Shown piece by piece: positions 1 to 64,000 of a DNA stretch of 64,000 nucleotides. The notes under the pieces are model-generated. The model ran no database searches. It was not told the origin of the DNA and saw nothing but the letters and a program-made list of their open reading frames with translations. The translations under genes were made by a program, and so were the position numbers. The stretch is taken from positions 1 to 64,000 of the IMG/VR virus record IMGVR_UViG_3300019757_000003; one strand, given 5' to 3'. This DNA comes from a virus. Each line of letters starts with the position of its first letter. Position 1 is the first letter of the stretch.

Positions 1-635
1 AGTTCAGCTTGTGTGGCAGATAAACTTGAAGCATCAGCAGAATCACTAGAAGCAGTCTCACTAGCTAAAGCATTATCTGCTGAGGTTTGAGCATCAGTAG
101 CACTTAGTACAGCTTCATCTTTAGCATTAACAGTAGTAACAGTATCTAAAGCTACTTGACTAGCTAAAGTTGTGACAATGTCTTTAGCATCTACAGTAAT
201 CACACTAGCATTAGTAGCAGTACTTGCACTAGCTAGAGCATTAGCTTCGGATATATCTGCATTAGTCTCTGATGTACTAGCATTGTTCGCACTTACCAAA
301 GCCTCTGAAGCACTAGTACCAGAAGTAACAGAACTATTATAAGAAGCAGTTGCACTAGCTGTTGAAGAGTTAGAACTTGCTAAAGCATTACTCTCACTAG
401 TTGCACTTGCTAAGGCACTAGCCACAGCTACATCTTTAGCATTAGTTACAGCAGTAATGTCTGCTTGTACACTGTTATTAAAGTCATCCTCTGCTTTTTG
501 TATTTGAGTCTCTAAATGAGAGACCATATCATCTGTTATTTGACCTGACTTAATATTCACATCCGAATACGGAGTATTCATATCAATAGTATTACCGTCA
601 TTTCTTACAATAACTGGATCTAGTGTAATTGGCAT
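1..635 (-). CDS. Ala/Ser-rich tail fibre or appendage protein (C-terminus beyond window)
   Basis: The frame is open from an ATG at 633-635 down to the window edge, about 211 residues. The first 40 residues (starting MPITLDPVIVRND) look like a folded attachment domain. The rest is a long run of Ala/Ser/Thr/Asn-rich repeats of the type SESNALAS with regular spacing, as in the coiled-coil or beta-helical shafts of phage fibres. The ribosome binding site AAAGGAAAT lies just before the start, 12 bases after the stop of the gene transcribed before it. Together with the next leftward gene it forms a pair of related repeat proteins. A role as a tail fibre, neck appendage or baseplate rod is inferred from composition and context. 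The receptor-binding tip, if any, lies outside the window. Confidence 0.6.
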   Translation of the reverse strand, partial: MPITLDPVIVRNDGNTIDMNTPYSDVNIKSGQITDDMVSHLETQIQKAEDDFNNSVQADITAVTNAKDVAVASALASATSESNALASSNSSTASATASYNSSVTSGTSASEALVSANNASTSETNADISEANALASASTATNASVITVDAKDIVTTLASQVALDTVTTVNAKDEAVLSATDAQTSADNALASETASSDSADASSLSATQAE

Positions 636-647
636 ATATTTCCTTTA

Positions 648-1211
648 TTAAACATTACAACCACATTTATGTAGTTCCCAAGTTAAAGATGTTCTTAGAG
701 CATAGTCCAATTCATCCATCATATCTGTCTCTTTAGCTAGTAGTATATTCTTGCTGTCTAAAGCACTTGCTGCACTAATAGCACTCTCAACTGCACTAGC
801 TTCTGACTCTAAAGCATTTGTATGAGACTCAGTAGCTTTTAGAGTAGCTGTATTCATAGCATTAGTAGCTATTGTAGCACTAGCAAGAGCTTCTGCTGCA
901 CTATCTAAAGCTTCACCTGCTTTATTGGTTGCAGTCACAGCACTATCATAAGCTATAGTCTCTGAGCTTTTAGAAGCTAATTCACTAGCTTTAGCATTGT
1001 TCTCACTAATTAGAGCATTTGCTGCATTTATAGCTGTAGTGTTTGCTGCTATCTCTACTTCACCATGTTTAACAACAATATCACCATACATACCATCATT
1101 ACCGTTATAGTCTTTGATAGATATGTCCCAGTAAATCCCATCTGTATAAGGTGCTTCTGGGTCTCCAGTACCTCTTACTTCTTGTAGTACTTTTAGTAGA
1201 TCACTAGCCAT
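648..1211 (-). CDS. Ala/Ser-rich coiled-coil virion protein
   Basis: 187 residues. Residues 1-55 form a non-repetitive head with a DGIYWDISIKDYNG-like segment; residues 56-165 are Ala-rich, with repeated NALxSE and ASAL patterns that match the downstream gene; the tail ends CGC. It is smaller than the next gene but has the same head-plus-shaft build, which suggests duplication. It lies three bases after the stop of the 132-residue gene and 12 bases before the fibre-like gene, so the three are probably co-transcribed. Function as part of a tail fibre or neck appendage is inferred only. Confidence 0.6.
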   Translation of the reverse strand: MASDLLKVLQEVRGTGDPEAPYTDGIYWDISIKDYNGNDGMYGDIVVKHGEVEIAANTTAINAANALISENNAKASELASKSSETIAYDSAVTATNKAGEALDSAAEALASATIATNAMNTATLKATESHTNALESEASAVESAISAASALDSKNILLAKETDMMDELDYALRTSLTWELHKCGCNV

Positions 1212-1214
1212 ACT

Positions 1215-1613
1215 TTACCTCCATTGGTTCTCCTTTGTATAACTTCTCAACATTTTAATATGCTCTTTATTTTGAATCTCATCCATTAACCACTTATCTA
1301 ACTCCTCAAGCACATAAATTTCTAAAGGGTCTGTAATAGCTACTTCGTCATTAACCCATTCAATGTACCTTGTGTAGACTTTCTGTTCAGGTATACTAAG
1401 CCTAGTATCTCCAGTAACTCCAGATAGTACTCTTCTTAACATCTTAATAAAATGAAAGTTAAACTCTATAGTTCTACCATAAACACTATCCCCTACAGTA
1501 ACGTAAGGTTCATGTCTATAAGTAAGACTTTTAGCAATTGCTACACCATGATTATCATAAGCAACTACACCTTCTATATCCCATAACCTATTACTAGTTG
1601 TAAACCAACTCAT
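1215..1613 (-). CDS. Hypothetical protein of virion module
   Basis: 132 residues, no family recognised. It is rich in aromatic and charged residues, starts MSWFTTSNRLWDIEG and has a helical C-terminal half. The start is set by the ribosome binding site AAGGAGAGG immediately before ATG 1611-1613. A host-type -10 element lies about 35 bases upstream, so the gene may head the leftward fibre unit. Its place between terminase and fibre genes suggests a structural or connector role, but nothing in the sequence proves it. Confidence 0.55.
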   Translation of the reverse strand: MSWFTTSNRLWDIEGVVAYDNHGVAIAKSLTYRHEPYVTVGDSVYGRTIEFNFHFIKMLRRVLSGVTGDTRLSIPEQKVYTRYIEWVNDEVAITDPLEIYVLEELDKWLMDEIQNKEHIKMLRSYTKENQWR

Positions 1614-1646
1614 ACCTCTCCTTATAATAAACTTTAATCAAGAAGT

Positions 1647-1655
1647 ATTATACCA
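1647..1655 (-). promoter_or_regulatory. Extended -10 promoter, leftward
   Basis: Read leftward the sequence is TATGGTATAATAC, a perfect TATAAT with the extended TGn motif. It lies between the end of the 160-residue gene and the start of the 132-residue gene. No TTGACA-like -35 is seen. The same TGGTATAAT string occurs at two other leftward sites near 5011 and 5259, which supports a real promoter class. Confidence 0.6.
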
Positions 1656-1666
1656 TAATAGTTTTA

Positions 1667-2149
1667 CTAAGTAGTAAAACTATCTTCACAAGTAGGTTTA
1701 AATTCAGTATCAGCTGTAGCACAAGACTCAGGCTCAAACACCAAATCTAGTTCAACATGGACTTGCCTCATTTGAGAAACTACATCATAAACAATAGCAT
1801 TGTGGTCTAAAACTTCTCTAGTATAGATACTTTTATGAATACCTCCTTTAGTATTGCTAAAATTACTAGCAATTAACCTAGCAACAGCAAAAATAAGAGT
1901 GTCATCTATATCTATCTCATCAGAGTCTAATAGAGGTATCTTAGGTCTTCTAACGATATAATCCCCTGGTCCTAACCTAACCATAGGTTCTGCTAGATTA
2001 AGAGTCATAAGCTTAAGAGGTTCAGCATCAATAGCTACCTTATTCAAAGCATACTCCAGCATAGTCTTAACTAACAAGTCATCATCAGGTAGTTGATTAT
2101 CCCCTGTAAGAAGACCTTTAAGTAATATTTTAAATTGTTCGTAAATCAT
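1667..2149 (-). CDS. Hypothetical protein next to terminase
   Basis: 160 residues, no family recognised. It is acidic, with segments such as PDDDLLVKTMLEYAL and IDIDDTLIFAVARLIASNF, and ends in a Thr/Ser-rich tail. It lies downstream of the terminase large subunit with a 44-base gap and the common ribosome binding site AAAGGATATG at its start. Position and size are compatible with a head-tail connector or packaging accessory protein, but no motif confirms this. Confidence 0.55.
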   Translation of the reverse strand: MIYEQFKILLKGLLTGDNQLPDDDLLVKTMLEYALNKVAIDAEPLKLMTLNLAEPMVRLGPGDYIVRRPKIPLLDSDEIDIDDTLIFAVARLIASNFSNTKGGIHKSIYTREVLDHNAIVYDVVSQMRQVHVELDLVFEPESCATADTEFKPTCEDSFTT

Positions 2150-2193
2150 TCATATCCTTTATACCTAGAATAATACCTTACTACACCTAAAGA

Positions 2194-4059
2194 CTAGCTA
2201 TAAGAATCGTAAGCTGAACCTTCGTCCTCATAAATATCATCCCAAATACTATCTTGCCTACCATTAGGTGGATTAGTACTAAAATCATCCATTAGAGGCA
2301 GTACAATATCAATAGCACCCATCATAGACACAATATCATTGAAGTCATCATGACCACTACCAAAACCAAAGTGAGTAGTGTAAACCAATTGTAGCAAAGC
2401 TTCATCCATATCAGGAGTACCTTTTAACTGTTCAGCAAAGTAAATCTTCTTATTCTGAAATTGGGGTAAGACCATCCTAAATCTTGAATGCTTGTCATTA
2501 CCTTGGTTCTTACTTAGCACACCTTCAAAACCAAATTTAGCACCTCTCTGTCTAGCAAAAGTGAAGTATAAATTCCTCTTGTTCATTTCAAGTCTTAGGG
2601 AATGTATGTGAGACCTTTGTTGTCCATCAACCTCTACACCTACTTCTAGTGTAGCTCCTTTACCAGACCAAGTCCTAATCATTCTAAACAATTCATCGTA
2701 CTGTTCAATAATACCTTGTCTCTTAACACATAAATCCATTAGCAGCCAATCACCTTCGCTACTGACAGCCCAAACACCTAAAGCACTAAAATCTTTTAAC
2801 GAGTTAGTTGTTGTTGTGAAGTCAGTAGTTATATATAAACTATAGTTTTGTAAAGCTTTCATAGTTAAAGTTCTATCAAACCATTGTATAAGATGGTCAG
2901 GTATCATTCTATCTTCTTCCGAACTAATCCTCAGCATATACTCCTGATTAAATTCCCTAACAGTCTCACCATAATGGGCATTTTCATAGTCCTCCATCAC
3001 CTCTTCGTAGCTCTTCATAGCTTCCCAAGAACCTACATACTCTTCCTTAGTAATATCCATACTAATCTTTTCGCAAATAGGAATAGCTAAAGGAGTCCAT
3101 ACTCCATTCTCTAAAGCACTATAGACAGGGTCTTTCTTATTAAAAGGAGTGTTGACAATAATAATCTTACCAGTCTTACCTAAAGCTTTAGACGCATCGG
3201 AATAAATCATAGACCTAAGCTTAGTCATAATAATAGCAGAGTTAGCATCTGCTTCACTCTTAATAATATCATCAAAAGTAAATATTTGAGGTCTAGCTGT
3301 TTTATACCTAATACCCCTAACAGAACCACCAGCAGCACCTTTAACTTTAAACATAAATGCTCTGTCCTTTACTTTGCCATCACCTTTACGAAGGAACTCA
3401 CACTCTTCATCTGTAAATCTCATCTTCTCAAAGTAGTCTTTGCAAAATAAACTATCTTCGCATATATCCCTAATAGTGTTAGCCTGTACTTTAGCTCCAG
3501 CTTGTTGAGAGTCACCAAAACTAACCCAAAACATCACCTTACCAAACCCTGGTAATTTACCAGTAATAGCTACATATATAGGCATAAAAGCTGTAATAAT
3601 AGTAGATTTGGCTGAGAACCTAGAAGCAATAATAGCTACCATCTTCTTATTTAAGCGTATTCTACTATTAATCTCAGGACTATAAGGAAACATTTCTCTA
3701 GTGACATTGTCAAATATAAGATCAACTAAGAAGTACTGCATAATACTACTAGAATGCTCAAAATCTTCTCCCATAACTAACCTAATAGTATTAAAGAACT
3801 CATGAGCTTGAGCAGAAGGTGTATAATTAGGAAAAGTCAAATCGATTGCATCTAAAGCTTTATCGACATTAAAATCCCACTTCTTTGCAACATTACCTCT
3901 AGCTTTAACTTTTGTAGCTACAGGAACTTCTTCTTCACCTTCTTTAACAGCAGTCTCATACTCCTTCCAATTACCATAGGGTACCGAGGCATCATCAGTA
4001 ATATCTGGACTAGCTTCATAACTTATCTCAGCTTGTTTATCCTCAATTAAATCACTCAT
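2194..4059 (-). CDS. terL: Terminase large subunit
   Basis: 621 residues, the usual size for this packaging motor, which translocates DNA into the prohead and cuts the concatemer. The N-terminal ATPase has a deviant Walker A, SRFSAKST (about residues 146-153), with the Arg at the start and Lys-Ser-Thr at the end typical of terminases, and a Walker B ending in FTFDD (D263, D264). The C-terminal RNase H-like nuclease shows three acidic sites: D413 in YITTDF, the VEVDG segment near 476-478, and D575 in the HDDFNDIV segment. The start at 4057-4059 overlaps the end of the upstream gene by eight bases, so translation is probably coupled. Identification is firm from motif order and length. The packaging strategy cannot be read from the sequence. 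Confidence 0.93.
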   Translation of the reverse strand: MSDLIEDKQAEISYEASPDITDDASVPYGNWKEYETAVKEGEEEVPVATKVKARGNVAKKWDFNVDKALDAIDLTFPNYTPSAQAHEFFNTIRLVMGEDFEHSSSIMQYFLVDLIFDNVTREMFPYSPEINSRIRLNKKMVAIIASRFSAKSTIITAFMPIYVAITGKLPGFGKVMFWVSFGDSQQAGAKVQANTIRDICEDSLFCKDYFEKMRFTDEECEFLRKGDGKVKDRAFMFKVKGAAGGSVRGIRYKTARPQIFTFDDIIKSEADANSAIIMTKLRSMIYSDASKALGKTGKIIIVNTPFNKKDPVYSALENGVWTPLAIPICEKISMDITKEEYVGSWEAMKSYEEVMEDYENAHYGETVREFNQEYMLRISSEEDRMIPDHLIQWFDRTLTMKALQNYSLYITTDFTTTTNSLKDFSALGVWAVSSEGDWLLMDLCVKRQGIIEQYDELFRMIRTWSGKGATLEVGVEVDGQQRSHIHSLRLEMNKRNLYFTFARQRGAKFGFEGVLSKNQGNDKHSRFRMVLPQFQNKKIYFAEQLKGTPDMDEALLQLVYTTHFGFGSGHDDFNDIVSMMGAIDIVLPLMDDFSTNPPNGRQDSIWDDIYEDEGSAYDSYS

Positions 4060-4294
4060 CTATCTCAACCTCTTCTACAACCATACTGCCTCGCTTAAAG
4101 TCTAAAATGATAGCTCCAGAACACTCTAAAGAATTCCGTAAATCTATTAAATTCATTTCACTTTCTCTTATAGTATCCCCCCAAACAATTACAGGATTAC
4201 CTACTCTACAACCACGAAACCTATTTTGTTGTCGAACTTCCTGTGCATCCCTGTTAGTCCTAGAATAGCATCTATAATTTGCAACCTTATTCAT
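4052..4294 (-). CDS. Small hypothetical protein between terminase genes
   Basis: 80 residues, basic N-terminus, no family recognised. It overlaps the gene before it and the terminase after it by eight bases each. Its last residues, EVEIDE, are the same as the end of the upstream 232-residue protein, and the shared bases (GAGGTTGAGATAGATGA) supply both the C-terminus and the Shine-Dalgarno for the next gene. It may be a packaging accessory; no evidence beyond position. Confidence 0.6.
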   Translation of the reverse strand: MNKVANYRCYSRTNRDAQEVRQQNRFRGCRVGNPVIVWGDTIRESEMNLIDLRNSLECSGAIILDFKRGSMVVEEVEIDE

Positions 4295-4985
4295 CTATCT
4301 CAACCTCTATAGTGTTTAATCCAATTTTCTGTACTTCTTCAAGATTCTCTCCAGACCTGTACCTCAAAGCTTGTAACTTAGAATCCTTCTTAATCTGTTC
4401 AAACATCAACTTAGTAAAGTCTTTAGCTTCATCGGCTAACCCCAGCTCATGTACTACTCTATTATCGTCCTTAGGAGCAAGCAAGTCTAACAATTTAGCT
4501 GATGCTGCTTGTTGAACAGTAGGACTACAAGGTTTGCCATTGGCATCAGTACCATTAGCTAAAGACCTATGATTCTCTATTTGTTCATAGAATACAGGAG
4601 TAAGGAATCCTTTAAACCCAATAAGAGTTGAGGCTTCTATCTTAACCACAATAGCTCGTTTGTTATACTCAGAGACATGGGAAGTATTCCACCTACCTTC
4701 AGAAACTAACTTGTTGTACCTTTCGGGAAAGGTTAACTCCCATGCCTTATTATTACTGCCATAACTACTTCTTAAAGTGATGTACTTAACAGCATCAATA
4801 TACTCTCGGAGACTAACCTTAACATCAGCCAACACTGGGAGATGCTGTAAAATACTAGCCTCGATGTTCTCCTGTAACATACCAGTATCTTTCTCTATGT
4901 TGTTTATAAGAGTTATTACCTCATCAGTAACCGTATGATGGCTACCTTTAGGTAAGAACTTCTGTAATTTTTCTTTATCTATCAT
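4287..4985 (-). CDS. Possible terminase small subunit
   Basis: 232 residues, no clear homology. It is largely helical with a central segment NNKAWELTFPERYNKLV and an acidic tail ending EVEIDE. It lies directly upstream of the terminase large subunit, with only the 80-residue gene between, which is the normal place for the DNA-recognising small subunit, and its size fits. No helix-turn-helix is obvious, so this is a positional inference. An extended -10 promoter lies about 25 bases upstream, after the end of the previous gene. Confidence 0.5.
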   Translation of the reverse strand: MIDKEKLQKFLPKGSHHTVTDEVITLINNIEKDTGMLQENIEASILQHLPVLADVKVSLREYIDAVKYITLRSSYGSNNKAWELTFPERYNKLVSEGRWNTSHVSEYNKRAIVVKIEASTLIGFKGFLTPVFYEQIENHRSLANGTDANGKPCSPTVQQAASAKLLDLLAPKDDNRVVHELGLADEAKDFTKLMFEQIKKDSKLQALRYRSGENLEEVQKIGLNTIEVEIDE

Positions 4986-5010
4986 ATATATCCTTGAGTT
5001 TAATTGAGTA

Positions 5011-5019
5011 ATTATACCA
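5011..5019 (-). promoter_or_regulatory. Extended -10 promoter, leftward
   Basis: Leftward reading gives TTGTGGTATAATTAC: TATAAT at 5016-5011 preceded by TGG. It sits in the gap before the 232-residue putative small terminase gene, so it would drive the packaging genes. No -35 is recognisable. Confidence 0.6.
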
Positions 5020-5028
5020 CAACTATAC

Positions 5029-5232
5029 TTATTTTATATATTCTTTAGCTAACACTTGTCTAATCTGAGGTACTAAAACCTTCAACTTATCCCTAGAACC
5101 TTTAGAGATATGTTCATTCTCTTTAATACGGTTAGTTAATCTCTCTAAACTCTCCATCATCTCAGTAATGTCTTTCTTACCGTTACCACCCTTTTTCAAT
5201 CCACATCCACCTAACATCATATGTTCAACCAT
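5029..5232 (-). CDS. Small hypothetical protein at head of leftward unit
   Basis: 67 residues. It begins MVEHMMLGGCGLKKGG and continues with a helical region (EMMESLERLTNRIKENEHI). No family is recognised. AAGGAT precedes the start by six bases. It is the first gene leftward of the divergent control region, with an extended -10 promoter 27 bases upstream. Confidence 0.6.
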   Translation of the reverse strand: MVEHMMLGGCGLKKGGNGKKDITEMMESLERLTNRIKENEHISKGSRDKLKVLVPQIRQVLAKEYIK

Positions 5233-5490
5233 TGTATCATCCTTAATTTTGATTTAACATTATACCATATCATTATATATTTAAGTTTACTTTAAGTTTA
5301 CTTTTTAAATTATATATTTTTATTTTATTTTTCTTTGTGTAAGTTCAGTATATAGGTCAGGAATTCTACTGGCTTATAGACTACCCCCCATAGGTAAGTT
5401 ACTTTAATGTAACTATTTATTTTGGATGTGTAGTAGTGTTAACTGTAGTAATCCCTGACTCACTGAGCAGGTAGCAGTAAGGAGTATGTT
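5233..5490. promoter_or_regulatory. Divergent control region
   Basis: This gap separates the leftward packaging genes from the rightward early genes. Its left half is extremely AT-rich, with runs such as TTTAAGTTTACTTTAAG repeated in tandem. It contains a leftward extended -10 (5259-5267) and a small inverted repeat AGTTAC-TTTAAT-GTAACT (5397-5414) that could be an operator or hairpin. No convincing rightward host promoter was found. It is a natural candidate for the switch between early and late transcription. Confidence 0.5.
5259..5267 (-). promoter_or_regulatory. Extended -10 promoter, leftward
   Basis: Leftward reading gives ATATGGTATAATG, with perfect TATAAT at 5264-5259 and the extended TGG. 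It lies 27 bases before the start of the 67-residue leftward gene. The bases upstream are an A/T-rich tract rather than a TTGACA box. Confidence 0.65.
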
Positions 5491-5982
5491 ATGTTAAATG
5501 TTATTAAAAGAGTACTAAGTGTACTGGTTGCTAGTGTTGTTGGTATGTTGGTGTTGGCTATAGCAGTAATGGTAGTAGAGAATACTGGTAGCCTACTAGT
5601 GTTGGATGGTGGAGTAATCAGACTAGCTATGATGCTAGTAATGAGCACAGCGTTAGCGTCTATTATGGTAGGTGGATTACTAGAGATAGACAGAAGTCTA
5701 GCAGTAGTACCAGTAAATACTAGAATACCTAGTAGAGTATGGACTGCTGAAGATGATGCTGTATGGATTGCTGGTAATGAGCTAGTAGAGACTGGTACAT
5801 CAACAGTATGGGAAGGTACTACACTAAGTACTGAGGACTACAACAAAGATGAGTACACAATAGTAACAAGCTTAGCATACAACTACTCTTGGGATTACAG
5901 TACAGACGCTCAACGGTTTGAACAAGTAGATCGTACTAGGAAGATACTAACAGAAATGTTAGCAAATCAAATCAAAGGATAA
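5491..5982 (+). CDS. Small membrane protein, first rightward gene
   Basis: 163 residues. Two hydrophobic segments (about 8-29 and 42-64) are predicted to span the membrane, followed by a soluble, acidic C-terminal domain of roughly 95 residues. The ribosome binding site AAGGAG lies six bases before the ATG. No family is recognised. As the first gene after the divergent region it is probably expressed early. Two transmembrane helices with a soluble tail would suit a host-takeover or exclusion protein, but that is a guess. Confidence 0.6.
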   Translation: MLNVIKRVLSVLVASVVGMLVLAIAVMVVENTGSLLVLDGGVIRLAMMLVMSTALASIMVGGLLEIDRSLAVVPVNTRIPSRVWTAEDDAVWIAGNELVETGTSTVWEGTTLSTEDYNKDEYTIVTSLAYNYSWDYSTDAQRFEQVDRTRKILTEMLANQIKG

Positions 5983-5985
5983 TGG

Positions 5986-6537
5986 ATGTACACATTCACA
6001 CAGACTGAGTTAGTAGTCTTCAATAAACTAACAGAGTTAGACAGATGGAGTATTGTAGGAGCTAAGGCTCTATCATATCATGGATACCATAGATACACAG
6101 CAGATACAGATGTACTCTGTCATACTGTAGTAGCTAAGGATATACTGAAAGTATTCAAGTCGTTAGGCTTTAGTATTAGTATGATGGACACATCACATGC
6201 TGTATGTACTAATGGAGTAGAAGACTTTGATATTCTTATCACTAGTGCACCTGAGTATAGTAATGCTTTAGAAAGAACAGCAGACCATTACACTACAAGT
6301 AGTGGACTATTAGATATGTACCTATTGTCAGATAAGGAACAGAATCAGTATGATGCTGTAAATCTTATCAAGATTACTAGTGCTATACCTAGTGATGTGG
6401 TATTAGACTTAGAAGGTAATAGATACACATACTTCTTAGAAGAGTCTAGGAAAGATATTAAATCTTTTAAACCAAGGCTACTAGAAGATGAGTTTGACTT
6501 AGAGAGTTTACTCTTAGAGTTAGATGATATTGAGTAG
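5986..6537 (+). CDS. Nucleotidyltransferase-fold protein (AbiEii/MNT-like)
   Basis: 183 residues. Residues 23-45 match the signature of the minimal nucleotidyltransferase superfamily: a Gly-Ala helix start (VGAKALSYHG) followed by a T-x-D-x-D pair in YTADTDVL (D40, D42), with a probable third acidic residue at D82 in DFDIL. Proteins of this kind transfer AMP, CMP or similar to RNA or protein and include the AbiEii toxin and MNT antitoxin groups. The first Gly is followed by Ala rather than Gly, so activity is not certain. It begins three bases after the membrane protein and precedes the RNA polymerase, which suggests an early role. No partner toxin or antitoxin lies next to it. Confidence 0.6.
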   Translation: MYTFTQTELVVFNKLTELDRWSIVGAKALSYHGYHRYTADTDVLCHTVVAKDILKVFKSLGFSISMMDTSHAVCTNGVEDFDILITSAPEYSNALERTADHYTTSSGLLDMYLLSDKEQNQYDAVNLIKITSAIPSDVVLDLEGNRYTYFLEESRKDIKSFKPRLLEDEFDLESLLLELDDIE

Positions 6538-6686
6538 GTCTGAATAGACATTAAACTAGATACAACCACTCTATTAACCTATTAAACACTGGTCAAGACA
6601 GTAACTTGGAAAGAATAGCAATGTCAACAACTAACAACACAACAGTAACAGACAACAACAAATCAAATCAAATTAAAGGAACAAGT

Positions 6687-9326
6687 ATGAAAACAGAAGA
6701 GGCAAAGTACTTCACAGCAAACCCTGAGAAACCAGCAACAATGATAACACCTAAGTTAGTTAGGTATGCTTGTAACAATGCAGTTAAGAGAATCCATGAA
6801 CATAACAATGGTAAAACTCAAAGTATTCAAAATACAAGTACTCACAAGAATCACTTACAACTTAAAGCAATTAGAGCTAAGGCTTTGAGTACAGTTGCAA
6901 TGGACAGTAACTTATTAGAGAGTATTAGTACTGCTCTTAATGAAGTTAACAATGTATCAGGTTCAGAAAACAAGTTTGTACAACAACACCTTGGTGGTAT
7001 GATAGCTTCTTTCATAGTAAGTTCTCCTAAGAACCACTTCAAAAAGATTAACTCTAATATCAATGGAGTATCTTGGAAAGAGTTAGGTGAAGAGTCAAGA
7101 GGAGCTGGTCTTGCTATACTAGAAGAGCTACAAGCTATAGTACCTGATTCAGTTCTTGAGAAGAAGATTACTCTAATCAAAGGAAGTAAAGTTAATGCTA
7201 AAGAGACTTATTACCACTTCCCAGTAAGACCTATGAAAGTTAAAGTAAAAGATATGCTTAAAGGTTTACACTTCATCTCTGATTTAAAGAAAGGTAAAGT
7301 ACCAGCAGATAAATCAAAGCACACAGTAAAAGAACTTATGGGTGCTGAAGCTTTCAAAATCTCTCCTCAAACAAAAGTGGCTCAGAACTTCCTTAAAGAC
7401 CCAAAGGCTGCTATCAAATTATCTATTGACAAAGATCTTATGTTTGAGATTGCAAAACATAGTAAAGCTTTTATTATGACAATGGAAGAAGAAATGAGAG
7501 AAAGTCAAACTCACAATACAATCATTGAGAAGAGAATGCTTGACGAATTACTACTTGAAGTAAATGAGGTACATGAAGCTTTAACCAATCCAACTGGTTT
7601 TGTTGCTAATACATTCCTTGACTTAACAGGAAGATTTTACTCAAAGAACAACAAATACTCTCTTATTGCTGTCCAAGCAGGTGGTAAACTACTCTATAAC
7701 TCAGTTGAGGGAGAGGTTATCAATAAAGAAGGATTCAAACAACTTATGATCTCTGCTGGTCAAATGATTGGTAAGAAAACTTCATCCAAGAAGGCAATAG
7801 AAATCTACAATAGCTTTGATACAGATGAAGAGAGATTTGAGGCTATCCTTGCAACCAATGGTGAGATGCCAACAGCAGAATACACTCTGCTTGACTTCAA
7901 AACCAATGAGAAAGCTTATGCTGAGATCTACGCAAGAACATCAGATAGAGCAGAGGGTCCTGTTGTTATGGAAGAGCTGACAAAGGAAGAGAGAAAAGTA
8001 ATCTTAATGGCATTTCATCATGAAATCTATGAAGAGAACAGATCTATCAAGGCTGACGCTTACGATAAAGTTGCTAAATGGCTTAAAGAAGACCACTATC
8101 TTGGTAAATTGATTCAAGCCATCAAAGACTACCATACAAAAACAGTAAGCCACTTTATTCTTCTTAAAGACTTTGCTGCTGGTGGTCTAATTTGGTGGTC
8201 AATGGCTCTTGGTTCTGAGAAAATGGCTAAAATTGCTCATGTATATGGTAATTGCTCAGAGTTCAATGACCCTTATATCTTTATTATTAAGGAAATCTTT
8301 AGACTTATGGGAATAACTACTCCATCTGACAATGCTGTAAGAACTCTTAGAGATCAAATTAAAGAGACTCTACAAGCAATCTTACATGGTGGTACATTTA
8401 AGACAGCAGCAAGTGCTCTTAGGCAGCTAGCAAATGACAATCCTGCTTTAGGTGGATTGGCAAAGCTTAAAGAGAGTGAGTTGAAGAGTTGTTTTGTATC
8501 AATCTTTGGTGAAAAGATTCTATTGATTGAGTTGTTTACAACTTGGACAAACAGCATCTACACAACTGAGAATCCATCACTATCATGGAATATTGACGGT
8601 AGACATGGTCAAACTCTTGGTAGAGGTGCTAAGTCTAAATACACTATTGATGATATTTACACTCCAGATACTGTAAACAGCCCAAGAGGTGTAAAACAAG
8701 TCAAGTTTATTACAGAAATACCATTCTCTGAAATTGGTGGTGAAGCAGTTAAAGGTGTTGAGGTAGAGGAGGAGTACTCTTTGGCTAAAGTGCTAAATGA
8801 CATGGCTAAAGGGAATCCTGACCATATAACAGAATATGAAAGTGCTAGATTAAGAGGAGCTAGTGCAAACTTCTTACATTATCTTGACCCAATGGCTGTA
8901 GAAGCAATTGCTACACTTCTTCAAGGAGGCTTATTTGAAGTAATTCATGATAACTTTGGAACTCATCCAAATAACATGAGTTTAGTTGCTCAAGGAGCTA
9001 AGAATGCTATGCACAAGATTAACAAAGGTGTAGAGCAAGCTGATGGTACATTTAAACCATACCTACAACATGTAGCAGACCAAATCTGTGATAAAGCAAA
9101 TGAGAGATTATCTTACTTTGCAAATATGTTTGTTGTAGATAAAATCAGTAAAGAATTAGCTCTTAAAGCTGCAACTGATGGTACACCGTTTGACAAAGCA
9201 GAGTTTGACAGACTTTGTAAAGAACAGTATATAACTCCTACTAGAACAGTTAGTAGATTTGTATGTGACATTACACCATTAGATGATAAAGAGATTGGTA
9301 AATTTGACCATTTCTTGCAAGTATAA
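6687..9326 (+). CDS. Single-subunit DNA-directed RNA polymerase, T7 type
   Basis: The best start is ATG 6687, preceded by AAATTAAAGGA, the phage's standard ribosome binding site; it gives 879 residues, close to T7 RNA polymerase (883). Earlier in-frame starts (TTG 6606, ATG 6621) add a low-complexity Asn/Thr leader and are less likely. Motif A is KDFAAGGL (D495, aligned with T7 D537). Motif B is IKETLQAILHGG (K559 aligned with T7 K631, H567 at the T7 Y639 position). Motif C is VIHDNFGTHP (D755 aligned with T7 D812), preceded by NFLHYLDP, the counterpart of T7 NFVHSQDG. The enzyme should transcribe phage genes from its own promoters. The Tyr to His change at the sugar-selecting site is unusual. 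Assignment rests on motif order and spacing. Confidence 0.88.
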   Translation: MKTEEAKYFTANPEKPATMITPKLVRYACNNAVKRIHEHNNGKTQSIQNTSTHKNHLQLKAIRAKALSTVAMDSNLLESISTALNEVNNVSGSENKFVQQHLGGMIASFIVSSPKNHFKKINSNINGVSWKELGEESRGAGLAILEELQAIVPDSVLEKKITLIKGSKVNAKETYYHFPVRPMKVKVKDMLKGLHFISDLKKGKVPADKSKHTVKELMGAEAFKISPQTKVAQNFLKDPKAAIKLSIDKDLMFEIAKHSKAFIMTMEEEMRESQTHNTIIEKRMLDELLLEVNEVHEALTNPTGFVANTFLDLTGRFYSKNNKYSLIAVQAGGKLLYNSVEGEVINKEGFKQLMISAGQMIGKKTSSKKAIEIYNSFDTDEERFEAILATNGEMPTAEYTLLDFKTNEKAYAEIYARTSDRAEGPVVMEELTKEERKVILMAFHHEIYEENRSIKADAYDKVAKWLKEDHYLGKLIQAIKDYHTKTVSHFILLKDFAAGGLIWWSMALGSEKMAKIAHVYGNCSEFNDPYIFIIKEIFRLMGITTPSDNAVRTLRDQIKETLQAILHGGTFKTAASALRQLANDNPALGGLAKLKESELKSCFVSIFGEKILLIELFTTWTNSIYTTENPSLSWNIDGRHGQTLGRGAKSKYTIDDIYTPDTVNSPRGVKQVKFITEIPFSEIGGEAVKGVEVEEEYSLAKVLNDMAKGNPDHITEYESARLRGASANFLHYLDPMAVEAIATLLQGGLFEVIHDNFGTHPNNMSLVAQGAKNAMHKINKGVEQADGTFKPYLQHVADQICDKANERLSYFANMFVVDKISKELALKAATDGTPFDKAEFDRLCKEQYITPTRTVSRFVCDITPLDDKEIGKFDHFLQV

Positions 9327-9341
9327 AACTATCTATTAGAG

Positions 9342-9355
9342 TCCTCTTCGGAGGA
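9342..9355 (+). terminator. C(UUCG)G hairpin after RNA polymerase gene
   Basis: TCCTC-TTCG-GAGGA, a 5-bp stem capped by the very stable C(UUCG)G tetraloop, 15 bases after the RNA polymerase stop. No T-run follows, so it may be a processing or stability hairpin rather than a classical terminator. The same core recurs at 10280 and 14382. Confidence 0.6.
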
Positions 9356-9420
9356 TTCGTATAGGTTGTTATTACTTCAGTAACCTCAATAAAACCTCTA
9401 TTACAATTATACTCTCATAC

Positions 9421-9441
9421 TACCATATATGATTGTCCCTA
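9421..9441 (+). repeat. 21-base element, copy 1
   Basis: TACCATAT followed by ATGA and TTGTCCCTA. Copy 2 at 9522-9542 matches at 18 of 21 bases, and similarity extends upstream through an ACTC-ATAC stretch. The pair sits in the gap just after the phage RNA polymerase gene, so it is a candidate phage promoter or initiator binding site. Confidence 0.6.
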
Positions 9442-9521
9442 ATTCAGAGGTTTAGAGGGTACTGAAGTTACCTAATAAGCTAAAACTTATCCAACAACTC
9501 TATAAGAATATACTCATACAC

Positions 9522-9542
9522 TACCATATGTATTTGTCCCTA
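9522..9542 (+). repeat. 21-base element, copy 2
   Basis: TACCATAT, GTAT, TTGTCCCTA: same strand as copy 1 and starting 101 bases later. The conserved blocks are the first eight and last nine bases. No third copy was noticed elsewhere in the window by eye. Confidence 0.6.
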
Positions 9543-9769
9543 GATCTTGGAGTTAGAGTGAGTTTGGTGGTTTGGACCTACAATCTAATGCTCGTACCTT
9601 GAGTCTAGCTCAAAGTCGAGTCCACAGTCGAACTGAAATAACTCAGTCCCTTCGTTTGTTAGATAAAAGGGAGAACCTTTTAAGACCTCATATGAACTTA
9701 TTTTCTTAATTATCTAACGTCTCAGTAAGACGATAACTGCTACACATTCAAGTTTAAAGGACTTACACA

Positions 9770-10273
9770 ATGGAAAACACAGAAAACACAACAGTGACAG
9801 TAGAGAGTTTAGTAGTATCGGCAACCAAAGCCTTGAGTGAGCATGGAAGAGATAGATTACTAGCTAGATTAGCTTCTGAATCAAGAATGTTTAAATTACA
9901 GCAAGATAGAACGTATGGGCTTAGAACTCGTGATGAATCTGAAGAAGCTGCTTTAGTAACACTACTTTCTCAAAGAAAGAAGAACAAAGTAGAGAACACT
10001 GATGAAGACAGAAGTTTAAAATCTATCCAAGACGGTCAAACTATGTATATTGCCTCATTGCTAGAATATGCTAAGTTGCCGAAAGTCATTCAAAAGATTA
10101 TGTCTTATGTCGAGATATGTGGTGGATTATTTCAGGAGAGAACTCAGTACAACCGTATCCCAGAAGGTTATATGCTGACTGACAAAGATATGGACAGTAT
10201 CGAGGTCTATGAAGATTTAATCCTAGACTGGTATGCTACAGCTGGTACAGAGACTGATTACTCACATCTCTAA
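9770..10273 (+). CDS. Hypothetical protein
   Basis: 167 residues, no family recognised. It has a Thr/Glu-rich start (MENTENTTVTVESL), a charged helical middle and an acidic C-terminus. The start has AAAGGACTTACACA before it, with slightly longer spacing than usual. It is the first gene after the structured gap and is followed at once by a C(UUCG)G hairpin. Confidence 0.6.
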   Translation: MENTENTTVTVESLVVSATKALSEHGRDRLLARLASESRMFKLQQDRTYGLRTRDESEEAALVTLLSQRKKNKVENTDEDRSLKSIQDGQTMYIASLLEYAKLPKVIQKIMSYVEICGGLFQERTQYNRIPEGYMLTDKDMDSIEVYEDLILDWYATAGTETDYSHL

Positions 10274-10279
10274 ACCACT

Positions 10280-10293
10280 TCCTCTTCGGAGGA
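10280..10293 (+). terminator. C(UUCG)G hairpin
   Basis: TCCTC-TTCG-GAGGA, identical in its 14 bases to the hairpin at 9342-9355, six bases after a stop codon. A second strong hairpin, TCCCC-TTA-GGGGA (10302-10314), follows. Together they probably mark the 3' end of the preceding transcript. Confidence 0.6.
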
Positions 10294-10335
10294 TAACCAA
10301 ATCCCCTTAGGGGAGTTAAAAAATTAGAGCTATTT

Positions 10336-10356
10336 AAGAGCTATTTAGTAGCTTTT
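10336..10356 (+). promoter_or_regulatory. Leader hairpin, family member a
   Basis: AAGAGCTA-TTTAG-TAGCTTTT, an 8-bp stem framed by TTT upstream and AATTA downstream. It lies about 15 bases before the ribosome binding site of the next gene. Members at 14414 and 16830 keep the frame and the stem while the stem sequence changes. Confidence 0.5.
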
Positions 10357-10384
10357 AATTATCTTAAATTTAAAGGAAAGAAAG

Positions 10385-10531
10385 ATGAACTTAACAAACA
10401 TAGAATTAGCACAATACTTAGCTGAAGAGCTGGGTAAGTTGTTTACAGACATGGTAAGAGAGATGATGAGATTAGGTTATAAGTTTAATCTAATAGAAGT
10501 GGCTTGTGCTAATCATATAGTACAGAGATAA
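10385..10531 (+). CDS. Small hypothetical protein (48 aa)
   Basis: 48 residues, beginning MNLTNIELAQYLAEEL and probably helical and amphipathic. Start supported by AAAGGAAAGAAAG immediately upstream. It lies behind a leader hairpin. No family recognised. Confidence 0.5.
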   Translation: MNLTNIELAQYLAEELGKLFTDMVREMMRLGYKFNLIEVACANHIVQR

Positions 10532-10556
10532 ACAAATTAAAATAAAAGGAAGTACA

Positions 10557-10769
10557 ATGTTAGTAATTACATACTGCGTAAACAATTGCGATAGAACTCT
10601 GGCTATAAGCAAAGAGGAGCTTGAAAAAGACATAAGAGCCATAAAAGACTTCAGACAAAGTAGCAACACTCAGTACTATTATTCAGCAGAAGAAGCTGCA
10701 ATAAGAGACATGATTCCTGAAATGGATAGAAATTGTGGATATGATGTTAAGGAAATCAATCTAGCCTAA
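10557..10769 (+). CDS. Small hypothetical protein (70 aa)
   Basis: 70 residues with three Cys (C7, C11, C61). It begins MLVITYCVNNCDRTLAIS and then has a charged helical region. AAAGGAAGTACA precedes the start. The stop codon falls inside a small hairpin CCTAA-TTCGC-TTAGG (10765-10779), which repeats the hairpin-then-leader layout of this region. Function unknown. Confidence 0.55.
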   Translation: MLVITYCVNNCDRTLAISKEELEKDIRAIKDFRQSSNTQYYYSAEEAAIRDMIPEMDRNCGYDVKEINLA

Positions 10770-10837
10770 TTCGCTTAGGGAGATTAGAAAATAAGAGCTA
10801 TTTATAGTTTTAGTTATATTAAATCAAAGGAATAGAA

Positions 10838-11014
10838 ATGTACACAGTAATAAACACAAAAATAGTAGGAGTACAAAAAGTACTCCATACTTACGAAGAG
10901 TTACAGGCAGAATTTGAAGGAATAGATTTTCCTAACGATACATATACACACTATCATACAGAAGATGGGATAGAATATCTCATTCAAAGATGGGAAGTAT
11001 ATACCGTTTCTTAG
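10838..11014 (+). CDS. Small hypothetical protein (58 aa)
   Basis: 58 residues, beginning MYTVINTKIVG and ending VYTVS. AAAGGAATAGAA precedes the ATG. Codons 11-17 contain the perfect inverted repeat GGAGTAC-AAAAA-GTACTCC (10868-10886), a strong hairpin close to the start that could slow translation. No family recognised. Confidence 0.5.
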   Translation: MYTVINTKIVGVQKVLHTYEELQAEFEGIDFPNDTYTHYHTEDGIEYLIQRWEVYTVS

Positions 11015-11141
11015 AGTATACTAAGGTATGTTCTATAGAGGTGGTAACTCTAGGTCTTGGTAATAGTAACCTCTCTTTTTATAGGAGAGTGCATGTAAAT
11101 CATTAAACAACCAAACAAAAATTCAAAATAAAGGATAAGTA

Positions 11142-11189
11142 ATGTTATACACAGTAGACACTAATGGTTTAGTTACCGTTATTAAATAA
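11142..11189 (+). CDS. Possible micro-protein (15 aa)
   Basis: ATG at 11142 has AAAGGATAAGTA before it at ideal spacing and reads MLYTVDTNGLVTVIK before TAA. It starts much like the upstream 58-residue gene (MYTV) and may be a decayed copy of it or a leader peptide. Confidence 0.3.
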   Translation: MLYTVDTNGLVTVIK

Positions 11190-11385
11190 ATTAGAGTATC
11201 AGAGCTATTTAGACTATTTACTAAACTCAACAATACTCAAGGGTAAGTTTAGTTAGTATATAAAATAGAATTTGACTACTAGACTAGGATTAGATACATT
11301 AGTCCTTAAGGTTTAGTTATTTGGGATAATCCCACCAATCCTCCTTGACTATAGTACTATGTATAAGAGGAAGATCTTTATTTAG

Positions 11386-11416
11386 ATTTCCGAAATAATA
11401 TACGGATTTCCGAAAT
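11386..11416. promoter_or_regulatory. Tandem palindromic operators
   Basis: ATTTCCGAAAT occurs at 11386-11396 and 11406-11416, start to start 20 bp, so both sites lie on nearly the same face of the helix. Each is a perfect 5-bp palindrome around a central C. They end 25 bp before the -35 of the promoter that serves a ribbon-helix-helix gene, a family that usually binds paired short palindromes. Confidence 0.6.
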
Positions 11417-11441
11417 GTATTAATAAAAGTCTACTAAAAGT

Positions 11442-11470
11442 TTGACTTTTGTTAGATATTGTGCTATAAT
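11442..11470 (+). promoter_or_regulatory. Near-consensus sigma-70 promoter
   Basis: TTGACT (11442-11447), a 17-bp spacer, then TATAAT (11465-11470) preceded by TGC, an extended -10. Transcription would start near 11477, about 20 bases before the ATG of the ribbon-helix-helix gene. It is the strongest host-type promoter in the window. Confidence 0.85.
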
Positions 11471-11495
11471 TACACATAACTAAGAAGGAGTTATT

Positions 11496-11663
11496 ATGAA
11501 AGAACAGATTTTTACTAACATAAAAGTGTTAGATAGTGATAGGCGAGTACTTAAAGTACTAGCAAAGCAGCAAGGTATGACATTATATGGTTTAGTGCAT
11601 AAACTAGTAACAAAAGAAGTAGACCACAAGGTCATTGATAAGGACATAAGTGAATCAGAGTAA
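11496..11663 (+). CDS. Ribbon-helix-helix-like regulator
   Basis: 55 residues with the spacing of a ribbon-helix-helix DNA-binding protein: a short strand (QIFTNIKVLD), helix 1 (DRRVLKVLAKQQG) and helix 2 (TLYGLVHKLVTKE). AAGGAG lies seven bases before the ATG. It overlaps the ParB-like gene by 14 bases. Tandem palindromes and a near-consensus promoter lie just upstream, so it probably represses its own operon. A role in plasmid-like maintenance with the ParB-like partner is possible but unproven. The family call rests on pattern and size. Confidence 0.55.
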   Translation: MKEQIFTNIKVLDSDRRVLKVLAKQQGMTLYGLVHKLVTKEVDHKVIDKDISESE

Positions 11664-12522
11664 TGTATATACAACAGACCCTTATCAAGTAGTTTTTGAT
11701 ACTAAGATAGCTGGTTTCAACGAAAGAAAAGATGTAGCTAGTTATGAGTCTCTCAAGATGCAGATAGAGGAATACGGACAGCTAGAACCTATAATTATGA
11801 GAAATGGACTATGCTGTGATGGTCGTCATAGGTGTAAAGTAGCTCAAGAACTGAGTATACAAGTTAATGCTATAGATATAGATCCTTCTACATCTGATGC
11901 AGATGTAATAGTACTATGTAACTCTAATATATTCGGTGGACGCAATAATAGTGCTACACAACTAGCTATTAAGGCATTTATGTTAGTAGAACAATTTGGG
12001 TACAGTGATGTAAAAGCTATAGCATTAACTGGTCTTAAAGATAAGAGAGCTATAGGTTACGTCAGAAGAGTTAAAGCATCTAAACTGGATAAACAGTTTA
12101 AGATTATAGCCACTCTATTAGAGGGAAAATCTGTCAAACTTGGAGAGAAAAACTCTAAGTCAATAGAAGTAATTAAAAAGGAAATAGTCAAAATGGAAGA
12201 AGAGGAGTTTCTTAAAAACAAAGTAGAGATTAAGCCACTTGAATACAACTATAATGAGCTACTAGACTCTGAGCTAGCTAGAGATAAATTCTGGTCTATT
12301 CAGCATGGTATGTCCAGTGATAGTAAATTACAATTAATAGGTGTCCTAAACGCCTTATATAGAATAGTTGACTTAGAAGAACAGAGCACTATAACAGATA
12401 GTGAACTACAGTTTATTAACTCAATAGTAGAGCAAGTTTTAAATCAATCAAATACAGTACAGAAACTAGTGCAGAATAGTATAATTGAGTCAGTACTGGC
12501 TTCTAAAACAAATACACATTAG
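11650..12522 (+). CDS. ParB/Srx-domain protein
   Basis: 290 residues starting at GTG 11650, with AAGGACATAA before it; no ATG is available until residue 37. Residues 32-70 carry the ParB N-terminal pattern: a helix (SLKMQIEEYGQLEPIIM) followed by DGRHR (D57-R61), the loop that binds nucleotide in ParB and sulfiredoxin folds. A helical middle follows, possibly with a DNA-binding helix-turn-helix near 100-125. In partition systems ParB binds parS and works with ParA, but no ParA is present here; in phages such proteins often act as regulators or nucleases. It is translationally coupled to the ribbon-helix-helix gene. Confidence 0.7.
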   Translation: MNQSNVYTTDPYQVVFDTKIAGFNERKDVASYESLKMQIEEYGQLEPIIMRNGLCCDGRHRCKVAQELSIQVNAIDIDPSTSDADVIVLCNSNIFGGRNNSATQLAIKAFMLVEQFGYSDVKAIALTGLKDKRAIGYVRRVKASKLDKQFKIIATLLEGKSVKLGEKNSKSIEVIKKEIVKMEEEEFLKNKVEIKPLEYNYNELLDSELARDKFWSIQHGMSSDSKLQLIGVLNALYRIVDLEEQSTITDSELQFINSIVEQVLNQSNTVQKLVQNSIIESVLASKTNTH

Positions 12523-12538
12523 TGTTAAAGGATAAATA

Positions 12539-12592
12539 ATACAAGAAGAGTACACAATAGATAATCAACTCTTCAAACAAGCTATACCTTAA
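12539..12592 (+). other. Micro-ORF with ATA at the start position
   Basis: After AAAGGATAAATA the expected ATG is ATA, followed by 16 open codons (IQEEYTIDNQLFKQAIP) and TAA. Either a start-lost remnant or an ATA-initiated micro-protein. A pair of inverted repeats (GAAGAGT/ACTCTTC at 12545-12574 and CTATACC/GGTATAG at 12582-12604) covers it, so the stretch may act as RNA. Confidence 0.3.
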
Positions 12593-12640
12593 AGTGAGGT
12601 ATAGTAAGTTACTAACAAATTCAAATTAAAAGGACATAAG

Positions 12641-12844
12641 ATGAAAAAGAAAATACTTTTACTAGTACTACTAGTAATACTATTCACAGGATGTGAGCGA
12701 AATCAGGATATAGATAGATCGCAGAGTTACAAACCAGACATAAAGGAAATATGCTATGATGGAACTGTTTACTTAAGGTTCAACAATGGTTCGCATGCTT
12801 TTGGGGCAGTTAAAATGCCTTTAGAAAAATGTAAATCAAATTAA
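12641..12844 (+). CDS. Small lipoprotein
   Basis: 67 residues. A type II signal peptide is clear: MKKK, a Leu/Val core, then lipobox LFTGC with the lipidated Cys at 18. The mature part is about 50 residues with two more Cys (C38 and C64). AAAGGACATAAG precedes the start. It should be exported and anchored in a membrane. Small phage lipoproteins are used in superinfection exclusion or as spanins; no lysis genes are near, so exclusion is the more likely guess. Confidence 0.65.
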   Translation: MKKKILLLVLLVILFTGCERNQDIDRSQSYKPDIKEICYDGTVYLRFNNGSHAFGAVKMPLEKCKSN

Positions 12845-12856
12845 AAAGGAAGCAAA

Positions 12857-13009
12857 ATGCAAGAAATACTAGATGAGATAGATGAAATTGAGTTAGACTT
12901 AGAAATAGCTGAGGCTAATGATGAAGATGAAGAGTACATTAATATATTACAAACTCAACTCTCACATTTAGAATACAAACGAGACAATCTGAACATTAGT
13001 TCTATCTGA
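12857..13009 (+). CDS. Small acidic coiled-coil protein (50 aa)
   Basis: 50 residues, very acidic, beginning MQEILDEIDEIELDLEI with heptad-like spacing of Leu and Ile. AAAAGGAAGCAAA precedes the start, 12 bases after the lipoprotein stop. No family recognised. Confidence 0.5.
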   Translation: MQEILDEIDEIELDLEIAEANDEDEEYINILQTQLSHLEYKRDNLNISSI

Positions 13010-13169
13010 ACAAATAAGCTCTAGGATGGATTTTAACAGCTTAAAATATTTAGGTAACAAACTTACTTAAATAAAATTTTAAAGTCTGTTATTTGGTGAG
13101 TTAGGTACACTAAGAGCTACTTAACATTTAACAGTATTTAAGAAACTCAATAATAAATAAAGGAGTGAT

Positions 13170-13811
13170 ATGTACCAAAAAGAACTAGATAATATAAGTA
13201 CTAAAATAAAGTACTTAAAGGATAAAGCTAGAATTATACGAAAAATGAGAGATGGTAAAACCTTTATAAAAAGAGGTAAAAATATACTTGGAACTTTTGT
13301 CTCATTGGAGAACATAGTTAAACCTCATTTTGATTTAGAAGGAGTTGTTAAGTACACAACTAAAGTTAAACAACAGGAGTCTATTTGGAGACTACCTTCT
13401 AGTAAAGAGTATGAAAGATGCTTAGTTGGACCTAAAGAAAAGAGAGGTGATCCTAAAGATTTTACAAATTGCGATATATATAACTTTGGAGGTAGAGACC
13501 GTATATGTTTCAGAACTGACAATAATATGGATCTATATTTCTATCACGAACAAAATTCTAACTCCTATAGAGATAATGCTCACAATAGAGCAGCCTTACA
13601 AGATGTTGGTTGTGTAAATATGTCAAATGGACGTAGACCTTTTAGACTAGTTAGAGCTATTGAAAGAGATACAACTAACACTTATAGCTGGTATAATGAA
13701 GACAAACTAGACACGTTAGAATGGTTTGATATGCCTCTAGCTGATAAGTATAAGGGATACTCTTTACAAGAGACAATAGATTATATAGACAACCTAAATG
13801 AAAAGGATTAA
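13170..13811 (+). CDS. Hypothetical protein with DUF1566-like C-terminus
   Basis: 213 residues. The N-terminal 45 residues are basic and helical. Residues about 70-165 show the loose signature of DUF1566 or related lectin-like folds: WRLPSSKEYERC early and FRLVRAIE late, with a Gly/Asn-rich centre. Such domains often bind ligands, but their role in phages is not known. AAAGGAGTGAT precedes the start. The 137-residue protein at 25585 has a related RLPxxDEI segment. The family call is tentative. Confidence 0.5.
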   Translation: MYQKELDNISTKIKYLKDKARIIRKMRDGKTFIKRGKNILGTFVSLENIVKPHFDLEGVVKYTTKVKQQESIWRLPSSKEYERCLVGPKEKRGDPKDFTNCDIYNFGGRDRICFRTDNNMDLYFYHEQNSNSYRDNAHNRAALQDVGCVNMSNGRRPFRLVRAIERDTTNTYSWYNEDKLDTLEWFDMPLADKYKGYSLQETIDYIDNLNEKD

Positions 13812-13812
13812 T

Positions 13813-13974
13813 ATGTACAGAATAGCATGGAGAAGTAAGCATACAGGGTATGAGGGTAATGGAGAATATTGTTTTAAAACACTAGAAGATGTTACTAGAG
13901 AAGTAGAGTGTGCTAATAATAAACGGTCTCAAGATGTATTTCATTGGTTTGAGAAAGAACCTAATGAGGATTAG
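13813..13974 (+). CDS. Small hypothetical protein (53 aa)
   Basis: 53 residues, beginning MYRIAWRSKHTGYEG and ending in an acidic tail. It starts two bases after the previous stop with AAAAGGATTAAT as ribosome binding site. The opening resembles short phage proteins that start MYRIxWR, but no function is known. Confidence 0.5.
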   Translation: MYRIAWRSKHTGYEGNGEYCFKTLEDVTREVECANNKRSQDVFHWFEKEPNED

Positions 13975-14158
13975 ATACAGAGTATTAGTCAAGCTGGACT
14001 TAAAAGGAAGATAGGTTACTACTAATCACAGTAACTGAATAGAGGCATTTGATACTGTCCCATAGCTATTTATGAATAAATAGGACAAGTAAACTTAACC
14101 AACTTACTGTTAAAACGCTGAGTACCTTTGGTGGGTACTAGTAAATTATAGTTACTGT

Positions 14159-14234
14159 CTAAAACAACCTAATATCACATTGAATGTGACTCTGTAGAGA
14201 AAAAATGGGTTTGAATCCCTCTAGGTTGTTTTAG
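14159..14234 (+). ncRNA. Cloverleaf-like RNA element with 13-bp closing stem
   Basis: CTAAAACAACCTA (14159-14171) is fully complementary to TAGGTTGTTTTAG (14222-14234). Inside lie TCACAT-TGA-ATGTGA, CTCT-GT-AGAG, and GGG-TTTGAAT-CCC, the last like a tRNA T-arm with a loop close to the TTCRANY consensus. The acceptor is nearly twice the tRNA length and no anticodon arm with a seven-base loop is present, so it is tRNA-like at most. Confidence 0.5.
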
Positions 14235-14381
14235 AGAGTGGCTTGTTACGAGTCACATAAGAAATAAACAACTATAAAATTCCAAGCTAAAGAGCAAAGA
14301 CTTGGAAATTATATGTAAGTCATATAAGAAATCAACATAGTGAATCTATGCTCTGTAAACAAGAAGGACAACTTTAAACCA

Positions 14382-14395
14382 ACCTCTTCGGAGGT
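14382..14395 (+). terminator. C(UUCG)G hairpin
   Basis: ACCTC-TTCG-GAGGT: same core and loop as those at 9342 and 10280, but with the outer pair changed from T-A to A-T, a compensatory change that supports selection on the RNA structure. It is followed 20 bases later by a leader hairpin. Confidence 0.6.
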
Positions 14396-14413
14396 AAGAC
14401 CAATTTATATTAT

Positions 14414-14437
14414 TTAAGTACATTTAGATGTATTTAA
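14414..14437 (+). promoter_or_regulatory. Leader hairpin, family member b
   Basis: TTAAGTACAT-TTAG-ATGTATTTAA, a 10-bp stem with one G-T pair, ending 15 bases before AAAGGATGAGAA and the ATG of the DUF262 gene. Compare members at 10336 and 16830. Confidence 0.5.
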
Positions 14438-14461
14438 TTATATTAAATTAAAGGATGAGAA

Positions 14462-14953
14462 ATGTTTAAAGTATTTAAGCCAAGAGAGATACCGATAGAA
14501 TACTCTCAATATCAATTCAGATTTCTTAAACTAGCTGTTGAGCAAGGTGAATTAAACCTAAGCCCTTCTTATCAAAGAGGGGACGAATGGGATTTATCTG
14601 ACCAAATAAAGCTTATAGAGTCTGTATTTAATAGAGTAGATATAGGTAGAGTGTTGCTAAAGAACTTTGATAATAGTCAAGGTATTATGGAAGTTATTGA
14701 TGGTAAACAGAGAATTACTGCTTTAACAGATTACATGGCAAATAAGTTTGAAGTTAAGGGTTATCTTTATTCAGACTTACCTGAACTAGATAGATCTACA
14801 TTCTTAAACCATCATATAGGTATAGGATTTGTAGATGGTAGAGTAAGTGATGATAAGGTTAAAGAGATATTCTTAGCTGTTAATACTAATGGTCGAACTG
14901 TGTCAGATGAGCACTTAGATAATGTTAAAAAACAATTAAAATTAAAGGATTAA
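14462..14953 (+). CDS. DUF262 (GmrSD N-terminal-like) protein
   Basis: 163 residues, a stand-alone DUF262 domain. Typical motifs are present in order: a YQRG segment (37-40) with a Trp soon after (EWDLSDQIK), a helix leading to a hydrophobic strand, and DGKQRI (80-85), the counterpart of the DGQQR nucleotide-binding motif shared with ParB-like folds. In GmrSD-type restriction enzymes this domain binds and hydrolyses NTP, and the nuclease is a separate C-terminal DUF1524/HNH domain, which is absent here. A phage copy without nuclease could act as a decoy, an inhibitor or a regulator. It follows the structured gap. Confidence 0.75.
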   Translation: MFKVFKPREIPIEYSQYQFRFLKLAVEQGELNLSPSYQRGDEWDLSDQIKLIESVFNRVDIGRVLLKNFDNSQGIMEVIDGKQRITALTDYMANKFEVKGYLYSDLPELDRSTFLNHHIGIGFVDGRVSDDKVKEIFLAVNTNGRTVSDEHLDNVKKQLKLKD

Positions 14954-14956
14954 ACA

Positions 14957-15169
14957 ATGTTTAAAAATCACCACAGAGGTGACTGGCATTACGAACAGCA
15001 CGGTAGAGATTATCTAAAAATAGGTCCTCATGATATGGACGATGTAGAGTATAAAGTACAAGAAGATGGCTCAGTATTCATACCAGAAGTTGAGAGGTAC
15101 TTTACTACTTTAGAAAAAGCCTATACTACTCTAAATGCAGAATGGGTTAAAAACGAGTGGGATACATAA
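14957..15169 (+). CDS. Small hypothetical protein (70 aa)
   Basis: 70 residues, His-rich start (MFKNHHRGDWHYEQHG) then a charged region. It lies three bases after the DUF262 gene, whose last codons (KLKD) supply its ribosome binding site, so the two are coupled. No family recognised. Confidence 0.55.
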   Translation: MFKNHHRGDWHYEQHGRDYLKIGPHDMDDVEYKVQEDGSVFIPEVERYFTTLEKAYTTLNAEWVKNEWDT

Positions 15170-15209
15170 TAAATATCCTACTAACAAATTAAAGTAAAAG
15201 GATTAACAA

Positions 15210-15749
15210 ATGTTATTGGGAGAAACAGTTAAAGTGAAAGTTGTAGGTTCAAAAGGAAATGATTACTTCTACGAAAAAGATGGAAAACTTAAAGGTATTC
15301 ACACACATTATGACCTTAGTTTTAATAAGTGCTACTCTGGTGCTAACACAGACTTTAACTTAGATGAGTTAAACCAAAAGTCAAATGATGAGATAGAAGT
15401 AGAGTTTGTGGAGAGATTCGAGGGTGCTGGTCCATTAAGAATGGACATGACAATCCAGTCGATGGAGAAGATTATCAATGCAAACTACTTTAAGTACACA
15501 TCTAAATTTAGAGTAGATGGTGATAAATTTCAAGAGTACGAATGGTCAGATGTTGATACTTTACTAAAGTTCAATCACAGAATAATAGTAGGTAACATGG
15601 AGATTAAAGAGACTTACCCTGGATACAAAGTGATAATGGAGGTAGATGGTGCTAAGTATGAGAGAAGATTTCAGTACAATGAATTCTACTCTTTTGATCA
15701 TATAGTTGGTGGTATTGTCTTCAATCCAATAGAAGACTTAGTAAAATAA
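15210..15749 (+). CDS. Hypothetical protein (179 aa)
   Basis: 179 residues. The first 20 residues (GETVKVKVVGSKG) resemble the opening strand of a small beta-barrel; the rest is mixed alpha/beta with many aromatic residues. AAAAGGATTAACAA precedes the ATG. No family recognised. Confidence 0.55.
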   Translation: MLLGETVKVKVVGSKGNDYFYEKDGKLKGIHTHYDLSFNKCYSGANTDFNLDELNQKSNDEIEVEFVERFEGAGPLRMDMTIQSMEKIINANYFKYTSKFRVDGDKFQEYEWSDVDTLLKFNHRIIVGNMEIKETYPGYKVIMEVDGAKYERRFQYNEFYSFDHIVGGIVFNPIEDLVK

Positions 15750-15774
15750 AGAAAGATTATTTAAAGGATAAATA

Positions 15775-16173
15775 ATGAGAGAACTGAAAGTAGGCGATTG
15801 GTACTACAACAAATACTTTAACACACTACACCAAATTAAAGAACTTATAGTAGGACATCCTATACACGATAATGTTGTTAAATGGGTAGTTGTTGGTGAT
15901 TGGCAAATAGACTTAGATAAACTGGATGATAAATTTGAACTATGGAAACCTGCTGAAGGTGATTGGTGTTGGTTTTGGGCTGATAAGATGTCTATACCTC
16001 TTTTAGGAGAACTAATAGAAATTGTGAAAGATACTGTGTCGGAGAGACCAGATTCATACAGAGCAAGAGTAGCTATAGTAACAGACCAGACATCAGATAC
16101 AACACAAATAGTTTATATGAAATTTTGTGAACCATATTTAGGTGAACTACCTAATATGTTAAAGGATAAGTAA
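15775..16173 (+). CDS. KOW/SH3-like small protein (132 aa)
   Basis: 132 residues, Trp-rich. It opens with LKVGDWYYNKYFNTLHQI, the pattern of a KOW or SH3-like barrel (a basic-hydrophobic-Gly-Asp strand), and a second similar block (EGDWCWFW) starts near residue 60. It belongs with the many short proteins in this phage that start KxGDxV. Its last codons are the ribosome binding site for the zinc-ribbon gene, which it overlaps by one base. Confidence 0.5.
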   Translation: MRELKVGDWYYNKYFNTLHQIKELIVGHPIHDNVVKWVVVGDWQIDLDKLDDKFELWKPAEGDWCWFWADKMSIPLLGELIEIVKDTVSERPDSYRARVAIVTDQTSDTTQIVYMKFCEPYLGELPNMLKDK

Positions 16174-16334
16174 TGTACAGATTAATAAGATGGTTCTTTA
16201 TAGGAACTTGGGAGTTACCAAAGAGATGTGAGCATACTTATGAAGTGTATCATGTAGGAAATACAAACATTAACAGATACATAACATCAAGATGTTCTAA
16301 GTGTGGTAAGATGACTACACATAGTGTATTGTAA
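16173..16334 (+). CDS. Small zinc-ribbon protein (53 aa)
   Basis: 53 residues with a likely metal site formed by C19, H21, C41 and C44 (RCEHTYE ... RCSKCGK). The ATG overlaps the previous stop (TAATG) and AAAGGATAAG precedes it. Such short zinc ribbons are common in phages; the ligand is unknown. Confidence 0.6.
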   Translation: MYRLIRWFFIGTWELPKRCEHTYEVYHVGNTNINRYITSRCSKCGKMTTHSVL

Positions 16335-16433
16335 GTTATTTAAAGGCTTAGGTGAGTAAGTTATTACCTAAAGTTTTTAAGTGCCTTAATAGGCTAATTA
16401 GATAGCAAGAAACCAAATTAAAAGGAAAGAGTT

Positions 16434-16649
16434 ATGCAAACTATATTTACAGTAGTAGAAGAAATGCCTTTATGGGACAACACTAAGAAGTATACTAGAA
16501 CTAGCTTCAGTAATAGAGAGTCTGCTGAAGGGCTAGCTAAGAAGTTAACCAAGGAGATACCAGAATGCACTTACTCTGTAGAAGAAAGTAAAGTATATTC
16601 ATCTGATGAAGAGCATATGGAAGACCTATTCTCAAGAAAAGGTTCATAG
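16434..16649 (+). CDS. Small hypothetical protein (71 aa)
   Basis: 71 residues with an alpha/beta appearance (MQTIFTVVEEMPLW, then a helix with ESAEGLAKKLTKE). AAAAGGAAAGAGTT precedes the start. A TTAGGT/ACCTAA inverted repeat lies upstream and a terminator-like hairpin follows. No family recognised. Confidence 0.55.
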   Translation: MQTIFTVVEEMPLWDNTKKYTRTSFSNRESAEGLAKKLTKEIPECTYSVEESKVYSSDEEHMEDLFSRKGS

Positions 16650-16680
16650 ACTCACCTAAGGGTGGTTCTATTGAGTTTTT
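16650..16680 (+). terminator. Possible rho-independent terminator
   Basis: ACTCA (16650) pairs with TGAGT (16672-16676), with an inner CACC/GGTG hairpin, followed directly by TTTTT. It starts at the stop codon of the 71-residue gene. Confidence 0.5.
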
Positions 16681-16829
16681 ATTAAGACTTAAATTTAAAA
16701 TTAAAGGAAACAAATACACTAGACCGACTCAGGTCAATGAATATAGACTTAATAGTAAATCACTTAGATTGAAATTAAGCTAGAGCAACTCATACCACTT
16801 AAGGTATGTTTCTGCTAGATTAGACTTAT
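16681..16829 (+). other. Gap with hairpin and a start-less ribosome binding site
   Basis: AAATTAAAGGAAACAA is followed by ATACACTAG, that is ATA where a start is expected and a stop two codons later, probably a lost micro-gene. Further on, CATACC-ACTTAA-GGTATG (16791-16808) forms a perfect 6-bp hairpin inside an imperfect CTAG...CTAG outer stem. Confidence 0.35.
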
Positions 16830-16852
16830 TTAAGTACATAAAGTGTATTTAA
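16830..16852 (+). promoter_or_regulatory. Leader hairpin, family member c
   Basis: TTAAGTACA-TAAAG-TGTATTTAA, nine pairs including one G-T, followed by the usual AATTAAAAGGATG ribosome binding site. It shares the frame of the elements at 10336 and 14414. Confidence 0.5.
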
Positions 16853-16877
16853 TTAAATCAAATTAAAAGGATGAAAT

Positions 16878-17330
16878 ATGCACAAATTTACAATAGATGA
16901 GTTTGACAAACTAATTAAGGAGTACAAGATCTTGAAAATAACTTCTTGGATAACACTAAAACAAGTAAAAGAACTGAACAGATTGTTTGATGATGGGAAC
17001 AAGATAGGTGGAGACCTACAAGCTATCAACAATAAAAAGAACTACAACAAAGTTTTAGAAGACAGATTCTGTGGATTATCTAAAGAAGAAATAGAAGAGT
17101 TTTACACTCTTAACTTTAAAGCGTTCTACATGACACAAGTTGAATTACTTAGGTATGTGGAACTCCAAAACAAGTGGGTTACTAGTATAAGAAATGCTTT
17201 AACTTACGCTAACACAGAGATCGACACTTATATAGACTTTAGAATTGTACAAGGTTCAGCACACTTTAAAGATAAAGATGTAGTTGTTATAGAGGATACT
17301 AAAATAAAGGATAGAGATGAATCCATTTAG
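16878..17330 (+). CDS. Hypothetical helical protein (150 aa)
   Basis: 150 residues, largely helical and charged, with Asn/Lys-rich loops. AAAAGGATGAAAT precedes the start and a leader hairpin lies further upstream. It overlaps the next gene by 14 bases. No family recognised. Confidence 0.55.
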   Translation: MHKFTIDEFDKLIKEYKILKITSWITLKQVKELNRLFDDGNKIGGDLQAINNKKNYNKVLEDRFCGLSKEEIEEFYTLNFKAFYMTQVELLRYVELQNKWVTSIRNALTYANTEIDTYIDFRIVQGSAHFKDKDVVVIEDTKIKDRDESI

Positions 17331-17514
17331 ACAAGAGATAACAGATAATGTAGTATTTAGACTTATTATAGAGGTAACTCTTCTATTAGTAGTTGCAGTA
17401 CTATTGGCAATAGCAACAGAAGGAGACGTAATGATTATACTTATGTCATTAAGTATGGGGTTTTACACCTACTCAGTGGATAAAGAGATTGAGAACCAAA
17501 TTAAAAAAGGATAA
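17317..17514 (+). CDS. Small membrane protein (65 aa)
   Basis: 65 residues with two hydrophobic stretches (about 14-33 and 37-52) joined by a short acidic loop, and a charged C-terminus (DKEIENQIKKG). The ribosome binding site AAAGGATAG is inside the upstream gene. It probably forms a membrane hairpin. Function unknown. Confidence 0.55.
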   Translation: MNPFRQEITDNVVFRLIIEVTLLLVVAVLLAIATEGDVMIILMSLSMGFYTYSVDKEIENQIKKG

Positions 17515-17517
17515 AAG

Positions 17518-17862
17518 ATGCAACACATAGAAGAATGGTTGGAAGATAGATACATTACTTGTAATGAAGATGAAGAATATGCTAGAGCTTTCTTTATTAT
17601 TAAAGTAGCTTTTAATGCAGTAAATACACAGCATATTGCACCTATTATGCACCAACATAAGCTATTTTGTACTTACAAAGGTAAAGAGTACAGATGTACT
17701 GGATGTAGTGATATAGGAGATATTTGGTTAAGAGTAGACTTTACTAAAGATAGTGGATATGACCAAGGTATGAGAGTAGACATTAATGAATGTTCTAACT
17801 TCACTAAGCTACCTAGTAAAGAGTGTAGTTGTGCAGATTTTCAACATAAGGATATGAGATGA
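17518..17862 (+). CDS. Cys-containing hypothetical protein (114 aa)
   Basis: 114 residues with seven Cys, including YRCTGC in the middle and KECSC near the end, so metal binding is possible. It begins three bases after the membrane protein and overlaps the next gene by four bases (ATGA). No family recognised. Confidence 0.55.
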   Translation: MQHIEEWLEDRYITCNEDEEYARAFFIIKVAFNAVNTQHIAPIMHQHKLFCTYKGKEYRCTGCSDIGDIWLRVDFTKDSGYDQGMRVDINECSNFTKLPSKECSCADFQHKDMR

Positions 17863-18518
17863 GGATATATTTCAAAGAGGATGATGAGATTGAGACTGAA
17901 GTGTTTAGTGATATAGCAAACCTAGAGCAACTTCATAGAGAATTAGACGAGCAATATGAGTATTGGTCTGAAGACAAGGGAGACATAGTAGCTGTAACTA
18001 TAGACAATCTTTATAAGGATTTAGATATAGTGACAAAGAAGTTGGCTAACCTAACATTTGAAGATGTGGCAGATGATTTAGGCATCAGAGATAGGTTACT
18101 AAATGAGCAATGTTTAATTGCTGGGCAATTACAAAACCTTGAGCTAAGGGAAGAAAATGGTAAGATTAGTGCATTAGAGTATATGACAGACAAGAATGAG
18201 TTAGTATTTAGAGTTACAGGAGAGATACTTATACCTGAAGATCAATTAGTTGATGTGGAGTTTAGTAGTAGGTTTACACCTATGGGACGGATAGTAGAGG
18301 GTAATTGCCCATACTGCAATGTTTACTTAAATACTTATACTGAAAATGCTTGTGATGGTTGTCCTATGTATGAAGCAGGCAACTATTGTGGAGATGGTGA
18401 TAGTGCTTTTAGTGTTACTTATGGTTTATGGGTAAAGAACGCTACAAAAGAAGATAGACAAGAGTTGTATGATTTAGGTGTAAAATACCTAGAAAGTAAT
18501 ACACACCAAACTCAATAA
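17859..18518 (+). CDS. Protein with coiled-coil N-terminus and Cys-rich C-terminus
   Basis: 219 residues. Residues 15-115 are acidic and helical, probably a coiled coil. The C-terminal part has C150, C153, C165, C168 and C177 (NCPYCN and ACDGCP), a likely zinc or Fe-S site. The start overlaps the previous stop. An inverted repeat AAACTCAA/TTGAGTTT (18508-18532) spans its stop codon. No family recognised. Confidence 0.55.
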   Translation: MRIYFKEDDEIETEVFSDIANLEQLHRELDEQYEYWSEDKGDIVAVTIDNLYKDLDIVTKKLANLTFEDVADDLGIRDRLLNEQCLIAGQLQNLELREENGKISALEYMTDKNELVFRVTGEILIPEDQLVDVEFSSRFTPMGRIVEGNCPYCNVYLNTYTENACDGCPMYEAGNYCGDGDSAFSVTYGLWVKNATKEDRQELYDLGVKYLESNTHQTQ

Positions 18519-18589
18519 CAAACTTTGAGTTTACCTAAAAAGTAACTCAATTCATCTCAATAACAAAATCGTAAAATAAAGGACTAAAT

Positions 18590-18820
18590 ATGTGCACAGA
18601 TGAGGATTTAACTCCTATCTATTTAAGGATATTAGGTGATGGTTATTTACTTGAAAGAGACCAATGGAGAGTAGACTGTATGTGGGAACTAGCTTGGAGT
18701 TCTATATTAGATGAGATAACTATAGCCCAAGATAAAGAGATAATAAGACTGGCAGAGCTTAGAGGTGAGAGTATAACTGATACTCTGTTAAACAACCTTA
18801 GACTGTTCAGGTATCTATAA
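18590..18820 (+). CDS. Small hypothetical protein (76 aa)
   Basis: 76 residues, acidic, mostly helical (MCTDEDLTPIYLRIL ... TLLNNLRLFRYL). AAAGGACTAAAT precedes the ATG. No family recognised. Confidence 0.55.
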   Translation: MCTDEDLTPIYLRILGDGYLLERDQWRVDCMWELAWSSILDEITIAQDKEIIRLAELRGESITDTLLNNLRLFRYL

Positions 18821-18843
18821 AATTTAAAATAAAGGATGGTAAA

Positions 18844-19224
18844 ATGACCGATGCTAGACTACAGCAATGGAAGAGAGAGATAGAGCAGAAAATCGAATAT
18901 ATAGAAGACTATATGTCAGACACCGACATGCCTGAATGGCTAAAAGAAGAGAAATTAAAACTTGATAGTAGAGTACTAGAACATCATAAATCTATGGTTT
19001 TCTATGACACTAAAAAAGAAGCTACAAATGCAGTAATATCTGGAGTAACTTTATATTGCAGATACAATAGTAAGTTAAACGAAAACCATACTGGTATGTA
19101 TATATTCACAGATGATGGTATAGTTAGTTTAGACTTACTTAAACCAGGAGGTAGGGACTACCATACTCCAATAAAGGACTATAGTAAAGTAAAAGTTTAC
19201 GAAATATACTCATTAAAGGATTAA
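18844..19224 (+). CDS. Hypothetical protein (126 aa)
   Basis: 126 residues. The first 60 residues are helical and charged; the rest is beta-rich with Tyr/Asp pairs. AAAGGATGGTAAA precedes the start. The last codons (SLKD) form the ribosome binding site of the next gene four bases later. Confidence 0.55.
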   Translation: MTDARLQQWKREIEQKIEYIEDYMSDTDMPEWLKEEKLKLDSRVLEHHKSMVFYDTKKEATNAVISGVTLYCRYNSKLNENHTGMYIFTDDGIVSLDLLKPGGRDYHTPIKDYSKVKVYEIYSLKD

Positions 19225-19228
19225 AAAG

Positions 19229-19507
19229 ATGGAAATCATAACAAAAGAAAGTCTTACACCTGATTTAGATGTAGTAACTACAGTAGACTTCGATAACGGA
19301 ATGTCGATTGATATAACCTCTATAGATAAACATGTGTACTATAACTACGATACTGCAGAGAGTGGATTTGAAGCATTTGTATATGCACAAGATGGGACAG
19401 GAGACTATACATCAACTGGAGTCTTGTTTAAGACTATTGAGGATGTAGAGAAACTATTAGCAGACGACAGAGAATTATTAGGCATTATTAAAGACTATAC
19501 AAACTAA
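19229..19507 (+). CDS. Hypothetical protein (92 aa)
   Basis: 92 residues, acidic alpha/beta protein (LDVVTTVDFDNGMSIDI, then a C-terminal helix EDVEKLLADDRELL). Coupled to the gene upstream. No family recognised. Confidence 0.55.
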   Translation: MEIITKESLTPDLDVVTTVDFDNGMSIDITSIDKHVYYNYDTAESGFEAFVYAQDGTGDYTSTGVLFKTIEDVEKLLADDRELLGIIKDYTN

Positions 19508-19523
19508 AATAAAAGGACAGAAA

Positions 19524-19619
19524 ATGAGAGTGACAACAGAAAAGTTGAGAATATACATAAAGCTAGGGTTTACAACATCTAAACAAGTTAAAGCATATTT
19601 AGATAGCTGGGATTTCTAA
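19524..19619 (+). CDS. Micro-protein (31 aa)
   Basis: 31 residues, MRVTTEKLRIYIKLGF then TTSKQVKAYLDSWDF. AAAAGGACAGAAA precedes the ATG at standard spacing. It could be a small helix-turn-helix-like peptide, but it is too short to classify. Confidence 0.4.
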   Translation: MRVTTEKLRIYIKLGFTTSKQVKAYLDSWDF

Positions 19620-19648
19620 TAAAAACAATTAAAAATAAAGGAAGTAAA

Positions 19649-20185
19649 ATGGATGTAAATACAGCTAGAGAGTTAGCAATACTAGCTCATAAAGATCAAT
19701 GGAGAAATCCTAACTTAATAACGAGTACTGATTGGGATTTGTATAAACAGAACGAACCTACAATAATGGGTAATGGCTGTAAGGTAGTATGGGTGTATAA
19801 AAACACATTTAATGTCTATGAGCCTTATGTAAACCATCCAATAGCTGTAGCAGATATGATGGATACAGATGAGTTAAAAATTCTAGCTTACTTGCATGAT
19901 GTTATTGAAAATACTGAAGCATTTCTAACTTACACTATTACTGGTGATAAAATTAGTTACAAGGGTGTTTTATATGATATTGATATGAGATTGAACGAAG
20001 GGTTGGAGTTTATGACACACAATAAAGAGATGTCGTATATAGATTACATAAAAAACATAGCTAGGCATAAAGACTTGTCTAAGTTAAAAGTAGCTGATAT
20101 AGTACATAACTTATCTTCTAACCCTAGTCCTAGAGCTGTAGAGAAATACATGAAAGCAATGTCAATATTATTAGCTAGTCTATAA
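19649..20185 (+). CDS. HD-domain hydrolase, RelA/SpoT or MESH1-like
   Basis: 178 residues. HD-superfamily metal ligands appear in the order and context of (p)ppGpp hydrolases: H14 in LAHKDQWRN, H63 in YVNHPIAVADM, H83-D84 in YLHDVIENTE, and D150 in KVADIVHNLS. The HP motif, the HDxxE pattern and the final ADxxxN segment are those of SpoT and small alarmone hydrolases. It would hydrolyse (p)ppGpp or a related nucleotide, which could blunt the host stringent response. A 30-residue insertion after H14 is unusual. Start supported by AAAGGAAGTAAA. Substrate is inferred. Confidence 0.7.
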   Translation: MDVNTARELAILAHKDQWRNPNLITSTDWDLYKQNEPTIMGNGCKVVWVYKNTFNVYEPYVNHPIAVADMMDTDELKILAYLHDVIENTEAFLTYTITGDKISYKGVLYDIDMRLNEGLEFMTHNKEMSYIDYIKNIARHKDLSKLKVADIVHNLSSNPSPRAVEKYMKAMSILLASL

Positions 20186-20204
20186 TAAAATAAAGGAATA
20201 AGTA

Positions 20205-20231
20205 ATGAAGAGCTTTAAAGTAAAGGACTAA
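20205..20231 (+). CDS. Leader-type micro-ORF (8 aa)
   Basis: ATG after AAAGGAATAAGTA encodes MKSFKVKD and stops one base before the next gene. Its last codons are the ribosome binding site AAAGGACTAAT of that gene, so it may only couple translation. Confidence 0.35.
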   Translation: MKSFKVKD

Positions 20232-20232
20232 T

Positions 20233-20574
20233 ATGGCAAAAGGTAAATATGATATAAATGAGGTACTAGCTATGATGCAAGGAGTGCAACCTACTAGTAT
20301 TGGAAGAATACTAGTATTAGATAGTACACTTATTGTAGGTTTATTGTCAAAGAAAACTGAACTAGAGGAGAACCATGTTTACCAGATAAATAAAGTAGGT
20401 AGCTCAATGGTTCTAGAGGATTTAGGTGAGTCTCATGTAAATTTTAACGACTCTTATATGGATGTATCAACAACACTACTTCACTATGATAAGAAACTAA
20501 TCTTAACAGATGAGGAACTTAGACTATTTGAAGAACAACAAATCAAAATAAAGGACAAAAGTTGGAAAAGATAA
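20233..20574 (+). CDS. Hypothetical protein (113 aa)
   Basis: 113 residues, alpha/beta, beginning MAKGKYDINEVLAMMQG and ending in a charged helix. It overlaps the next gene by 13 bases. No family recognised. Confidence 0.55.
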   Translation: MAKGKYDINEVLAMMQGVQPTSIGRILVLDSTLIVGLLSKKTELEENHVYQINKVGSSMVLEDLGESHVNFNDSYMDVSTTLLHYDKKLILTDEELRLFEEQQIKIKDKSWKR

Positions 20575-20792
20575 AAGTAAAGATTAGAAGCTGGAAAAGC
20601 ATGGAAAAGGAATTTGGTTTAAATGAATGGGGTAACATACTAACAAAATACGCATTTGTAGACGAAATGAAGTTTATGTGTGATAAAAAAAAAATAGAAT
20701 TAGATGAAGACTTCTACACTACTGGTGGTTGGTATATATCTAGTGATATGGTTAAGAAAAAGTATAGACACTTATTCACTAAGGACAAATAA
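20562..20792 (+). CDS. Small basic protein with TTG start (76 aa)
   Basis: 76 residues starting at TTG 20562, with AAAGGACAAAAG at normal spacing; no ATG fits better. Lys-rich and aromatic. A run of ten A residues (about 20687-20696) lies inside the gene and could be a slippage site, though the frame is intact. It shares one base with the next start. Confidence 0.5.
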   Translation: MEKIKVKIRSWKSMEKEFGLNEWGNILTKYAFVDEMKFMCDKKKIELDEDFYTTGGWYISSDMVKKKYRHLFTKDK

Positions 20793-21127
20793 TGCAACCA
20801 ATGACAAGAGAGATAGCAGAGAGGTTGGTATGTCCATTTATGGCACATACCACAGATGGGGACTACACATCGTACTATGATTGTATAACAACTAAATGTA
20901 TGGCTTGGGAAATAGGTTCAACTTTTACTATAGACGAGTTTGGACATGAAGATGTAGAGTACGATTCAAGTAGGCATAAAGACCTTAAGTACTCACCAGA
21001 TTGGCATTACAGCCATGAGCTACATAACAATAAGATAAGATTTAAAAAGAAGGTACAACTAAAACCGTTACAATGTACAGGAAGTTGTATGAGGTTAAAA
21101 AGGTTAAGTAATGGAACAAGTACTTAA
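20792..21127 (+). CDS. Cys-containing hypothetical protein (111 aa)
   Basis: 111 residues with C14, C31, C36, C95 and C99 arranged as one early Cys, a CxxxxC pair and a CTGSC pair near the end, suggesting a metal or Fe-S site. The ATG overlaps the previous stop (TAATG). The final 17 bases overlap a small membrane protein gene. No family recognised. Confidence 0.55.
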   Translation: MQPMTREIAERLVCPFMAHTTDGDYTSYYDCITTKCMAWEIGSTFTIDEFGHEDVEYDSSRHKDLKYSPDWHYSHELHNNKIRFKKKVQLKPLQCTGSCMRLKRLSNGTST

Positions 21128-21194
21128 TTTACTAGCATTACTAGCTATAGGAGCTTTAGTAGGCTATTTAATAGATAAAGGATTTAGAGATTAA
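21111..21194 (+). CDS. Small single-span membrane protein (27 aa)
   Basis: 27 residues, MEQVLNLLALLAIGALVGYL then a charged end. One transmembrane helix (about 5-22). The start overlaps the end of the upstream gene, with AGGTTAAGTA before it. Confidence 0.45.
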   Translation: MEQVLNLLALLAIGALVGYLIDKGFRD

Positions 21195-21354
21195 TAAAAG
21201 AGTAATTGCAGAAGATGAGCTATTAGCTTGGACAGGTAGTGACAACACTAAAGAAGAGTTAATAGGTGTAGTGCTTGGAGTACTGAATGATGGGTACTGT
21301 GTAGATGACTTAAGACAAGATATACTAGACTATTTTGATGAGAGAGAGGAGTAG
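21190..21354 (+). CDS. Small acidic protein with apparent ATT start (54 aa)
   Basis: The frame 21190-21354 encodes a plausible acidic protein (VIAEDELLAWTGSDN ... DILDYFDEREE) but has no ATG, GTG or TTG near its 5' end. AAAGGA (21177-21182) stands seven bases before an ATT, so initiation at ATT is the simplest reading. It overlaps the membrane protein stop. Alternatively the gene has lost its start. Confidence 0.4.
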   Translation: MNKRVIAEDELLAWTGSDNTKEELIGVVLGVLNDGYCVDDLRQDILDYFDEREE

Positions 21355-21357
21355 ACT

Positions 21358-21534
21358 ATGATAGACTATAATGGACTATTTATGTCGGAGTTAATTTTGT
21401 TTCTAGTATCTACAGTGCTTGGGATATTCAAAGCAATAGAAACTAACTACATGCAAGGTTTACTAGTATTTACGCTAGTATATTGGTTGTGGTTCAATGC
21501 AATAATACTAGCAACAATAGCTTATTTAAAATAA
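21358..21534 (+). CDS. Small membrane protein (58 aa)
   Basis: 58 residues with two hydrophobic segments (about 9-25 and 34-57). AGAGAGGAGTAGACT precedes the ATG, so its ribosome binding site is the end of the upstream gene. Function unknown. Confidence 0.5.
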   Translation: MIDYNGLFMSELILFLVSTVLGIFKAIETNYMQGLLVFTLVYWLWFNAIILATIAYLK

Positions 21535-21544
21535 AAGGAAGAAG

Positions 21545-21973
21545 ATGAATAAAACATCAATGTACAACGATATGAGTAATACAGCTTTAGAGTATTTTCT
21601 ATCTAATATGCTAGGATTTACTATTAAAGTAGACAAAGCTACAGAACTAGGACTACCATCTGAACATATTAAAGATGATTCTATAGTATTAAATATATTC
21701 AATTGGTCTTTAGAACAGACCACATTATCAGATACTAAACTACATACCGTAGTAGTATTTAATGATGAAGAGTACTGGATAGATATTAACTTAATAAATA
21801 TTCTATTTATTGCCACTAAAGATGAACTGATACTAGCTAGGAGTTATGAGTTAGAGCAAGAACCATTAACAGTAAAAGAGTTATTGTTAAATGACAAAGC
21901 TTTAAAACATGAACAAGACAATGCTGATGGTATCAAATACTCACTGAGTAAACTGATGAGGAATAAGAAGTGA
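21545..21973 (+). CDS. Hypothetical protein (142 aa)
   Basis: 142 residues, acidic, mixed alpha/beta, with a conserved-looking core LHTVVVFNDEEYWIDI. AAAAGGAAGAAG precedes the start; it overlaps the next gene by four bases (GTGA). No family recognised. Confidence 0.55.
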   Translation: MNKTSMYNDMSNTALEYFLSNMLGFTIKVDKATELGLPSEHIKDDSIVLNIFNWSLEQTTLSDTKLHTVVVFNDEEYWIDINLINILFIATKDELILARSYELEQEPLTVKELLLNDKALKHEQDNADGIKYSLSKLMRNKK

Positions 21974-22227
21974 AACTACTAGAACTAGCTAACAATAGGT
22001 ATGTAATAGTACAAGATGACTATTTGAGAGCTGTAGAGCTGTTTACTGATGAAGTATTCACTGAAGGGACTTCAGAGCAAATACTAGAAGGTAAGTGGTA
22101 TGGTTGGTATGTACCAACAACAGACAAAGTAAAAGAGTACCAAGATGCAAAAGTATTAAGACAAGCAACAAAAATTAAAGCTATAGATAAGTATATAAAA
22201 AATCATAAATTAAAGGAAAGAAAATGA
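21970..22227 (+). CDS. Hypothetical protein with GTG start (85 aa)
   Basis: 85 residues starting at GTG 21970, overlapping the stop of the upstream gene. It has a beta-rich first half (NNRYVIVQDDYLRAVEL) and a Lys-rich helical tail. Its tail KLKERK encodes the ribosome binding site of the next gene. Confidence 0.5.
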   Translation: MKLLELANNRYVIVQDDYLRAVELFTDEVFTEGTSEQILEGKWYGWYVPTTDKVKEYQDAKVLRQATKIKAIDKYIKNHKLKERK

Positions 22228-22370
22228 GTCAAATATCAGAAGAAAAGAGAATGTTACTAGAAATGTTGTCTAAAGGTTATCCAAATTATAAACTAGATGA
22301 GTTAGGATTAGATAGGGTAATTAGCATGAGTGTACAAGATTTAGAAGATATACTGTTAGGAGAGATGTAA
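22224..22370 (+). CDS. Small hypothetical protein (48 aa)
   Basis: 48 residues, helical, beginning MSQISEEKRMLLEML. AAAGGAAAGAAA precedes the ATG. Its stop overlaps the start of the next gene (TAATG). Confidence 0.45.
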   Translation: MSQISEEKRMLLEMLSKGYPNYKLDELGLDRVISMSVQDLEDILLGEM

Positions 22371-22636
22371 TGCTTAAAAAAGCTTTAATATTAATACTAG
22401 TGACAACTACAGTAGTAACATTATTATGGTATTCTGCTATGGTATTTGTGAATTGGAGTTTTGATATTGGTCTTATTGGAAGAGTGTTACTAGTACTAGG
22501 AACACTGTTAGCATTAGTACTAATATCCGTATTCTTCTTTAGTTTGGAGGATAAAACCATAAATGAGGCATTTGACACACTGACTTGTGCTAGAGATACT
22601 TTTATGGAACAAGAGTGTACTAAGGAGAATAAATGA
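22370..22636 (+). CDS. Two-span membrane protein (88 aa)
   Basis: 88 residues. Hydrophobic segments at about 4-26 and 34-57 flank a short loop with NWSFD; the C-terminal 30 residues are acidic with two Cys. Its size and topology would suit a holin-like protein, but no endolysin gene is adjacent, so this remains only a possibility. It overlaps both neighbours. Confidence 0.5.
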   Translation: MLKKALILILVTTTVVTLLWYSAMVFVNWSFDIGLIGRVLLVLGTLLALVLISVFFFSLEDKTINEAFDTLTCARDTFMEQECTKENK

Positions 22637-22854
22637 TATTACCAATATTTAGAGGTAGGGAGTTCCATGTTGGGTTTTACATAACAGGTACTCCAGAGAA
22701 GGAAGGAAATGAGTGGTTCATAACAGATAAAGATGGACTTAAAATAAAAGTTAGACCAGAGACTATAGAAATATCATTCGATGGTGGAGACACATATTGG
22801 AATATGGAAAAAGCTGACCATTTGTTAAAGATGGATAATTTGTTAAACAACTAA
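22633..22854 (+). CDS. Small hypothetical protein (73 aa)
   Basis: 73 residues, beta-rich first two thirds (FHVGFYITGTPEKEGNEWF) ending with a helix. Overlaps the membrane protein by four bases (ATGA). No family recognised. Confidence 0.5.
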   Translation: MILPIFRGREFHVGFYITGTPEKEGNEWFITDKDGLKIKVRPETIEISFDGGDTYWNMEKADHLLKMDNLLNN

Positions 22855-22893
22855 AGTAGAAATACTTTAGTAACTTAAATTAAAGGATTGAAG

Positions 22894-23127
22894 ATGACTG
22901 ATGGTAAAAATTACACTGAAGTTAATGAGAGAATAGCAAAAAAAGTAGAACAAGAGTTAGACAATTTTGAAAAAGGTGAAATAGTGATAATGTGGAATAA
23001 AGGAGACCTATATCCAAAAGTTACTAGATATAACAAAAAGTTAGGTGAAAGATACATAGATAACTCAGGACATAGTTACAACTTTGTAGCTAAGTTCACA
23101 GATAATCCTTGTGAGGTTGTACTATGA
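22894..23127 (+). CDS. Small hypothetical protein (77 aa)
   Basis: 77 residues from ATG 22894, preferred over TTG 22888 because AAAGGATTGAAG then has normal spacing. Helical start (NERIAKKVEQELDNFEKG) then beta-rich, possibly a small barrel. Overlaps the next gene by four bases. Confidence 0.5.
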   Translation: MTDGKNYTEVNERIAKKVEQELDNFEKGEIVIMWNKGDLYPKVTRYNKKLGERYIDNSGHSYNFVAKFTDNPCEVVL

Positions 23128-23306
23128 GAAAGTTAATATTACTAGGACTACTTGTGAGTTATTCTAACGCTGTCTCTCTCAAATGTGAGTTAGAACTTAA
23201 TAAAGCTACTAGAATTGCTATGGCTTATGCCATCAGTGGAGTTGGCTTTAAAGCTATGTTCATGGCTGATAGGAGAGCTAAAAAGATATGTGGTAAGGAA
23301 TATTAA
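23124..23306 (+). CDS. Small exported protein (60 aa)
   Basis: 60 residues with a probable signal peptide (MRKLILLGLLVSYSNA, cleavage about residue 16) and two Cys in the short mature part, which could form a disulfide in the periplasm. It overlaps the previous gene by four bases. Function unknown. Confidence 0.5.
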   Translation: MRKLILLGLLVSYSNAVSLKCELELNKATRIAMAYAISGVGFKAMFMADRRAKKICGKEY

Positions 23307-23307
23307 A

Positions 23308-24399
23308 ATGAATATACAAGATTATGTTATAAATATAGAGGATAGTAGTTTACAAGATAGACTAAAGTTAAGACAAGTGTTACTTGATAATGGGCAAGAA
23401 ATATACAATGCTGAGCATTCTACTCTGCTAAAGGTACACTTAAAAAAAAGTACAGAGTATAGGCACTCTTACGACAGTTGGAGGGTAACTGCAACAGTTG
23501 AACCCAACATCTCACTAGAAAACTTTATACAAAAGTTTAAAACTAGTAATAAGCTAAGAAATTTAGCATTCTATAAAGATAGTGGTGAAGAATGGACTGA
23601 TGATGAGTGTACAACTATTAATGAATTCTTAGGAATCACTGATAATTATGTGGGAAATATAGCAAAAGATTTAAAATATTACTTTGATGATGGTGGCTCC
23701 TATACAAACACAGCTTACTCAAATTGGTTTACACAAGAGAAAGAAACTAATTTCTCTAATTGTCTACAGATAAAATATGAGGATTGTTTTATGGAAGAGT
23801 CTAAGAACCATAAAGTAAGAGAAAAAAAAGAGGTGGAACAAGAAATTAAAGTAGGTCAAATCTGGACTTCTAAGAGAACTGGCAAAGTTGTTCGTATCTC
23901 AGAGATTAGGCAAGTAACACCTTCAGGGAACCTTATCTTCGCTAATGGATTTAGTACTTTCATAAAAGAGTGTATATTTAGAGAAAGATTTATACTAAAA
24001 GATGTAGAACCTAACATACCAAATCTATGTTGTGAGACAGCATTACCAACTTGCTCTAATGAGCCAACAATACAAACAAATAAGGAAAATACAATGAATG
24101 CAACAAAAGAACAATTAGACTTAGAGCTAGTAAAGAGACAAATAGCACAACTACCAGCAGTTAAAGATGCTAAAGTTAAAAAAGTTAAAACAGACCTAGA
24201 GTCAAGAAAACCTTTTACTGTTGTAGTTTATGATGAAAATGGTAAGTACCACTCTACAGTATACTACAAAACACTAAAGAAAGCTGAGAGATTTAAAGAT
24301 GACTACTTAGCTACGAAATATGGTTATGGCTGTACAATTACTATCCATAAAGAAGTAAGTGCTTACAGTACTAAAGCTCCTATTGTAAAGGTTAAGTAA
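23308..24399 (+). CDS. Multi-module protein with paralogue of 29042 gene
   Basis: 363 residues from ATG 23308 (AAGGAATATTAAA upstream). A frame extends further 5' but runs through the exported protein gene and has no ribosome binding site. Residues about 85-165 resemble the 95-residue protein at 29042: RNLAFYKDSGEEWTDDE against RNLAIYKLSGEPWTQEE, and a shared NFxNC segment. A KOW-like stretch (IKVGQIWTSKRTGKVV) follows near residue 185, then a linker and a C-terminal domain of about 90 residues with a basic KVKKVKTDLESRKPF core. The mosaic suggests shuffling of small modules. No biochemical function recognised. Confidence 0.5.
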   Translation: MNIQDYVINIEDSSLQDRLKLRQVLLDNGQEIYNAEHSTLLKVHLKKSTEYRHSYDSWRVTATVEPNISLENFIQKFKTSNKLRNLAFYKDSGEEWTDDECTTINEFLGITDNYVGNIAKDLKYYFDDGGSYTNTAYSNWFTQEKETNFSNCLQIKYEDCFMEESKNHKVREKKEVEQEIKVGQIWTSKRTGKVVRISEIRQVTPSGNLIFANGFSTFIKECIFRERFILKDVEPNIPNLCCETALPTCSNEPTIQTNKENTMNATKEQLDLELVKRQIAQLPAVKDAKVKKVKTDLESRKPFTVVVYDENGKYHSTVYYKTLKKAERFKDDYLATKYGYGCTITIHKEVSAYSTKAPIVKVK

Positions 24400-24575
24400 T
24401 GAGCAATACAAGTTTTATAGTAGGACTAATAGTGATTATAGCTTCTATATATGGTTGGGTTATGAACTTACTAGCAGTAATAGCTGTTACAGTATTTACA
24501 GGTAAAGCTCTAGTAGGAGCTATAGGTATCGTAGTATTCCCAGTAGGTGTAATTATGGGATTATTTGTATGGTAA
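24399..24575 (+). CDS. Small membrane protein (58 aa)
   Basis: 58 residues, hydrophobic almost throughout, with two probable transmembrane helices separated by a short GKA turn. The ATG overlaps the previous stop (TAATG). Function unknown. Confidence 0.5.
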   Translation: MSNTSFIVGLIVIIASIYGWVMNLLAVIAVTVFTGKALVGAIGIVVFPVGVIMGLFVW

Positions 24576-24642
24576 ACTATCTGTAAAAGAGTTAATAAGT
24601 GGTTACTGAAAAGTAGCCTTACAGTAAATTTAAAGGAATAGA

Positions 24643-25116
24643 ATGAAAAAGATAGTAATAGCAGCGTTAATGAGTTTGATAATTGTTGGTTGTAGTGGTG
24701 AAAGCAGTAGTTCACCTCAGGTAGATAATTCAACACTTACAAACTTAGAAAATGACTATGGGTATTTTGGTAAAGACGTTGTTTTTGGGTCAACAAAAAT
24801 AGTTGGATATTGGACTTTAACTCAGGAATCTTCTGGTCACAGAGAGACCATAAACTTTTACGAAGATGGGGAATTACGTGTACAATCAAATAATAAAGTC
24901 TACTATGGGGATTACGGTCTATCTAAGGATGGTAAAGAGATTAATTACATAACAAACAAATCTATATTATCACATACTACTCTTCAAATACTAGCAGTAA
25001 TACCCTCTACAATGAGATACTCAGATGGTAGACCAGATGAGAATATTAACTGTTATACTGTTCAGTACAAGGATATTAGTATAGTAGCTAATGATTTGAC
25101 AATGTGTCCATTTTAA
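24643..25116 (+). CDS. Lipoprotein (157 aa)
   Basis: 157 residues. A lipoprotein signal ends in the lipobox IIVGC with the modified Cys at 17. The mature protein opens with a Ser-rich linker and continues as a beta-rich domain (VGYWTLTQESSGH, INFYEDGELRV), resembling small lipocalin-like or lysozyme-inhibitor-like barrels in general form only. Two late Cys may pair. AAAGGAATAGA precedes the start. Probably surface-exposed and possibly involved in exclusion. Confidence 0.6.
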   Translation: MKKIVIAALMSLIIVGCSGESSSSPQVDNSTLTNLENDYGYFGKDVVFGSTKIVGYWTLTQESSGHRETINFYEDGELRVQSNNKVYYGDYGLSKDGKEINYITNKSILSHTTLQILAVIPSTMRYSDGRPDENINCYTVQYKDISIVANDLTMCPF

Positions 25117-25170
25117 TGAATAAAGATGTAGTAAAGAAAGTAATTATTACACGCTACTAAATAACTAATA

Positions 25171-25194
25171 GACTCTAAACATAAAGAGTCTTTT
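25171..25194 (+). terminator. Rho-independent terminator
   Basis: GACTCT-AAACATAA-AGAGTC followed by TTTT: a 6-bp stem about 55 bases after the lipoprotein stop. Confidence 0.65.
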
Positions 25195-25231
25195 AGTACA
25201 GTTAATAAAGAAGTAAAAATAAAGGAAAGAA

Positions 25232-25588
25232 CTGGGTATTATATTATGGTCTTATGTGGCAGAGGGTGTTATTAAAGAGTTAGCTCCAAAAGAGCTTAGT
25301 GAACTAAATGAGTATATCTCTACAAATGAACTAAATAAGAAGGATTGTTTAAGTTGGTGTGGTGATAGAGACTTTGATTTAGCATTTAATTGGGATAGTG
25401 AACTAGACATAGCAGTAGCTAAACCTAGGTTAGAGAAGCTTTATAAAAAATTGAAAAAAGCTATAAAAAAGAGAGGTTACCTATTAGAGATAGACTTTGG
25501 AAGTTGGAATGATGAACAACTAGAGTTTTATGGTAACTTTATGTATATATTAAAAGAGAAGCAAACATCAAATAAAGGAAAGAGATGA
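25232..25588 (+). CDS. Hypothetical protein, probable non-ATG start
   Basis: About 118 residues if started at CTG 25232, which lies five bases after AAAGGA; 110 residues if GTG 25256 is used, which is 29 bases from any good ribosome binding site. No in-frame ATG exists in this region. The protein is acidic in its middle (SWCGDRDFDLAFNWDSELD) and Lys-rich later. It overlaps the next gene by four bases. No family recognised. Confidence 0.45.
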   Translation: MGIILWSYVAEGVIKELAPKELSELNEYISTNELNKKDCLSWCGDRDFDLAFNWDSELDIAVAKPRLEKLYKKLKKAIKKRGYLLEIDFGSWNDEQLEFYGNFMYILKEKQTSNKGKR

Positions 25589-25998
25589 CAAGTAAACTAG
25601 AGTTTAAAAAACTAGAGAAAATAATGTCTTGGAAAGAAGTACAAGACTATCTTAAACGGAATAAAGGTTATAGACTCCCTTTAATTGATGAAATAGAGTC
25701 TATTAAGAATACAAATAACTATTGGTTAAATAGTGAAGTGATAGAGGTAGAGAATGGTATAGTACCTGCTAAAGTAGTACATACTAGCTTAGGTATGACT
25801 AATGTAAATACTCTATTAACAGTTATACTAATTAGAGCATTAGAGAGTGTACTATGGACTTCTAAAGTATATTACTTAGCTAAGATACCTCATTATGATG
25901 TTGACAAACCTTATAGTAAATCAGCTTTGTATGGATTAGACCATATTACACAATCTATGAATGCACACGATTTAGTTGTGTTTAAGGAGACTGAATGA
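25585..25998 (+). CDS. Hypothetical protein (137 aa), DUF1566-like fragment
   Basis: 137 residues. The segment SWKEVQDYLKRN followed by YRLPLIDEIESI and NNYWLNSE resembles the start of DUF1566-type domains, and the gene at 13170 has a related segment. The rest is unremarkable. Overlaps both neighbours by four bases. The family call is weak. Confidence 0.5.
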   Translation: MTSKLEFKKLEKIMSWKEVQDYLKRNKGYRLPLIDEIESIKNTNNYWLNSEVIEVENGIVPAKVVHTSLGMTNVNTLLTVILIRALESVLWTSKVYYLAKIPHYDVDKPYSKSALYGLDHITQSMNAHDLVVFKETE

Positions 25999-26189
25999 CA
26001 TTTGAAATTAAACTATTTAGTAAGAAATTTGGATACTACATAGAGTTGGACTACCATCAATATCTACATAAGAATGGTAAACTTAGAGATGACACACTAT
26101 ACAAAGGGAAACCTACTGGTTTGTTCAAGAGTAAGAAGAAAGCTTTAAAAGCTATAAAAGGATATTATAAAAGGAATAATATATGTTAG
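25995..26189 (+). CDS. Small basic protein (64 aa)
   Basis: 64 residues, strongly basic, aromatic start (MTFEIKLFSKKFGYYIEL) and Lys-rich helix at the end (FKSKKKALKAIKGYYKR). It could bind nucleic acid. Overlaps both neighbours. No family recognised. Confidence 0.5.
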   Translation: MTFEIKLFSKKFGYYIELDYHQYLHKNGKLRDDTLYKGKPTGLFKSKKKALKAIKGYYKRNNIC

Positions 26190-26377
26190 AGATATATAGA
26201 ATTTGGTTCAAAAGTCACATAATGGACATTATGATAGGTATGGGAGTATTTACTGCGATAGCTTCTGCTTTTCAAGAAGATGCCTTACAAGCAGGTGTAT
26301 TCCTAATAATAGGAACTATATGGTTTGTAGGTTCACTAATAATGAGTACACTACAAGAAATTCAAGACACTCAGTAA
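26183..26377 (+). CDS. Small membrane protein (64 aa)
   Basis: 64 residues with hydrophobic segments at about 13-29 and 37-55, and an acidic linker (FQEDALQ). AAAAGGAATAATAT, inside the upstream gene, is the ribosome binding site. Function unknown. Confidence 0.5.
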   Translation: MLEIYRIWFKSHIMDIMIGMGVFTAIASAFQEDALQAGVFLIIGTIWFVGSLIMSTLQEIQDTQ

Positions 26378-26499
26378 AGAGTCTAAAAAATCGCTACTAA
26401 GACCATAACAACACTCTATGGTCTATAAAGATGAACGCTGAAATAAGTGGAGTCCGAGAAGCACCTGAACTAGGTCAGTGATAACAACAAGTATAGTTT

Positions 26500-26533
26500 A
26501 CTAGGCATCGGCTAGTGTAGGTTAAAACCCTAC
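26500..26533 (+). ncRNA. Tandem stem-loops with seven-base loops
   Basis: ACTAG-GCATCGG-CTAGT is followed without spacer by GTAGG-TTAAAAC-CCTAC. Each has a 5-bp stem and a 7-base loop, the geometry of tRNA anticodon and T arms, but U33 and the TTC of a T-loop are missing. It may be a degenerate tRNA remnant. Confidence 0.35.
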
Positions 26534-26580
26534 AAATATATAATTTATATCGTTACGAGTTTTACAGTTCCCAGGAGTAA

Positions 26581-26669
26581 TAAGTACACAGAGTACACTG
26601 CAAGTTAGCTGCAAAAGAAAGAAGAGATGGTAACTCTTGTTAAGCTGAGTGTCAACCACTGTGTACTTA
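26581..26669 (+). ncRNA. Cloverleaf-like element with Thr-type anticodon arm
   Basis: TAAGTACACAG (26581-26591) pairs perfectly with CTGTGTACTTA (26659-26669). Inside are TGCA-AGTTAGC-TGCA, the 17-base arm AAGAG-ATGGTAA-CTCTT (26622-26638), whose loop has U33 and would read as anticodon GGU, and AGTG-TCAAC-CACT. The T-loop consensus is absent, so it is not a normal tRNA. Confidence 0.45.
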
Positions 26670-26674
26670 CCTAT

Positions 26675-26744
26675 GAAGTCTTAGCTCAGTAGGCAGAGCG
26701 AATCTACCAAGATTGCGTCACTGGTTCGATTCCAGTAGACTTCC
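26675..26744 (+). tRNA. tRNA-like gene with collapsed anticodon loop
   Basis: GAAGTCT pairs with AGACTTC over all seven acceptor positions. The D-arm GCTC-AGTAGGCA-GAGC has A14 and G18-G19, and the T-arm ACTGG-TTCGATT-CCAGT is canonical. The anticodon arm is AATCT-ACCA-AGATT: a perfect 5-bp stem but a four-base loop instead of seven, so about three bases are missing. An alternative 4-bp stem leaves a six-base loop with ACC after a T. The gene is otherwise complete, so it is a phage tRNA with a defective or unusual decoding site, or a decoy. Confidence 0.7.
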
Positions 26745-26854
26745 CAGAGCACTACCTCAGAAGTGAGTTAAGAGAACTAGTCGTTTAATTGACGCAAGTA
26801 TGCCAACTATACTGACTTAGTTGGGCGTAATTAAAAATTAAAGGAATTAAAAAA

Positions 26855-27184
26855 ATGACTAAACAAGAACTGCTAGAGTATATACAAAAAAGAGACGAAG
26901 AAGAACTGGAAGACATATTCTGTCTCATAGAATATGATGCCTTTCTTAATAAATCAGTTAAATATAGGGAACTTTTTGAAAAGAGTAACAACCCAGATGA
27001 TTTAATTACAGCAGTAGAGAACTATCTATTTGGCAACAAAGACTACTATGTAGATGTTAAGATCACTAATCAATCACCTAACAAAAAAGTAACATGGGTT
27101 TATGCAAAGTTTACTAAATACAGAGGTGGTAACTCTAGGTACTACAGCTTCTATGATTGGTCTGGATTTATCGAAAAATACTAA
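26855..27184 (+). CDS. Hypothetical protein (109 aa)
   Basis: 109 residues. Helical acidic first half (KQELLEYIQKRDEEELED), beta-rich Tyr-rich second half (YYVDVKITNQSPNKKVTW). AAAGGAATTAAAAAA precedes the ATG. First gene after the tRNA-like cluster. No family recognised. Confidence 0.55.
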   Translation: MTKQELLEYIQKRDEEELEDIFCLIEYDAFLNKSVKYRELFEKSNNPDDLITAVENYLFGNKDYYVDVKITNQSPNKKVTWVYAKFTKYRGGNSRYYSFYDWSGFIEKY

Positions 27185-27212
27185 AAACAAAAACAAAATT
27201 AAAGGAATTAAA

Positions 27213-27617
27213 ATGGAAATAGATAAAGAGATAGTGCAAAAAGTACATAGAAATGGGTTCTACATAACTGAAGAAGTAATAGCTATTAAGTTCTTAAACA
27301 AGATTAAGACTTCTAAACAAAGAGGTATTAACTTTGAATTAACAATCCCTCAGTTTAGAAGATTGATGTTATTAAAAACTTGCCATTATAGTGGTATAGA
27401 ATTATACAAAGGTAAACCTAGAGATGAAGAAAATCCTAGTTTTAATTCTATGACAATTGATAGAATTGATAATACAATTGGTTACACTAAAGACAACAGC
27501 GTTGTAGCAGCCTATGGAGTGAACCAACTTAAAGGAGAGCTAGAGAGAAACAATAATGGTGTCTCTCTAAAACATCTGATTAAGATGGTTAAAGTTTTAG
27601 CTAAATACATGGATTAA
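27213..27617 (+). CDS. HNH-type endonuclease
   Basis: 134 residues from ATG 27213 (AAAGGAATTAAA upstream). The core has the features of small phage HNH/homing-type nucleases: C57 in TCHYSGIEL, the D-R-x-D motif TIDRIDNTIGY (D83, D86) and N95, then N104 and K107 in GVNQLKGEL. The usual first His of the ββα-metal motif is replaced by Asp, as in many phage relatives. The enzyme would nick or cleave DNA and may be selfish. It is not inserted in a recognisable intron; the neighbouring genes are intact. Confidence 0.7.
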   Translation: MEIDKEIVQKVHRNGFYITEEVIAIKFLNKIKTSKQRGINFELTIPQFRRLMLLKTCHYSGIELYKGKPRDEENPSFNSMTIDRIDNTIGYTKDNSVVAAYGVNQLKGELERNNNGVSLKHLIKMVKVLAKYMD

Positions 27618-27626
27618 GGGTAATAA

Positions 27627-28040
27627 ATGAAACAAAAGAGCATTAATGAGTTTGCTAAATTAGCAGTTAGAGACTACAAAGAGCTAGAGATTGGTAAAAT
27701 ATTTTATGAAGGTACTAAAGAAGTAGAGATACTATCAGACGTGTACCTAAGTGATAGTGGTAGTATATTTGTAGATGTAAAAGAAACCTTTGCAGATGGA
27801 TTTACCTACGAAACACCACTAAGCCTACGAGATCGAGGGATTATAAATGGGGGTTACAACCCTTGGCTGTTGTTTAGTAATAAGGAAATAGCTTTAGAAC
27901 ATAACTCAATTAATTGGCAAACTGGAACTAGATACTGTGAGGTACTGCGAGAACAAGTTCCTATATGGGTTCATAAACCTATGGGACAAAAGATGAGTAC
28001 TAATGAAGTACAAACTTTATTCAAACCTAAAGGGAATTAG
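27627..28040 (+). CDS. Hypothetical protein (137 aa)
   Basis: 137 residues, alpha/beta, beginning MKQKSINEFAKLAVRDYKEL. The middle (DVYLSDSGSIFVDVKE) looks like a small beta domain. TAAGGGTAATAA precedes the start. It ends one base before the next gene. No family recognised. Confidence 0.5.
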   Translation: MKQKSINEFAKLAVRDYKELEIGKIFYEGTKEVEILSDVYLSDSGSIFVDVKETFADGFTYETPLSLRDRGIINGGYNPWLLFSNKEIALEHNSINWQTGTRYCEVLREQVPIWVHKPMGQKMSTNEVQTLFKPKGN

Positions 28041-28259
28041 ATGAAACAAATAATAACAAATGGTGAATTGGAAATTGGCAAAAACTATTGGTGCAAACCT
28101 AAAATAAATACATACAGCAAAGCTATCATATTAACTGTAGGGGAACATATGAACAATAAATTCATTGGAAGCCATATATGGTGTACAGAAGACAATAATC
28201 AAGGACTAGAGAAATATACTATAATCGGTCCTGTTGAAGAACCAGATTGGGGTAAGTAG
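28041..28259 (+). CDS. Small hypothetical protein (72 aa)
   Basis: 72 residues beginning MKQIITNGELEIGKNYWC, of KOW-like or small barrel appearance, with two Cys. It starts immediately after the preceding stop, which shares its opening Met-Lys-Gln. No family recognised. Confidence 0.5.
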   Translation: MKQIITNGELEIGKNYWCKPKINTYSKAIILTVGEHMNNKFIGSHIWCTEDNNQGLEKYTIIGPVEEPDWGK

Positions 28260-28630
28260 AGGTACTGCAAGTAGGTGTTTTGATGCACCTTTAAGTATTT
28301 TATATAATATTTAGAGGTGTGTCAAATTTTTAGACTTGTATGGACACGTTCCCTGTTTACTAATTAATCACTAGTAATCATATAATTAAACACAAATCTC
28401 TAATATCTTCCTCGGTGCTGTAATAGTAATAAAGCTGTCCTCTAGGTACACTATCCTTTGAATAAACAAAATAGTAAGCATACTCGTAAGAATGTAGAAG
28501 CTTTCAAAAATAACATTCCAGAGAGGTCAAGTACTCCATTATAATAGTATGGTGATTCGTATAAAAGTAATGCAACCTTTTAGGCTCACTACCTATTCAA
28601 TCAATTTTAAATAAAAACAAAGGGTCAAAT
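28260..28630 (+). other. Gap without clear gene
   Basis: 371 bases. AGGTG-TTTTGATG-CACCT (about 28273-28290) forms a hairpin just after the preceding gene and may be a weak terminator. A TATAAT at 28540-28545 lacks a TGn extension or -35. No open frame with a ribosome binding site is seen. The function of the remaining sequence is not apparent. Confidence 0.4.
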
Positions 28631-28990
28631 ATGACACAATTAACAATAACAGCAATTCTAGCACTATCTAACAAAAAAATGAATCCATCAATCAAACTCA
28701 AAAATATCAAAACAATCATTAAGAACGCAAAAGAGTCTTATGGTAACACTGGTAAGAAAATCTCACTAGGTAAAATAAATACTTGTAATGGACAACAATC
28801 AATCAAGTATCTAGCTGATGAAGATAAACTAGGTCTAGTAGAGGTTGAAGTGGAGTCTATCAGACTACAAGCTATCAATGTAACAGAGTGTACGCAAGGT
28901 ATAGTATTTGATAAGAAAGTGACAGAACTCATAGCATGCTCTCCAATACTTAGTAATCTAGGTAAAAGTGTGACAAGTACATTCCTCTAG
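28631..28990 (+). CDS. Hypothetical protein (119 aa)
   Basis: 119 residues, Thr/Ile/Lys-rich, beginning MTQLTITAILALSNKK. The middle NTCNGQQSIKYLADE is followed by a beta-rich part. AAAGGGTCAAAT precedes the start. It follows the 371-base gap and heads the KOW-like and MoxR gene set. No family recognised. Confidence 0.55.
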   Translation: MTQLTITAILALSNKKMNPSIKLKNIKTIIKNAKESYGNTGKKISLGKINTCNGQQSIKYLADEDKLGLVEVEVESIRLQAINVTECTQGIVFDKKVTELIACSPILSNLGKSVTSTFL

Positions 28991-29041
28991 GAATTACTAC
29001 AACTACCCTCTTTGGGTAGTATCTTAAATTAAAGGAACAAA

Positions 29042-29329
29042 ATGAGAAGAAATCTAGCAATATATAAACTATCAGGAGAACCTTGGACTCAAGAAGAACT
29101 CGATAAAGTGTATGCCTATACTGGTAGTAGGAGAGAAGAAAGAACCTATTCAAGTGAATTATCGAATAAGTTTATATTCGATGATGGAGACCAAAGACAT
29201 CCACAACACACAGATCTTTGGTCAATGCAAGAAGATGATTCAAACTTTAAGAACTGTAAACAAGTAGCTTATGAAGAAATCTTTAATAAGCCAAAGTTTA
29301 ATTACTATATAAAGGCTAGAGATGATTAA
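29042..29329 (+). CDS. Small module protein ending PKFNYYIK (95 aa)
   Basis: 95 residues. The sequence RNLAIYKLSGEPWTQEE and the NFKNC segment match an internal module of the 363-residue protein at 23308. The C-terminus, KPKFNYYIKARDD, has the PKFxYYIK tail also found on the proteins at 29322, 30391 and 32265, and nearly so at 30165. AAAGGAACAAA precedes the ATG; it overlaps the next gene by eight bases. Confidence 0.6.
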   Translation: MRRNLAIYKLSGEPWTQEELDKVYAYTGSRREERTYSSELSNKFIFDDGDQRHPQHTDLWSMQEDDSNFKNCKQVAYEEIFNKPKFNYYIKARDD

Positions 29330-29537
29330 AGTAGGAGACAGAGTAAGAGTTAATGATAATGCAATATGTGTAAATAATGAAATGAGAGAACTATTAGGTA
29401 AAACAGTAGAAGTTGAAAGCTTCAGTAGTGGTGGTGTACGATTATGGGATGAAAATAAAAAACTTATTTCGTGGTGGGTATTACATGATATAACACTAGT
29501 ACCAAAATTTAAATATTATATAAAAGGAAAGAGATGA
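29322..29537 (+). CDS. KOW-like small protein with PKFKYYIK tail (71 aa)
   Basis: 71 residues, a single barrel-type domain: IKVGDRVRVNDNAICVNNE, then LLGKTVEVESFSSGG and a Trp-rich strand, ending VPKFKYYIKGKR. It is a clear paralogue of the gene at 30391 (shared ICVNNE/RCINNE and LLGKTVEV). Such KOW/SH3 domains bind RNA or proteins. Its last codons form the next gene's ribosome binding site AAAGGAAAGAG. Confidence 0.6.
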   Translation: MIKVGDRVRVNDNAICVNNEMRELLGKTVEVESFSSGGVRLWDENKKLISWWVLHDITLVPKFKYYIKGKR

Positions 29538-30178
29538 TTTTAGAATTCATAACAGAGAAACCAAGCAACGCAGGAGCTTGGAAAGCAATTAACAAATTAG
29601 AAGAGTTTACCTTAGTACAGAAAGTATTACTTTGGTTAAACATAGTATTGACTTATGACTTTAAAAGTCTTAAGAAAAATACTTTAAACATAATAACCCC
29701 TCACAATATTGAAGAGTATTGTGAGGGGTTAATAGAGGTACTAAGTCAAGAATTAGACTTAATTGTAAATCCTAAAATAGAAGCATTGAAAATAAGTAAA
29801 CCATTTGGTACAACTTATGATGAATGTTTAATGGGTGTACTTGAGATGATTTATAAAGATACTCCTACACATAATACAAAAAGTCTAATATCAAATTTAA
29901 GTACTGGAAAAGATATAGAACTAACAAATGCTAGTATACAACTTTTTATGGGGACAGTAACACCTATCACAGTGGCTATACTACATAGTACTAATGTATT
30001 CTTTAAAGAGAGATTTAGGAAGCACTTCATACCAACCAATTCACAAGAGATTATAATATTAGACAATGAATCTAATATAAGACCATACTTAGTAAATAAA
30101 CTGCTAGAAGCTAGTAAAAAAGGTAAAACTAGTACAGTGTTACCTACTATTAAGTTAAAGCACAATGATGGAGTATAA
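29534..30178 (+). CDS. Hypothetical protein with strong internal hairpin (214 aa)
   Basis: 214 residues, helical, no family recognised. Codons near residue 55-67 contain a perfect 15-bp inverted repeat with an 8-base loop (29694-29731), extraordinary in this AT-rich genome. The hairpin encodes TPHNIEEYCEGL. It lies between two KOW-like paralogue units and overlaps both neighbours. Confidence 0.5.
   Translation: MILEFITEKPSNAGAWKAINKLEEFTLVQKVLLWLNIVLTYDFKSLKKNTLNIITPHNIEEYCEGLIEVLSQELDLIVNPKIEALKISKPFGTTYDECLMGVLEMIYKDTPTHNTKSLISNLSTGKDIELTNASIQLFMGTVTPITVAILHSTNVFFKERFRKHFIPTNSQEIIILDNESNIRPYLVNKLLEASKKGKTSTVLPTIKLKHNDGV
29694..29731 (+). repeat. 15-bp perfect hairpin inside a gene
   Basis: TAACCCCTCACAATA (29694-29708) is fully complementary to TATTGTGAGGGGTTA (29717-29731), with loop TTGAAGAG. 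There is no T-run after it. It could be a processing site, a translation block or an RNA-binding site. Confidence 0.8.
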
Positions 30179-30398
30179 ATATCCTATTTATAAAGAGTTT
30201 GAACTTACTGGTGAGATAGTAAAATTCACATCTTTAAACTCAGGTACTGTTATGGTAAGTGGTAATAGTGCTTTCTCAGATGAAGTAGGTTCTAAATATG
30301 ACTCCCGGACAGACCATACAAGAAAAGATGTTTGGAAAGACACAGATTTTAGAGAACCTAGTAAGTTTAATTACTATATAAGGAAAGAGGATGTTTAA
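30165..30398 (+). CDS. Small protein with SKFNYYIR tail (77 aa)
   Basis: 77 residues, beta-rich (GEIVKFTSLNSGTVMVSGN) and ending SKFNYYIRKEDV, a variant of the PKFNYYIK tail. Two adjacent Met codons make the start ambiguous by one residue. It overlaps the previous gene by 14 and the next by eight bases, as does the 29042/29322 pair, so the two gene pairs look like a duplicated unit. Confidence 0.5.
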   Translation: MMEYKYPIYKEFELTGEIVKFTSLNSGTVMVSGNSAFSDEVGSKYDSRTDHTRKDVWKDTDFREPSKFNYYIRKEDV

Positions 30399-30618
30399 AG
30401 CAGGGGATATGGTTACTATAAGCTATGATGCAAGATGTATAAACAATGAAACGAAAAAACTCTTAGGTAAAACAGTAGAAGTCAAAAGTACTGCCTCAGG
30501 AGGTTTCTTGGTATGGGATGAAAATAAAATAAATGAATCCTATTGGTTTGGATCAGAACTAACACTAGTACCAAAGTTTAAATATTATATAAAATCAAAG
30601 GAAAACAATGAATCATAA
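30391..30618 (+). CDS. KOW-like small protein with PKFKYYIK tail (75 aa)
   Basis: 75 residues: FKAGDMVTISYDARCINNE, LLGKTVEVKSTASGG, a Trp-containing strand and VPKFKYYIKSKENNES. Paralogue of the 29322 protein. Its end overlaps the MoxR-like gene by 11 bases, and the tail codons carry the ribosome binding site AAAGGAAAACA for the ATPase. Confidence 0.6.
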   Translation: MFKAGDMVTISYDARCINNETKKLLGKTVEVKSTASGGFLVWDENKINESYWFGSELTLVPKFKYYIKSKENNES

Positions 30619-31450
30619 ACAATATGATGAGATAAAGAAAATTATAGAGGCAGGGATAGCTGTACACCTAGTAGGACCTAGTGGTAGTGGTAAATCTACA
30701 ATTATAAAACAAGTAGCTAAAGACTTAGGCTTAGAGTACTACTATATAGGTTGTACAAGGCAGACCACAGAGGGTAAATTTATTGGTTTCAATAGTGTAG
30801 CAACACTAGAGTATATGTCAACATTATTTAGAAAAGCTGTAGAGTTTGGAGGGATATTTTCGTTAGAGGAGTTAAACGGAATTGATCCTAATACAGTGTT
30901 AGTATTAAACTCATTGGATAATGGTTCAATGGCTTTCCCTGATAGGATTGTAGAAGTCCATAAGGATTTTAGACTAGTAGCTACTAGTAATCCTCCTTCA
31001 GATGAACATGGAGCTATGGATGAGCTAGATTTCTCCACTAAAAATAGATTTCAAGAGATATGGCTTGACAAAGATGACAAGTTATGCGAAGAACTGTCTT
31101 CTTCAGAAGCTATGGCAGAAGTAGAAGCCTTAAGAAAGTTATTGGAAGACAATGGTTCATCTAAAAAACTTACTATGAGAGATGAGATGAGATTAGAGAA
31201 ACTTAAAGCTTTAGGGATTAAAAACCCACTCTTAAAACTTATAGATACAGAATCTGAAGAACTGAAAAGTTCTATATCAGATAAAATAGAAGAGGGAACT
31301 AAGAGAGTATTAGAGGAACAAAAAGCTAGATTACAAGCTGCTCTGGAAGAAAAGAAAAGATTGCAGGAAGAAGCTGAGTTAGCTAAACTGACCCAACACG
31401 ATATGCAAGATTTAGAAAGTTATATCAATAAAATCAAGGAGAACAAATGA
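30608..31450 (+). CDS. MoxR/CobS-like AAA+ ATPase
   Basis: 280 residues. Walker A GPSGSGKST (23-31), Walker B-type strand GGIFSLEEL with the catalytic Glu near 87-88 but Ser-Leu in place of the usual Asp, sensor 1 VATSNPP (N128) and an arginine finger candidate R147 in TKNRFQ. The order and the insert match the AAA_5 group (MoxR, CobS, RavA). These ATPases remodel or load cofactors into target proteins together with a VWA-domain partner, and the very next gene encodes a VWA-like protein. The C-terminal 60 residues are a coiled coil of Glu/Lys/Arg. Coupled to both neighbours by overlaps. Confidence 0.8.
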   Translation: MNHKQYDEIKKIIEAGIAVHLVGPSGSGKSTIIKQVAKDLGLEYYYIGCTRQTTEGKFIGFNSVATLEYMSTLFRKAVEFGGIFSLEELNGIDPNTVLVLNSLDNGSMAFPDRIVEVHKDFRLVATSNPPSDEHGAMDELDFSTKNRFQEIWLDKDDKLCEELSSSEAMAEVEALRKLLEDNGSSKKLTMRDEMRLEKLKALGIKNPLLKLIDTESEELKSSISDKIEEGTKRVLEEQKARLQAALEEKKRLQEEAELAKLTQHDMQDLESYINKIKENK

Positions 31451-32280
31451 CAATAGACAAGTATGTAAAAGATAAACCTCTACTAGACACACATCCAAAG
31501 AGTTGGTTAGAGGTAGTAGATAACACTTGGAGTGTGTTAAACTTCAATAATTTAGACCACTTTAAACAGTGCGTATCTTCAATTACACAAATAGAAGACA
31601 ATAGCTGTTATATCAGTTATAAACAAGCTTTAAATGAGCTTGTAAGAGGTGTTGGTACAATACCTGAGCAAGAATATAAACTGATTAAAGATAAGGTGAG
31701 AGAGTCTCTTATAGCTAAGAAACTAATCTCAAAAAATATCTATAAAGGTTATGAGTATTCGGTAGAGGGTGATACAATAGATGTTGCTAGGTATGCTTCA
31801 GGTAATCCAGAATGCTTCATAAAGCCGAAACATAAAGGTAAAGTGCATTTTTATGAGCTTTACATTAACATCTCAGTGTCTAGTGGAATGCAGGATAGTG
31901 TATTAAAAAGTAAAATTGCTAGACTACTAGCTACTATACAATTACTTGAAGAAAAGAAAATCTACATTAAAGTGAATGTGGTAGACACCTCAGGTAATTT
32001 AAATACTGGAGAAGGTAAACCTAACTTGATGCTAATAATCCCCTTGTTCTCACACAGACAACCAAAGTCTATCAAGACTATGTCTTCTGTACTTAATGAA
32101 AGGCTCCTTAGGAAATTCTCATTCGCTATCTCGGAAGACATATATGGAGAGAATCTATCTAATGGGTATGGTACACCAATTAATCTACCTAGTGTGATTA
32201 ACTTAAGTGAGAACCTAGATGAAGTTAGAATAGCTTCAGACATACTAGACCAGTTCATAAAACCATGCAAGAAGAGGTAA
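31447..32280 (+). CDS. VWA-like partner of the MoxR ATPase
   Basis: 277 residues. The N-terminal half is helical. Residues about 134-240 look like a von Willebrand A fold: strand ELYINISVSSGM where a MIDAS D-x-S-x-S would sit (Asp replaced by Asn141), a helix (LKSKIARLLATIQLLEEK), and strand IKVNVVDTSG. This is the layout of CobT and ViaA-type partners of MoxR/CobS ATPases. The altered metal site suggests a degenerate or differently used adhesion site. It overlaps the ATPase gene by four bases. Client unknown. Confidence 0.6.
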   Translation: MTIDKYVKDKPLLDTHPKSWLEVVDNTWSVLNFNNLDHFKQCVSSITQIEDNSCYISYKQALNELVRGVGTIPEQEYKLIKDKVRESLIAKKLISKNIYKGYEYSVEGDTIDVARYASGNPECFIKPKHKGKVHFYELYINISVSSGMQDSVLKSKIARLLATIQLLEEKKIYIKVNVVDTSGNLNTGEGKPNLMLIIPLFSHRQPKSIKTMSSVLNERLLRKFSFAISEDIYGENLSNGYGTPINLPSVINLSENLDEVRIASDILDQFIKPCKKR

Positions 32281-32495
32281 AGTTCAAGATAGGTGACAAG
32301 GTTAGAATGCCCTCTAAAAGACCTACTAGATGGAACCCTAGTGGTGAAATGGATAAGTATTTAAACACAACACAAACTATCACACAAATAGATAGAGAAT
32401 GGTTCAGCTTTGAAGGGGATGGAGATTGGGGTTTCAGACTAGATCAAGTAACATCAGTACCAAAATTCAATTACTACATAAAGAAAGGAGACTAA
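32265..32495 (+). CDS. KOW-like small protein with PKFNYYIK tail (76 aa)
   Basis: 76 residues: FKIGDKVRMPSKRPTRWNP, a middle with TQTITQIDREWFSF, and the tail VPKFNYYIKKGD. It follows the VWA-like gene with a 16-base overlap, so KOW-like proteins flank the MoxR/VWA pair on both sides. They may act as adaptors for the same complex. Confidence 0.6.
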   Translation: MQEEVKFKIGDKVRMPSKRPTRWNPSGEMDKYLNTTQTITQIDREWFSFEGDGDWGFRLDQVTSVPKFNYYIKKGD

Positions 32496-32496
32496 A

Positions 32497-33531
32497 GTGC
32501 AAGGTTACTGGAAAGATAGTAATAAATTTATCAAGGATAAGATACCTTGGTATGTTAAAAATAGCAAGTTAGGACGAACCTTAAACAAAGTAGATGTATG
32601 GAATCAGGAGTACAACCATACTTCATTTGGTTGGGTAGGAGACTTCTATAATAAAGTACCAATAAAGTCAGAGTACATTGAGAAACAAATATTCTTAGTA
32701 ACTGTAGAGGTTATAGGTAAAGAAAATGATTGGAAGAGAGGAGTAGAGTCTGATGTAGTTATAGAACATAAGATATTAGCATATAGAACTACAAAATGGG
32801 AAGGTCATTTATATGACTATGCTTTTTTACCTTATGATGAGTGGGGCTCAAGATGGTATGAGATGAATGCCTTAAATAGTAAACATAATGATTACTACAA
32901 CGACCAAAAACAACAAAGAAAGTTTTGGGCTAGGGATTGGTGGAAGGATGAACACTATTCTTTGAATAACTACTTTAGGTGGAAATGGTATAACAATGGT
33001 GCAGAAGTAACTAAAGTAGAACCATATTTAATAGATGGGCTACCCCAATTTGTAACTATAGAAGAAGAGACTTTCTTAAATAGTTCAACTCCATACGGAG
33101 GAGAGATGTTAGATACTAAATACTACCTAAAAGACATTAGGATAGATTCTAATACAGTTAAAAGGTTAGAGTGGTTGGAAATAGAGAAACACTCTCAAGA
33201 CGTTACTTGGACTGAACAGAGAAGGTGGACACACAAACCTAAGACAAGCCAAGATATTTATTCAGATAAAGAGTTGAGAGAGTTTAAATATTCCATTGTG
33301 TTAGACGTTGAGGATGATTGGATGGATGAATTTAGTGATATAGACCATACAGAGGCAGATAGACAGCAATGGGATTATGATTATGATGAATCTTGGGAAG
33401 ATTACTCAGATACTACACTATTTGATGATGGAGTCTTAGACTTGGAATGGTTAGGGAGTATACCTGAAAAAGGTAAGTACTATAGTTATAAAAATGAGGA
33501 CTACTACGAGAATATGGTAGAGATAAACTAA
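32497..33531 (+). CDS. Large Trp/Tyr/Asp-rich protein (344 aa)
   Basis: 344 residues from GTG 32497 (AAAGGAGACTAAA upstream; its bases belong to the KOW-like gene's tail). The composition is striking: many Trp and Tyr, and an acidic C-terminal third (DYDYDESWEDYSD). It shares its opening MQGxWK with the protein at 36743. No family recognised. It could be a DNA mimic or a large adaptor, but nothing confirms that. Confidence 0.5.
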   Translation: MQGYWKDSNKFIKDKIPWYVKNSKLGRTLNKVDVWNQEYNHTSFGWVGDFYNKVPIKSEYIEKQIFLVTVEVIGKENDWKRGVESDVVIEHKILAYRTTKWEGHLYDYAFLPYDEWGSRWYEMNALNSKHNDYYNDQKQQRKFWARDWWKDEHYSLNNYFRWKWYNNGAEVTKVEPYLIDGLPQFVTIEEETFLNSSTPYGGEMLDTKYYLKDIRIDSNTVKRLEWLEIEKHSQDVTWTEQRRWTHKPKTSQDIYSDKELREFKYSIVLDVEDDWMDEFSDIDHTEADRQQWDYDYDESWEDYSDTTLFDDGVLDLEWLGSIPEKGKYYSYKNEDYYENMVEIN

Positions 33532-33570
33532 GTAGGTAACTCTACTTAGATACTAAATAAAAGGAATAAA

Positions 33571-33909
33571 ATGACAGAGATAACATTTGAAGAGATGTTC
33601 AATGTAGAAAGTGACACTAGATGGGCTAATAAGATTATTATGGACTCTTTAGGCAAAACTAAGTATGACCCTAAAGAACTGTACAAAGACACTGGTAATT
33701 ACATGGTAGAGTTGTCAATAAATGGATTTACTATAGAACCAATAGATTTACATGAGTTTATAAAAAGAGAGTACCAAATTTTTATGGAACACTGGAGAAA
33801 GAGGTATGAGAATATAGAAGATGAGATCAATAGAAGAGTAGATGAGAGAGTCCAGATTATCTTAGATAAAGTGGCTGATACAGCAGAAGAACTGAGAGAA
33901 TACAAATAA
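33571..33909 (+). CDS. Hypothetical helical protein (112 aa)
   Basis: 112 residues, acidic, mostly helical, ending in a coiled-coil segment (RRVDERVQIILDKV). AAAAGGAATAAA precedes the start. No family recognised. Confidence 0.55.
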   Translation: MTEITFEEMFNVESDTRWANKIIMDSLGKTKYDPKELYKDTGNYMVELSINGFTIEPIDLHEFIKREYQIFMEHWRKRYENIEDEINRRVDERVQIILDKVADTAEELREYK

Positions 33910-33921
33910 AAAAGGAAAGAG

Positions 33922-34236
33922 ATGTTTAGAGGCACAGTGAGTCACAATCATCGAGAGATATGGTTAAATGGTGAGAAAACTCCTGTTGTTGAGCTAATAA
34001 ATATCTTTGATGATTGTGATAAAGAGATAAGAGATCACGCATGGATAAATGAGGAGTCCTTAAAAGGATTTATACCTAAGAATAATAGCTATAAAATAGA
34101 TATAACGTTTGAAGCAGACTTAGGGGAATATTGGAGTATTGGTAAAGACTATAGACAAGTAAAGAAACCTAAGTTTACTAATATCAGAGATATTGTATTT
34201 GTTAGAAGCTATAAAAACAAAACTAAAGGAAAGTAA
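33922..34236 (+). CDS. Hypothetical protein (104 aa)
   Basis: 104 residues, beta-rich start (MFRGTVSHNHREIWLNGE) then charged. AAAAAGGAAAGAG precedes it. The stop overlaps the next start (TAATG). No family recognised. Confidence 0.5.
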   Translation: MFRGTVSHNHREIWLNGEKTPVVELINIFDDCDKEIRDHAWINEESLKGFIPKNNSYKIDITFEADLGEYWSIGKDYRQVKKPKFTNIRDIVFVRSYKNKTKGK

Positions 34237-34454
34237 TGAAAAAGTTAAGTGATGTAAAGTTTGATATAGACCAAAAAGTGTTTATCTTATGTACGAATAA
34301 GGTTAAGAAAGTAAAGGTGATAGGTATTAAGAGAGAAGACGATAGAATTCTCTATACATTAGAGAATGGGGAACTTAAACTTACAACAAGACAACAAGAA
34401 GATGTGTTTAGTTGTACTGAAGACTTAATTAAATCTATTACAGAAGGATTGTAA
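34236..34454 (+). CDS. KOW/SH3-like small protein (72 aa)
   Basis: 72 residues: FDIDQKVFILCTNKVKKVKVIGI then ILYTLENGEL, a small barrel pattern. Overlaps both neighbours by one base. Function unknown. Confidence 0.5.
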   Translation: MKKLSDVKFDIDQKVFILCTNKVKKVKVIGIKREDDRILYTLENGELKLTTRQQEDVFSCTEDLIKSITEGL

Positions 34455-35122
34455 TGCTAGATTTAGAATTAGTTAAAAAGTATAAGAAAGAGTTTGACTA
34501 TTTGGTTAATGGTGGTTCTGTATGGTTCAGATACAGAATTATAGAAGGTTCTGAGGGTAACGTTGGAATGACTGTATGGTACTTATCTAACGTAGTTGAT
34601 ACTGAATGGGAAGAAAACACCACTGACTATTGGAGCCTACCTTATACAGATTTACAAGTAGTTATCAACGATAAGTATGTTGAGTTTAGAAAAGCTTTAG
34701 CAGAAGGTAAGGTGATACAAGTAGATAAAGCAATGTTTTATGATGAAGATTTTGATGGCTTAGACTCTGATGGTTCTTATTGGATAGACATTGCTACTTC
34801 ACAGCCTACTTTTGGATTACAACCTCATTGCTATCGTATAAAACCAGCAGAACCTAAATTTAGACTAGGAGATTGGATAACAAATATAGAAACTAATGAA
34901 ACATACCAAGCTGTAGAGGAAGACTTAGAGTACGAATGTACTTTATGGGAACCTGTACACGATAAATTCTGTGTGATGTACAACACAGATACAGTCAGTC
35001 AGTTCTATATAGTAGTAAGGTATAACTACTATAATGAGATAGTGAAGAAACATTACTCAGAGTATGGTGTACATTATACTAATGTAGCTCCTATAGAGTT
35101 CTTACAAACAATAAAAGACTAG
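34454..35122 (+). CDS. Hypothetical protein (222 aa)
   Basis: 222 residues. A helical start, a beta-rich middle with many Trp and Tyr, then a KOW-like stretch (PKFRLGDWITNIETNETY) near residue 136. It seems to be a fusion of a unique domain with one of the phage's barrel modules. No enzyme motif seen. Confidence 0.5.
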   Translation: MLDLELVKKYKKEFDYLVNGGSVWFRYRIIEGSEGNVGMTVWYLSNVVDTEWEENTTDYWSLPYTDLQVVINDKYVEFRKALAEGKVIQVDKAMFYDEDFDGLDSDGSYWIDIATSQPTFGLQPHCYRIKPAEPKFRLGDWITNIETNETYQAVEEDLEYECTLWEPVHDKFCVMYNTDTVSQFYIVVRYNYYNEIVKKHYSEYGVHYTNVAPIEFLQTIKD

Positions 35123-35258
35123 TTGGTAGCATTAGAGATATGTAAGTCCTTTCAATAAAACCATCGGAGTGATTAAATTTTAGCTTTGTGAAACACCTAG
35201 CGACAACCGTAAAGTTATAGTAGTATTTGGTCTACTATCTTAAATTAAAAGGAATAAA

Positions 35259-36296
35259 ATGATAGAAACAAAGTTTAACATAGGTGGAACTACAGTAGGT
35301 GTAGTTAAGATTGATACAAATAGTTTGGTAAGTGAAGTGCCTAATAAGATTTATACTGTAAAGTATAATGAACAAGTAGACGAGTATTATTTGGGTTTAA
35401 TACAAGACAATTATAAAGAGAATTTACCTAAAAAAATGTATGGTATTCAAGGTAGGCAAAGTAAGATTATTACAACATTCAAAGATAGAAAAAAATCTAC
35501 TGGTGTATTATTATCAGGTGATAGTGGTGTAGGTAAAACTCAACTGATGATTGGGATTGCAGAAGAGCTGAGAGAAGAAGGTATACCAATTATCTTAGTA
35601 GAGTCTAAATTCTATGGAGAAGTATTTAATGACTTCATTAGTTCTCTAGGAGTTTGTGTAGTACTATTTGATGAGTTTGCTAAGATTTATGATAAGCAAC
35701 AAGAGAATTTGTTATCTCTACTAGATGGTACAACCTCAAGTAAGAAGTTATACATCTTTACTGAGAACAACTCTAATAGCATAAACGATTATATTTTAAA
35801 TAGACCTGGAAGAGCTTATTACCACTTCAAATATACTAAACTAGAGCTAGAAGTAGTGAACGAGTACTTAGCTGAAACAGAGATTACAGATACTAACAAA
35901 GAAGAATTACTAGAGTACTACTCTAAAGTAGATAAATTTAGCTTTGATACCCTACAAGCAATTGTAAGCCAGTGTAGTAGATTTCCAGAAGATACTATGA
36001 AAGAAGTGTTAACAGAGCTTAATGTACCTGTTACGATGAGTGATAGAACTAAATATCGAGTTCTTAAGTTACTTAAAGATGGTAAAGATATTACAAAGAA
36101 AGTTACTAGTGTATATGTAGACCGTAGGTCACTAGATTTATACATTAGAAGAGGTAAAAACCCTAATTACAACATTGTCTTTTATGATAAAAAGGAATTA
36201 CCAGATGGTAGAGTAGTCTATAGAACTGAGGATGATGGTAATATTTACGAAGTAACGGCAGTAAAAGAGTTAGTAAATCTTTGGGGTGCTTACTAA
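35259..36296 (+). CDS. AAA+ ATPase
   Basis: 345 residues. Walker A GDSGVGKT (87-94), Walker B VVLFDEF (134-140), an Asn-rich sensor strand (IFTENNSNS) and an arginine finger NRPGR, the order of BCS1-like and other classic AAA domains. The C-terminal 90 residues form a separate domain with KxYxVLKLL and an RRG-rich loop. The role is unknown; phage AAA proteins of this size often load helicases or remodel virion or host complexes. AAAAGGAATAAA precedes the start; the next gene follows directly. Confidence 0.75.
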   Translation: MIETKFNIGGTTVGVVKIDTNSLVSEVPNKIYTVKYNEQVDEYYLGLIQDNYKENLPKKMYGIQGRQSKIITTFKDRKKSTGVLLSGDSGVGKTQLMIGIAEELREEGIPIILVESKFYGEVFNDFISSLGVCVVLFDEFAKIYDKQQENLLSLLDGTTSSKKLYIFTENNSNSINDYILNRPGRAYYHFKYTKLELEVVNEYLAETEITDTNKEELLEYYSKVDKFSFDTLQAIVSQCSRFPEDTMKEVLTELNVPVTMSDRTKYRVLKLLKDGKDITKKVTSVYVDRRSLDLYIRRGKNPNYNIVFYDKKELPDGRVVYRTEDDGNIYEVTAVKELVNLWGAY

Positions 36297-36740
36297 GTGA
36301 CAGAAGCATTACTACAACAATCAATAGTCCAACACTTCAAAACTATGTATAGTCCATTAATGATTGAATCATCTTGGAATGGAATTAACCTTAGTCCAAT
36401 GACACAAGTTCAGAAAGCTAAGATTATGTCAGATTTTTATGGTCAAGGTGGTATTAAGGGGTCTTCAGACTTAAAGGTGTACTTACCTGATATGAAAATG
36501 CTACATATAGAATTAAAGAACCCATCAATAGCTGACGGTAAAGGTCAATCACCTAGTCAAGTAAAAGTACAGAAAGACTTAGAAGCTATAGGACATAAGT
36601 ACTACTTAGTAAATAGTTCAGATAAATTCTTCAAAATAATCAATGACAACCTATCAGTAGAGTATAGACAAGAGCTACTAGAGAACTATAGTGGAGAATA
36701 CACTATAGAAATGGTAAAACAACAATATAATTTGGAGTAA
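36297..36740 (+). CDS. VRR-NUC nuclease
   Basis: 147 residues starting at GTG, one base after the ATPase stop. The PD-(D/E)XK core is visible: SSDLKVYLP (D58), then HIELKNP (E72, K74), Q88 in SQVKVQKDL and a final YYLVNS strand. This is the compact VRR-NUC family, structure-specific DNA endonucleases that include Holliday junction resolvases. It probably resolves recombination or replication intermediates, possibly with the ATPase before it. Confidence 0.8.
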   Translation: MTEALLQQSIVQHFKTMYSPLMIESSWNGINLSPMTQVQKAKIMSDFYGQGGIKGSSDLKVYLPDMKMLHIELKNPSIADGKGQSPSQVKVQKDLEAIGHKYYLVNSSDKFFKIINDNLSVEYRQELLENYSGEYTIEMVKQQYNLE

Positions 36741-36742
36741 AG

Positions 36743-37342
36743 ATGCAAGGATTATGGAAGAATAAGATAGGTGGATTAAATCGTAAAGGTATTACCAGAC
36801 GGAAACAAACCTTTAAACACTTATTAAAAGATAAAGGTAACTACCACTTTAAAAGAAAGACACAAGGTGTACTTCACTATGAAGATGAAATTATCTGGAC
36901 TAGTGACATACCAGAATCTAAAACGATAATGGTTGACATTGTGTTATTAGCTATTAACTACATAGACTATACAGTAACAATACCAGCTATGTATTATGAC
37001 GATAAATGGAGGGCTTTAAATGGTGATAGAGCTTATTACCATAGAAAGCAAGAACCTTATAGGTTTACACCATTACATAAAATAGGAACTAAAAGTGTTG
37101 AAGTTAAACCATACAGAGGCAGAGATTACTGTACAGTAGATACCTCTTACAAGGCTTTTATGTATGGTAGACCAGTACACTATAGAACAGGGATTTACTC
37201 TATAGGAGCTAAGAAACCTTGTAAAAAACTAGCTAATAGGACAGACAGAGCTAAGTTAAAGAATTGGTTAAGCAATGGTGATTGGAGTAAAGAAATTAAG
37301 ACTCACTCATTATCAAAGTCTATAGCTTGGTGTAGAGATTAG
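36743..37342 (+). CDS. Hypothetical basic protein (199 aa)
   Basis: 199 residues, Lys/Arg/Tyr-rich, opening MQGLWKNKIGGLNRKG. It shares the MQGxWK start with the 344-residue protein at 32497. The C-terminus has a helical KLKNWLSNGDWSKE segment. No family recognised. The basic charge would allow nucleic acid binding. Confidence 0.5.
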   Translation: MQGLWKNKIGGLNRKGITRRKQTFKHLLKDKGNYHFKRKTQGVLHYEDEIIWTSDIPESKTIMVDIVLLAINYIDYTVTIPAMYYDDKWRALNGDRAYYHRKQEPYRFTPLHKIGTKSVEVKPYRGRDYCTVDTSYKAFMYGRPVHYRTGIYSIGAKKPCKKLANRTDRAKLKNWLSNGDWSKEIKTHSLSKSIAWCRD

Positions 37343-37385
37343 AGGTGTACTTTAAGTACAAAACAATTAAATAAAAGGAATAAAG

Positions 37386-37595
37386 ATGAAAGCAATAATA
37401 TTGGCAATAGCACTATCTACTCAAGTATTTAGTACACAAATAGAAGTGATGAGTGTACAAACACTCAACTCGTATCTAAGAACTTGCTATAATGAAGTCT
37501 ATTATATGACAGTTATCAGATATGTGAAGTCTGGTATAGTAGATAGAGTTTACTGTCAAAATTTAGGTCCAGTAGGAACTATAATAGAACTTTAA
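37386..37595 (+). CDS. Small exported protein (69 aa)
   Basis: 69 residues with a signal peptide-like start (MKAIILAIALSTQVFS) and two Cys in the mature part that may pair. AAAAGGAATAAAG precedes the ATG. A repeated leader element follows its stop. Function unknown. Confidence 0.5.
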   Translation: MKAIILAIALSTQVFSTQIEVMSVQTLNSYLRTCYNEVYYMTVIRYVKSGIVDRVYCQNLGPVGTIIEL

Positions 37596-37602
37596 GAGTT
37601 AA

Positions 37603-37629
37603 GAGGTTTTAGTGAGAACTATTCAACAA
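37603..37629 (+). repeat. Leader repeat, copy 1
   Basis: GAGGTTTTAG, six variable bases, CTATTCAACAA, located before the 50-residue gene at 37649. Copy 2 at 37821-37847 has the same two blocks and the same 6-base spacing before the next gene. Confidence 0.6.
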
Positions 37630-37648
37630 TAAAATATAAGGAAATAAC

Positions 37649-37801
37649 ATGACAACAAAAGTAATTAGTACGTGTAACAGAGATAGAAATAGTAAATGGG
37701 CTAACGGAACAACTAGAAGAACTACTAAGGGTATGAAGATGGTAGTAGAACACACAGTAGTAGCTGGTGGTAAGATTAAATCAGTAACTAGATATGTATA
37801 A
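37649..37801 (+). CDS. Small basic protein (50 aa)
   Basis: 50 residues, rich in Arg, Lys and Thr (CNRDRNSKWANGTTRRTTKG), perhaps RNA- or DNA-binding. ATAAGGAAATAAC precedes the start. It lies between two copies of a leader repeat, so it may be a duplicated expression cassette. Confidence 0.5.
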   Translation: MTTKVISTCNRDRNSKWANGTTRRTTKGMKMVVEHTVVAGGKIKSVTRYV

Positions 37802-37820
37802 GCAACCTTAATTGGTTGTT

Positions 37821-37847
37821 GAGGTTTTAGCTTATGCTATTCAACAA
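37821..37847 (+). repeat. Leader repeat, copy 2
   Basis: GAGGTTTTAG, CTTATG, CTATTCAACAA. Here TTGTTGA upstream pairs with TCAACAA to close the element. It lies upstream of the helix-turn-helix gene at 37871 and is preceded by a GCAACC/GGTTGT hairpin (37802-37819). Confidence 0.6.
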
Positions 37848-37870
37848 ATTTTAAAATAAAGGAATGAAAT

Positions 37871-38437
37871 ATGAAAATAGGTAACGGATATAAATACACA
37901 GACGAGTTCAGAAAAAAAGTAACTGAAGACTATAAGAGATTGAATAGAGGTAATAAAACCTGTTCTATAAGTAAAGTAGCTAGAGCATTTGGAGTATCTC
38001 CATCAACTTTAAATATTTGGTTAGGGAATAAACAACCATCTGTATCTGTAACGATTAAAAATAATACAATTACCTATAAAGGTAAGATATTTGTATTTGA
38101 ATCTAAAACTCCAGTAGAATTAACTAAAACCCAACTAAGAGAAGAAGGTAAAAAACTAGTTAAAGAGTTTAATAAAGTAAGTTTTACTATGTTGGCTGAT
38201 ATGGATTCAGATAGTGAGTACTTTAAGACAACTAGTAGATTACTAAGAACTAAGATATTTGGAGAATTGCAAACAACTATATTTAAAGTCGATGCAACTC
38301 CAGAGAACATCTGGGACTCTGTATTAGCTACTAGAGAGAAGTTACTAGAGAGAAATACTAAGCTAAGAGAGTTGATTGCTGACATTAACAATAGAAGTAT
38401 CTGTAGTTACAGACAACTACTATTAGAACTTAAGTAA
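37871..38437 (+). CDS. Helix-turn-helix protein, transposase-OrfA-like N-terminus
   Basis: 188 residues. Residues 8-55 match the helix-turn-helix of IS3-type OrfA and related proteins: YTDEFRKKVTEDY, then ISKVARAFGVSPSTLNIWLG. No transposase catalytic domain follows; the rest is helical and charged. It is probably a phage transcription regulator or DNA-binding protein that shares this fold, not a mobile element. AAAGGAATGAAAT precedes the ATG. Confidence 0.6.
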   Translation: MKIGNGYKYTDEFRKKVTEDYKRLNRGNKTCSISKVARAFGVSPSTLNIWLGNKQPSVSVTIKNNTITYKGKIFVFESKTPVELTKTQLREEGKKLVKEFNKVSFTMLADMDSDSEYFKTTSRLLRTKIFGELQTTIFKVDATPENIWDSVLATREKLLERNTKLRELIADINNRSICSYRQLLLELK

Positions 38438-38483
38438 TGTCTAATAACTATAATACCTCTACAGTATATAGATAACTAGCTTA

Positions 38484-38492
38484 TGCTATAAT
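38484..38492 (+). promoter_or_regulatory. Extended -10 promoter
   Basis: TTATGCTATAATAC: TATAAT at 38487-38492 preceded by TGC. No -35. It lies 24 bases upstream of the ATG of the DUF5856-like gene and shares GCTATAAT with the promoter at 11465. Confidence 0.6.
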
Positions 38493-38515
38493 ACAAAACC
38501 AAAACAAGGATTAAT

Positions 38516-38881
38516 ATGACAATAGAAAAGTTACTAGGGACATTGTTCCTATCAAGAGAGGTCAGTCACAGAGAACATCTGAAGACTAAGAGCGATGCTA
38601 ATCACAGAGCTTTAGAAGAGTTTTATGACTCTATACTAGATTGTACAGATGCTATAGCAGAAGCGTACATGGGTAGACATGGAGTATGTTTAGATGTCCC
38701 TATCTTAACAGAAGAGACTAAAGGTAAAGACATTAGTACCTTACTTAGAGGTCACCTGACTAGGGTAGAGAAATATAGATACACAGCCATAGAAAGGACA
38801 GATACCTCAATTCAAGGTATTATGGATGCAACTGTAGCTAAGTACTTAAAAGTGCTATTTAAACTAAATAATCTTAAATAA
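38516..38881 (+). CDS. DUF5856-like protein (ferritin-like fold)
   Basis: 121 residues, helical. The segment SHREHLKTKSDANHRALEEF followed by D-x-x-D-A-x-A-E-A-Y-M-G is the pattern I associate with the DUF5856 family of phages, which resembles ferritin or Dps-type four-helix bundles. The His and Glu residues could bind metal. It has its own extended -10 promoter and so may be expressed early. Function in phages is not established. Confidence 0.55.
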   Translation: MTIEKLLGTLFLSREVSHREHLKTKSDANHRALEEFYDSILDCTDAIAEAYMGRHGVCLDVPILTEETKGKDISTLLRGHLTRVEKYRYTAIERTDTSIQGIMDATVAKYLKVLFKLNNLK

Positions 38882-39140
38882 GGAGGTTATTATGAACCTA
38901 ATGGCATAACATACAGTCACCCTAACTATAACTGGTAAGTACTAACAATGATTAAAGCATACCATAGACAACACTGAGTCTATAAAATAGTGTATGGAGA
39001 GTTAAGAAGCCAGAAATAATAGAATCTAACACAAGGGTCAGTGGTCTGAATAACAAAAGGCGACACTAAGGTATGTAAAGTGTACTGTGAGTAGAAATCT
39101 CATCTGAACCACAAAAAAAAACAAACTAAAGGAAACGACA
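38882..39140 (+). other. Gap with micro-ORF behind strong ribosome binding site
   Basis: AAGGAGGTTATT, the only full Shine-Dalgarno noticed here, precedes ATG 38892 which encodes MNLMA and stops. Further on, CCATA...CACT pairs with AGTGTATGG around 38961-38999, giving a bulged stem. No other gene is seen. This could be a leader or a small RNA. Confidence 0.35.
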
Positions 39141-39419
39141 ATGGCAAAAATTAAAGCAGGAACAACAACAGAGAGACAACCAGAGTTATTAGGAACAGTA
39201 GTACAAGGTAGAGTAGTTAGATTCTTTAACACATCTTTTGAAGATGCTATAGGAGATGATGCACAAGATAAACTATTTATGGTACTTGATAAAGTAAACA
39301 ATAAAGGGGATACAATTGGGTTAGTACCTATTTCAGGAAAAGGTTCCATTATTTATAGGACTAAAGACTTCCCAGTATTCTCGCACGAGGTAGAAATCAC
39401 AGTGTTTAAGGGAAACTAA
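39141..39419 (+). CDS. Hypothetical protein (92 aa)
   Basis: 92 residues, beta-rich: ELLGTVVQGRVVRFFNTSFED, then FMVLDKVNNKGDTIGLVPI, ending HEVEITVFKGN. AAAGGAAACGACA precedes the start. It might be a single-strand binding or barrel protein, but no family is recognised. It lies between two structured gaps. Confidence 0.5.
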   Translation: MAKIKAGTTTERQPELLGTVVQGRVVRFFNTSFEDAIGDDAQDKLFMVLDKVNNKGDTIGLVPISGKGSIIYRTKDFPVFSHEVEITVFKGN

Positions 39420-39605
39420 CCAAACTAGGTCAAGTAAATGTCCTTCATAGTCCACAAGCTACACAAGGTAGATTAAAATGGAGATAGTAAAACAATGTAC
39501 ACTTGGTAACTAAGAATTAGTTACAAGAAGTCTATAGACAGAGGAACCTTAGAACAGTTCCTTTAGTGTGTAGACACACAAAATAACAAATTAAAAGGAT
39601 AGAAA
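39420..39605 (+). ncRNA. Gap with serial hairpins
   Basis: ACACT (39499-39503) can pair with AGTGT (39565-39569), enclosing GTAACTA-AGAAT-TAGTTAC (39506-39524), the palindrome GTCTATAGAC (39530-39539) and AGGAAC-CTTAGAACA-GTTCCT (39542-39562). GTGTG-TAGA-CACAC (39566-39579) follows. The closed three-hairpin layout resembles the other cloverleaf-like elements, but no tRNA consensus bases are present. Confidence 0.45.
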
Positions 39606-40262
39606 ATGGGTTTAGATCAAAATATAAATAGTATAAACAGAGTTAAACAAGAGAGATTATCAGCAAGAATTAAGAAGTTAGAGAAAGTAATTCACAAAGC
39701 TGTAGATGATGTACACTTAGAGTACGTCACCGATGCAACTGAAAGATTAGAGGTATTTGCAGATAAGTATAAAGACATATTAACAGATACTAGAGATGAG
39801 TCAGCCATAACATACTTAATTGGATTAGTAAGAATATACTCTTATGGTAACAGAGGCAGTGAAGCTATGCAATGGGAGATGTTCAATAACTATTCACAAT
39901 TTGGAGATATATTTGAGACTGTACCTAATCAAGAAGAGATAACAGAAGAGTTTATAGAAATAGCTAAAGACTATATGTTACCAGAAGATATTAGAGCTAA
40001 AATAAAAGAGTTTAATGAAGCTTCAAGAGAGATAAGTGAACTAACAACAGAAGAAGCTTACTGGAGAAAATACCACAACCTTAATAACTTTATGTGTGGA
40101 GAGTTTGGTGCTGATAATGTAGAAGAGACAGAGCTTACTCATGGAGATATGATTAAAGTATATCAATTTATTAAAAGAGACGGTGAAGATGTGTCACAAG
40201 TAGAAGATATACTAGATAACTGGGATGAAACAAAAAAGTATTACTACTACCCTTGGTGGTAG
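39606..40262 (+). CDS. MGLD-family phage protein (218 aa)
   Basis: 218 residues. It begins MGLDQN and later has EEAYWRKYHNLNNFM (149-163) followed by a Cys, a pattern seen in the widespread phage/bacterial proteins that start MGLDMYL and carry YWRKAN. The function of that family is unknown to me. An 8-9 bp hairpin with a G-U pair (40243-40263) covers the stop codon. AAAAGGATAGAAA precedes the start. Confidence 0.5.
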   Translation: MGLDQNINSINRVKQERLSARIKKLEKVIHKAVDDVHLEYVTDATERLEVFADKYKDILTDTRDESAITYLIGLVRIYSYGNRGSEAMQWEMFNNYSQFGDIFETVPNQEEITEEFIEIAKDYMLPEDIRAKIKEFNEASREISELTTEEAYWRKYHNLNNFMCGEFGADNVEETELTHGDMIKVYQFIKRDGEDVSQVEDILDNWDETKKYYYYPWW

Positions 40263-40287
40263 TGGACATAAAATTAAAAGGATGAAA

Positions 40288-40527
40288 ATGGCAAATAAAC
40301 TAGAAATAAGGATAGACACAGCGTTTGGCGAAGACTGTAGAGGTAAATTTATGAAATATAGATCAACTCTTAACGAGGAATTAACAAACCAATGGGTTAC
40401 ACTACTTTACGATAAGATAGACCAATTATACTTAGAGAATATGCCAGATAATGAATTTTACAAATTGTGTACTAGTATAGATACAGAAAAACAAAGAAGG
40501 ATTAAAGATGTGGTTAGCAGTAGATAA
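40288..40527 (+). CDS. Hypothetical protein (79 aa)
   Basis: 79 residues from ATG 40288, chosen because AAAAGGATGAAA precedes it; a longer frame from 40225 runs inside the upstream gene. Helical, charged (ELTNQWVTLLYDKIDQLYL). It overlaps the next gene by 20 bases. Confidence 0.5.
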   Translation: MANKLEIRIDTAFGEDCRGKFMKYRSTLNEELTNQWVTLLYDKIDQLYLENMPDNEFYKLCTSIDTEKQRRIKDVVSSR

Positions 40528-40690
40528 AGATGGCTCAGAATATACTTATGACAAAGAACCTGTGAGAGAGCAGACTTGGTTTGAAGGTAGATCTTGTATT
40601 AATGCAGTAGAACTACCTAAAGGTACAATAACCAAACTATTAGGTAGAGAGCTAGACTGGGAAGATGAACCAGTAGAATATAAAGGATAA
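40508..40690 (+). CDS. Small phage protein, MWxAxDKDGS type (60 aa)
   Basis: 60 residues beginning MWLAVDKDGSEYTYDKEP, then VELPKGTITKL and ending WEDEPVEYKG. This is the common layout of short phage proteins of the MWIARDKDG type, whose role is unknown. AAGGATTAAAG precedes the start inside the upstream gene. Confidence 0.55.
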   Translation: MWLAVDKDGSEYTYDKEPVREQTWFEGRSCINAVELPKGTITKLLGRELDWEDEPVEYKG

Positions 40691-40692
40691 CA

Positions 40693-40932
40693 ATGTATAC
40701 ATTGACACAAAATGGAGAGTATGTAGGAGTACCTACAAGTATGCTTATAGCAATATCTGAGAGTAAAGAACTTCTTAGACAAGAAGCTTATAAAGATTTA
40801 AGGGAAAACTACCCTAAGTACGTAGGTGCTAAGTTTGATGGAGATACACTAGAAATTTACCCAGGTGAGGAGTACACTATAGATAGTATAGAACCATTAG
40901 TGTATAGGGATATTAGTTATGGAGAAAAATAA
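40693..40932 (+). CDS. Small hypothetical protein (79 aa)
   Basis: 79 residues, alpha/beta, beginning MYTLTQNGEYVGVPTSM. The previous gene's tail (EYKG) supplies AAAGGATAACA as its ribosome binding site. It overlaps the next gene by 14 bases. No family recognised. Confidence 0.5.
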   Translation: MYTLTQNGEYVGVPTSMLIAISESKELLRQEAYKDLRENYPKYVGAKFDGDTLEIYPGEEYTIDSIEPLVYRDISYGEK

Positions 40933-41371
40933 ATTAATTAGCTATATCAAAGAAAATAAGGATGTCCTTGGTGTAGATTTATACTGGGTAAGCTCTTTTG
41001 TTCCTTTGAGGACAAAGGGAGATGAGCACAGAAATAGAGCAATTCAACACATATATGACTTTCTAAAAATAATTGTAGAAGGTACATTTAATGAAAAGTT
41101 AGAAGCTGTAGAAAAATACAATAATCTTAGGGTAGCTGAAGAATGGTGTATAGCACATAATAGAATCTATATAACTTTGCTCATTTCTGAACTGAAAAAA
41201 GGCAACTATGGTACTGAACAATATCCTGATAGCTTCAAAAAACATATTAAATATTTAAAAAGATGTGGTAGTGAATTTGAACCTAGCTTAAAACAAATTG
41301 TCAAGGTACGAAAAATGAAAACTATTAAAGAACGTATTTCTAGGTACAATAGGATATACAGGAGTAGTTAA
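40919..41371 (+). CDS. Hypothetical protein (150 aa)
   Basis: 150 residues, basic and helical (MEKNKLISYIKENKDVLG ... RMKTIKERISRYNRIYR). No family recognised. The strongly basic C-terminus could bind nucleic acid. Confidence 0.5.
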   Translation: MEKNKLISYIKENKDVLGVDLYWVSSFVPLRTKGDEHRNRAIQHIYDFLKIIVEGTFNEKLEAVEKYNNLRVAEEWCIAHNRIYITLLISELKKGNYGTEQYPDSFKKHIKYLKRCGSEFEPSLKQIVKVRKMKTIKERISRYNRIYRSS

Positions 41372-41402
41372 GGCTACCTAACTTAAAATTAAAGGAAAAG
41401 AT

Positions 41403-41777
41403 ATGAGTACATATAAAGATATGGCTGACTACATAAAAGATAGTTTAGACTTAGGACATTGTAGAGAAGATTGTTTAGACATCAAGAGACTAGAAATGGA
41501 AGACCTATACTCAAGAGTAGTTTACACAGATAAGAAAGAGATTATTAGTAAATTACTACAAGGAGAGAAGTTCTTTCATAAGATTAAGTATGGACATACA
41601 TCAGGTTGGTCTACTGCAGAAGTAGGATTTAGTGATGGTGAGTTTATATTAAGTACAAACGGAATTCAATTCAACAAATTTGATATTAATAATCTCGCAG
41701 AGGTATTTACATCAGATTTTTATAGTTTACTTGAAAAAGAAGAGTATAACAAGGTTAAATGGGACTTAAAGCTATGA
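41403..41777 (+). CDS. Hypothetical protein (124 aa)
   Basis: 124 residues, alpha/beta with two Cys near residues 20-24. AAAGGAAAAGAT precedes the ATG. The stop overlaps an interrupted small ORF. No family recognised. Confidence 0.5.
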   Translation: MSTYKDMADYIKDSLDLGHCREDCLDIKRLEMEDLYSRVVYTDKKEIISKLLQGEKFFHKIKYGHTSGWSTAEVGFSDGEFILSTNGIQFNKFDINNLAEVFTSDFYSLLEKEEYNKVKWDLKL

Positions 41778-41860
41778 GAATAATAGAGAAACACTAATAC
41801 TCAGGCGAAGAAGTAGAAGTATTAGAGTTAGATAAATTAATAGAAATTAAAGGATTGTAG
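41774..41860 (+). pseudogene. Small ORF interrupted by TAA
   Basis: ATG 41774 opens MRIIEKH, then TAA, then continues in the same frame as YSGEEVEVLELDKLIEIKGL to TAG 41858-41860. The region after the TAA reads like protein and ends in the usual IKG next to the following gene's ribosome binding site. A single nonsense change in a 28-codon gene, or a recoding site, would explain it. Confidence 0.35.
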
Positions 41861-42058
41861 ATGACACTAGAAGAGTTTGCAAAAGAGAACAACATATCTT
41901 GTGATACTTGTAGTAAATGGGGTATTTGTGGTATAGACGAAGATAGAGACCTTAAAGGTGCATGGAATGGTTGTCCAAGACCAAGAGGTAGGATGTACTT
42001 CATTGAGGGATTCTTTTGTGGAGAACATGAGTTTAAATTAAAGGATTACAATGACTAA
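41861..42058 (+). CDS. Small Cys-rich protein (65 aa)
   Basis: 65 residues with C14, C17, C23, C38 and C53 (SCDTCSKWGIC, GCPRPRG). Likely binds zinc or an Fe-S cluster. It overlaps the next gene by eight bases, its tail KLKD supplying the ribosome binding site. No family recognised. Confidence 0.5.
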   Translation: MTLEEFAKENNISCDTCSKWGICGIDEDRDLKGAWNGCPRPRGRMYFIEGFFCGEHEFKLKDYND

Positions 42059-42221
42059 AGAAATGAAAGAGGACTTAGAAGAGATCTACAGAGATGCTAT
42101 GGATTATGGACCACCATACTTTACAGTAGAAGAGTGGAATGAAAAACATGGAGAAGCTCAGTGGAATGTTGGAGAATTTGAAGGGTTCTACATAGCAGAT
42201 GGACTTATACAGGTTAGATAG
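42051..42221 (+). CDS. Small acidic protein (56 aa)
   Basis: 56 residues, very acidic and aromatic (MTKEMKEDLEEIYRDAM, then YFTVEEWNEKHGE). AAAGGATTACA precedes the ATG. No family recognised. Confidence 0.45.
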   Translation: MTKEMKEDLEEIYRDAMDYGPPYFTVEEWNEKHGEAQWNVGEFEGFYIADGLIQVR

Positions 42222-42263
42222 CTTTAAAGAGAATTTAGTTGTAGCTTCTACAGGAGGTACTAC

Positions 42264-42326
42264 ATGAACCTAGGTGCTTATGATAGGATATATAGGAAAA
42301 TTAGTAATAAGAGAAAAGCTCAGTAG
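42264..42326 (+). CDS. Possible micro-protein (20 aa)
   Basis: ATG 42264 has AGGAGGTACTAC before it and encodes MNLGAYDRIYRKISNKRKAQ, a short basic peptide. Real translation is uncertain. Confidence 0.3.
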   Translation: MNLGAYDRIYRKISNKRKAQ

Positions 42327-42348
42327 AGCAAAAAAAAAAGGAATTAAA

Positions 42349-42558
42349 ATGGGTAACTGTGTAGATGATTTTTGGAATAGTATAGCTGTCCAACAAACTA
42401 GAGCTGGTACAGGTGTGTCAGTAAAAACAAAAGAATACAAAGAGTATGAAAACGGAGAAAGATCTTTGAATAGTTTAGAAGATCCTTTTATAGACAAGTG
42501 GGGACATAAAGTTGCTGGATACAGTCGCGAAGAGTATGTAAAGAGAAACAATGATTAA
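42349..42558 (+). CDS. Small hypothetical protein (69 aa)
   Basis: 69 residues from ATG 42349, preceded by AAAAAAGGAATTAAA; a longer frame upstream lacks a ribosome binding site. It contains WGHKVAGYSREEY near the end. It lies upstream of the SF2 helicase. No family recognised. Confidence 0.45.
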   Translation: MGNCVDDFWNSIAVQQTRAGTGVSVKTKEYKEYENGERSLNSLEDPFIDKWGHKVAGYSREEYVKRNND

Positions 42559-42626
42559 CTGAACAATCTTAATTCAGATAAAGAGTTCTTCATAAAAGAT
42601 ATACTAAAAGAAGAGGATAAAGAACT

Positions 42627-44477
42627 ATGAATTTAGTACCAAGACAATATCAAATTGATACCGTAAATCAAATTAAGCTAAACACAAGCAATATTTGTGT
42701 TTTATTCCCAAGAGCAGGTAAGTCTTTTATAGCTAAACTTATTATAGATAAGTACTTCTCAGATAAGAAAGTTTTACTTATCTGTGGTAGGAGGACAATA
42801 ATTCTCCAATTTGAGGAATATTTTAAAGATAATTTCTCATGGATACTGTCAGGTAAAGATTATGACCATTCAAAGAATGTATTTCTGGCTAGTTATCAAA
42901 CTATACAAAGAAGAGAGATAGATTACTCTGAGTTTGATTGTGTGATATTTGATGAATGCCAAGAGTTTGCTAATACTAAAACAGTTAAGAAACTAAAAGA
43001 TATAGTACCAACTATTGTTGGTTTAACTGCAACTCCAATCTCAGCTAAAAATAAATTACTTGAAGGTTGGAATAATTGGATTAGACCTATAACAGTGCAA
43101 TCTATGATAGAAAATAAATGGTTAGCTCCTACGAGATTCTTTTCAACACATGACACTATAGGGAACTTCTCAGGAGACTTGAAAAAGAAATCCACTGGGG
43201 ATTATACTGAAGAGTCTGTCAGACAAGTTATAGCTAAAGATGGATTAGTGCTTAGGGCAGTAGATTATGTTGTATCAAATGATATAGTGAATACTCACAA
43301 AGCTGCACTTTATATAAATTTTATTGATACTGCTGAAGAGATTTATGAGAAGTTACATCATTTAGGTAATGTGTTTATTTACCACAGTAAAAGGTCAGTT
43401 AAAGAACAAAGAGAGGCTTTAGAAGGGTACAATAGTTGTACTACAGGAGTAATACTGAATGTCAGGGGTCTTGCTGTAGGTTGGAACAGTCCAACAACAA
43501 ACATGATTATTTACAGTCTGTTAACACCTATACACTCATTAGCAGCACAAATCATGTTAAGAGGTTCTACATACTTGCCAGACAAGGAAGCTACAGTTAT
43601 AGACCTAACAGGTCAACTTATTGGTCAAGGAGCTTTAAATCCATTCTCGGACTACTCTGAGTATGGAAAACAGAAGAAATCTTGCAAAGATCAGTGCCTT
43701 GAGTTTGAACCAAACTCGATAGCTAGATTTGAGTGTATGAAGTCCTGTTTACCTAATCCTGATAGTTTTATAGTTTGTGACGGTAAACCTTCGTACTCTC
43801 TAACAGAAGATGAGTTTAAAACAGACTTTACTGTAGAAGGCACTCCTTGTAAGATTGCACTACCTTTTTGGAAGTACATATACACTCAAGAAATACCAAC
43901 AGACAGCATAGGCACAATTAAAAAGATAATGACTTGTCCAGAGTGTAATTGTAGGACAACGTACACTTTACATACTGTGACATCTCAACCTAGTCAAATA
44001 ATTGAAATGTACAAAGATGAAGTACAACAAAATACTATTATGGTACTATACAGTAAAGAAAAGAAACAAGCTTTACTAATAGTGAATGAACTAAGTAGAA
44101 AAACATATAAGTACCTTAAGGTAAAGAATCAGCAAGAGTTGTACTTAGAAGCTTTAAAAATATTCAAAAATAAGAAGTTTTCTATATTGTCTAACATACC
44201 ATTAAATAAGTTAGATAATGTAAAAGTAGTACCTAATATGAATGACTACGTACCTCTTATAGATTGGGAGAAAGATAACCCAAATGTGATCAAATTAGTC
44301 ATAATTCATAAGATAGAAAAACTCATAGAGAGTTACGGATTTAAAAAAGGTATGATTTATCATGTTAGAGGTTTGGTTCAGTTAAAAAATGAAAAACAAT
44401 GGAATTTGTTCTTAGATAAAGAACCAACAAAACAACAGTTCATGCGATTTAAACAGAAGATGGCAGAGGAGAAATAG
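42627..44477 (+). CDS. SF2 DEAD-like helicase with zinc fingers
   Basis: 616 residues. Helicase motifs: RQYQ (Q motif, residue 6), Walker A FPRAGKSF with GKS at 31-33, DECQ at 109-112 in place of DEAD/DEAH, TATP at 134-137, and a second RecA domain with a late GWNSPTTNMII segment and QIMLRGS (motif VI-like). Two metal sites are likely: C353-x3-C357-x12-C370-x3-C374 and CPECNC (C437-C442). It is related to phage SF2 helicases of the UvsW or restriction-type group, and probably unwinds or anneals DNA in recombination-dependent replication. It begins the DNA-metabolism module. AAGAACT before the start is a weak ribosome binding site. Confidence 0.82.
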   Translation: MNLVPRQYQIDTVNQIKLNTSNICVLFPRAGKSFIAKLIIDKYFSDKKVLLICGRRTIILQFEEYFKDNFSWILSGKDYDHSKNVFLASYQTIQRREIDYSEFDCVIFDECQEFANTKTVKKLKDIVPTIVGLTATPISAKNKLLEGWNNWIRPITVQSMIENKWLAPTRFFSTHDTIGNFSGDLKKKSTGDYTEESVRQVIAKDGLVLRAVDYVVSNDIVNTHKAALYINFIDTAEEIYEKLHHLGNVFIYHSKRSVKEQREALEGYNSCTTGVILNVRGLAVGWNSPTTNMIIYSLLTPIHSLAAQIMLRGSTYLPDKEATVIDLTGQLIGQGALNPFSDYSEYGKQKKSCKDQCLEFEPNSIARFECMKSCLPNPDSFIVCDGKPSYSLTEDEFKTDFTVEGTPCKIALPFWKYIYTQEIPTDSIGTIKKIMTCPECNCRTTYTLHTVTSQPSQIIEMYKDEVQQNTIMVLYSKEKKQALLIVNELSRKTYKYLKVKNQQELYLEALKIFKNKKFSILSNIPLNKLDNVKVVPNMNDYVPLIDWEKDNPNVIKLVIIHKIEKLIESYGFKKGMIYHVRGLVQLKNEKQWNLFLDKEPTKQQFMRFKQKMAEEK

Positions 44478-44837
44478 ATGAGATTTTTTAAATGGTTATT
44501 TGAGAGACAAGAAGAAGTAAATGCTACAGTAAAGTATGAAGAACTTTATGATGGGAATGGTAATCTGGTAAAGTTTAACCAAGAAGCTAGAAGAGAAGAG
44601 AGAGAAAGACTGCGTTCAGGTCCTGAAGCAAAGCAATTTATATGGGATATACTAGGTACTCTTAAAGAGATGAAAATAGATGAAGACTTACTGTACATAA
44701 TCCACAAAGAGATTATAACTGGAGAAATCTATAAGAAGTTTGAACTGCATGGAGTAAGAGAGTGTGATAAACTTAGAGCCTTAACTGGAATATACAATTT
44801 CTATAGAGTAAGGCAAAAAAAAATAAAAGTTAAGTAA
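44478..44837 (+). CDS. Hypothetical basic protein (119 aa)
   Basis: 119 residues, helical, basic at both ends (MRFFKWLFERQEE, RVRQKKIKVK). It starts directly after the helicase stop, so it is probably translated with it and may be an accessory. No family recognised. Confidence 0.5.
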   Translation: MRFFKWLFERQEEVNATVKYEELYDGNGNLVKFNQEARREERERLRSGPEAKQFIWDILGTLKEMKIDEDLLYIIHKEIITGEIYKKFELHGVRECDKLRALTGIYNFYRVRQKKIKVK

Positions 44838-44858
44838 ATCAATAGACAAAGGAAATAG

Positions 44859-45164
44859 ATGAGAAATCAATATTATACTAAACCACTGGTAAAAGCTATT
44901 AATGAAATGTACTTTAGAAAGTACAGACATATAGGTGAGTTAAAAGAGATAACCGAAGCTGTCCCTAGTATAGACATAACTACATACAAGATACACTTAG
45001 TAAACAATAAAATTAAAGATATTAAACTATTTAATCTACTTTGTGACTTACAAAGTGTTATTTGGGGGAAATTAGAGGATTTTAAATCTAACCTAGGTAA
45101 AAGTCTATATGTAAAATTAGACCACAGCAAAGAAGAAGTTACAGACGAGATAGGTAGTAAGTAA
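44859..45164 (+). CDS. Hypothetical protein (101 aa)
   Basis: 101 residues, helical, Lys/Ile-rich. CAAAGGAAATAG precedes the start. No family recognised. Confidence 0.5.
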   Translation: MRNQYYTKPLVKAINEMYFRKYRHIGELKEITEAVPSIDITTYKIHLVNNKIKDIKLFNLLCDLQSVIWGKLEDFKSNLGKSLYVKLDHSKEEVTDEIGSK

Positions 45165-45183
45165 ATAAACAAAGGAGAGGTAG

Positions 45184-45399
45184 ATGGGGACATACGAAAT
45201 AGGAGAAGAGGTTAAGCTAAAGAAGACTAGTAGACCTGAATGTAAGGTCTTTATCAGAGGTCCAAGAGATTGGTGTTCTGTAGGATTTGCTCATCATATA
45301 GAGGTAGTTACTCCAGATGGGGAACCTAACCTAGTCTCTTATGCTCAGAGTGTTGGTAACATAGAAAAAATTAAAGGAGAAGTAGATGACAGTAGATAA
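45184..45399 (+). CDS. KOW-like small protein (71 aa)
   Basis: 71 residues with a barrel-type start (GTYEIGEEVKLKKTSRPEC). AAAGGAGAGGTAG precedes the ATG. It overlaps the next gene by 14 bases. Function unknown. Confidence 0.45.
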   Translation: MGTYEIGEEVKLKKTSRPECKVFIRGPRDWCSVGFAHHIEVVTPDGEPNLVSYAQSVGNIEKIKGEVDDSR

Positions 45400-45562
45400 G
45401 ATAATAGAAGATATTGAGAGTGGTAGTAGTACAGACTACATGAGAAATAGAGAGACAGGAGCTATATCAGATGAACTAGTAAAAGTAATGTCTACATTTA
45501 GTGAAGTAGTTGAAGAGTATGAGAGTAAGTACCAAAATCTACTAAGAATAATGGGTAAGTAG
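45386..45562 (+). CDS. Small hypothetical protein (58 aa)
   Basis: 58 residues, helical and acidic (TVDKIIEDIESGS, VMSTFSEVVEEYE). AAAGGAGAAGTAG, inside the upstream gene, is its ribosome binding site. A nine-residue micro-ORF (MRYRQLSVR, 45563-45592) follows at once. Confidence 0.45.
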   Translation: MTVDKIIEDIESGSSTDYMRNRETGAISDELVKVMSTFSEVVEEYESKYQNLLRIMGK

Positions 45563-45625
45563 ATGAGGTATAGACAGCTATCCGTAAGATAAAACTTACT
45601 AGAGAATACAAATAAAAGGATTAAG

Positions 45626-45970
45626 ATGAAAAGAGCATTATTAACAATAGGTACAGACTCAGACTTCTATGTACTATTAGATGGTAAAGAGATTGAACAA
45701 TACCAAGAAGAGGTAAGGATTGAGTTTGAATATAAAGATAAAGATGACCTACTAAATAAAGTGTATGAATATTGTTACATACGAATAACACTGGGTAGGA
45801 AAGATGAACTACTAGCACATTATTTTGGCTGTGATGTTTATGGTTTTCTTGCAGAATCTTATGATGAAGATGGGTGTTATGTTGATTTAGGTAACTACTC
45901 AGTAGGAGTAGAGACAGACTACACTAGTAAAGTGTATAAAGACTATATAGTAAATACTGAGGAGTATTAG
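45626..45970 (+). CDS. Hypothetical protein (114 aa)
   Basis: 114 residues, acidic alpha/beta (TIGTDSDFYVLLDGKEI). AAAAGGATTAAG precedes the start. It ends where the zinc-ribbon gene begins. No family recognised. Confidence 0.5.
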   Translation: MKRALLTIGTDSDFYVLLDGKEIEQYQEEVRIEFEYKDKDDLLNKVYEYCYIRITLGRKDELLAHYFGCDVYGFLAESYDEDGCYVDLGNYSVGVETDYTSKVYKDYIVNTEEY

Positions 45971-46195
45971 ATGAGATGTGTATGTGGTTATGAGAGGATA
46001 CATGATTGGGATACTTGGGAACTAGAGCAGAAGCTTGAGGAATTTCCAGATTTTAAGAATGGTGATGAAGATTTTAAGATGAGTAATTCTACTATAAACT
46101 TTCAGTTAGAAGAAGTTGATTACTATGGAAATGGTGAGAGTAACGAAACTATCTATGCTTGTCCTAAATGTGGAACATTAAAGATAGACATATAA
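45971..46195 (+). CDS. Small zinc-ribbon protein (74 aa)
   Basis: 74 residues with a split metal site: C3-x-C5 at the very start and CPKC (C64, C67) near the end, with an acidic stretch between. Such two-pair ribbons are typical of phage regulators or nucleic acid binders. It starts directly after the previous stop. Confidence 0.55.
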   Translation: MRCVCGYERIHDWDTWELEQKLEEFPDFKNGDEDFKMSNSTINFQLEEVDYYGNGESNETIYACPKCGTLKIDI

Positions 46196-46209
46196 TAAAA
46201 GGAAGATAC

Positions 46210-46659
46210 GTGATAAACAATAAACTACTAACAATAGTACTAGATACTGAAGTAAGAGACTTTAAGCAACTAGATGACTATGTATATTACAATAAAACAA
46301 CTTGGGTGAATGGGAACTATCCTACAGCTTTCGGTGATTTTGAAGGTAGAATTAATACAGATACTCTAGTTAGATTATGTAAAGAGTGGATGTATGAGGT
46401 TATAACTAAATCAAAAGAAGTGATAGAAAACAGTTTTTTATCAGAAACTACAGTAACCTCAGGAAAATCTAAGTTTTTAAACAATAGACACGACAGAGTT
46501 ATGGGTAGAAAACCTCAAAACATAGAGTATCAATGTTGTATAACAGAGGTAGGTCATTGTAACAGTGGATTCCACCTATTCACAGGAGATACTGAATTAG
46601 AAGCAGTATTAAAAGCTACTGAGCGTACTATAGAAGATAAACTAAAGGAAAAAGAATGA
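46210..46659 (+). CDS. Hypothetical protein with GTG start (149 aa)
   Basis: 149 residues from GTG 46210 (AAAAGGAAGATAC upstream), preferred over an earlier ATG 46168 inside the zinc-ribbon gene. A central basic stretch (NNRHDRVMGRKPQ) is followed by Cys and His residues (QCCITEVGHCNSGFH) that might bind metal. No family recognised. Confidence 0.5.
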   Translation: MINNKLLTIVLDTEVRDFKQLDDYVYYNKTTWVNGNYPTAFGDFEGRINTDTLVRLCKEWMYEVITKSKEVIENSFLSETTVTSGKSKFLNNRHDRVMGRKPQNIEYQCCITEVGHCNSGFHLFTGDTELEAVLKATERTIEDKLKEKE

Positions 46660-46925
46660 AAAAACTTATACTAACCATACTACTAATAGTAGGACTGAAT
46701 AGTTGCCAGAAATGGTCGGACACTAAAGCAGAGTTGCTTAGGCAAGGGTACACATACGAGATTGATATACCATCAAAGATGTATTATGTGTATTCAAAGG
46801 GAGTTAAATCTGCAGATAATGGATGTGCTAAATTAATACAACCAACTACACTAGCTTCAAGTCTTAAAGCTCCTAGTATAGTATGTGGTACTTATACTAT
46901 AACAGACCTAAGAGAGGTAAAATGA
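46656..46925 (+). CDS. Small lipoprotein (89 aa)
   Basis: 89 residues. Signal peptide with lipobox GLNSC (C17). The mature part has two further Cys. AAAGGAAAAAGA precedes the start within the upstream gene. It is the third lipoprotein of the window, again isolated from lysis genes. A role in envelope protection or exclusion is possible. Confidence 0.55.
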   Translation: MKKLILTILLIVGLNSCQKWSDTKAELLRQGYTYEIDIPSKMYYVYSKGVKSADNGCAKLIQPTTLASSLKAPSIVCGTYTITDLREVK

Positions 46926-47059
46926 GAGAGTTAGACGATTACATGGGTCCTGATGGACTAATAGATTTTGATGCTTATTATATAGATAAAGCAACTTCTG
47001 AAGAAGAGATGGACAACTACTTAAGAGATGAGGAAGTACCAGATGCTAGAACAGTTTAA
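46922..47059 (+). CDS. Small acidic protein (45 aa)
   Basis: 45 residues, strongly acidic (MRELDDYMGPDGLIDFD, then ATSEEEMDNYLRDEE). It overlaps the lipoprotein by four bases and the next gene by 17. No family recognised. Confidence 0.45.
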   Translation: MRELDDYMGPDGLIDFDAYYIDKATSEEEMDNYLRDEEVPDARTV

Positions 47060-47498
47060 GAAAGATTTAAAGAAACTAGAGAGTAAGATAGGTAAGTATA
47101 AATCTATAACTGCTGTAGTACAAGATGGTTGGGCAAGCAAAGTTGATAATAGTACATTTACTGAATCTATAGTTTATGTAGAACTAGAAGAAGGTTATAT
47201 AATATTGGCTTACCTAGTAGGTAAATGGGGTGATATGTTTAGTATGACTAAGTTTAGTCTTACTAAACCTGAAGACTCTGATGAAATTTGGGTATTACCT
47301 AACTATACTGTAGTAGACCTAGAAGAAGAAATGGAGTATGATGATTTTGGTATATGGGAATTAGCTCAAGAGATTTATAATGAGAGTTACATATTTATAG
47401 TTAGAACAATAGATATAAATGATGTGACAAGTAAAGATATTAAGTATCTAGTCAAGTCTCTATGGGAAGCACTAAAACTCAAATACAAACTTAAGTAG
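47043..47498 (+). CDS. Hypothetical protein (151 aa)
   Basis: 151 residues from ATG 47043, chosen over 47028 because AGGAAGTACCAG gives a good ribosome binding site. Alpha/beta, with WASKVDNSTFTESIVYVEL and an acidic middle. No family recognised. Confidence 0.5.
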   Translation: MLEQFKKDLKKLESKIGKYKSITAVVQDGWASKVDNSTFTESIVYVELEEGYIILAYLVGKWGDMFSMTKFSLTKPEDSDEIWVLPNYTVVDLEEEMEYDDFGIWELAQEIYNESYIFIVRTIDINDVTSKDIKYLVKSLWEALKLKYKLK

Positions 47499-47534
47499 TT
47501 AAACTACTTAAGTAATACAAATTAAAGGAAAGAA

Positions 47535-48251
47535 ATGAAAATAGAGATAGACAGAAAATATCTAACACTAGATGTAGACACAGTTTCAGAGGGAATTAAA
47601 GAGAATATTATAAGTAACTCAGGTTACTCGTACTTAGACGAGTTTATACTAGCTTATATTACTGTAGATGGTAATATAGTGTTTATTGACAAAGATTATC
47701 TAGTAGAGTCAATAACTAAAGCCAAGCTAGGTTTAGAGTTTTATGATGATGATTATAGCACTTTGTCAGAAGATTCAGTACCTTATATAGGTAGAGAGTT
47801 ACTTGTTACTATGGGAGAACCTAATGGAACATTCTTCTATAGTCTTATAGATGAAGTATGGAATATACTAAGAGAACAATTTGATAGTAAATACCTCACT
47901 TTAAAAGAGTTCACCAGTATACTAGTACAACCTACAGAACTAGTGTCTGTTAAGTACATAGAATACTGCAAACCTTACTTTAAGACAGAAAGAGAGTTAA
48001 TATCACATTTTACAAAGGAGTGGAAAACAGTAGCAACTAAAGAGTACAAAGTTATTCTTGATGTACTTGTAGATACTACAGAACTTGTACCTGTACTAGT
48101 AGAAGCTAAAGATGAAGCTGAAGCTAAGCAATTAGCTATTAAGAAATATGAAGCTAATCCACTAGACTTTGAACCTGGTTTATCAGATGGTAGAGAGGTT
48201 TATGTAAATTTAAACTCAATAAGTGAATGGAAAGTAGAGGAAGTTAAGTGA
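47535..48251 (+). CDS. Hypothetical protein (238 aa)
   Basis: 238 residues, acidic. The C-terminal third reads like a small alpha/beta domain (YKVILDVLVDTTELVPVLVEAKDEAEAKQLAI). It overlaps the Thg1-like gene by four bases, so the two are coupled. No family recognised. Confidence 0.5.
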   Translation: MKIEIDRKYLTLDVDTVSEGIKENIISNSGYSYLDEFILAYITVDGNIVFIDKDYLVESITKAKLGLEFYDDDYSTLSEDSVPYIGRELLVTMGEPNGTFFYSLIDEVWNILREQFDSKYLTLKEFTSILVQPTELVSVKYIEYCKPYFKTERELISHFTKEWKTVATKEYKVILDVLVDTTELVPVLVEAKDEAEAKQLAIKKYEANPLDFEPGLSDGREVYVNLNSISEWKVEEVK

Positions 48252-49144
48252 AAAATAAAGATGAATTTGGTGAAAGAATCAAAGCTTATGAAAGTGAGTA
48301 CGAACAGAGAATACCATATAATGAGTATATTATTGTAAGGATTGATGGTCATAAATTTAGCAGATTTACTAAAGGATTTAAAAGACCTTTTGATACTATC
48401 CTATCTGATACATTTAGAGAGATTACAAGTGCTTTAATTAAAGAGTTTAATGCTGTCGTAGGTTACACACAAAGTGATGAAATTACGTTAGTTATACCAC
48501 CTAACTATGGTAGACACTTAAACAATATTTGTGAAGATACTACTAACAATCAAATCTTTGGAGGTAGAACTCAAAAAATGTCTAGTCTAATCTCAGCATT
48601 TACTACTATGAAGTTTAATGAGATTCTAGCTACACAAGTAAAAGCTAGAAGAGATACGATAAAACGTTCACTTGACTATATAGATGCAGAGAGATTGTTA
48701 GATGAGATGCAAGATACTTTAGGCTATTGGAAACTTATAGACACTAAAAAAGTTGGAAAAGCTTGGTTTGATTGTAGAGTATTTGGAGTACCTGATGAAA
48801 CAGAAGCGTTTAACTCTGTACTATGGAGAATGCACGATTGCACTAAGAATAGTTACTCTCAATTTGCCTATGCTTATTGCTCACATAAAAGTCTACTAAA
48901 TAAGACTGGTCAAGAGATGGTAGAGTTCTGTAAAGAAACTACTGGTAATGATTGGAGTGAAACTGAAGAGAGATTTAAGTATGGAACTATTGTTAAGAAA
49001 CAAGACTACACTAAACCTAAAACAGATGAAGAACACTCACAAGAAACTATTAGAACTAAAACAGTATTCATTAGTAAGAAGTTGAGTTATTCAGAAGAAA
49101 ATGTAGAGTTTTTATTATGTAAGAAATTGGAGGAAGTTAAATGA
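48248..49144 (+). CDS. Thg1-like 3'-5' RNA polymerase
   Basis: 298 residues, GTG start overlapping the previous stop. The N-terminal domain has the Thg1 signature VRIDGHKFSRFTK (D33) and GYTQSDEITLV (D77, E78), the metal-binding carboxylates of the canonical-polymerase-like palm. Later, FDCRVFGVPDETEAFNSVLWRMHDC matches the Thg1 segment that contacts the tRNA. Thg1 adds G-1 to tRNA-His; Thg1-like proteins of bacteria, archaea and protists add templated nucleotides to the 5' ends of truncated tRNAs. A repair role is favoured here because the genome also carries an RNA ligase and defective tRNA-like genes. Which RNA is the substrate is not known. Confidence 0.88.
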   Translation: MKNKDEFGERIKAYESEYEQRIPYNEYIIVRIDGHKFSRFTKGFKRPFDTILSDTFREITSALIKEFNAVVGYTQSDEITLVIPPNYGRHLNNICEDTTNNQIFGGRTQKMSSLISAFTTMKFNEILATQVKARRDTIKRSLDYIDAERLLDEMQDTLGYWKLIDTKKVGKAWFDCRVFGVPDETEAFNSVLWRMHDCTKNSYSQFAYAYCSHKSLLNKTGQEMVEFCKETTGNDWSETEERFKYGTIVKKQDYTKPKTDEEHSQETIRTKTVFISKKLSYSEENVEFLLCKKLEEVK

Positions 49145-50031
49145 GTGCTAGAACACAACAACTTGCACATGATTTTGTGTATGGTAAGAAAGCTAGAGAT
49201 GGTAGTGATTACAGGCAAGTCTGGGTAACTAGTAATCGTCCAGGAGGATTTACTGGTAGACAGATGTGGTATGAAGAGAACTTAATCTACAGCTATGAAA
49301 CAAAACTAGCTCACATAAACAGAGACGATAAGTATATAGTTATGTATGAAGATACTAGAGAGAACTCAAACACTTCAAGAGAACACTATGATAGTTTACT
49401 AGAAGCTATACCTTACGACTATACTATCTACTATAGAAGAAGTGGTATGGCAACGCATAACATTATATATAAACTTGATGAGATAGATGACTTACTAAGA
49501 TTACAAGCTAAAGCTAGAGTAAGAGATTATAGAGATGAGATTGTTTTAATTATAGACAAACTCTACAACTATCTTCACTTCATTAAGTATGATAAGAGAA
49601 AGTCTGAATATAGAGATATAGCTAAAAGACTAGAGTTAATCAATTTAAATAAAAATGAACTAAAAGATAAAATAGCAGAATCTACTAGAGTATACGAGCA
49701 AAGACAAGCTAAAAAACGTAGACAATACAATCTAGCTAATCTTGAACGAAGACAGACAGAACTCTCCAACTTCTTAGAAGAAAACACGACTAAGTATGAT
49801 CCAGACTTTATAGGTGTCAGACTTAAGATTAAAGATGGTTTTCTATACACAGACAATCATATTAAAGTACTAGAGAAAGAAGCTAGATTACTCTATAAGA
49901 GATATACACAAGGTAAAACTATTATTGGTTTGAAACTAGATGGGTACACAGTATTACAAGCTAATAAAGATAGAGTTGTAATTGGTTGCACCACAATCTC
50001 ATCTGAAGAGCTAAAAAGAGTGTTAGGATGA
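49141..50031 (+). CDS. Hypothetical protein coupled to Thg1 (296 aa)
   Basis: 296 residues, no family recognised. Residues 1-110 are mixed (SARTQQLAHDFVYGK, RSGMATHNIIYKLDEID); 150-215 form a basic coiled coil (KRRQYNLANLERRQTEL); the C-terminal part is a small beta domain with a KIKDGFLYTDN strand. It overlaps the Thg1-like gene by four bases and may be its partner. The beginning resembles common phage conserved proteins of unknown role. Confidence 0.5.
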   Translation: MSARTQQLAHDFVYGKKARDGSDYRQVWVTSNRPGGFTGRQMWYEENLIYSYETKLAHINRDDKYIVMYEDTRENSNTSREHYDSLLEAIPYDYTIYYRRSGMATHNIIYKLDEIDDLLRLQAKARVRDYRDEIVLIIDKLYNYLHFIKYDKRKSEYRDIAKRLELINLNKNELKDKIAESTRVYEQRQAKKRRQYNLANLERRQTELSNFLEENTTKYDPDFIGVRLKIKDGFLYTDNHIKVLEKEARLLYKRYTQGKTIIGLKLDGYTVLQANKDRVVIGCTTISSEELKRVLG

Positions 50032-50213
50032 GTAAAACATTTAGAATTGGAGTGTATGAAGAGCAGAGTGGTTCAGTAGTGATAACTGCAAATAGTAAAG
50101 AAGAAGCTGAAAATTACATCATAACATTACTAGAGGAAGATGGACTTGAAGGATTAAAAGACTTTAAAGTTATGGATAGGAGTTATGGTGTAACAGACTC
50201 TGAGGAAATTTAA
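50028..50213 (+). CDS. Small hypothetical protein (61 aa)
   Basis: 61 residues with a beta-beta-alpha start (FRIGVYEEQSGSVVITANSKEEAENYI), a pattern seen in many small phage and plasmid proteins. It overlaps both neighbours. Function unknown. Confidence 0.5.
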   Translation: MSKTFRIGVYEEQSGSVVITANSKEEAENYIITLLEEDGLEGLKDFKVMDRSYGVTDSEEI

Positions 50214-50578
50214 TGCTCAAAGAATTACCTGAACCTAATCCTATAAAGTGGGAAGGTAAAGCATTTCACACTAGTAATCCGAAGTTCAGAGAAAACATTT
50301 TAAAAGAAGGACTGACCCCTCAAATAGGGGAGTGCTACGAACTACATTATGAGAGTTGGTATACATCTAATATGGGACCAGTTGTCTTCTTAAGACTGAA
50401 GGAAGAGAGTGACACACTACCTTGGGATAGTACTTATGATGACGATATTTGGGAAGTGAAAATGGATAAAGAAGTTAAACTATTTGAAGACCCTAGTATG
50501 AAGTTCCCACAAGTCTATACAAAAGAGATAATAAAACCTACAAACCTTAAGCTAATATATAAAGGGACCTGGGAGTAG
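50213..50578 (+). CDS. Hypothetical protein (121 aa)
   Basis: 121 residues. The start FHTSNPKFRENILKEGLTPQ resembles the strand-helix opening of ADP-ribosyltransferase-like folds, but the remaining catalytic residues cannot be identified, so this is only a lead. TAATG overlap with the previous gene. It ends just before a tRNA-like element. Confidence 0.45.
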   Translation: MLKELPEPNPIKWEGKAFHTSNPKFRENILKEGLTPQIGECYELHYESWYTSNMGPVVFLRLKEESDTLPWDSTYDDDIWEVKMDKEVKLFEDPSMKFPQVYTKEIIKPTNLKLIYKGTWE

Positions 50579-50587
50579 GTTACACAA

Positions 50588-50687
50588 CTAGCTAATGTCG
50601 GAAGCACAGAGTACTGAAGAGTACAGACTGGTAAGTCCGATTCTTACGATTGAGGAAGGAAGGAATGGTTCGAGTCCATTCAGCTAG
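50588..50687 (+). ncRNA. tRNA-like element with canonical acceptor and T-arm
   Basis: CTAGCTA pairs with CAGCTAG over six of seven positions (A-C mismatch next to the T-arm), and AATGG-TTCGAGT-CCATT is a perfect T-arm. The 69 bases between them are longer than in a class II tRNA and hold GTAC-TGAAGA-GTAC, GACT-GGTA-AGTC, GTAAG-TCCGATT-CTTAC and a purine-rich stretch. A Tyr-like GTA lies in the GGTA loop. No standard D-arm is seen. It may be a tRNA with an insertion, or a tRNA mimic. Confidence 0.55.
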
Positions 50688-50717
50688 ATACAAAAAAAAG
50701 TAAAATAAAGGAAAGAT

Positions 50718-50771
50718 ATGAGTAAAATAGATTACGGTTCGCAAGAACTATTAGATAAGAAGATCCTATGA
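50718..50771 (+). CDS. Micro-protein (17 aa)
   Basis: ATG 50718 with AAAGGAAAGAT before it encodes MSKIDYGSQELLDKKIL; the stop overlaps the ATG of the next gene (ATGA). It may serve to couple translation. Confidence 0.4.
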   Translation: MSKIDYGSQELLDKKIL

Positions 50772-51088
50772 ATGAAATTAAAGTAGGGATGATATATCAT
50801 AAATTAGACGGTTATACACCTATATATATAGGTCGTAATGGAGCTAAGAATAAAGATGTTAAGAGATACAATCTAGGTAATCCTTTCACTGCTCAAGAGT
50901 TTGGATTAGTAGAATGTATAAATATGTACGAAGACTATTTAAGACAGAATATGGAGCTACTAGACCCATTAAAAGAGGAATTGAAGAAGAATAATATATT
51001 ACTCAAATGCTTTTGTAAGGGTGTTATAGACAACCAGAAACTCTGCCATGGAGATGTTATTAGAAAATTATTAAAGGAAACAATATGA
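50768..51088 (+). CDS. DUF4326-domain protein
   Basis: 106 residues. The DUF4326 pattern is complete: YIGRNG (20-25), KDVKRYNLGNPF (29-40), ECINMYEDYL, LLKCFCKG near 78-85 and CHGDVIRKLL near 93-102. The family has conserved Cys and His and is common in phages; its biochemical role is unknown. It overlaps the micro-ORF and the next gene by four bases. Confidence 0.75.
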   Translation: MNEIKVGMIYHKLDGYTPIYIGRNGAKNKDVKRYNLGNPFTAQEFGLVECINMYEDYLRQNMELLDPLKEELKKNNILLKCFCKGVIDNQKLCHGDVIRKLLKETI

Positions 51089-51372
51089 TAGACTATGAAG
51101 TAGTAGGCAAGATGTTTAAAATTACAATCACAAGAGATTGTATTATGAGAGTTAAAGTTCCAGAGGATACTCCACTAATAGATGTTACCCTATGGAATAA
51201 TAGGTGTAAGGAGATTCTTAAGTACTTTATGGAGAATCCTTATAAGGTTACACTTAGAGCTATGACAAAACAAATAGAGGGTAACTTAGTTCTGAGAGTA
51301 AATAACAACACAAAAGAACCTGTATTTAAAGTAGTAGGTACAGAAGTAAAGGAAATAAATGGAAAACAATAA
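51085..51372 (+). CDS. Hypothetical protein (95 aa)
   Basis: 95 residues, mixed alpha/beta, basic middle (LWNNRCKEILKYFMENPYK). Its tail supplies AAAGGAAATAA, the ribosome binding site of the RNA ligase, and it overlaps that gene by 14 bases. No family recognised. Confidence 0.5.
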   Translation: MIDYEVVGKMFKITITRDCIMRVKVPEDTPLIDVTLWNNRCKEILKYFMENPYKVTLRAMTKQIEGNLVLRVNNNTKEPVFKVVGTEVKEINGKQ

Positions 51373-52480
51373 GAGAAAGTTAGTATCCATAAGAGAGATT
51401 AAAGATTTATTGCCTATTAAAGGTGCAGATTTCATTGAAAACGCAATTGTAGATGGTTGGGGGTTAGTCGTTAAAAAAGGAGAGTTTCAAGTAGGAGATA
51501 TGTGCGTATTTTTTGAAATTGATTGTTTCTTACCTATAGAAGAGAGATACTCATTTTTAGGTAAAACTACTGAATTTAGAAATGCTCAAGGATATAGACT
51601 AAAAACTATTAAGCTGAGAAAGACTTTATCACAAGGATTGGCTTTACCATTGAGTATGTTCCCAGAAATCAAAAGACCTAAGCTAGGCCTAGAAGTAACA
51701 GAACTACTTAAAGTAAGAAAGTGGGAACGTATTGAGAACGTACAGAATGTGCAAAAGTCGAGTAAAGTAAGAGTATTTCCTTCAGAGATACCTAAGACAG
51801 ACCAAGAGAGAATTCAAAACCTAACTTGGTACTTTGACAAATTACAAGATATGGAATTTGAAGAAACCTTAAAGTTAGATGGAAGTTCTATGACTTGCTA
51901 CAAGACTACTGATAAAACACCTTTCTTACAAAGAGTAATCAGATTATTTAAAACAGGAAAATACACTATCCCTCACTTTGGAGTGTGTTCCAGGAATGTA
52001 GAACTATACCAAGATAAACCTTTCTTCAAACTATTCACTAATTCAGATAAAGCCTCTGAATTTAGTACTACAACCTTTTGGGAACTAGCTATTAGAGAAG
52101 ATTTAGAGTCTAAGTTACCATTTGGTTACGCTATTCAAGGAGAACTACTAGACACTAAAATCCAAAGCAATCATGAGAAAGTAGATAGACCAGAGTACAG
52201 AATCTTTGATGTGTATAATATTTTAGAGAAAAGATACTTAACACCTGCAGAGAGGAAAATCTTCCTAGAAACTACTAAGTTAGACTACTTAAGTGTTCCT
52301 ATTGTAGAGCCAAGTATTAAGATATTCAAAAAATGTACTACAGTACAAGATTTACTAAAAAGAGTAGAAGGTATCTCTATGAATCCTCAAACAGTATCTG
52401 AAGGTAGGGTCTATAAGAGTGTAGATGGTAAAATTACATTCAAAGCTGTGAGTAACAAGTACTTAATGAAAGAAGACTAA
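51359..52480 (+). CDS. RNA ligase, Rnl5/DraRnl-like
   Basis: 373 residues. A nucleotidyltransferase core is preceded by an N-terminal OB-type domain (about 1-135), the domain order of the Deinococcus Rnl5 family. Motif I is KLDGSS (K172 as the AMP-accepting Lys), then SRN (211-213), QGELLD (260-265), FDVYN (283-287), EGRVYKS (348-354) and FKAVSNKYL (361-369) as motifs III to V. The enzyme joins a 3'-OH RNA end to a 5'-phosphate, typically at nicks in duplexes or in broken tRNAs. With the Thg1-like gene 2 kb upstream it suggests an RNA repair pathway. DNA ligation is less likely given the N-terminal domain. Confidence 0.85.
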   Translation: MENNKRKLVSIREIKDLLPIKGADFIENAIVDGWGLVVKKGEFQVGDMCVFFEIDCFLPIEERYSFLGKTTEFRNAQGYRLKTIKLRKTLSQGLALPLSMFPEIKRPKLGLEVTELLKVRKWERIENVQNVQKSSKVRVFPSEIPKTDQERIQNLTWYFDKLQDMEFEETLKLDGSSMTCYKTTDKTPFLQRVIRLFKTGKYTIPHFGVCSRNVELYQDKPFFKLFTNSDKASEFSTTTFWELAIREDLESKLPFGYAIQGELLDTKIQSNHEKVDRPEYRIFDVYNILEKRYLTPAERKIFLETTKLDYLSVPIVEPSIKIFKKCTTVQDLLKRVEGISMNPQTVSEGRVYKSVDGKITFKAVSNKYLMKED

Positions 52481-52547
52481 AGAGTGGTTCTTAGAAAGAC
52501 TACAAAACCTAGATTAATTTCTAGGTAAACTAAATAAAAGGATAAAG

Positions 52548-52904
52548 ATGATTAGTAAAGATTTAATGGAGGAAGTGTTAGGTATTAAACTTGAAGAAGA
52601 CTATATACCAAAGCTATCCGAGTACTCACCTAATTTTTTAGAGGAGTATTGGATAGAGTCAGAGCGAATATGGCAAGATATGATGTCAGTTTACGAATTG
52701 TCTCATTTATGTAAAATTTGGACTAAAGATAATTCAGACCTAGAGATTGTGAGTAAATTAGGAGAAGCTTGGTTCTTAAATACAAAAGATACCGATGAAC
52801 CTATGTATGAACTATTTAAAGCTGACCCTGAGTATGCGTCTGTATTTCAAGCAACTCAATGGATTTATGAAAGAATTAAGGGGACTAATGGGATTAACAG
52901 ATGA
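52548..52904 (+). CDS. Hypothetical protein (118 aa)
   Basis: 118 residues, acidic and helical (SKDLMEEVLGIKLEED, YWIESERIWQDMMS). AAAAGGATAAAG precedes the start. It overlaps the SF1 helicase gene by 17 bases. No family recognised. Confidence 0.5.
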   Translation: MISKDLMEEVLGIKLEEDYIPKLSEYSPNFLEEYWIESERIWQDMMSVYELSHLCKIWTKDNSDLEIVSKLGEAWFLNTKDTDEPMYELFKADPEYASVFQATQWIYERIKGTNGINR

Positions 52905-54516
52905 ACAACAAGCTGTAGTGGAGGCTAGCTTAACCCACCACATGGTGTTAGTACCTAGTCCAGCAGGTAGTGGTAAATCGACATTACTAGAAGGAGTAGC
53001 AGAAGCACATAACAATAAGAATTGCTTATATTTAGTTTTCAATAAAGAGATGCAAATTGAGGCTAGGGGTAGGTTTAACAGTAATGTTAAAGTGTCTACT
53101 TCTTCTGCTTTAGCTTATCATTATGTAGTTAGACTAGGTAATAGAAAATTTGAACCACACTTTAGTACATCTCAGATAAATGAGAAAGATGTAAGCAAGA
53201 GAGACAAAGAAAAAGTAGTATTTTGGTTTGATAAGTTCTGTCAGAGTAAGTACTTAAGTATTTCTGAATATTGTGCAACAGAACCTAAAGCTATGAAGAG
53301 GATTGAGCTAATAAAGAAATATATGAACCTGATGGTCACTTGTAAGATTCCTTCAAACTTCTCTTTTAATATGAAGTACTTCCATCATCAGCTAAGTAAA
53401 GGTAAAATAGATTTAGACTTAAAGTTACTTATGTTGGATGAAATTCAAGATTCTAGTCCAGTAGTATTAGAGATATTTAAACTAATAAAAGCTAAACATA
53501 AGGTAGGTGTAGGTGATCCACATCAAATGTTGTACTCATTCGCATCAGCTACTAATGGTTTCAACTACCTACAAGACCAAAACCCTCACATTCTAAGATT
53601 GACTAAATCATTTAGAGTGACAGTGGAAGTAGCTAAAAAAATAGAACAATTTGGTAGACTATATTTAGAACCAGACTTTGAATTTAAAGGAACTGATGGT
53701 GGGGTGGACAATGGATTAACAGCTTACTTAAGTAGGTCTAACTCTGCTCTAATATCTAGGATGGTAGAGTTACATAGAACAAAAACACCATATAGACTCA
53801 CTAGAACAGTAGCATCTATATTTGAGGCAGTTAAAGTAATAATGTATCTGAATAAGAAGGGTGTTTACAATCCACGTTACGAGTTCCTTAATAGGGGGAT
53901 AAATGATTACTTTGAAGGTAAAACTAGAGCTAACTCACTAATATCTCATATTAAAGAAGAGTTTCACTACCATTCAGAGATTCAGTCAGCTATTAATATA
54001 GTTATACAATTAGGTAGTAGGAAGTTAAAAGAGACTATGGAATTAGCTACTAAATATGCTAAGTTGCCTCAGTACAAGGCTGCTAAGACTTTGATAGCAA
54101 CATCATACACAACTAAGGGTATGACAATCTCTACAGTTCATATAGACAAAGATGTACTACCTAAAGCTAAATTATTAGACTTAACTATTAAAGACAGGAC
54201 AATACAAGAGACGGAAGCACTAAACCTACTATATGTAGCAACATCGAGGAGTAACGGACAACAAGATACTACACTATTAGACTATGCTATTAACTATAAG
54301 TTACAACAGAACACAAAAGGAAGTACAAAGGAGTTCAGAAGTAACGGAATCAGTCAAAGACATTGTACATCTAATAAAAACATAACTAGTGGTACTGATG
54401 ACTTTGGGGATCCTATTGTGAAGAAAGACGGTATGTACCTAAACAAGTATACCGGAGACTATACTAGAGAGGCACCTTCATTCACAAAATTTCTGTTAGA
54501 GGGAGTGTTATTATAG
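52888..54516 (+). CDS. SF1A helicase, UvrD-like
   Basis: 542 residues from ATG 52888 (AAGGGGACTA upstream). Motifs in order: Q motif TDEQQAVV (4-11), Walker A AGSGKST (26-32), motif II MLDEIQD (182-188), motif III GDPHQMLYSF (209-218), motif IV LTKSFRV, motif V TTKGMT and motif VI LLYVATSR. These define a short UvrD/PcrA-type helicase without the large inserts of RecB. It should move 3'-5' on single-stranded DNA in replication or repair. The C-terminal 60 residues are a poorly conserved tail. A longer upstream frame exists but lies inside the preceding gene. Confidence 0.88.
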   Translation: MGLTDEQQAVVEASLTHHMVLVPSPAGSGKSTLLEGVAEAHNNKNCLYLVFNKEMQIEARGRFNSNVKVSTSSALAYHYVVRLGNRKFEPHFSTSQINEKDVSKRDKEKVVFWFDKFCQSKYLSISEYCATEPKAMKRIELIKKYMNLMVTCKIPSNFSFNMKYFHHQLSKGKIDLDLKLLMLDEIQDSSPVVLEIFKLIKAKHKVGVGDPHQMLYSFASATNGFNYLQDQNPHILRLTKSFRVTVEVAKKIEQFGRLYLEPDFEFKGTDGGVDNGLTAYLSRSNSALISRMVELHRTKTPYRLTRTVASIFEAVKVIMYLNKKGVYNPRYEFLNRGINDYFEGKTRANSLISHIKEEFHYHSEIQSAINIVIQLGSRKLKETMELATKYAKLPQYKAAKTLIATSYTTKGMTISTVHIDKDVLPKAKLLDLTIKDRTIQETEALNLLYVATSRSNGQQDTTLLDYAINYKLQQNTKGSTKEFRSNGISQRHCTSNKNITSGTDDFGDPIVKKDGMYLNKYTGDYTREAPSFTKFLLEGVLL

Positions 54517-54556
54517 ACTATGCAATGCAATACAAATTAAATAAAGGAAAACGATA

Positions 54557-55006
54557 ATGGCTAATTGGTCAGATTTATACTTCAAAGTAGAAGTAACAAA
54601 CAAGAGAAGATTCAAGAAATTCTGGAAAAAGAACGATATGTGGAGTAATCCTATATCAGTAGACACATTAGAATTTAAAGGAAATGTAGCAACTATACAT
54701 GGAGATGGTAGATGGGGAGTAGGAGTAGAAGCTATAGAAGATTTACCATTTGTAGTAGAAGTACTAGATTACTATGAGAGTGAAGGTGGATGTGATTTCT
54801 ACAATGAGTTGACTGGTAGATACGACTATTTCTCAGAACCTATGATTTTAAACTATGGTGTTGAATATGCCATAGATAACTATGAACAATGTTTTGAAAG
54901 TAAAGAAGATTGTTTAAAAGAGATTGCTTTAGTAGAAAAAGTTGACAATATGCTATATCCAGATGATCCATTAGAAGAAGATTGGTGGGAAGTTTGGATT
55001 ATATAA
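54557..55006 (+). CDS. Ferredoxin-like fold protein (149 aa)
   Basis: 149 residues. The core VATIHGDGRWGVGVEAIED, PFVVEVLDYYESEGGCDF resembles the DUF1281/YubB-type ferredoxin-like proteins of plasmids and phages, which have a GDGRW-like motif followed by an acidic strand. C-terminal tail acidic and Trp-rich. Function unknown. AAAGGAAAACGATA precedes the ATG. Confidence 0.5.
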   Translation: MANWSDLYFKVEVTNKRRFKKFWKKNDMWSNPISVDTLEFKGNVATIHGDGRWGVGVEAIEDLPFVVEVLDYYESEGGCDFYNELTGRYDYFSEPMILNYGVEYAIDNYEQCFESKEDCLKEIALVEKVDNMLYPDDPLEEDWWEVWII

Positions 55007-55024
55007 AGGAGAAAAGGAAATAAC

Positions 55025-55243
55025 ATGTGGATATTACAATATGAAGCGAACGAATACAATCAACAAGGGTTTTACTCTACTACAGCATGGGTAAATAAAC
55101 CTACTTTAGCAGAATTAGCAGGAAGACCCCTAGAAGAGCTAGATGAAGCTGCAGTAATTAGAGTAGTTAATTTACATCAAGGTAAGGAAATAGACCGTGA
55201 AAGATTGATAGAGACAGAACCTAATGGTACAATCCCTTATTAA
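55025..55243 (+). CDS. Small phage protein (72 aa)
   Basis: 72 residues beginning MWILQYEANEYNQQGFY, then a helix LAELAGRPLEELDE, the layout of a common short phage protein that starts MWxLxxExNDYxQxG. Function unknown. AAAAGGAAATAAC precedes the start. Confidence 0.55.
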   Translation: MWILQYEANEYNQQGFYSTTAWVNKPTLAELAGRPLEELDEAAVIRVVNLHQGKEIDRERLIETEPNGTIPY

Positions 55244-55282
55244 TTTTTTTAGAAAAAAAAACAACTAAATAAAAGGAAAAAG

Positions 55283-55810
55283 ATGACATTAGCAGAATTT
55301 AATGAGTTATACGAGAAGACAGCAAAAGAAGAGAAAGAGAAGTACGAGTTTGAAAAAGAACAGTATACTAAAGGTATTTTTACTGAAGAGTTTAAATCTT
55401 ATGACTTCCCTTTTAAAATAAAAACAACAATTAGTTCAGAAGATTTAGTAGATGTAGAACCCATTGAGGCAATAAAATACATACAAGAGTTCCTAGGAGA
55501 AGTAGGCAATTGTACAGACCTTAAGATTGGTGATGTACAACAAGACAGTGAAATAGATAACTATGAGAGTGACTTCGCTAGTGAGCTACAGTCCCTACAC
55601 TACTACCAGGATATTGAAAGATTTGATTATAAATTAGATATAGTTAGACATACTAATAGAGTATTTAAAAGTAAAATTACTAAACTACTAAAACCTAAAG
55701 GTGAGTTTGCCACACTGATAATAGAGTGTAAATTTCTACAACTATACAAAAATGGTATTTTAGACTGGAAAGAACTCCAGAACCTAGTGTACTCAAATTG
55801 CAGTATATAA
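55283..55810 (+). CDS. Hypothetical protein (175 aa)
   Basis: 175 residues, very charged, N-terminal coiled coil (LYEKTAKEEKEKYEFEKE), then helices. AAAAGGAAAAAG precedes the ATG. No family recognised. Confidence 0.5.
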   Translation: MTLAEFNELYEKTAKEEKEKYEFEKEQYTKGIFTEEFKSYDFPFKIKTTISSEDLVDVEPIEAIKYIQEFLGEVGNCTDLKIGDVQQDSEIDNYESDFASELQSLHYYQDIERFDYKLDIVRHTNRVFKSKITKLLKPKGEFATLIIECKFLQLYKNGILDWKELQNLVYSNCSI

Positions 55811-55819
55811 AGGATAGCA

Positions 55820-56053
55820 ATGAACAAGTGTCTATACTGTACAGATAAACAAGAATCTACTCATTTTATGTGTGCTAGATGTGGAGATGGTATGTGTGAT
55901 AGTTGCTATGATAGTGAAAAAGAACACGATATACACTACAACAATCCACATGAAGTCTCACCAGAGCTAAGAGAGCTTAAATGGTATGTAGACTATTTGT
56001 GCGAAGACTGTTTTAAAAGTATAGTGATAACAAAAGAGAAATATAAAGGATAG
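55820..56053 (+). CDS. Zinc-finger protein (77 aa)
   Basis: 77 residues with eight Cys in CxxC pairs: C4/C7, C18/C21, C26/C29, C61/C64, plus several His. The spacing is like a B-box or RING-type cross-brace, probably holding two zinc ions. AAAGGATAGCA precedes the start. A possible 11-residue micro-ORF (MEKYYTNSWKL, 56056-56091) follows. Confidence 0.6.
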   Translation: MNKCLYCTDKQESTHFMCARCGDGMCDSCYDSEKEHDIHYNNPHEVSPELRELKWYVDYLCEDCFKSIVITKEKYKG

Positions 56054-56107
56054 CAATGGAAAAATACTACACTAACTCATGGAAATTGTAATCTTTGATT
56101 GTGTTAC

Positions 56108-56127
56108 TACCTCCCAACAAGGAGGTA
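56108..56127 (+). terminator. Hairpin with buried GGAGG
   Basis: TACCTCC-CAACAA-GGAGGTA, a perfect 7-bp stem followed by an AT-rich stretch and the ribosome binding site of the exonuclease gene. It could end the upstream transcript or limit read-through. Confidence 0.5.
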
Positions 56128-56150
56128 AATAATACAAAACAAGGATAGAT

Positions 56151-57152
56151 ATGGTTAACATATTCCAAAAACCTAATATAGCAAAAGAGACAGATTTAAC
56201 AAGATATACTTTTGATGAGTCTAAAATACCTAAATGGATTGCACTAAGCTACATAAATCTAGCAGAGAAAGCTTATTCTGGTAAAAGAGAACTCAATAGA
56301 ATCTCAACTACAGAATTTAGTGGTAGTGATAAACAGATATTACTAGGTCAGAGAAGACTACAAAACCCTTACAAAGTTGATGTGAATGTACTGAATTTAC
56401 AAAACAGTGTACATGGTAGTATCTTACATGAGGCTATACTAGGTGTTGAACCAGATAGGAAAGAGAAAAAGATAGGTAAGTGGACTATAAGTGGTGGTGC
56501 AGATAGAATAGAAGATGGAGTAGTTTATGATTTGAAGAATACTTCAGTTTACTCAGGTAAAGATTTATTTAGAGAATTAGACTTATGTACAGACTACTAT
56601 GATTTATCACTAGAAGACTTATATGAACTCTACCCTAGTATCTTTAAATTCTTAAGTCAATTATCAATTTATAGTTGGTTATATGACCTAAAATCTGAAG
56701 TAGGGTACATTACATTTATATTTAACAATTGGAGCTTCAAAGATAAGACTACTATACCAGGTAAAAATATGGAAGTAGAATTTAGATTAGCTAGTCATAG
56801 TAAAGTAGAAGAATACTTAACTAAAAGACTTGAAAGAATAGAAGCTTACCAAGAAAGTGGTTACTTACCTCAATGTAATAGTAATACTACTGGAGCTAAA
56901 TCTTCATCAGTATATAAAATAGTTAAACCAGGAAGCACTAACAAACGAGCAATAAATGGTTCTGGTGGAAGCCACAACACTTTACAAGCAGCATCCCAAG
57001 CACAGACTGCATTAAATGTTTACTCTGAGATATTAGAGGTAAAGAGTAACTCAGAACCTACGCTATGCCTACAGTACTGTCAGTATAATACTGAAATAAA
57101 CGGGATACCTGTGTGCATACAAGGTCAACAGATTAAACAAGAACATCAATAA
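56151..57152 (+). CDS. PD-(D/E)XK exonuclease, Cas4/RecB-like
   Basis: 333 residues. The RecB-type nuclease core is recognisable: HGSILHEA (H93), ISGGADRIED (D118), VVYDLKN (D127, K129) and QLSIYSW (Q170, Y174). Three C-terminal Cys (C306, C310, C322) together with one near 246 could bind a 4Fe-4S cluster, as in Cas4 and AddB. Enzymes of this kind resect duplex ends and, in phages, often pair with a recombinase or with the DNA polymerase. It lies directly before the DNA polymerase. Its stop codon overlaps the Shine-Dalgarno AAAGGAG of the polymerase. Confidence 0.72.
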   Translation: MVNIFQKPNIAKETDLTRYTFDESKIPKWIALSYINLAEKAYSGKRELNRISTTEFSGSDKQILLGQRRLQNPYKVDVNVLNLQNSVHGSILHEAILGVEPDRKEKKIGKWTISGGADRIEDGVVYDLKNTSVYSGKDLFRELDLCTDYYDLSLEDLYELYPSIFKFLSQLSIYSWLYDLKSEVGYITFIFNNWSFKDKTTIPGKNMEVEFRLASHSKVEEYLTKRLERIEAYQESGYLPQCNSNTTGAKSSSVYKIVKPGSTNKRAINGSGGSHNTLQAASQAQTALNVYSEILEVKSNSEPTLCLQYCQYNTEINGIPVCIQGQQIKQEHQ

Positions 57153-57162
57153 AGGAGTATAA

Positions 57163-59883
57163 ATCAAGAAAGTTATAAAACAGAAACCAAAATTTAACAG
57201 AACATCTAACATAGAACAACTATTTAGCACTTTTAAACGTAGGTATCCTAAAGGATTACAACCAGACTCTACTAATATAGTAGATGACGGTAGTGGTATA
57301 GACTTGCATAAATTGGATATAGAAGACCAGATAGCTACTGTAAGAGCTCAATTCTTAAATGTAAAAGTTTGGTTAGTTGAAACTGATGAAGATTTAACTA
57401 AAGTACTTAAACATAGTGAAAAATACAAATACATAGCATATGATACTGAAACTACATCTATAGATAAAGCTAAAACAGTACCAAATGTTATTATGTGGTC
57501 TTTAGCAGTTAAAGCTAATGAAGCTTTCATTGTACCTTATAAGTTTAACAAGAGGCTGTTTGAATGGATTACTACTACAGATAAAAACATTGTTGTACAG
57601 AATGGTGGATTTGATAATAGAATTGTACACTGGAATACAGGTAAGCATATCAAAAATGCTCAAGATTTATTGGGTATAAGTTATGTAATGTTGAACGACA
57701 GTGTATTGACACCTAGTATATCTCTGAAAACTGTAGCTAAAAAAGATTATGGTATGTGGTCTGAAAAAGGTGGAAGTTACGATATTACTGATTTACAGTA
57801 CAGTGACGTAGACAATGTAGATTTACAATACTATGCTGGAATTGATGCTATGAGTTTATCACACTCTTTTTCTAAATATATAACTGAATTGGAAGCTACA
57901 GAATCAGTAGAGATAGAGAATGTTCTACCTGCTAGTCTACCTAAAGATAGAGGGTACACAAGAATGTGGTTCTACAAGAATGTGGCTATGAAACTACTAC
58001 CTATTACTATAGAGTTCATGAACAATGGACTTCCATTGGACTTAGACCAAGTACATAAACTTGATACACACTTAGACGATATTTTAGAAGAAGCTGAGAA
58101 TGGTGTTAGAAAGCTAGAAACAGTCAAAACCTATTGGGAGAACTTAAGAAGTAGTAAAGCCTCTGAAGCCTCTTCTAAGTACCTAGAAACAGTAGATATA
58201 GATAATGTAAAGATATATAAATCTACTAATCAAGATTACATAAATCTATTTGTAGAGACATTATATAAAGATAAAGTATTACCAAGTAAAGCTAAGAATT
58301 GGTCAGCTACAGTTGTTAAGACATTTGACCCTACACTAGCTCAGGCAATTAAAGATAAAGACCTTGAAAGACTACGTTCACTCTATCCTTACGACTGTGT
58401 TTTTATACAAGTGGAAGGTCATTTAGGTAGAGTAGCAAAGTTAAAAAAGTTCAAAAAATCTCAAGAAACGGCTAAAAACCAAGTATCTAAAGTTATGCTA
58501 GACTTTGAGTTTAATCCACTAGGTTCATCTCAACAAAAGAAGTTTATCTTACAAAAAGGATTTGGTATTAAATCAAATACTAAATCTATGACTACAGGAG
58601 AAGATAGTTTCAATAGAGCTGAATTAGAAAGATTACAGAAAGAAGTACAAGAAGGTACAGAGTTGCACACTTACTTGACACACTTACTAACCTATAGTGG
58701 TGGAGCAATTATAAAGAAAAACTTTGTTAAAAACTTCCTAGCTCACAGTACTGATGATAGTAGGATTCACAGTTCAGTTAGATTATTTGCAACTAAGACA
58801 TTTAGATTAGGTGGTGGTGGAAAAGTTAACTTACTAGCATTGCCTAGTTCACGTTCACCATTCAGTAAGCCTGTAAAGAAGTGTATTGCTGTACCTAGTG
58901 ATGATTGGGTCTGGATTGGATCAGATTACCAAGCTTTAGAAGTTTCAGCGAATGCCTCTATAACACAAGACCCCACTCTAGTTAAAATGCTTGATGAAGG
59001 CTTTGATATGCACTGCAATAACAGTGCAGCTTACTTTAAAGAGGAAATTGAAGCAATATTAAGTGTAAATGATGGATCTATAGACTGGAATAAGAACTAT
59101 AAGAAAGAGACATTTAATAATCCTAGACTAGATAAACTGAGAAGTAACTCAAAAGCTATTACCTTCTCACTTCAATATTTGAGTGGTATACCAGGTTTAT
59201 ACAAAGCCGTAGGATACTTAGGAGATGTGTACGAAGATAGAGTAAAGATAGATACGGACACATACAAATTTACATTTGATGTTAAGTCTAATGGTGACTA
59301 CTATGTCGCTAATCAAAATGCTAAATGGTACAGTATTGATAACTATTTAGAAATAGTGACAGATACAGAATTACTAGAGTTCTTTAGAGTAGCTGTATTT
59401 CCAGCATATACTATGCACTACAGATACCACAATGAATTGTATTATGGTTCAAAAGAGTATAGAGACAAAGTTATTGTACCTCAAGTAAAGAAGCATAAGA
59501 ACCTACATATGGGATTGGGTGCATACATAAATCAAACTAGGAGACTTAACAATGGATCTATTAGAAGCTTATGGAATGCGGGCTTCCAGTTCTGGAGTTT
59601 ATTGCCTTTAATAGCTTTAACAAAGTTTATGAAAATAGTGAGAGAAAAAGGGTATGATAATGATGTAAAACCTATCATATCTATCTACGATTCAGTATAT
59701 TTACTTGTCAGAAATGATAAAGAGATAATAAAATGGGTTGCAGAAACATTACAACCTATATTGGAAGCACAGTATCTAATAGACCAACCAATACCACTAG
59801 TGAGTGATATAGAAATATCCACAACTAATTGGGCTGAATTTATAAGCTATAAAGAGTGGCTAGAAACAACTGTAAGTGATTAG
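57163..59883 (+). CDS. Family A DNA polymerase with apparent ATC start
   Basis: 906 residues if started at ATC 57163, five bases after AAAGGAG and just after an in-frame TAA. The next usual start, TTG 57304, would drop 47 residues that read as good protein and has no ribosome binding site. The 3'-5' exonuclease has DTE (D94, E96), QNGGFDN (D151) and YAGIDA (D228). The polymerase has motif A SDYQALE (D588), motif B RSNSKAITF (R660, K664) and motif C IYDSVY (D843), where the usual HDE is YDS. It should replicate the phage genome with proofreading. Identification is secure; the start codon is the open question. Confidence 0.9.
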   Translation: MKKVIKQKPKFNRTSNIEQLFSTFKRRYPKGLQPDSTNIVDDGSGIDLHKLDIEDQIATVRAQFLNVKVWLVETDEDLTKVLKHSEKYKYIAYDTETTSIDKAKTVPNVIMWSLAVKANEAFIVPYKFNKRLFEWITTTDKNIVVQNGGFDNRIVHWNTGKHIKNAQDLLGISYVMLNDSVLTPSISLKTVAKKDYGMWSEKGGSYDITDLQYSDVDNVDLQYYAGIDAMSLSHSFSKYITELEATESVEIENVLPASLPKDRGYTRMWFYKNVAMKLLPITIEFMNNGLPLDLDQVHKLDTHLDDILEEAENGVRKLETVKTYWENLRSSKASEASSKYLETVDIDNVKIYKSTNQDYINLFVETLYKDKVLPSKAKNWSATVVKTFDPTLAQAIKDKDLERLRSLYPYDCVFIQVEGHLGRVAKLKKFKKSQETAKNQVSKVMLDFEFNPLGSSQQKKFILQKGFGIKSNTKSMTTGEDSFNRAELERLQKEVQEGTELHTYLTHLLTYSGGAIIKKNFVKNFLAHSTDDSRIHSSVRLFATKTFRLGGGGKVNLLALPSSRSPFSKPVKKCIAVPSDDWVWIGSDYQALEVSANASITQDPTLVKMLDEGFDMHCNNSAAYFKEEIEAILSVNDGSIDWNKNYKKETFNNPRLDKLRSNSKAITFSLQYLSGIPGLYKAVGYLGDVYEDRVKIDTDTYKFTFDVKSNGDYYVANQNAKWYSIDNYLEIVTDTELLEFFRVAVFPAYTMHYRYHNELYYGSKEYRDKVIVPQVKKHKNLHMGLGAYINQTRRLNNGSIRSLWNAGFQFWSLLPLIALTKFMKIVREKGYDNDVKPIISIYDSVYLLVRNDKEIIKWVAETLQPILEAQYLIDQPIPLVSDIEISTTNWAEFISYKEWLETTVSD

Positions 59884-59932
59884 AAATTAACAAATAAGGT
59901 TTCACTTACAAAAAAAACAATAAAGGACAACA

Positions 59933-60343
59933 ATGAAAGACAAAGAACTAATACTAAAGAAAGGATACACTATAAAAGTAGTATCTTGGGAAGATGATGG
60001 AGACAACTATAAAACACAAGAAGTGAATACACAGTCTATAGAAGATTTAAAGTACTTTATAGATATTTGTGATTTCTGCAGTGAGACAGATAATGGAACT
60101 TCAATAGCTAATGAGTATAGCTACTCTCCTAATGACAAGCAGAGAGAAGCTATAATCAACCTTCTTAACAAACACAATATCACTATTGATAAAGATTATG
60201 AGGATTTAGACGTATTCTTTGCACAAGCGCAAGCACTTCTAGGGTACTCAGAGTACTACTTAACTAGAGTATGTGATAGCTACACAGTAGTGCATTCAGA
60301 TGTAGATATATACGCTAAAAAGGTTGATGTAAGTCAACTGTAA
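59933..60343 (+). CDS. Hypothetical protein (136 aa)
   Basis: 136 residues, beginning with a strand-helix unit (GYTIKVVSWEDDGDNYKT) seen in various phage proteins, then helices. AAAGGACAACA precedes the start. It lies between the DNA polymerase and primase genes, so a replication accessory is possible. No family assigned. Confidence 0.5.
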   Translation: MKDKELILKKGYTIKVVSWEDDGDNYKTQEVNTQSIEDLKYFIDICDFCSETDNGTSIANEYSYSPNDKQREAIINLLNKHNITIDKDYEDLDVFFAQAQALLGYSEYYLTRVCDSYTVVHSDVDIYAKKVDVSQL

Positions 60344-60381
60344 GCACTCTTAATTGAGTGCAACCAAATTAAAGGAGAAGA

Positions 60382-60600
60382 ATGAAAACTGAACATGATA
60401 AACTAGACGTAACTGAGGATACTTACAGTTTCTTTTTATTCACACAATTGTACCTACTACGAAGACAAAATAATACAGAATATGATTTACTGTACTTAGA
60501 GATAAGAAAAGACTTTGTAAAATTCATAAATAGTACCTACAATACAGGTGACTATGGATTATACGAATGTATAGAACAGTACTTAGAAAACAGTGAATAA
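60382..60600 (+). CDS. Small hypothetical protein (72 aa)
   Basis: 72 residues, helical and aromatic (YSFFLFTQLYLLRRQN). AAAGGAGAAGA precedes the ATG. Between the DNA polymerase and the helicase-primase. No family recognised. Confidence 0.5.
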   Translation: MKTEHDKLDVTEDTYSFFLFTQLYLLRRQNNTEYDLLYLEIRKDFVKFINSTYNTGDYGLYECIEQYLENSE

Positions 60601-60639
60601 GTACAAAAGTCCTACAAAAAAAATTAAAAAAGGAGACGG

Positions 60640-63048
60640 ATGTCATTTGATGAGACAAAATTAGATGAAGAATTAGATAGTATTGATTTTTCATCAGAGG
60701 AAGGTATTGAAAAGATAGAAGAGGCTAAAACCTTACTACCACTTCATTACGAGAACCTAACAAATACGATAGGAGGTGCAATAGGAACAGATTTCAACCC
60801 TGAGAGACTCACACCAAATATACAGAAAATGTTAAAGGTATTTGAACTTGAAGCACCAGCATTAGGTACACAAACTAATGTAATGGTAGCGTCAATGGCT
60901 TATGCTAACACATTTGGTAAGTTCAGACCCTATATAAGAGACGTATTAGTATCTAAGAAAACTGACATCCCAACCAACATATTTACACTTAACTTTCAAG
61001 GTAGTGGAGATGGTAAAGATAAGTCATTTGATTTAGGTACAGAAATACTAAAAGAAGCTGATACTATGGTACTTGACCAAATGGAAGTATTAGCAGAAGA
61101 AAAAGCTAAAAGAATAGCTATTAAAATCAATAACGATAAACAGCTAAAAAATAATGTTCCTAAAGATAAACTAGTTACAGATGACACAGGTTGGGCTCAA
61201 TATATTGTTAAACCTAACTCTGGAATCATTAAAATGGCTACTTATGAAGGACTGTTGGCAGAAGCTGAAATTATAATGAAAAGTAGTGACTTAGGTAACT
61301 TGTTTGTTGCTATGTCTGAATTAGGTAATAGTTTAAAACTAGACCCTAGTATTGACAGATTACTGATGATTATGGCAGAATTGTATGATATGGGTAAAGC
61401 TCCTGAGGACTTGAAAAAGACTAAAGAATTGAAGACTGGTGCAATTGAAGGACTAGCTCCTTCTATGTTAGCACATACTTCACCAAATATTATACTAAAA
61501 GATGCTAAATTAGCTGAGAAGTTTATTATGATAATTGAGTCTTACTTTGGTAGGAGAGCTTACATATTCTTTACTGAAGCATTGGAGACTATTCAAAAGA
61601 TAGAGTTAGATACTGATATTGATGAACAAGTTAGGAAAATGCAAAGTAGTACTCATAAAACAGTTTCGGATATTAGAGAACTAGAAACTACAGCTACTGC
61701 TAGTGTAAAAAGATTATTAGATGGCACAGACTTAGAAAGAATAACATTAACAGATGATGCTCAAGCACTTTATGGTAAATACTTTTTAATTAATAAATAC
61801 TATAGAAAACTAGCATATATGTTAAATGAGGACTTTCAAGGTAGTGGTCTTCTAGTAGAACTTACAAACAGACATTGGAAAGCTATCAAATTAGCTGGTA
61901 TTTGGGCTTTAGCAGAGAATACGAGTGAGATTACATTAGAAATACTTTCTAGTGCTATCTACTTCACAGAATATACTGGTAAAGGTCTTAGAAAGCTTAT
62001 GAGCATGGTAAACCTAGAAGTACATGAGAGATTTGTTAAAGGTATCTTAGATGGTGACATTAAGAATAGTATTAGATTTGATACTTTAATCAAGAAAGCA
62101 TTTATTAGAAAAGCTGACAAAATACAAATTACTAATCTATTAGTAGCAGTGAATTCTGCCCTACAAGGTAAAGCTGTAGTTGTAGCTGATTACAAAGAAT
62201 CTCTACTCACAATAGACCTTATCAAAGAAGCTGAAGGTAAATATGGTTTCTCGTACATTAAATTCCCTAAGGGTACTTCTAAAGAAGACAGAAGAAGTAA
62301 AGCCTATAAAGGGTTCAAGTACTATAGAAATGACCTACATATGCTGAAAAAACTACTAACACAAGACTGTGCTTATTCACCATTTAAGTTTAAAGGTGGT
62401 TATAGAAAAGACGATAATATAGACTCTACTACTAATTACATAGTATTAGATGTAGATAAGTCTGAGCTAGATATGGAACTACTACATAAGACTTACTTAA
62501 GTGGTACTCTACATATTATAGGCACTACATCTGATCCTGAGAACAAATTCAAGTTTAGGGTAATAATACCAGTAAAACAACAAATAGGTGATAATAATGC
62601 AGTATATAAGTATGTAACACAGAGAATTGCTGATGAATTGATGTTAGACATAGACCTTTTAGGTAGAAGTCAAGTAATGTTTGGGTATAATGGTGGTTCT
62701 ACTTTAGACAACATAGATACTGGGTTGCAACCTATGGATATATCAGAATTCATCAAAGATGCAGCTACTAAAGTTCCTTCAAGAACCTACACAACAAAAC
62801 TAACAAAAGCTCAACAAACAAAAGCTCAAGCAGATATGGAACATGACTTTGAAACTATATTTAATTTTGCTATTTATGCACCAGTAGGCAATAGAAATTT
62901 ATCTACTTGGATAGCAGGTAGAAAGATGAAACAAGCAGGATGTGACCATAGAACAATAACATTACTAATAAACAAAATTAATAGTGCTAGAAATTCACCT
63001 ATCGCATCTAAAGATATTAGATATATTATAGGTCAAATGGTAGACTAA
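60640..63048 (+). CDS. DUF3987/primase-type replication protein
   Basis: 802 residues. The N-terminal half carries a P-loop-like segment FQGSGDGKDKS (G121-S129) and helical repeats like the DUF3987 helicase-type domain. The C-terminal part has strand YIVLDVDKS (D604, D606) and later FKFRVIIPV, the paired acidic strand and R-x-I-x-P strand of archaeo-eukaryotic primase (AEP) domains, then a small C-terminal helical cap like PriCT. A helicase-type domain before a primase domain reverses the usual plasmid order. It should prime DNA synthesis and perhaps unwind. The ATPase motif lacks a clear Walker B, so activity is uncertain. The Shine-Dalgarno is AAAAAGGAGACGG. Confidence 0.65.
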   Translation: MSFDETKLDEELDSIDFSSEEGIEKIEEAKTLLPLHYENLTNTIGGAIGTDFNPERLTPNIQKMLKVFELEAPALGTQTNVMVASMAYANTFGKFRPYIRDVLVSKKTDIPTNIFTLNFQGSGDGKDKSFDLGTEILKEADTMVLDQMEVLAEEKAKRIAIKINNDKQLKNNVPKDKLVTDDTGWAQYIVKPNSGIIKMATYEGLLAEAEIIMKSSDLGNLFVAMSELGNSLKLDPSIDRLLMIMAELYDMGKAPEDLKKTKELKTGAIEGLAPSMLAHTSPNIILKDAKLAEKFIMIIESYFGRRAYIFFTEALETIQKIELDTDIDEQVRKMQSSTHKTVSDIRELETTATASVKRLLDGTDLERITLTDDAQALYGKYFLINKYYRKLAYMLNEDFQGSGLLVELTNRHWKAIKLAGIWALAENTSEITLEILSSAIYFTEYTGKGLRKLMSMVNLEVHERFVKGILDGDIKNSIRFDTLIKKAFIRKADKIQITNLLVAVNSALQGKAVVVADYKESLLTIDLIKEAEGKYGFSYIKFPKGTSKEDRRSKAYKGFKYYRNDLHMLKKLLTQDCAYSPFKFKGGYRKDDNIDSTTNYIVLDVDKSELDMELLHKTYLSGTLHIIGTTSDPENKFKFRVIIPVKQQIGDNNAVYKYVTQRIADELMLDIDLLGRSQVMFGYNGGSTLDNIDTGLQPMDISEFIKDAATKVPSRTYTTKLTKAQQTKAQADMEHDFETIFNFAIYAPVGNRNLSTWIAGRKMKQAGCDHRTITLLINKINSARNSPIASKDIRYIIGQMVD

Positions 63049-63064
63049 ACAAACAAGGATATAA

Positions 63065-64000
63065 ATGAAAGAAAAGACAGATATAGTAGTAATTAGCCTC
63101 TTCGATGGATTAAGTGGTGCTCGTCTAGCTTTAGATGAAGTAGAACACCTAAATATATTGAGGTACTACTCTAGTGAAATAGATAAGTACGCAATACAAG
63201 TAGCAGACAATAATTACCCACAAGATACAGAGTATAGACTAGGGTCAGTAGTAGACATTGATACTGATAAGCTATTAGCAGAGATACATGAAGACTTTGG
63301 TCCAGATGTAAAGATTCTACTAGTTGGAGGTAGTCCTTGTCAAGGGTTCTCTATGGCTGGTAAACTAAAAGGTTCATCTACAAAAGAGGGTATTGATGTA
63401 ACAGAACTAGAACAATACCTAGATTTGAAGGAGCAAGACTTTGAATTTGATGGACAATCCTATTTATTTTGGGAGTACATTAGAATTAAAGAGGCTATTC
63501 AACCAGATTATTGGCTATTGGAAAATGTTAGGGTAACTAAAAAGTGGTTACCAATGTTCAATAAAGCTACTGGTGTAGAACCAGTGTTCATTAATAGTGA
63601 AGTTCTATCAGCACAATCAAGACCTAGGTTTTATTGGTCTAACATAGCTATAGAACAGCCAATAAATAAAGGTATCCTAATAAGAGACATACTACTAGAT
63701 CTACCTATGGATAAGCCTCTTACTCCATTTATGTCAGGTGAATTTGATGGAGTTAGTAGATTAGACAAAGGCATATTCAATTTTACAGATTTACCAAAAG
63801 GAATGTGTCAAACAGTTGGTAGTGGTCATGGGAATAAGTACTTAATCAGTAGACCTTGTGAAATGTTACCAAAGAAAAAGAATAGTACTCACGTAGCAGA
63901 TGCTGCTGATATTAAAGGTAACGAGAGCATTAAACGAGTCTACTCTATAGATGGAAAGTCACCGACTGTAACTACTCAACAAGGTGGTCATAGAGAGGTT
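63065..64000 (+). CDS. DNA (cytosine-5) methyltransferase, 3' end beyond window
   Basis: 312 codons are visible. Motif I is SLFDGLSGARLAL (11-23), motif IV GGSPCQGFS with the catalytic Cys92, motif VI LLENVR (E153) and motif VIII AQSRPRFYW (R186, R188). The layout and the SLFDGLSG start resemble Dnmt3-like phage methyltransferases. The enzyme methylates cytosine in a target not readable here and probably protects phage DNA from host restriction. Start set by CAAGGATATAA before ATG 63065. No cognate nuclease gene is visible. Confidence 0.9.
   Translation, partial: MKEKTDIVVISLFDGLSGARLALDEVEHLNILRYYSSEIDKYAIQVADNNYPQDTEYRLGSVVDIDTDKLLAEIHEDFGPDVKILLVGGSPCQGFSMAGKLKGSSTKEGIDVTELEQYLDLKEQDFEFDGQSYLFWEYIRIKEAIQPDYWLLENVRVTKKWLPMFNKATGVEPVFINSEVLSAQSRPRFYWSNIAIEQPINKGILIRDILLDLPMDKPLTPFMSGEFDGVSRLDKGIFNFTDLPKGMCQTVGSGHGNKYLISRPCEMLPKKKNSTHVADAADIKGNESIKRVYSIDGKSPTVTTQQGGHREV

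What the first reader, a model, noticed from the sequence alone, without database searches (positions are those of the whole stretch)
26675..26744. tRNA-like gene with a four-base anticodon loop
All other parts of a tRNA are perfect: 7-bp acceptor, D-arm with G18-G19, T-arm with TTCGATT. The anticodon arm folds as AATCT-ACCA-AGATT, so about three loop bases are missing. If expressed, it could be a decoy for anticodon nucleases, a tRNA that needs editing, or a recently broken gene. The seen part is the fold; the role is inference.
Basis: partly seen in the sequence, partly recalled or inferred. Interest (0 to 1): 0.75.

Follow-up and report, generated by a model that had tools for sequence, protein, structure and literature searches.

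The report
Phage tRNA-like RNA lacking anticodon loop
This phage gene looks like a transfer RNA in every part except the three-letter reading head, which is capped by a tiny loop; the same oddity recurs and is conserved in other phages, so it is probably a tRNA look-alike that does some job other than translation.

Summary
Window 26675-26744 is a tRNA cloverleaf (Rfam tRNA 46.9 bits) with an anticodon arm 3 nt shorter than canonical: 5 bp plus a 4-nt loop, or 4 bp plus 6 nt. It is the only Rfam tRNA hit in a 114-kb phage record of an N4-like lineage. It is not a lone accident. Searches uncovered a recurrent, phage-enriched class of tRNA genes with shortened anticodon arms. In a family of ~60-kb gut phages, collected by a protein and not by tRNA, 43 of 80 loci carry one. 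Most arms are 14 nt, stems covary, loops are not conserved, there is a promoter-like box at the 5' end, an extended acceptor helix and a T-tract. The isolated Faecalibacterium phage FP_oengus has one, unannotated. The window phage also carries other T-arm-bearing tRNA-like pieces, a Thg1-type 3'-5' polymerase and an RNA ligase. Best reading: a non-decoding, tRNA-shaped RNA acting in trans as a tRNA mimic, most likely a decoy for tRNA-targeting host factors. The class is well supported, the decoy role is inference, and for the window itself a recent loop deletion cannot be excluded because no close relative covers the site.

The parts
26675..26744 (+). tRNA-like gene, 7-bp acceptor, D-arm with GG, T-arm TTCGATT, anticodon arm of 14 nt instead of 17 (AATCT-ACCA-AGATT), then C73 and CAG (no N73-CCA encoded)
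26701..26714 (+). shortened anticodon arm: 5 bp closed by ACCA (or 4 bp closed by UACCAA)
26378..26854 (+). 477-nt noncoding gap holding the tRNA-like gene; mildly over-stable fold (z about -2), no Rfam family above threshold except tRNA, no sigma-70 promoter or terminator above chance
26516..26532 (+). T-arm-like hairpin GTAGG-TTAAAAC-CCTAC upstream of the tRNA-like gene (weak)
14158..14235 (+). second, highly deviant tRNA-like element: 14-bp closing helix, two small hairpins, T-arm-like GGG-TTTGAAT-CCC; in a 487-nt noncoding gap
50588..50687 (+). tRNA-like element with two T-arm-like hairpins (50631-50647 GTAAG-TCCGATT-CTTAC; 50664-50680 AATGG-TTCGAGT-CCATT) and 6-bp closing helix CTAGCT/AGCTAG, noncoding
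48248..49144 (+). Thg1-like 3'-5' RNA polymerase (tRNA-His guanylyltransferase family), 298 aa; RIDG and SDE motifs present
   Evidence: Pfam PF04446 95.1 bits; PHROG 4717 196.9 bits; PDB 4kgk 89.8 bits
51359..52480 (+). RNA ligase with PHA02142 OB-fold domain, 373 aa
   Evidence: Pfam PF09414 and PF21189; PHROG 968 E 2.5e-86; tblastn to cyanophage and Aeromonas phage ligases

Best explanation
The locus encodes a stable, tRNA-shaped RNA that cannot decode. The elbow (D/T arms) and acceptor helix are kept and the anticodon arm is capped by a short loop. It belongs to a recurrent class of phage tRNA-like RNAs. It most likely acts in trans by presenting a tRNA body to host proteins that grip tRNA by elbow and acceptor rather than by anticodon. 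The likeliest target is a tRNA-damaging defence or toxin protein, for which it serves as an uncleavable decoy or competitor that spares the real tRNA pool. Shown: structure, recurrence, conservation of the short arm in relatives of the class, and presence of tRNA-repair-type enzymes in this phage. Inferred: expression, trans action, decoy target.
For: The window element is a full cloverleaf with only the anticodon loop reduced. A degenerate-pattern scan of IMG/VR returned at least 119 stretches with short spacing, many with 5 perfect bp and 3-5-nt loops. It is the sole tRNA in several phage records: window 114 kb, L042 62 kb, L053 41 kb, L065 60 kb, L070 63 kb. In 80 loci chosen by a neighbouring protein, 43 carry a relative; 20 of 32 distinct arms are 14 nt, and loops share neither U33 nor R37. 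Anticodon-stem pairs 1-4 change on both sides while mostly staying paired; whole-structure covariation 0.565 against 0.167 in shuffles and at most 0.134 when slid. In that family a -10-like box lies just before base 1 in 25/32 (15% in shuffles) and a T-tract follows in 28/32, as for a stand-alone small RNA. The class is rare in cells: 32 hits in 84,980 genomes, six of them in Lachnospiraceae and belonging to the same phage family; 1 of 129 in an unbiased viral sample. The window phage encodes RNA ligase and Thg1, enzymes that the literature ties to reversing host tRNA damage (PMC7824862, PMC2904730). Phage tRNAs that evade tRNA-cleaving defences are established (PMC10264068, PMC11555353).
Against: No transcript or binding data exist. 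No close relative covers the window's locus, so selection on this particular copy is not shown. Its loop UACCAA still looks like a trimmed canonical loop (U33, A37, A38 positions), unlike the gut family. The gut RNAs have 10-11-bp acceptor helices and the window's has 7, so the two may not share one function. Thg1 is missing from the gut phages and from the window's sampled relatives. No tRNA-damaging system of the host is known, and the host is unknown.
Confidence: 0.42

Rival explanations
1. The window gene is a decaying tRNA gene: a 3-nt deletion in the anticodon loop of an ordinary phage tRNA (the remaining UACCAA resembles a Gly-NCC-type loop), with no function now.
For: A loop deletion leaves the stem intact, so the perfect stem is not evidence of selection. 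Residual U33/A37-like bases remain. Relatives of the lineage carry ordinary tRNAs in varying numbers, and relatives G030 and G027 have other deviant tRNAs, as expected from turnover. The phage also has isolated T-arm pieces.
Against: All other tRNA parts are perfect. Short arms are conserved with compensatory changes in another phage family, so the form itself can be under selection. The arm is exactly 14 nt, the modal length of the class.
Confidence: 0.27
2. It is a cis-acting processing signal: RNase P and RNase Z cut at the acceptor/T-arm minihelix and thereby process a longer phage transcript or release the structured RNA upstream, so the anticodon arm is free to shrink.
For: It sits in a 477-nt noncoding, folded gap. 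The other deviant elements of this phage and its relatives keep just closing helix plus T-arm, the minimal RNase P substrate (established knowledge). mascRNA/menRNA, with longer AC stem and compact loop, are processed this way (PMC11693755).
Against: The gut-family members have a promoter-like box abutting base 1 and a T-tract after the acceptor, leaving little transcript to process. D-arm and anticodon stem are conserved although RNase P does not need them.
Confidence: 0.17
3. It is a tRNA precursor whose anticodon loop or ends are completed after transcription by the phage's own Thg1-like polymerase and RNA ligase.
For: Thg1 (95 bits) and RNA ligase are encoded 22-25 kb away in the same phage. 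C73 without G at -1 is what a Thg1 enzyme could act on (sequence; inference). Thg1/RNA-ligase association with RNA repair is proposed in PMC2904730.
Against: No known Thg1 reaction adds bases inside a loop. Thg1 was found in only 2 of 37 other records searched, and in none of the gut phages with short arms.
Confidence: 0.07
4. It decodes with a 6-nt loop (UACCAA), for example as a frameshifting tRNA.
For: U33-like and A37-like bases are present; a 6-nt loop forms if U31-A39 opens.
Against: Loops of the class lack U33 and R37 and differ in length from 3 to 6 nt. The minimum-energy fold is the 4-nt loop.
Confidence: 0.03
5. Assembly or sequencing deletion in this metagenome contig.
For: Only one record of this phage is available.
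Against: A precise 3-nt loss inside an otherwise perfect gene that matches the modal form of a class found in many independent assemblies and in an isolate genome.
Confidence: 0.04

Closest known systems
Ordinary phage-encoded tRNAs, including those with anticodon-loop mutations that resist tRNA nucleases (PMC10264068) and retron/PARIS-evading tRNAs (PMC11555353, PMC12409363)
   Same: Phage gene, tRNA cloverleaf; proposed answer to tRNA-targeting defence
   Different: Those keep a 7-nt loop and an anticodon and replace the damaged tRNA in translation; here the anticodon is gone
mascRNA / menRNA (MALAT1 and MEN-beta 3' tRNA-like RNAs; PMC11693755)
   Same: tRNA-shaped, elbow kept, longer anticodon stem with compact loop, mascRNA not aminoacylated
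   Different: Animal RNAs cut from long noncoding RNAs, smaller D-arm, no linker residues between helices; the window RNA keeps all linkers and a normal D-arm
tmRNA tRNA-like domain
   Same: Acceptor plus T-arm with the anticodon arm replaced
   Different: No reading frame, no Ala signal G3:U70 in the window element, D-arm and anticodon stem retained
Phage RNA-repair toolkits with RNA ligase, RlaP, CCA-adding enzyme and Thg1 (PMC7824862)
   Same: This phage has RNA ligase and Thg1
   Different: Those papers describe enzymes, not a tRNA-like decoy RNA
Short-anticodon-arm tRNA-like genes in Nostocales (Calothrix and relatives; loci L361, L363, L366, L367, L370, L374)
   Same: CCGA-AGAA-TCGG arm, otherwise tRNA
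   Different: Chromosomal; in the four loci scanned, abutting a tRNA-Lys or tRNA-Arg gene; relation to phages unknown

Membership tests
canonical elongator tRNA | cloverleaf with 7-bp acceptor, D-arm GG, T-arm TTCRA | tested here: met
   RF00005 46.9 bits, full length
canonical elongator tRNA | 7-nt anticodon loop with U33 and a defined anticodon | tested here: not met
   14-nt arm; ARAGORN gives a two-base anticodon, fold gives a 4-nt loop
canonical elongator tRNA | N73-CCA 3' end and aminoacylation | not testable with these tools
   C73 then CAG is encoded; CCA could be added by the host
short-anticodon-arm phage tRNA-like class (defined here) | D-arm and T-arm consensus with arm 1-4 nt short and paired stem | tested here: met
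   model R1, 75.9 bits (the window sequence was one of the 15 in the model); 14-nt arm equals the modal length of the class
short-anticodon-arm gut-phage family | acceptor helix extended by 3 or more bp, promoter-like box at base 1, T-tract after it | tested here: not met
   Window has T-1 opposite C73, no extension, no T-tract, no sigma-70 site above chance
mascRNA/menRNA | helices joined without tRNA linker residues, reduced D-arm | tested here: not met
   Window keeps positions 8-9, 26 and 44-48 and an 8-nt D-loop (criterion from PMC11693755)
tmRNA | mRNA-like insert with tag frame, G3:U70 | tested here: not met
   No insert, A3:U70; ARAGORN finds no tmRNA in the window
Thg1 (protein 48248-49144) | family profile score above cut-off, catalytic RIDG and SDE motifs | tested here: met
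   PF04446 95.1 against cut-off 29.2; motifs seen in the alignment to 4kgk
anticodon-nuclease decoy | binds or inhibits a tRNA nuclease | not testable with these tools
   needs an experiment

The most novel reading that the evidence does not exclude
Phages of several unrelated lineages encode a hitherto unnamed class of tRNA-shaped RNAs whose anticodon loop has been closed by selection. They serve as trans-acting tRNA decoys against tRNA-targeting host immunity or toxins, and the window phage combines such RNAs with a Thg1 polymerase and an RNA ligase as an anti-tRNA-damage kit.
Probability: 0.25. Interest if true: 0.9.

Novelty: new variant of a known kind. Interest (0 to 1): 0.68.

Why it matters
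Why phages carry tRNAs has been argued about for fifty years. An RNA that keeps the whole tRNA body but discards the part that reads codons separates decoding from every other possible use of a phage tRNA. It makes non-translational roles directly testable, and one example lies in a cultured phage (FP_oengus), unannotated. Annotation tools call these genes 'tRNA-???' or drop them, so the class has probably been overlooked.

Tried and rejected
Distant blastn of the locus against named phages: no match. Single-protein searches for relatives in IMG/VR with the neighbour protein, RNA ligase and DNA polymerase: none confirmed. Rfam with permissive threshold around the locus: only tRNA is credible. 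Synteny of the tRNA region with the 118-, 111- and 91-kb relatives: no conserved neighbours at the site. Group I intron, T-box or tmRNA around the locus: nothing in Rfam. A general link between Thg1 and short arms: rejected, 2 of 37 other records. Reading the extended acceptor of the gut family as a His-tRNA G-1:C73 signature: dropped, because the helix mostly extends 3-5 bp and not one. Decoding by a 6-nt loop: rejected for the class because U33 and R37 are not kept. Sigma-70 promoter at the window gene: not above chance, and N4-like phages use other polymerases.

Full report
What is there. Window 26675-26744 (+) reads GAAGTCT TA GCTC AGTAGGCA GAGC G AATCT ACCA AGATT GCGTC ACTGG TTCGATT CCAGT AGACTTC C. 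Rfam's tRNA model matches it end to end at 46.9 bits. ARAGORN reports tRNA-??? with a two-base anticodon, and the minimum-energy fold is a cloverleaf whose anticodon arm is 5 bp closed by ACCA. The other segments have canonical lengths, so exactly three nucleotides are missing from the anticodon arm. It is the only RF00005 match in the 114-kb virus record.

The phage. Terminase, DNA polymerase, helicase and primase place it near N4-like podoviruses, at about 25-36% identity to named phages. A terminase alignment found a clade of its own in IMG/VR, including an 84%-identical 10-kb fragment and 118-, 111- and 91-kb contigs at about 50%. None shares detectable gene neighbours with the tRNA-like locus, so orthology at the site could not be tested. 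The 111-kb relative has a sole above-cut-off tRNA hit of normal length with an unpaired anticodon stem. The 91-kb relative has an uncalled one with acceptor GAAGACT(G)/(C)AGTCTTC and an apparent ACCT-TGCTT-AGGT arm. Other relatives have ordinary tRNAs.

A recurrent class. Many fold into perfect cloverleaves with 5-bp anticodon stems and 4-nt loops such as CTGA, TCAC, GAAA, TTCG, GAGA and CTAC. With the spacer left open (20-32 nt), 121 of 129 tRNAs had the canonical 26-nt spacer and one was short, so the form is about 1% of such phage tRNAs. In 84,980 bacterial and archaeal species genomes the 23-nt form occurs 32 times in all, three of these with N in the arm or beside it, while 19 genomes examined hold roughly four normal matches each. 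Six of the 32 are in Lachnospiraceae and carry the gut-phage form. The class is thus strongly enriched in phages. In several phage records it is the only tRNA.

Conservation. Twelve of the loci share gut-phage genes. The family includes the cultured Faecalibacterium phage FP_oengus, which has a short-arm gene at 2936-3005 that RefSeq does not annotate, and MT835485 (CCAGA-TTAT-TCTGG). To avoid choosing by the tRNA, I aligned a 119-aa neighbour protein and collected 80 loci with it. A covariance model of 15 short-arm RNAs, the window's among them, hits 43 of the 80. Among 32 distinct RNAs the arm is 14 nt in 20, 13-15 nt in 24, and normal or longer in a few. The stems differ (CCAC/GTGG, CCTC/GAGG, CCGC/GCGG, CAAC/GTTG, ACAC/GTGT, CAAT/ATTG, CGGT/ACCG) and stay paired; the whole-structure covariation score is 0.565 against 0.167 in shuffles and at most 0.134 in slid controls (the alignment was fitted to the model, which leans it towards this structure). 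The loop sequence is not conserved. In the same family a -10-like box lies 2-6 nt before base 1 in most members, a T-tract follows, and the acceptor helix extends by 3 or more bp in 84% against 9% in shuffles, with CCA encoded in 1 of 32. This is the anatomy of a stand-alone tRNA-shaped small RNA, not of a decoding tRNA and not of a decaying gene.

How far this carries to the window. The window RNA has the modal arm length of the class and a perfect 7-bp acceptor, but no extended helix, T-tract or recognisable promoter. Its loop still resembles a trimmed canonical loop. Selection on this copy is therefore not shown. It is not alone in its genome, however. On the + strand there are six T-arm-like hairpins against 0.41 expected (one against 0.30 on the other strand), at 26720, 50631, 50664, 78850, 78941 and 78999. 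A search for T-arm plus closing helix finds five elements against 0.2 expected, including 14158-14235 with a 14-bp helix. All lie outside ORFs of 70 aa or more. This lineage appears to make several non-canonical tRNA-like RNAs.

Enzymes. The phage encodes a Thg1-family 3'-5' polymerase (48248-49144) and an RNA ligase (51359-52480). Both kinds are discussed as phage tools for reversing host tRNA damage (PMC7824862; PMC2904730), and RloC, which excises the wobble nucleotide, makes a lesion thought to defy ordinary phage tRNA repair (PMC2610378). This makes tRNA-targeting host immunity a plausible setting, but Thg1 is absent from the gut phages that carry the same kind of RNA, so there is no general link.

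Mechanism. What is kept is the tRNA body: acceptor, elbow and anticodon stem. What is lost is the reading loop. Proteins that grip tRNA by the elbow and acceptor could still bind; the ribosome could not use it to decode. The most likely role is a trans-acting mimic, probably a decoy for a tRNA-damaging defence or toxin. A cis-acting RNase P/Z signal, as in mascRNA and menRNA (PMC11693755), is the main functional rival, and a recent loop deletion the main non-functional one. None of these steps is tested by sequence alone.

Novelty. Ten full-text searches of the held library found papers on phage tRNAs with loop mutations and on tRNA-evading phages, but none whose listing describes phage tRNA genes with closed or missing anticodon loops. 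Subscription papers and bioRxiv preprints were mostly not held, so novelty is provisional.

Noticed in passing
G000 78796-79025 (L521 14796-15025): Noncoding stretch with three T-arm-like hairpins (ACAGG-TTTAACT-CCTGT, GAAGG-TTTGAAT-CCTTC, GGTGG-TTCAATT-CCATC), the last inside a 9-bp closing helix; looks like a cluster of very deviant tRNA-like elements.
   Followed up: partly
L361, L363, L366, L367, L370, L374 (Nostocales genomes) and L362, L376, L377 (Oscillatoriales): A conserved chromosomal tRNA-like gene with a 4-bp anticodon stem and 4-nt loop (CCGA-AGAA-TCGG); in the four Nostocales loci scanned with ARAGORN it abuts a tRNA-Lys or tRNA-Arg gene. A cellular short-arm tRNA of unknown role.
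   Followed up: no
G030 (L404 record) 23909-24032: T-arm AGTGG-TTCGAGT-CCACT closed by a helix of about 21-23 bp, in a relative of the window phage.
   Followed up: no
L012 1557-1640, L015, L023: Repeated element TTCCGACTTAGCTCAGTAGGCAGAGCAGAGAGCTGTC-A(4-7)-GGCAGCGTTTCGTAGGAATACGAAAT: tRNA-like D-arm followed by hairpins that are not a tRNA; the A-run length varies between phages.
   Followed up: no
NC_047916.1 2936-3005: Unannotated short-arm tRNA-like gene in the cultured Faecalibacterium phage FP_oengus.
   Followed up: yes
window 27213-27617: Protein downstream of the tRNA-like gene matches PHROGs for HNH endonuclease / endonuclease VII and Srd anti-sigma or sigma-70 decoy families; no Pfam hit at E 0.01.
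   Followed up: no
window 49141-50031: 296-aa protein overlapping the Thg1 gene by 4 nt, with no Pfam or convincing PDB match; a candidate partner of Thg1.
   Followed up: partly
L064, L067, L088, L479: ARAGORN calls tRNAs with stop-codon anticodons (TTA in L064 and L479, CTA called as Pyl in L067 and L088) in several of these phages, hinting at stop-codon suppression.
   Followed up: no

What the first reader, a model, noticed from the sequence alone, without database searches (positions are those of the whole stretch)
48248..52480. Phage RNA-end repair set: Thg1-like polymerase plus Rnl5-type ligase
A Thg1-like protein with all three metal carboxylates and a complete Rnl5-type ligase lie 2.2 kb apart in one transcription direction, with a tRNA-like element between them. 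Thg1-like proteins restore 5' ends of truncated tRNAs and Rnl5 seals 3'-OH RNA. Together they could rebuild tRNAs cut by host defence nucleases or edit the phage's own odd tRNAs. The families are established; their joint pathway is inference. A nucleotidyltransferase-fold protein at 5986 could be a third member.
Basis: partly seen in the sequence, partly recalled or inferred. Interest (0 to 1): 0.75.

Follow-up and report, generated by a model that had tools for sequence, protein, structure and literature searches.

The report
Phage tRNA-repair genes flanking tRNA-like RNA
A large tailed phage carries, close together, an enzyme that rebuilds the front ends of damaged tRNAs, an enzyme that seals cut RNA and, between them, a small conserved tRNA-shaped RNA; the enzyme pair fits published predictions, but the RNA matches no described family.

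Summary
Both genes are real and intact. 48248-49144 is a Thg1-like 3'-5' polymerase of the bacterial (TLP) type with all three metal carboxylates. 51359-52480 is an Rnl5-type RNA ligase (OB domain plus nucleotidyltransferase, motifs I-V). They share a strand and lie 2,214 bp apart in a 114-kb virus fragment with an N4/SU10-type portal. The idea that phage Thg1 and RNA ligases form an anti-defence RNA-repair set is published (Anantharaman 2010; Iyer 2021), so the protein pair is a new member of a known kind. Co-occurrence holds: 44 of 58 Thg1-positive viral records carry an ATP-grasp RNA ligase, against 11 of 34 Thg1-negative ones (size-stratified p=0.002). Close linkage is rare but occurs in the best Thg1 homologue. 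The new part is the element at 50586-50691. A relative phage keeps it with three fully compensated base pairs and none broken, and follows it with an RNA ligase of a different family. It is not a recognisable tRNA and matches no Rfam family. Its link to ligases rests on two phages; whether the relative has Thg1 is unknown. The suggested third member (5986) is unsupported. Most likely this is tRNA-end repair against host RNases, with a tRNA-like RNA as decoy, scaffold or substrate.

The parts
48248..49144 (+). Thg1-like protein (TLP), 298 aa; catalytic D33, D77, E78; ~35-aa insertion before FDCRVF compared with other phage TLPs
   Evidence: PF04446 4.2e-27, phrog_4717 8.8e-58, PDB 4kgk BtTLP 1.9e-24, invariant columns in A3
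49141..50031 (+). 296-aa protein of unknown function between the two genes; homologue in relative G048 at another place
   Evidence: no family above threshold, no hit in phages, 53% identity in G048
50213..50578 (+). 121-aa ORF immediately upstream of the RNA element; upstream position conserved in G048 (82% identity over 28 aa near its C-terminus, contig end); function not established
50586..50691 (+). E1: tRNA-like RNA, ~105 nt: acceptor-like stem 50588-50593/50682-50687, D-like stem 50597-50599/50626-50628, hairpin 50611-50624 (5 bp, 4-nt loop), 5-bp/7-nt arm 50631-50647, canonical T-arm 50664-50680; no CCA encoded
   Evidence: homologue in G048 with 15 differences, 3 doubly compensated pairs, 0 broken of 24
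50768..51088 (+). DUF4326 protein
   Evidence: PF14216 3.5e-10
51359..52480 (+). Rnl5-type ATP-dependent RNA ligase, 373 aa; motif I K172-LDG, Ia SRN 211, IIIa FDVY 283, IV EGRVYK 348, V FKA 361
   Evidence: PF21189 1.9e-34 + PF09414 8.7e-19, phrog_968 2.5e-86, NgrRnl 5cot 2.3e-61, TIGR02306 2.8e-43, motifs

Best explanation
The locus is a phage RNA-end repair module that keeps tRNAs usable while the host attacks them. The Thg1-like protein rebuilds missing 5' nucleotides of tRNAs by 3'-5' addition templated by the 3' acceptor strand (activity known for TLPs, inferred here). The Rnl5-type ligase seals 3'-OH/5'-phosphate breaks held in a duplex (activity known for Rnl5, inferred here). The conserved RNA E1 has an acceptor-like stem stacked on a T-arm. 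It most likely serves this module as a tRNA mimic: a decoy for the attacking nuclease, a scaffold for the enzymes, or a substrate. Shown: gene identities, catalytic residues, statistical co-occurrence of Thg1 with RNA ligases, E1's structure under selection, and E1 followed by an RNA ligase of a different family in each of two phages. Inferred: activities, targets and E1's role.
For: Family and active-site evidence. Thg1-positive viral records carry an ATP-grasp RNA ligase in 44/58 against 11/34 without Thg1, CMH p=0.0017 after stratifying by size. In the best Thg1 homologue (G001, 48%) a PF09414/phrog_548 ligase follows Thg1 by 0.4 kb on the same strand. In Vibrio phage D69, Thg1 lies among a CCA enzyme, a nucleotidyltransferase, an Rnl1-like ligase and a polynucleotide kinase. 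E1 keeps all 24 pairs between two phages, 3 through double changes; chance of no broken pair plus at least 3 double changes about 2e-4. In relative G048, E1 is followed by a different RNA ligase (phrog_14301, 3e-43). Published precedents: PMC2904730, PMC7824862, PMC3701042.
Against: No end-healing enzyme (kinase/phosphatase) was found in the 114-kb fragment by Pfam, although the fragment is incomplete and small ORFs were not scanned. The AAA_28 kinase at 75446 looks like a nucleotide kinase. Thg1 and ligase are usually not adjacent (10/39 within 10 kb against 6.2 expected). tRNAs are not enriched next to Thg1. Only two E1 homologues exist in the data, and G048 ends before the Thg1 position. 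No E1-like RNA was found beside ligases in the other phage loci read or in G001.
Confidence: 0.5

Rival explanations
1. Two unrelated RNA-metabolism genes in a gene-dense early region; both are common accessory genes of large phages and their proximity is accidental.
For: Thg1 in 127 and Rnl5 in 318 of 50,697 phage records; adjacency rare; no conserved gene order around Thg1 between this phage and its Thg1 relatives.
Against: Size-stratified co-occurrence p=0.0017; 5 of 39 within 1.5 kb against ~1.5 expected, p=0.016; clusters in G001 and Vibrio phage D69.
Confidence: 0.3
2. E1 is a divergent phage tRNA gene (type-II, tRNA-Ser(CGA)-like, with a hairpin inserted in its D-loop), possibly dying, that happens to sit near a ligase gene.
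For: The arm at 50631-50647 can be read as an anticodon arm (loop TCCGATT; TTCGATT in G048, anticodon CGA); phage tRNA arrays contain many odd Ser-like genes; a second weak copy lies at 78922-79026.
Against: Not recognised by ARAGORN or the Rfam tRNA model even at E=10; position 33 is C in the window and position 37 is U in both; acceptor 7-66 pair is A-C in both; no CCA. Strong compensatory conservation argues against decay.
Confidence: 0.3
3. E1 is a processing signal: an acceptor/T-arm minihelix cut by RNase P and RNase Z that separates the upstream genes from the ligase mRNA.
For: Acceptor stem plus T-arm is what RNase P/Z recognise (general knowledge); E1 lies in a 189-bp gap between same-strand genes.
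Against: The internal hairpin is also compensated, which a pure processing signal would not need.
Confidence: 0.2

Closest known systems
Thg1-like protein (TLP) of Bacillus thuringiensis, PDB 4KGK
   Same: RRM-type palm with three carboxylates, bacterial-type sequence (DCTKNSY here, DASKNSIS in BtTLP, against the eukaryotic-type Thg1 DCHINN)
   Different: about 35-aa insertion before the FDCRVF motif; phage-encoded; activity untested
Rnl5 RNA ligases: Deinococcus DraRnl (TIGR02306) and Naegleria NgrRnl (PDB 5COT)
   Same: N-terminal OB domain plus nucleotidyltransferase with motifs I-V, full-length match
   Different: 3 bits below the TIGR02306 equivalog cut-off; activity untested
Thg1/PNK/RNA-ligase/MACRO operons of bacteria (Anantharaman 2010, PMC2904730)
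   Same: Thg1 and an RNA ligase in one region; RNA repair as proposed role, for phage 201phi2-1 too
   Different: No polynucleotide kinase or MACRO gene found here; a tRNA-like RNA lies between
Jumbo-phage RNA repair sets (Iyer 2021, PMC7824862)
   Same: ATP-grasp RNA ligase plus nucleotidyltransferases; Thg1 listed as sporadic
   Different: This phage has an N4/SU10-type portal and the fragment is about 114 kb; few tRNAs; Rnl5 rather than Rnl1/Rnl2
YrlA Y RNA (rsr-yrlBA-rtcBA operon, PMC7790460)
   Same: tRNA-like RNA encoded beside RNA-repair enzymes; proposed competitive inhibitor of an anticodon nuclease
   Different: No Ro60/TROVE protein and no RtcB found here; no sequence similarity tested between E1 and YrlA
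Coliphage T4 Pnkp + Rnl1
   Same: Phage repair of tRNA cut by host defence
   Different: Different ligase family, no Pnkp found, extra 5'-end polymerase

Membership tests
Thg1/TLP 3'-5' polymerase | PF04446 domain above cut-off | tested here: met
   95.1 bits against 29.2
Thg1/TLP 3'-5' polymerase | three metal-binding carboxylates | tested here: met
   D33, D77, E78 invariant in nine phage sequences, aligned with BtTLP D30/D75/E76 (PMC3701042)
Thg1/TLP 3'-5' polymerase | bacterial TLP rather than tRNA-His-specific eukaryotic Thg1 | tested here: met
   best PDB match BtTLP (2e-24) against a eukaryotic-type Thg1, 3wbz (6e-4); DCTKNSY in place of DCHINN
Thg1/TLP 3'-5' polymerase | templated 3'-5' addition to 5'-truncated tRNA | not testable with these tools
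   needs enzyme assay
Rnl5 RNA ligase | OB domain plus nucleotidyltransferase, no other module | tested here: met
   PF21189 8-98, PF09414 166-363; full-length match to NgrRnl
Rnl5 RNA ligase | motifs I, Ia, IIIa, IV, V | tested here: met
   KLDG 172, SRN 211, FDVY 283, EGRVYK 348, FKA 361
Rnl5 RNA ligase | TIGR02306 (DRB0094) equivalog cut-off | tested here: inconclusive
   148.1 bits against 151.15
Rnl5 RNA ligase | 3'-OH RNA nick sealing | not testable with these tools
   needs enzyme assay
Phage RNA repair cluster (T4/jumbo type) | RNA ligase plus nucleotidyltransferase in one genome | tested here: met
Phage RNA repair cluster (T4/jumbo type) | end-healing kinase/phosphatase | tested here: inconclusive
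   none among Pfam hits of 119 proteins, but the genome is a fragment and small ORFs were not scanned
tRNA (for E1) | recognised by tRNA models | tested here: not met
   ARAGORN default and Rfam at E up to 10 give no tRNA
YrlA/Ro60 Y RNA (for E1) | Ro60/TROVE gene in the genome | tested here: not met
   no TROVE in Pfam scans of the fragment

The most novel reading that the evidence does not exclude
E1 is the founding member of a phage tRNA-mimic RNA that works with phage RNA ligases of whatever family. It would be an RNA partner (nuclease decoy, enzyme scaffold or obligate substrate) of a phage tRNA-repair system that includes a 3'-5' polymerase.
Probability: 0.25. Interest if true: 0.75.

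Novelty: new variant of a known kind. Interest (0 to 1): 0.5.

Why it matters
Why phages carry Thg1-like reverse polymerases has been an open question since 2010. A small locus with Thg1, a ligase and a conserved tRNA-shaped RNA gives a compact, testable case. If E1 proves to be a partner or decoy, it would add an RNA component to phage tRNA repair, in parallel with the Ro60/Y-RNA systems of bacteria.

Tried and rejected
Single-protein scans for close relatives with Thg1, Rnl5 or the UvrD-like helicase found none; only the major capsid protein and NrdA reached relatives, chiefly G048. A pattern scan with E1's first arm found only G048 plus unrelated tRNA arrays. I first took E1 for a member of a widespread 'double T-arm' RNA class. 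I dropped this because arms with loops TTCGA/TTCAA are also anticodon arms for CGA/CAA, and several hits are clearly Ser-type tRNAs, so the class is not established. I also considered that all tRNA-likes here have 3-4-nt anticodon loops; this depends on which hairpin is called the anticodon arm and is not claimed. Structure prediction of the 5986 ORF (pLDDT 31) and of the 50213 ORF (pLDDT 39) failed; a resemblance of the latter to ADP-ribosyltransferases is by eye only. tRNA enrichment next to Thg1 was tested and not found. A neutral control through NrdA returned too few records, so tRNA-array viral records served as control instead.
Full report
Observation. The window is bases 1-64000 of a 114,270-base virus record, an incomplete linear fragment. 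I fetched the remainder and compared it with family libraries. The portal is of the SU10/N4 type, the best matches being N4-like phages at 31-36% identity. Ribonucleotide reductase, DNA polymerase A, terminase, primase and helicases are present. The two genes in the finding are exactly where stated, on one strand, 2,214 bp apart.

Thg1. The 298-aa protein scores 95 bits against PF04446 (cut-off 29) and 197 bits against PHROG 4717 'tRNA-His guanylyltransferase'. In an alignment with eight phage homologues, D33, D77 and E78 are invariant. They correspond to the metal-binding D30, D75 and E76 of the B. thuringiensis TLP, whose structure is its best PDB match (PMC3701042). At the position where eukaryotic-type Thg1 has DCHINN, this protein has DCTKNSY, as bacterial TLPs do. 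TLPs repair 5'-truncated tRNAs of many kinds using the 3' acceptor strand as template (PMC3701042), so a role in tRNA-His G-1 addition is not the first expectation.

Ligase. The 373-aa protein has the OB domain PF21189 and the PF09414 ligase domain. It matches NgrRnl over its full length (2e-61) and TIGR02306 (DRB0094 type) over its full length, at 148.1 bits just under the 151.15 cut-off. Motifs I, Ia, IIIa, IV and V are intact. From established knowledge, Rnl5 enzymes seal 3'-OH/5'-phosphate RNA nicks in duplexes; this was not tested here.

Co-occurrence. Thg1 occurs in 127 and this ligase type in 318 of 50,697 annotated phage records. Among 50 Thg1-positive viral records over 60 kb, 39 carry an ATP-grasp RNA ligase of PF09414 or PF09511 over the cut-offs. 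Among 42 records picked without regard to Thg1, 8 have Thg1 (5 of these with a ligase) and 34 lack it (11 with a ligase). Pooled, that is 44/58 against 11/34. The difference is clear above 140 kb (31/33 against 4/10) and only a trend below (13/25 against 7/24); the size-stratified test gives p=0.0017. Related records are not independent and many are fragments, so this is supportive rather than proof. Physical linkage is weak: 10 of 39 within 10 kb against 6.2 expected, and 5 of 39 within 1.5 kb against about 1.5 expected (p=0.016). It is seen in the best homologue, G001, where a PF09414/PHROG 548 ligase starts 0.4 kb after Thg1. In Vibrio phage D69, Thg1 lies among a CCA enzyme, a nucleotidyltransferase, an Rnl1-like ligase and a polynucleotide kinase.

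The RNA element. Between the genes, at 50586-50691, an acceptor-like stem encloses a short D-like stem, a 5-bp hairpin with a 4-nt loop, a 5-bp arm with a 7-nt loop and a canonical T-arm (GGTTCGAGTCC). Neither ARAGORN nor Rfam, even at E=10, calls it a tRNA, and Rfam offers no credible family. The capsid protein led to one close relative, IMG/VR contig 3300003873_000011 (G048, 62.8 kb, up to 88% protein identity). One end of that contig matches the window at 50486-50699 with 83% identity, against roughly 64-82% for most aligned coding stretches. In the element, 15 bases differ. All 24 pairs of the structure are kept: two acceptor pairs and one hairpin pair changed on both sides, two changed on one side, none broken. 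Random placement of 15 changes gives no break plus at least three double changes in about 2 of 10,000 trials. With only two sequences the inner fold is not settled: RNAalifold prefers a longer hairpin in the middle that is also consistent. A covariance model built from the pair finds only these two strongly, and weakly a second element at 78922-79026 of this phage (E=0.015).

The ligase next to the element differs between the two phages. In G048 the RNA is followed, after one small ORF, by a 204-aa protein matching PHROG 14301 'RNA ligase' at 3e-43. This is a different family from Rnl5, with only a weak match to RLIG1. The same gene (50213-50578 here) precedes the element in both. G048 ends before the place where Thg1 would lie, so its Thg1 status is unknown. 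An RNA element kept in place while the adjacent ligase is of another family is the strongest hint that element and ligase belong together, but it rests on two phages. I found no such RNA beside ligases in the other phage loci I read or in G001.

Function. The best-supported reading is tRNA-end repair during attack by host RNases. Anantharaman and colleagues proposed this for Thg1 with RNA ligases, and for phage 201phi2-1, in 2010 (PMC2904730), and Iyer and colleagues for jumbo phages in 2021 (PMC7824862). The two enzymes need not act on one end: a TLP needs a paired template strand, which the acceptor end offers and an anticodon loop does not. No polynucleotide kinase, phosphatase, CCA enzyme, RlaP, RtcB or TROVE protein was seen in Pfam scans of the fragment, so breaks with 5'-OH ends could not be healed by what is visible; nucleases that leave 3'-OH/5'-P would fit better. 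The role of the RNA is open. A tRNA mimic that soaks up the nuclease has been suggested for YrlA RNA in a bacterial repair operon (PMC7790460).

Third member. The 183-aa ORF at 5986 shows a GAKAL...R.T.D.D motif by eye, as in minimal nucleotidyltransferases, but has no family match and no usable model. It lies 42 kb away and nothing ties it to this locus.

Verdict. Observation confirmed, interpretation partly supported. The protein pair is a new member of a known kind; the conserved tRNA-like RNA makes the locus a new variant.

Noticed in passing
window 26675-26745: tRNA-like gene with normal acceptor, D- and T-arms, followed by CCA, but an anticodon arm 3 nt short (AATCT ACCA AGATT, or a 6-nt loop); Rfam tRNA 46.9 bits, ARAGORN cannot name an anticodon. 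Could be a pseudogene, a decoy or an unusual tRNA; the relative G048 does not cover this region.
   Followed up: partly
L002 14922-15026 (genome 78922-79026): Second tRNA-like element with an acceptor-like stem CTAGGT/ACCTAG and T-arm, weakly matched by the model of the 50586 element (E=0.015), in a ~750-bp region without convincing genes that holds further T-arm-like hairpins; no counterpart found in G048.
   Followed up: partly
window 14159-14234: Intergenic structure: 13-bp closing stem CTAAAACAACCTA/TAGGTTGTTTTAG, inner hairpin TCACAT-TGA-ATGTGA and a T-loop-like TTTGAAT next to the closing stem.
   Followed up: no
L102 about 560-640: In a phage tRNA array, a ~72-nt cloverleaf in which all three arms carry T-loop-like sequence (TTCGATT, TTCGAGT, TTCGAAT) inside one AAGAGAG/CTCTCTT stem.
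   Followed up: no
L124 2389-, L127 (minus strand), L181 13263-, L189 7878-: Phage tRNA arrays hold 95-105-nt Ser-like elements whose acceptor (often AGTCAGG) and a CGA-loop arm are joined in several cases by only about 10 nt, as if the D-arm were missing.
   Followed up: no
L045, L054, L089: Thg1 genes lying inside or directly beside phage tRNA arrays, though tRNAs are not enriched next to Thg1 overall.
   Followed up: partly
genome 64001-114270: A protein with the anti-Pycsar Apyc1 (metallo-beta-lactamase) profile (8.7e-11); this fold also includes tRNase Z, so it is a possible link to tRNA processing.
   Followed up: no
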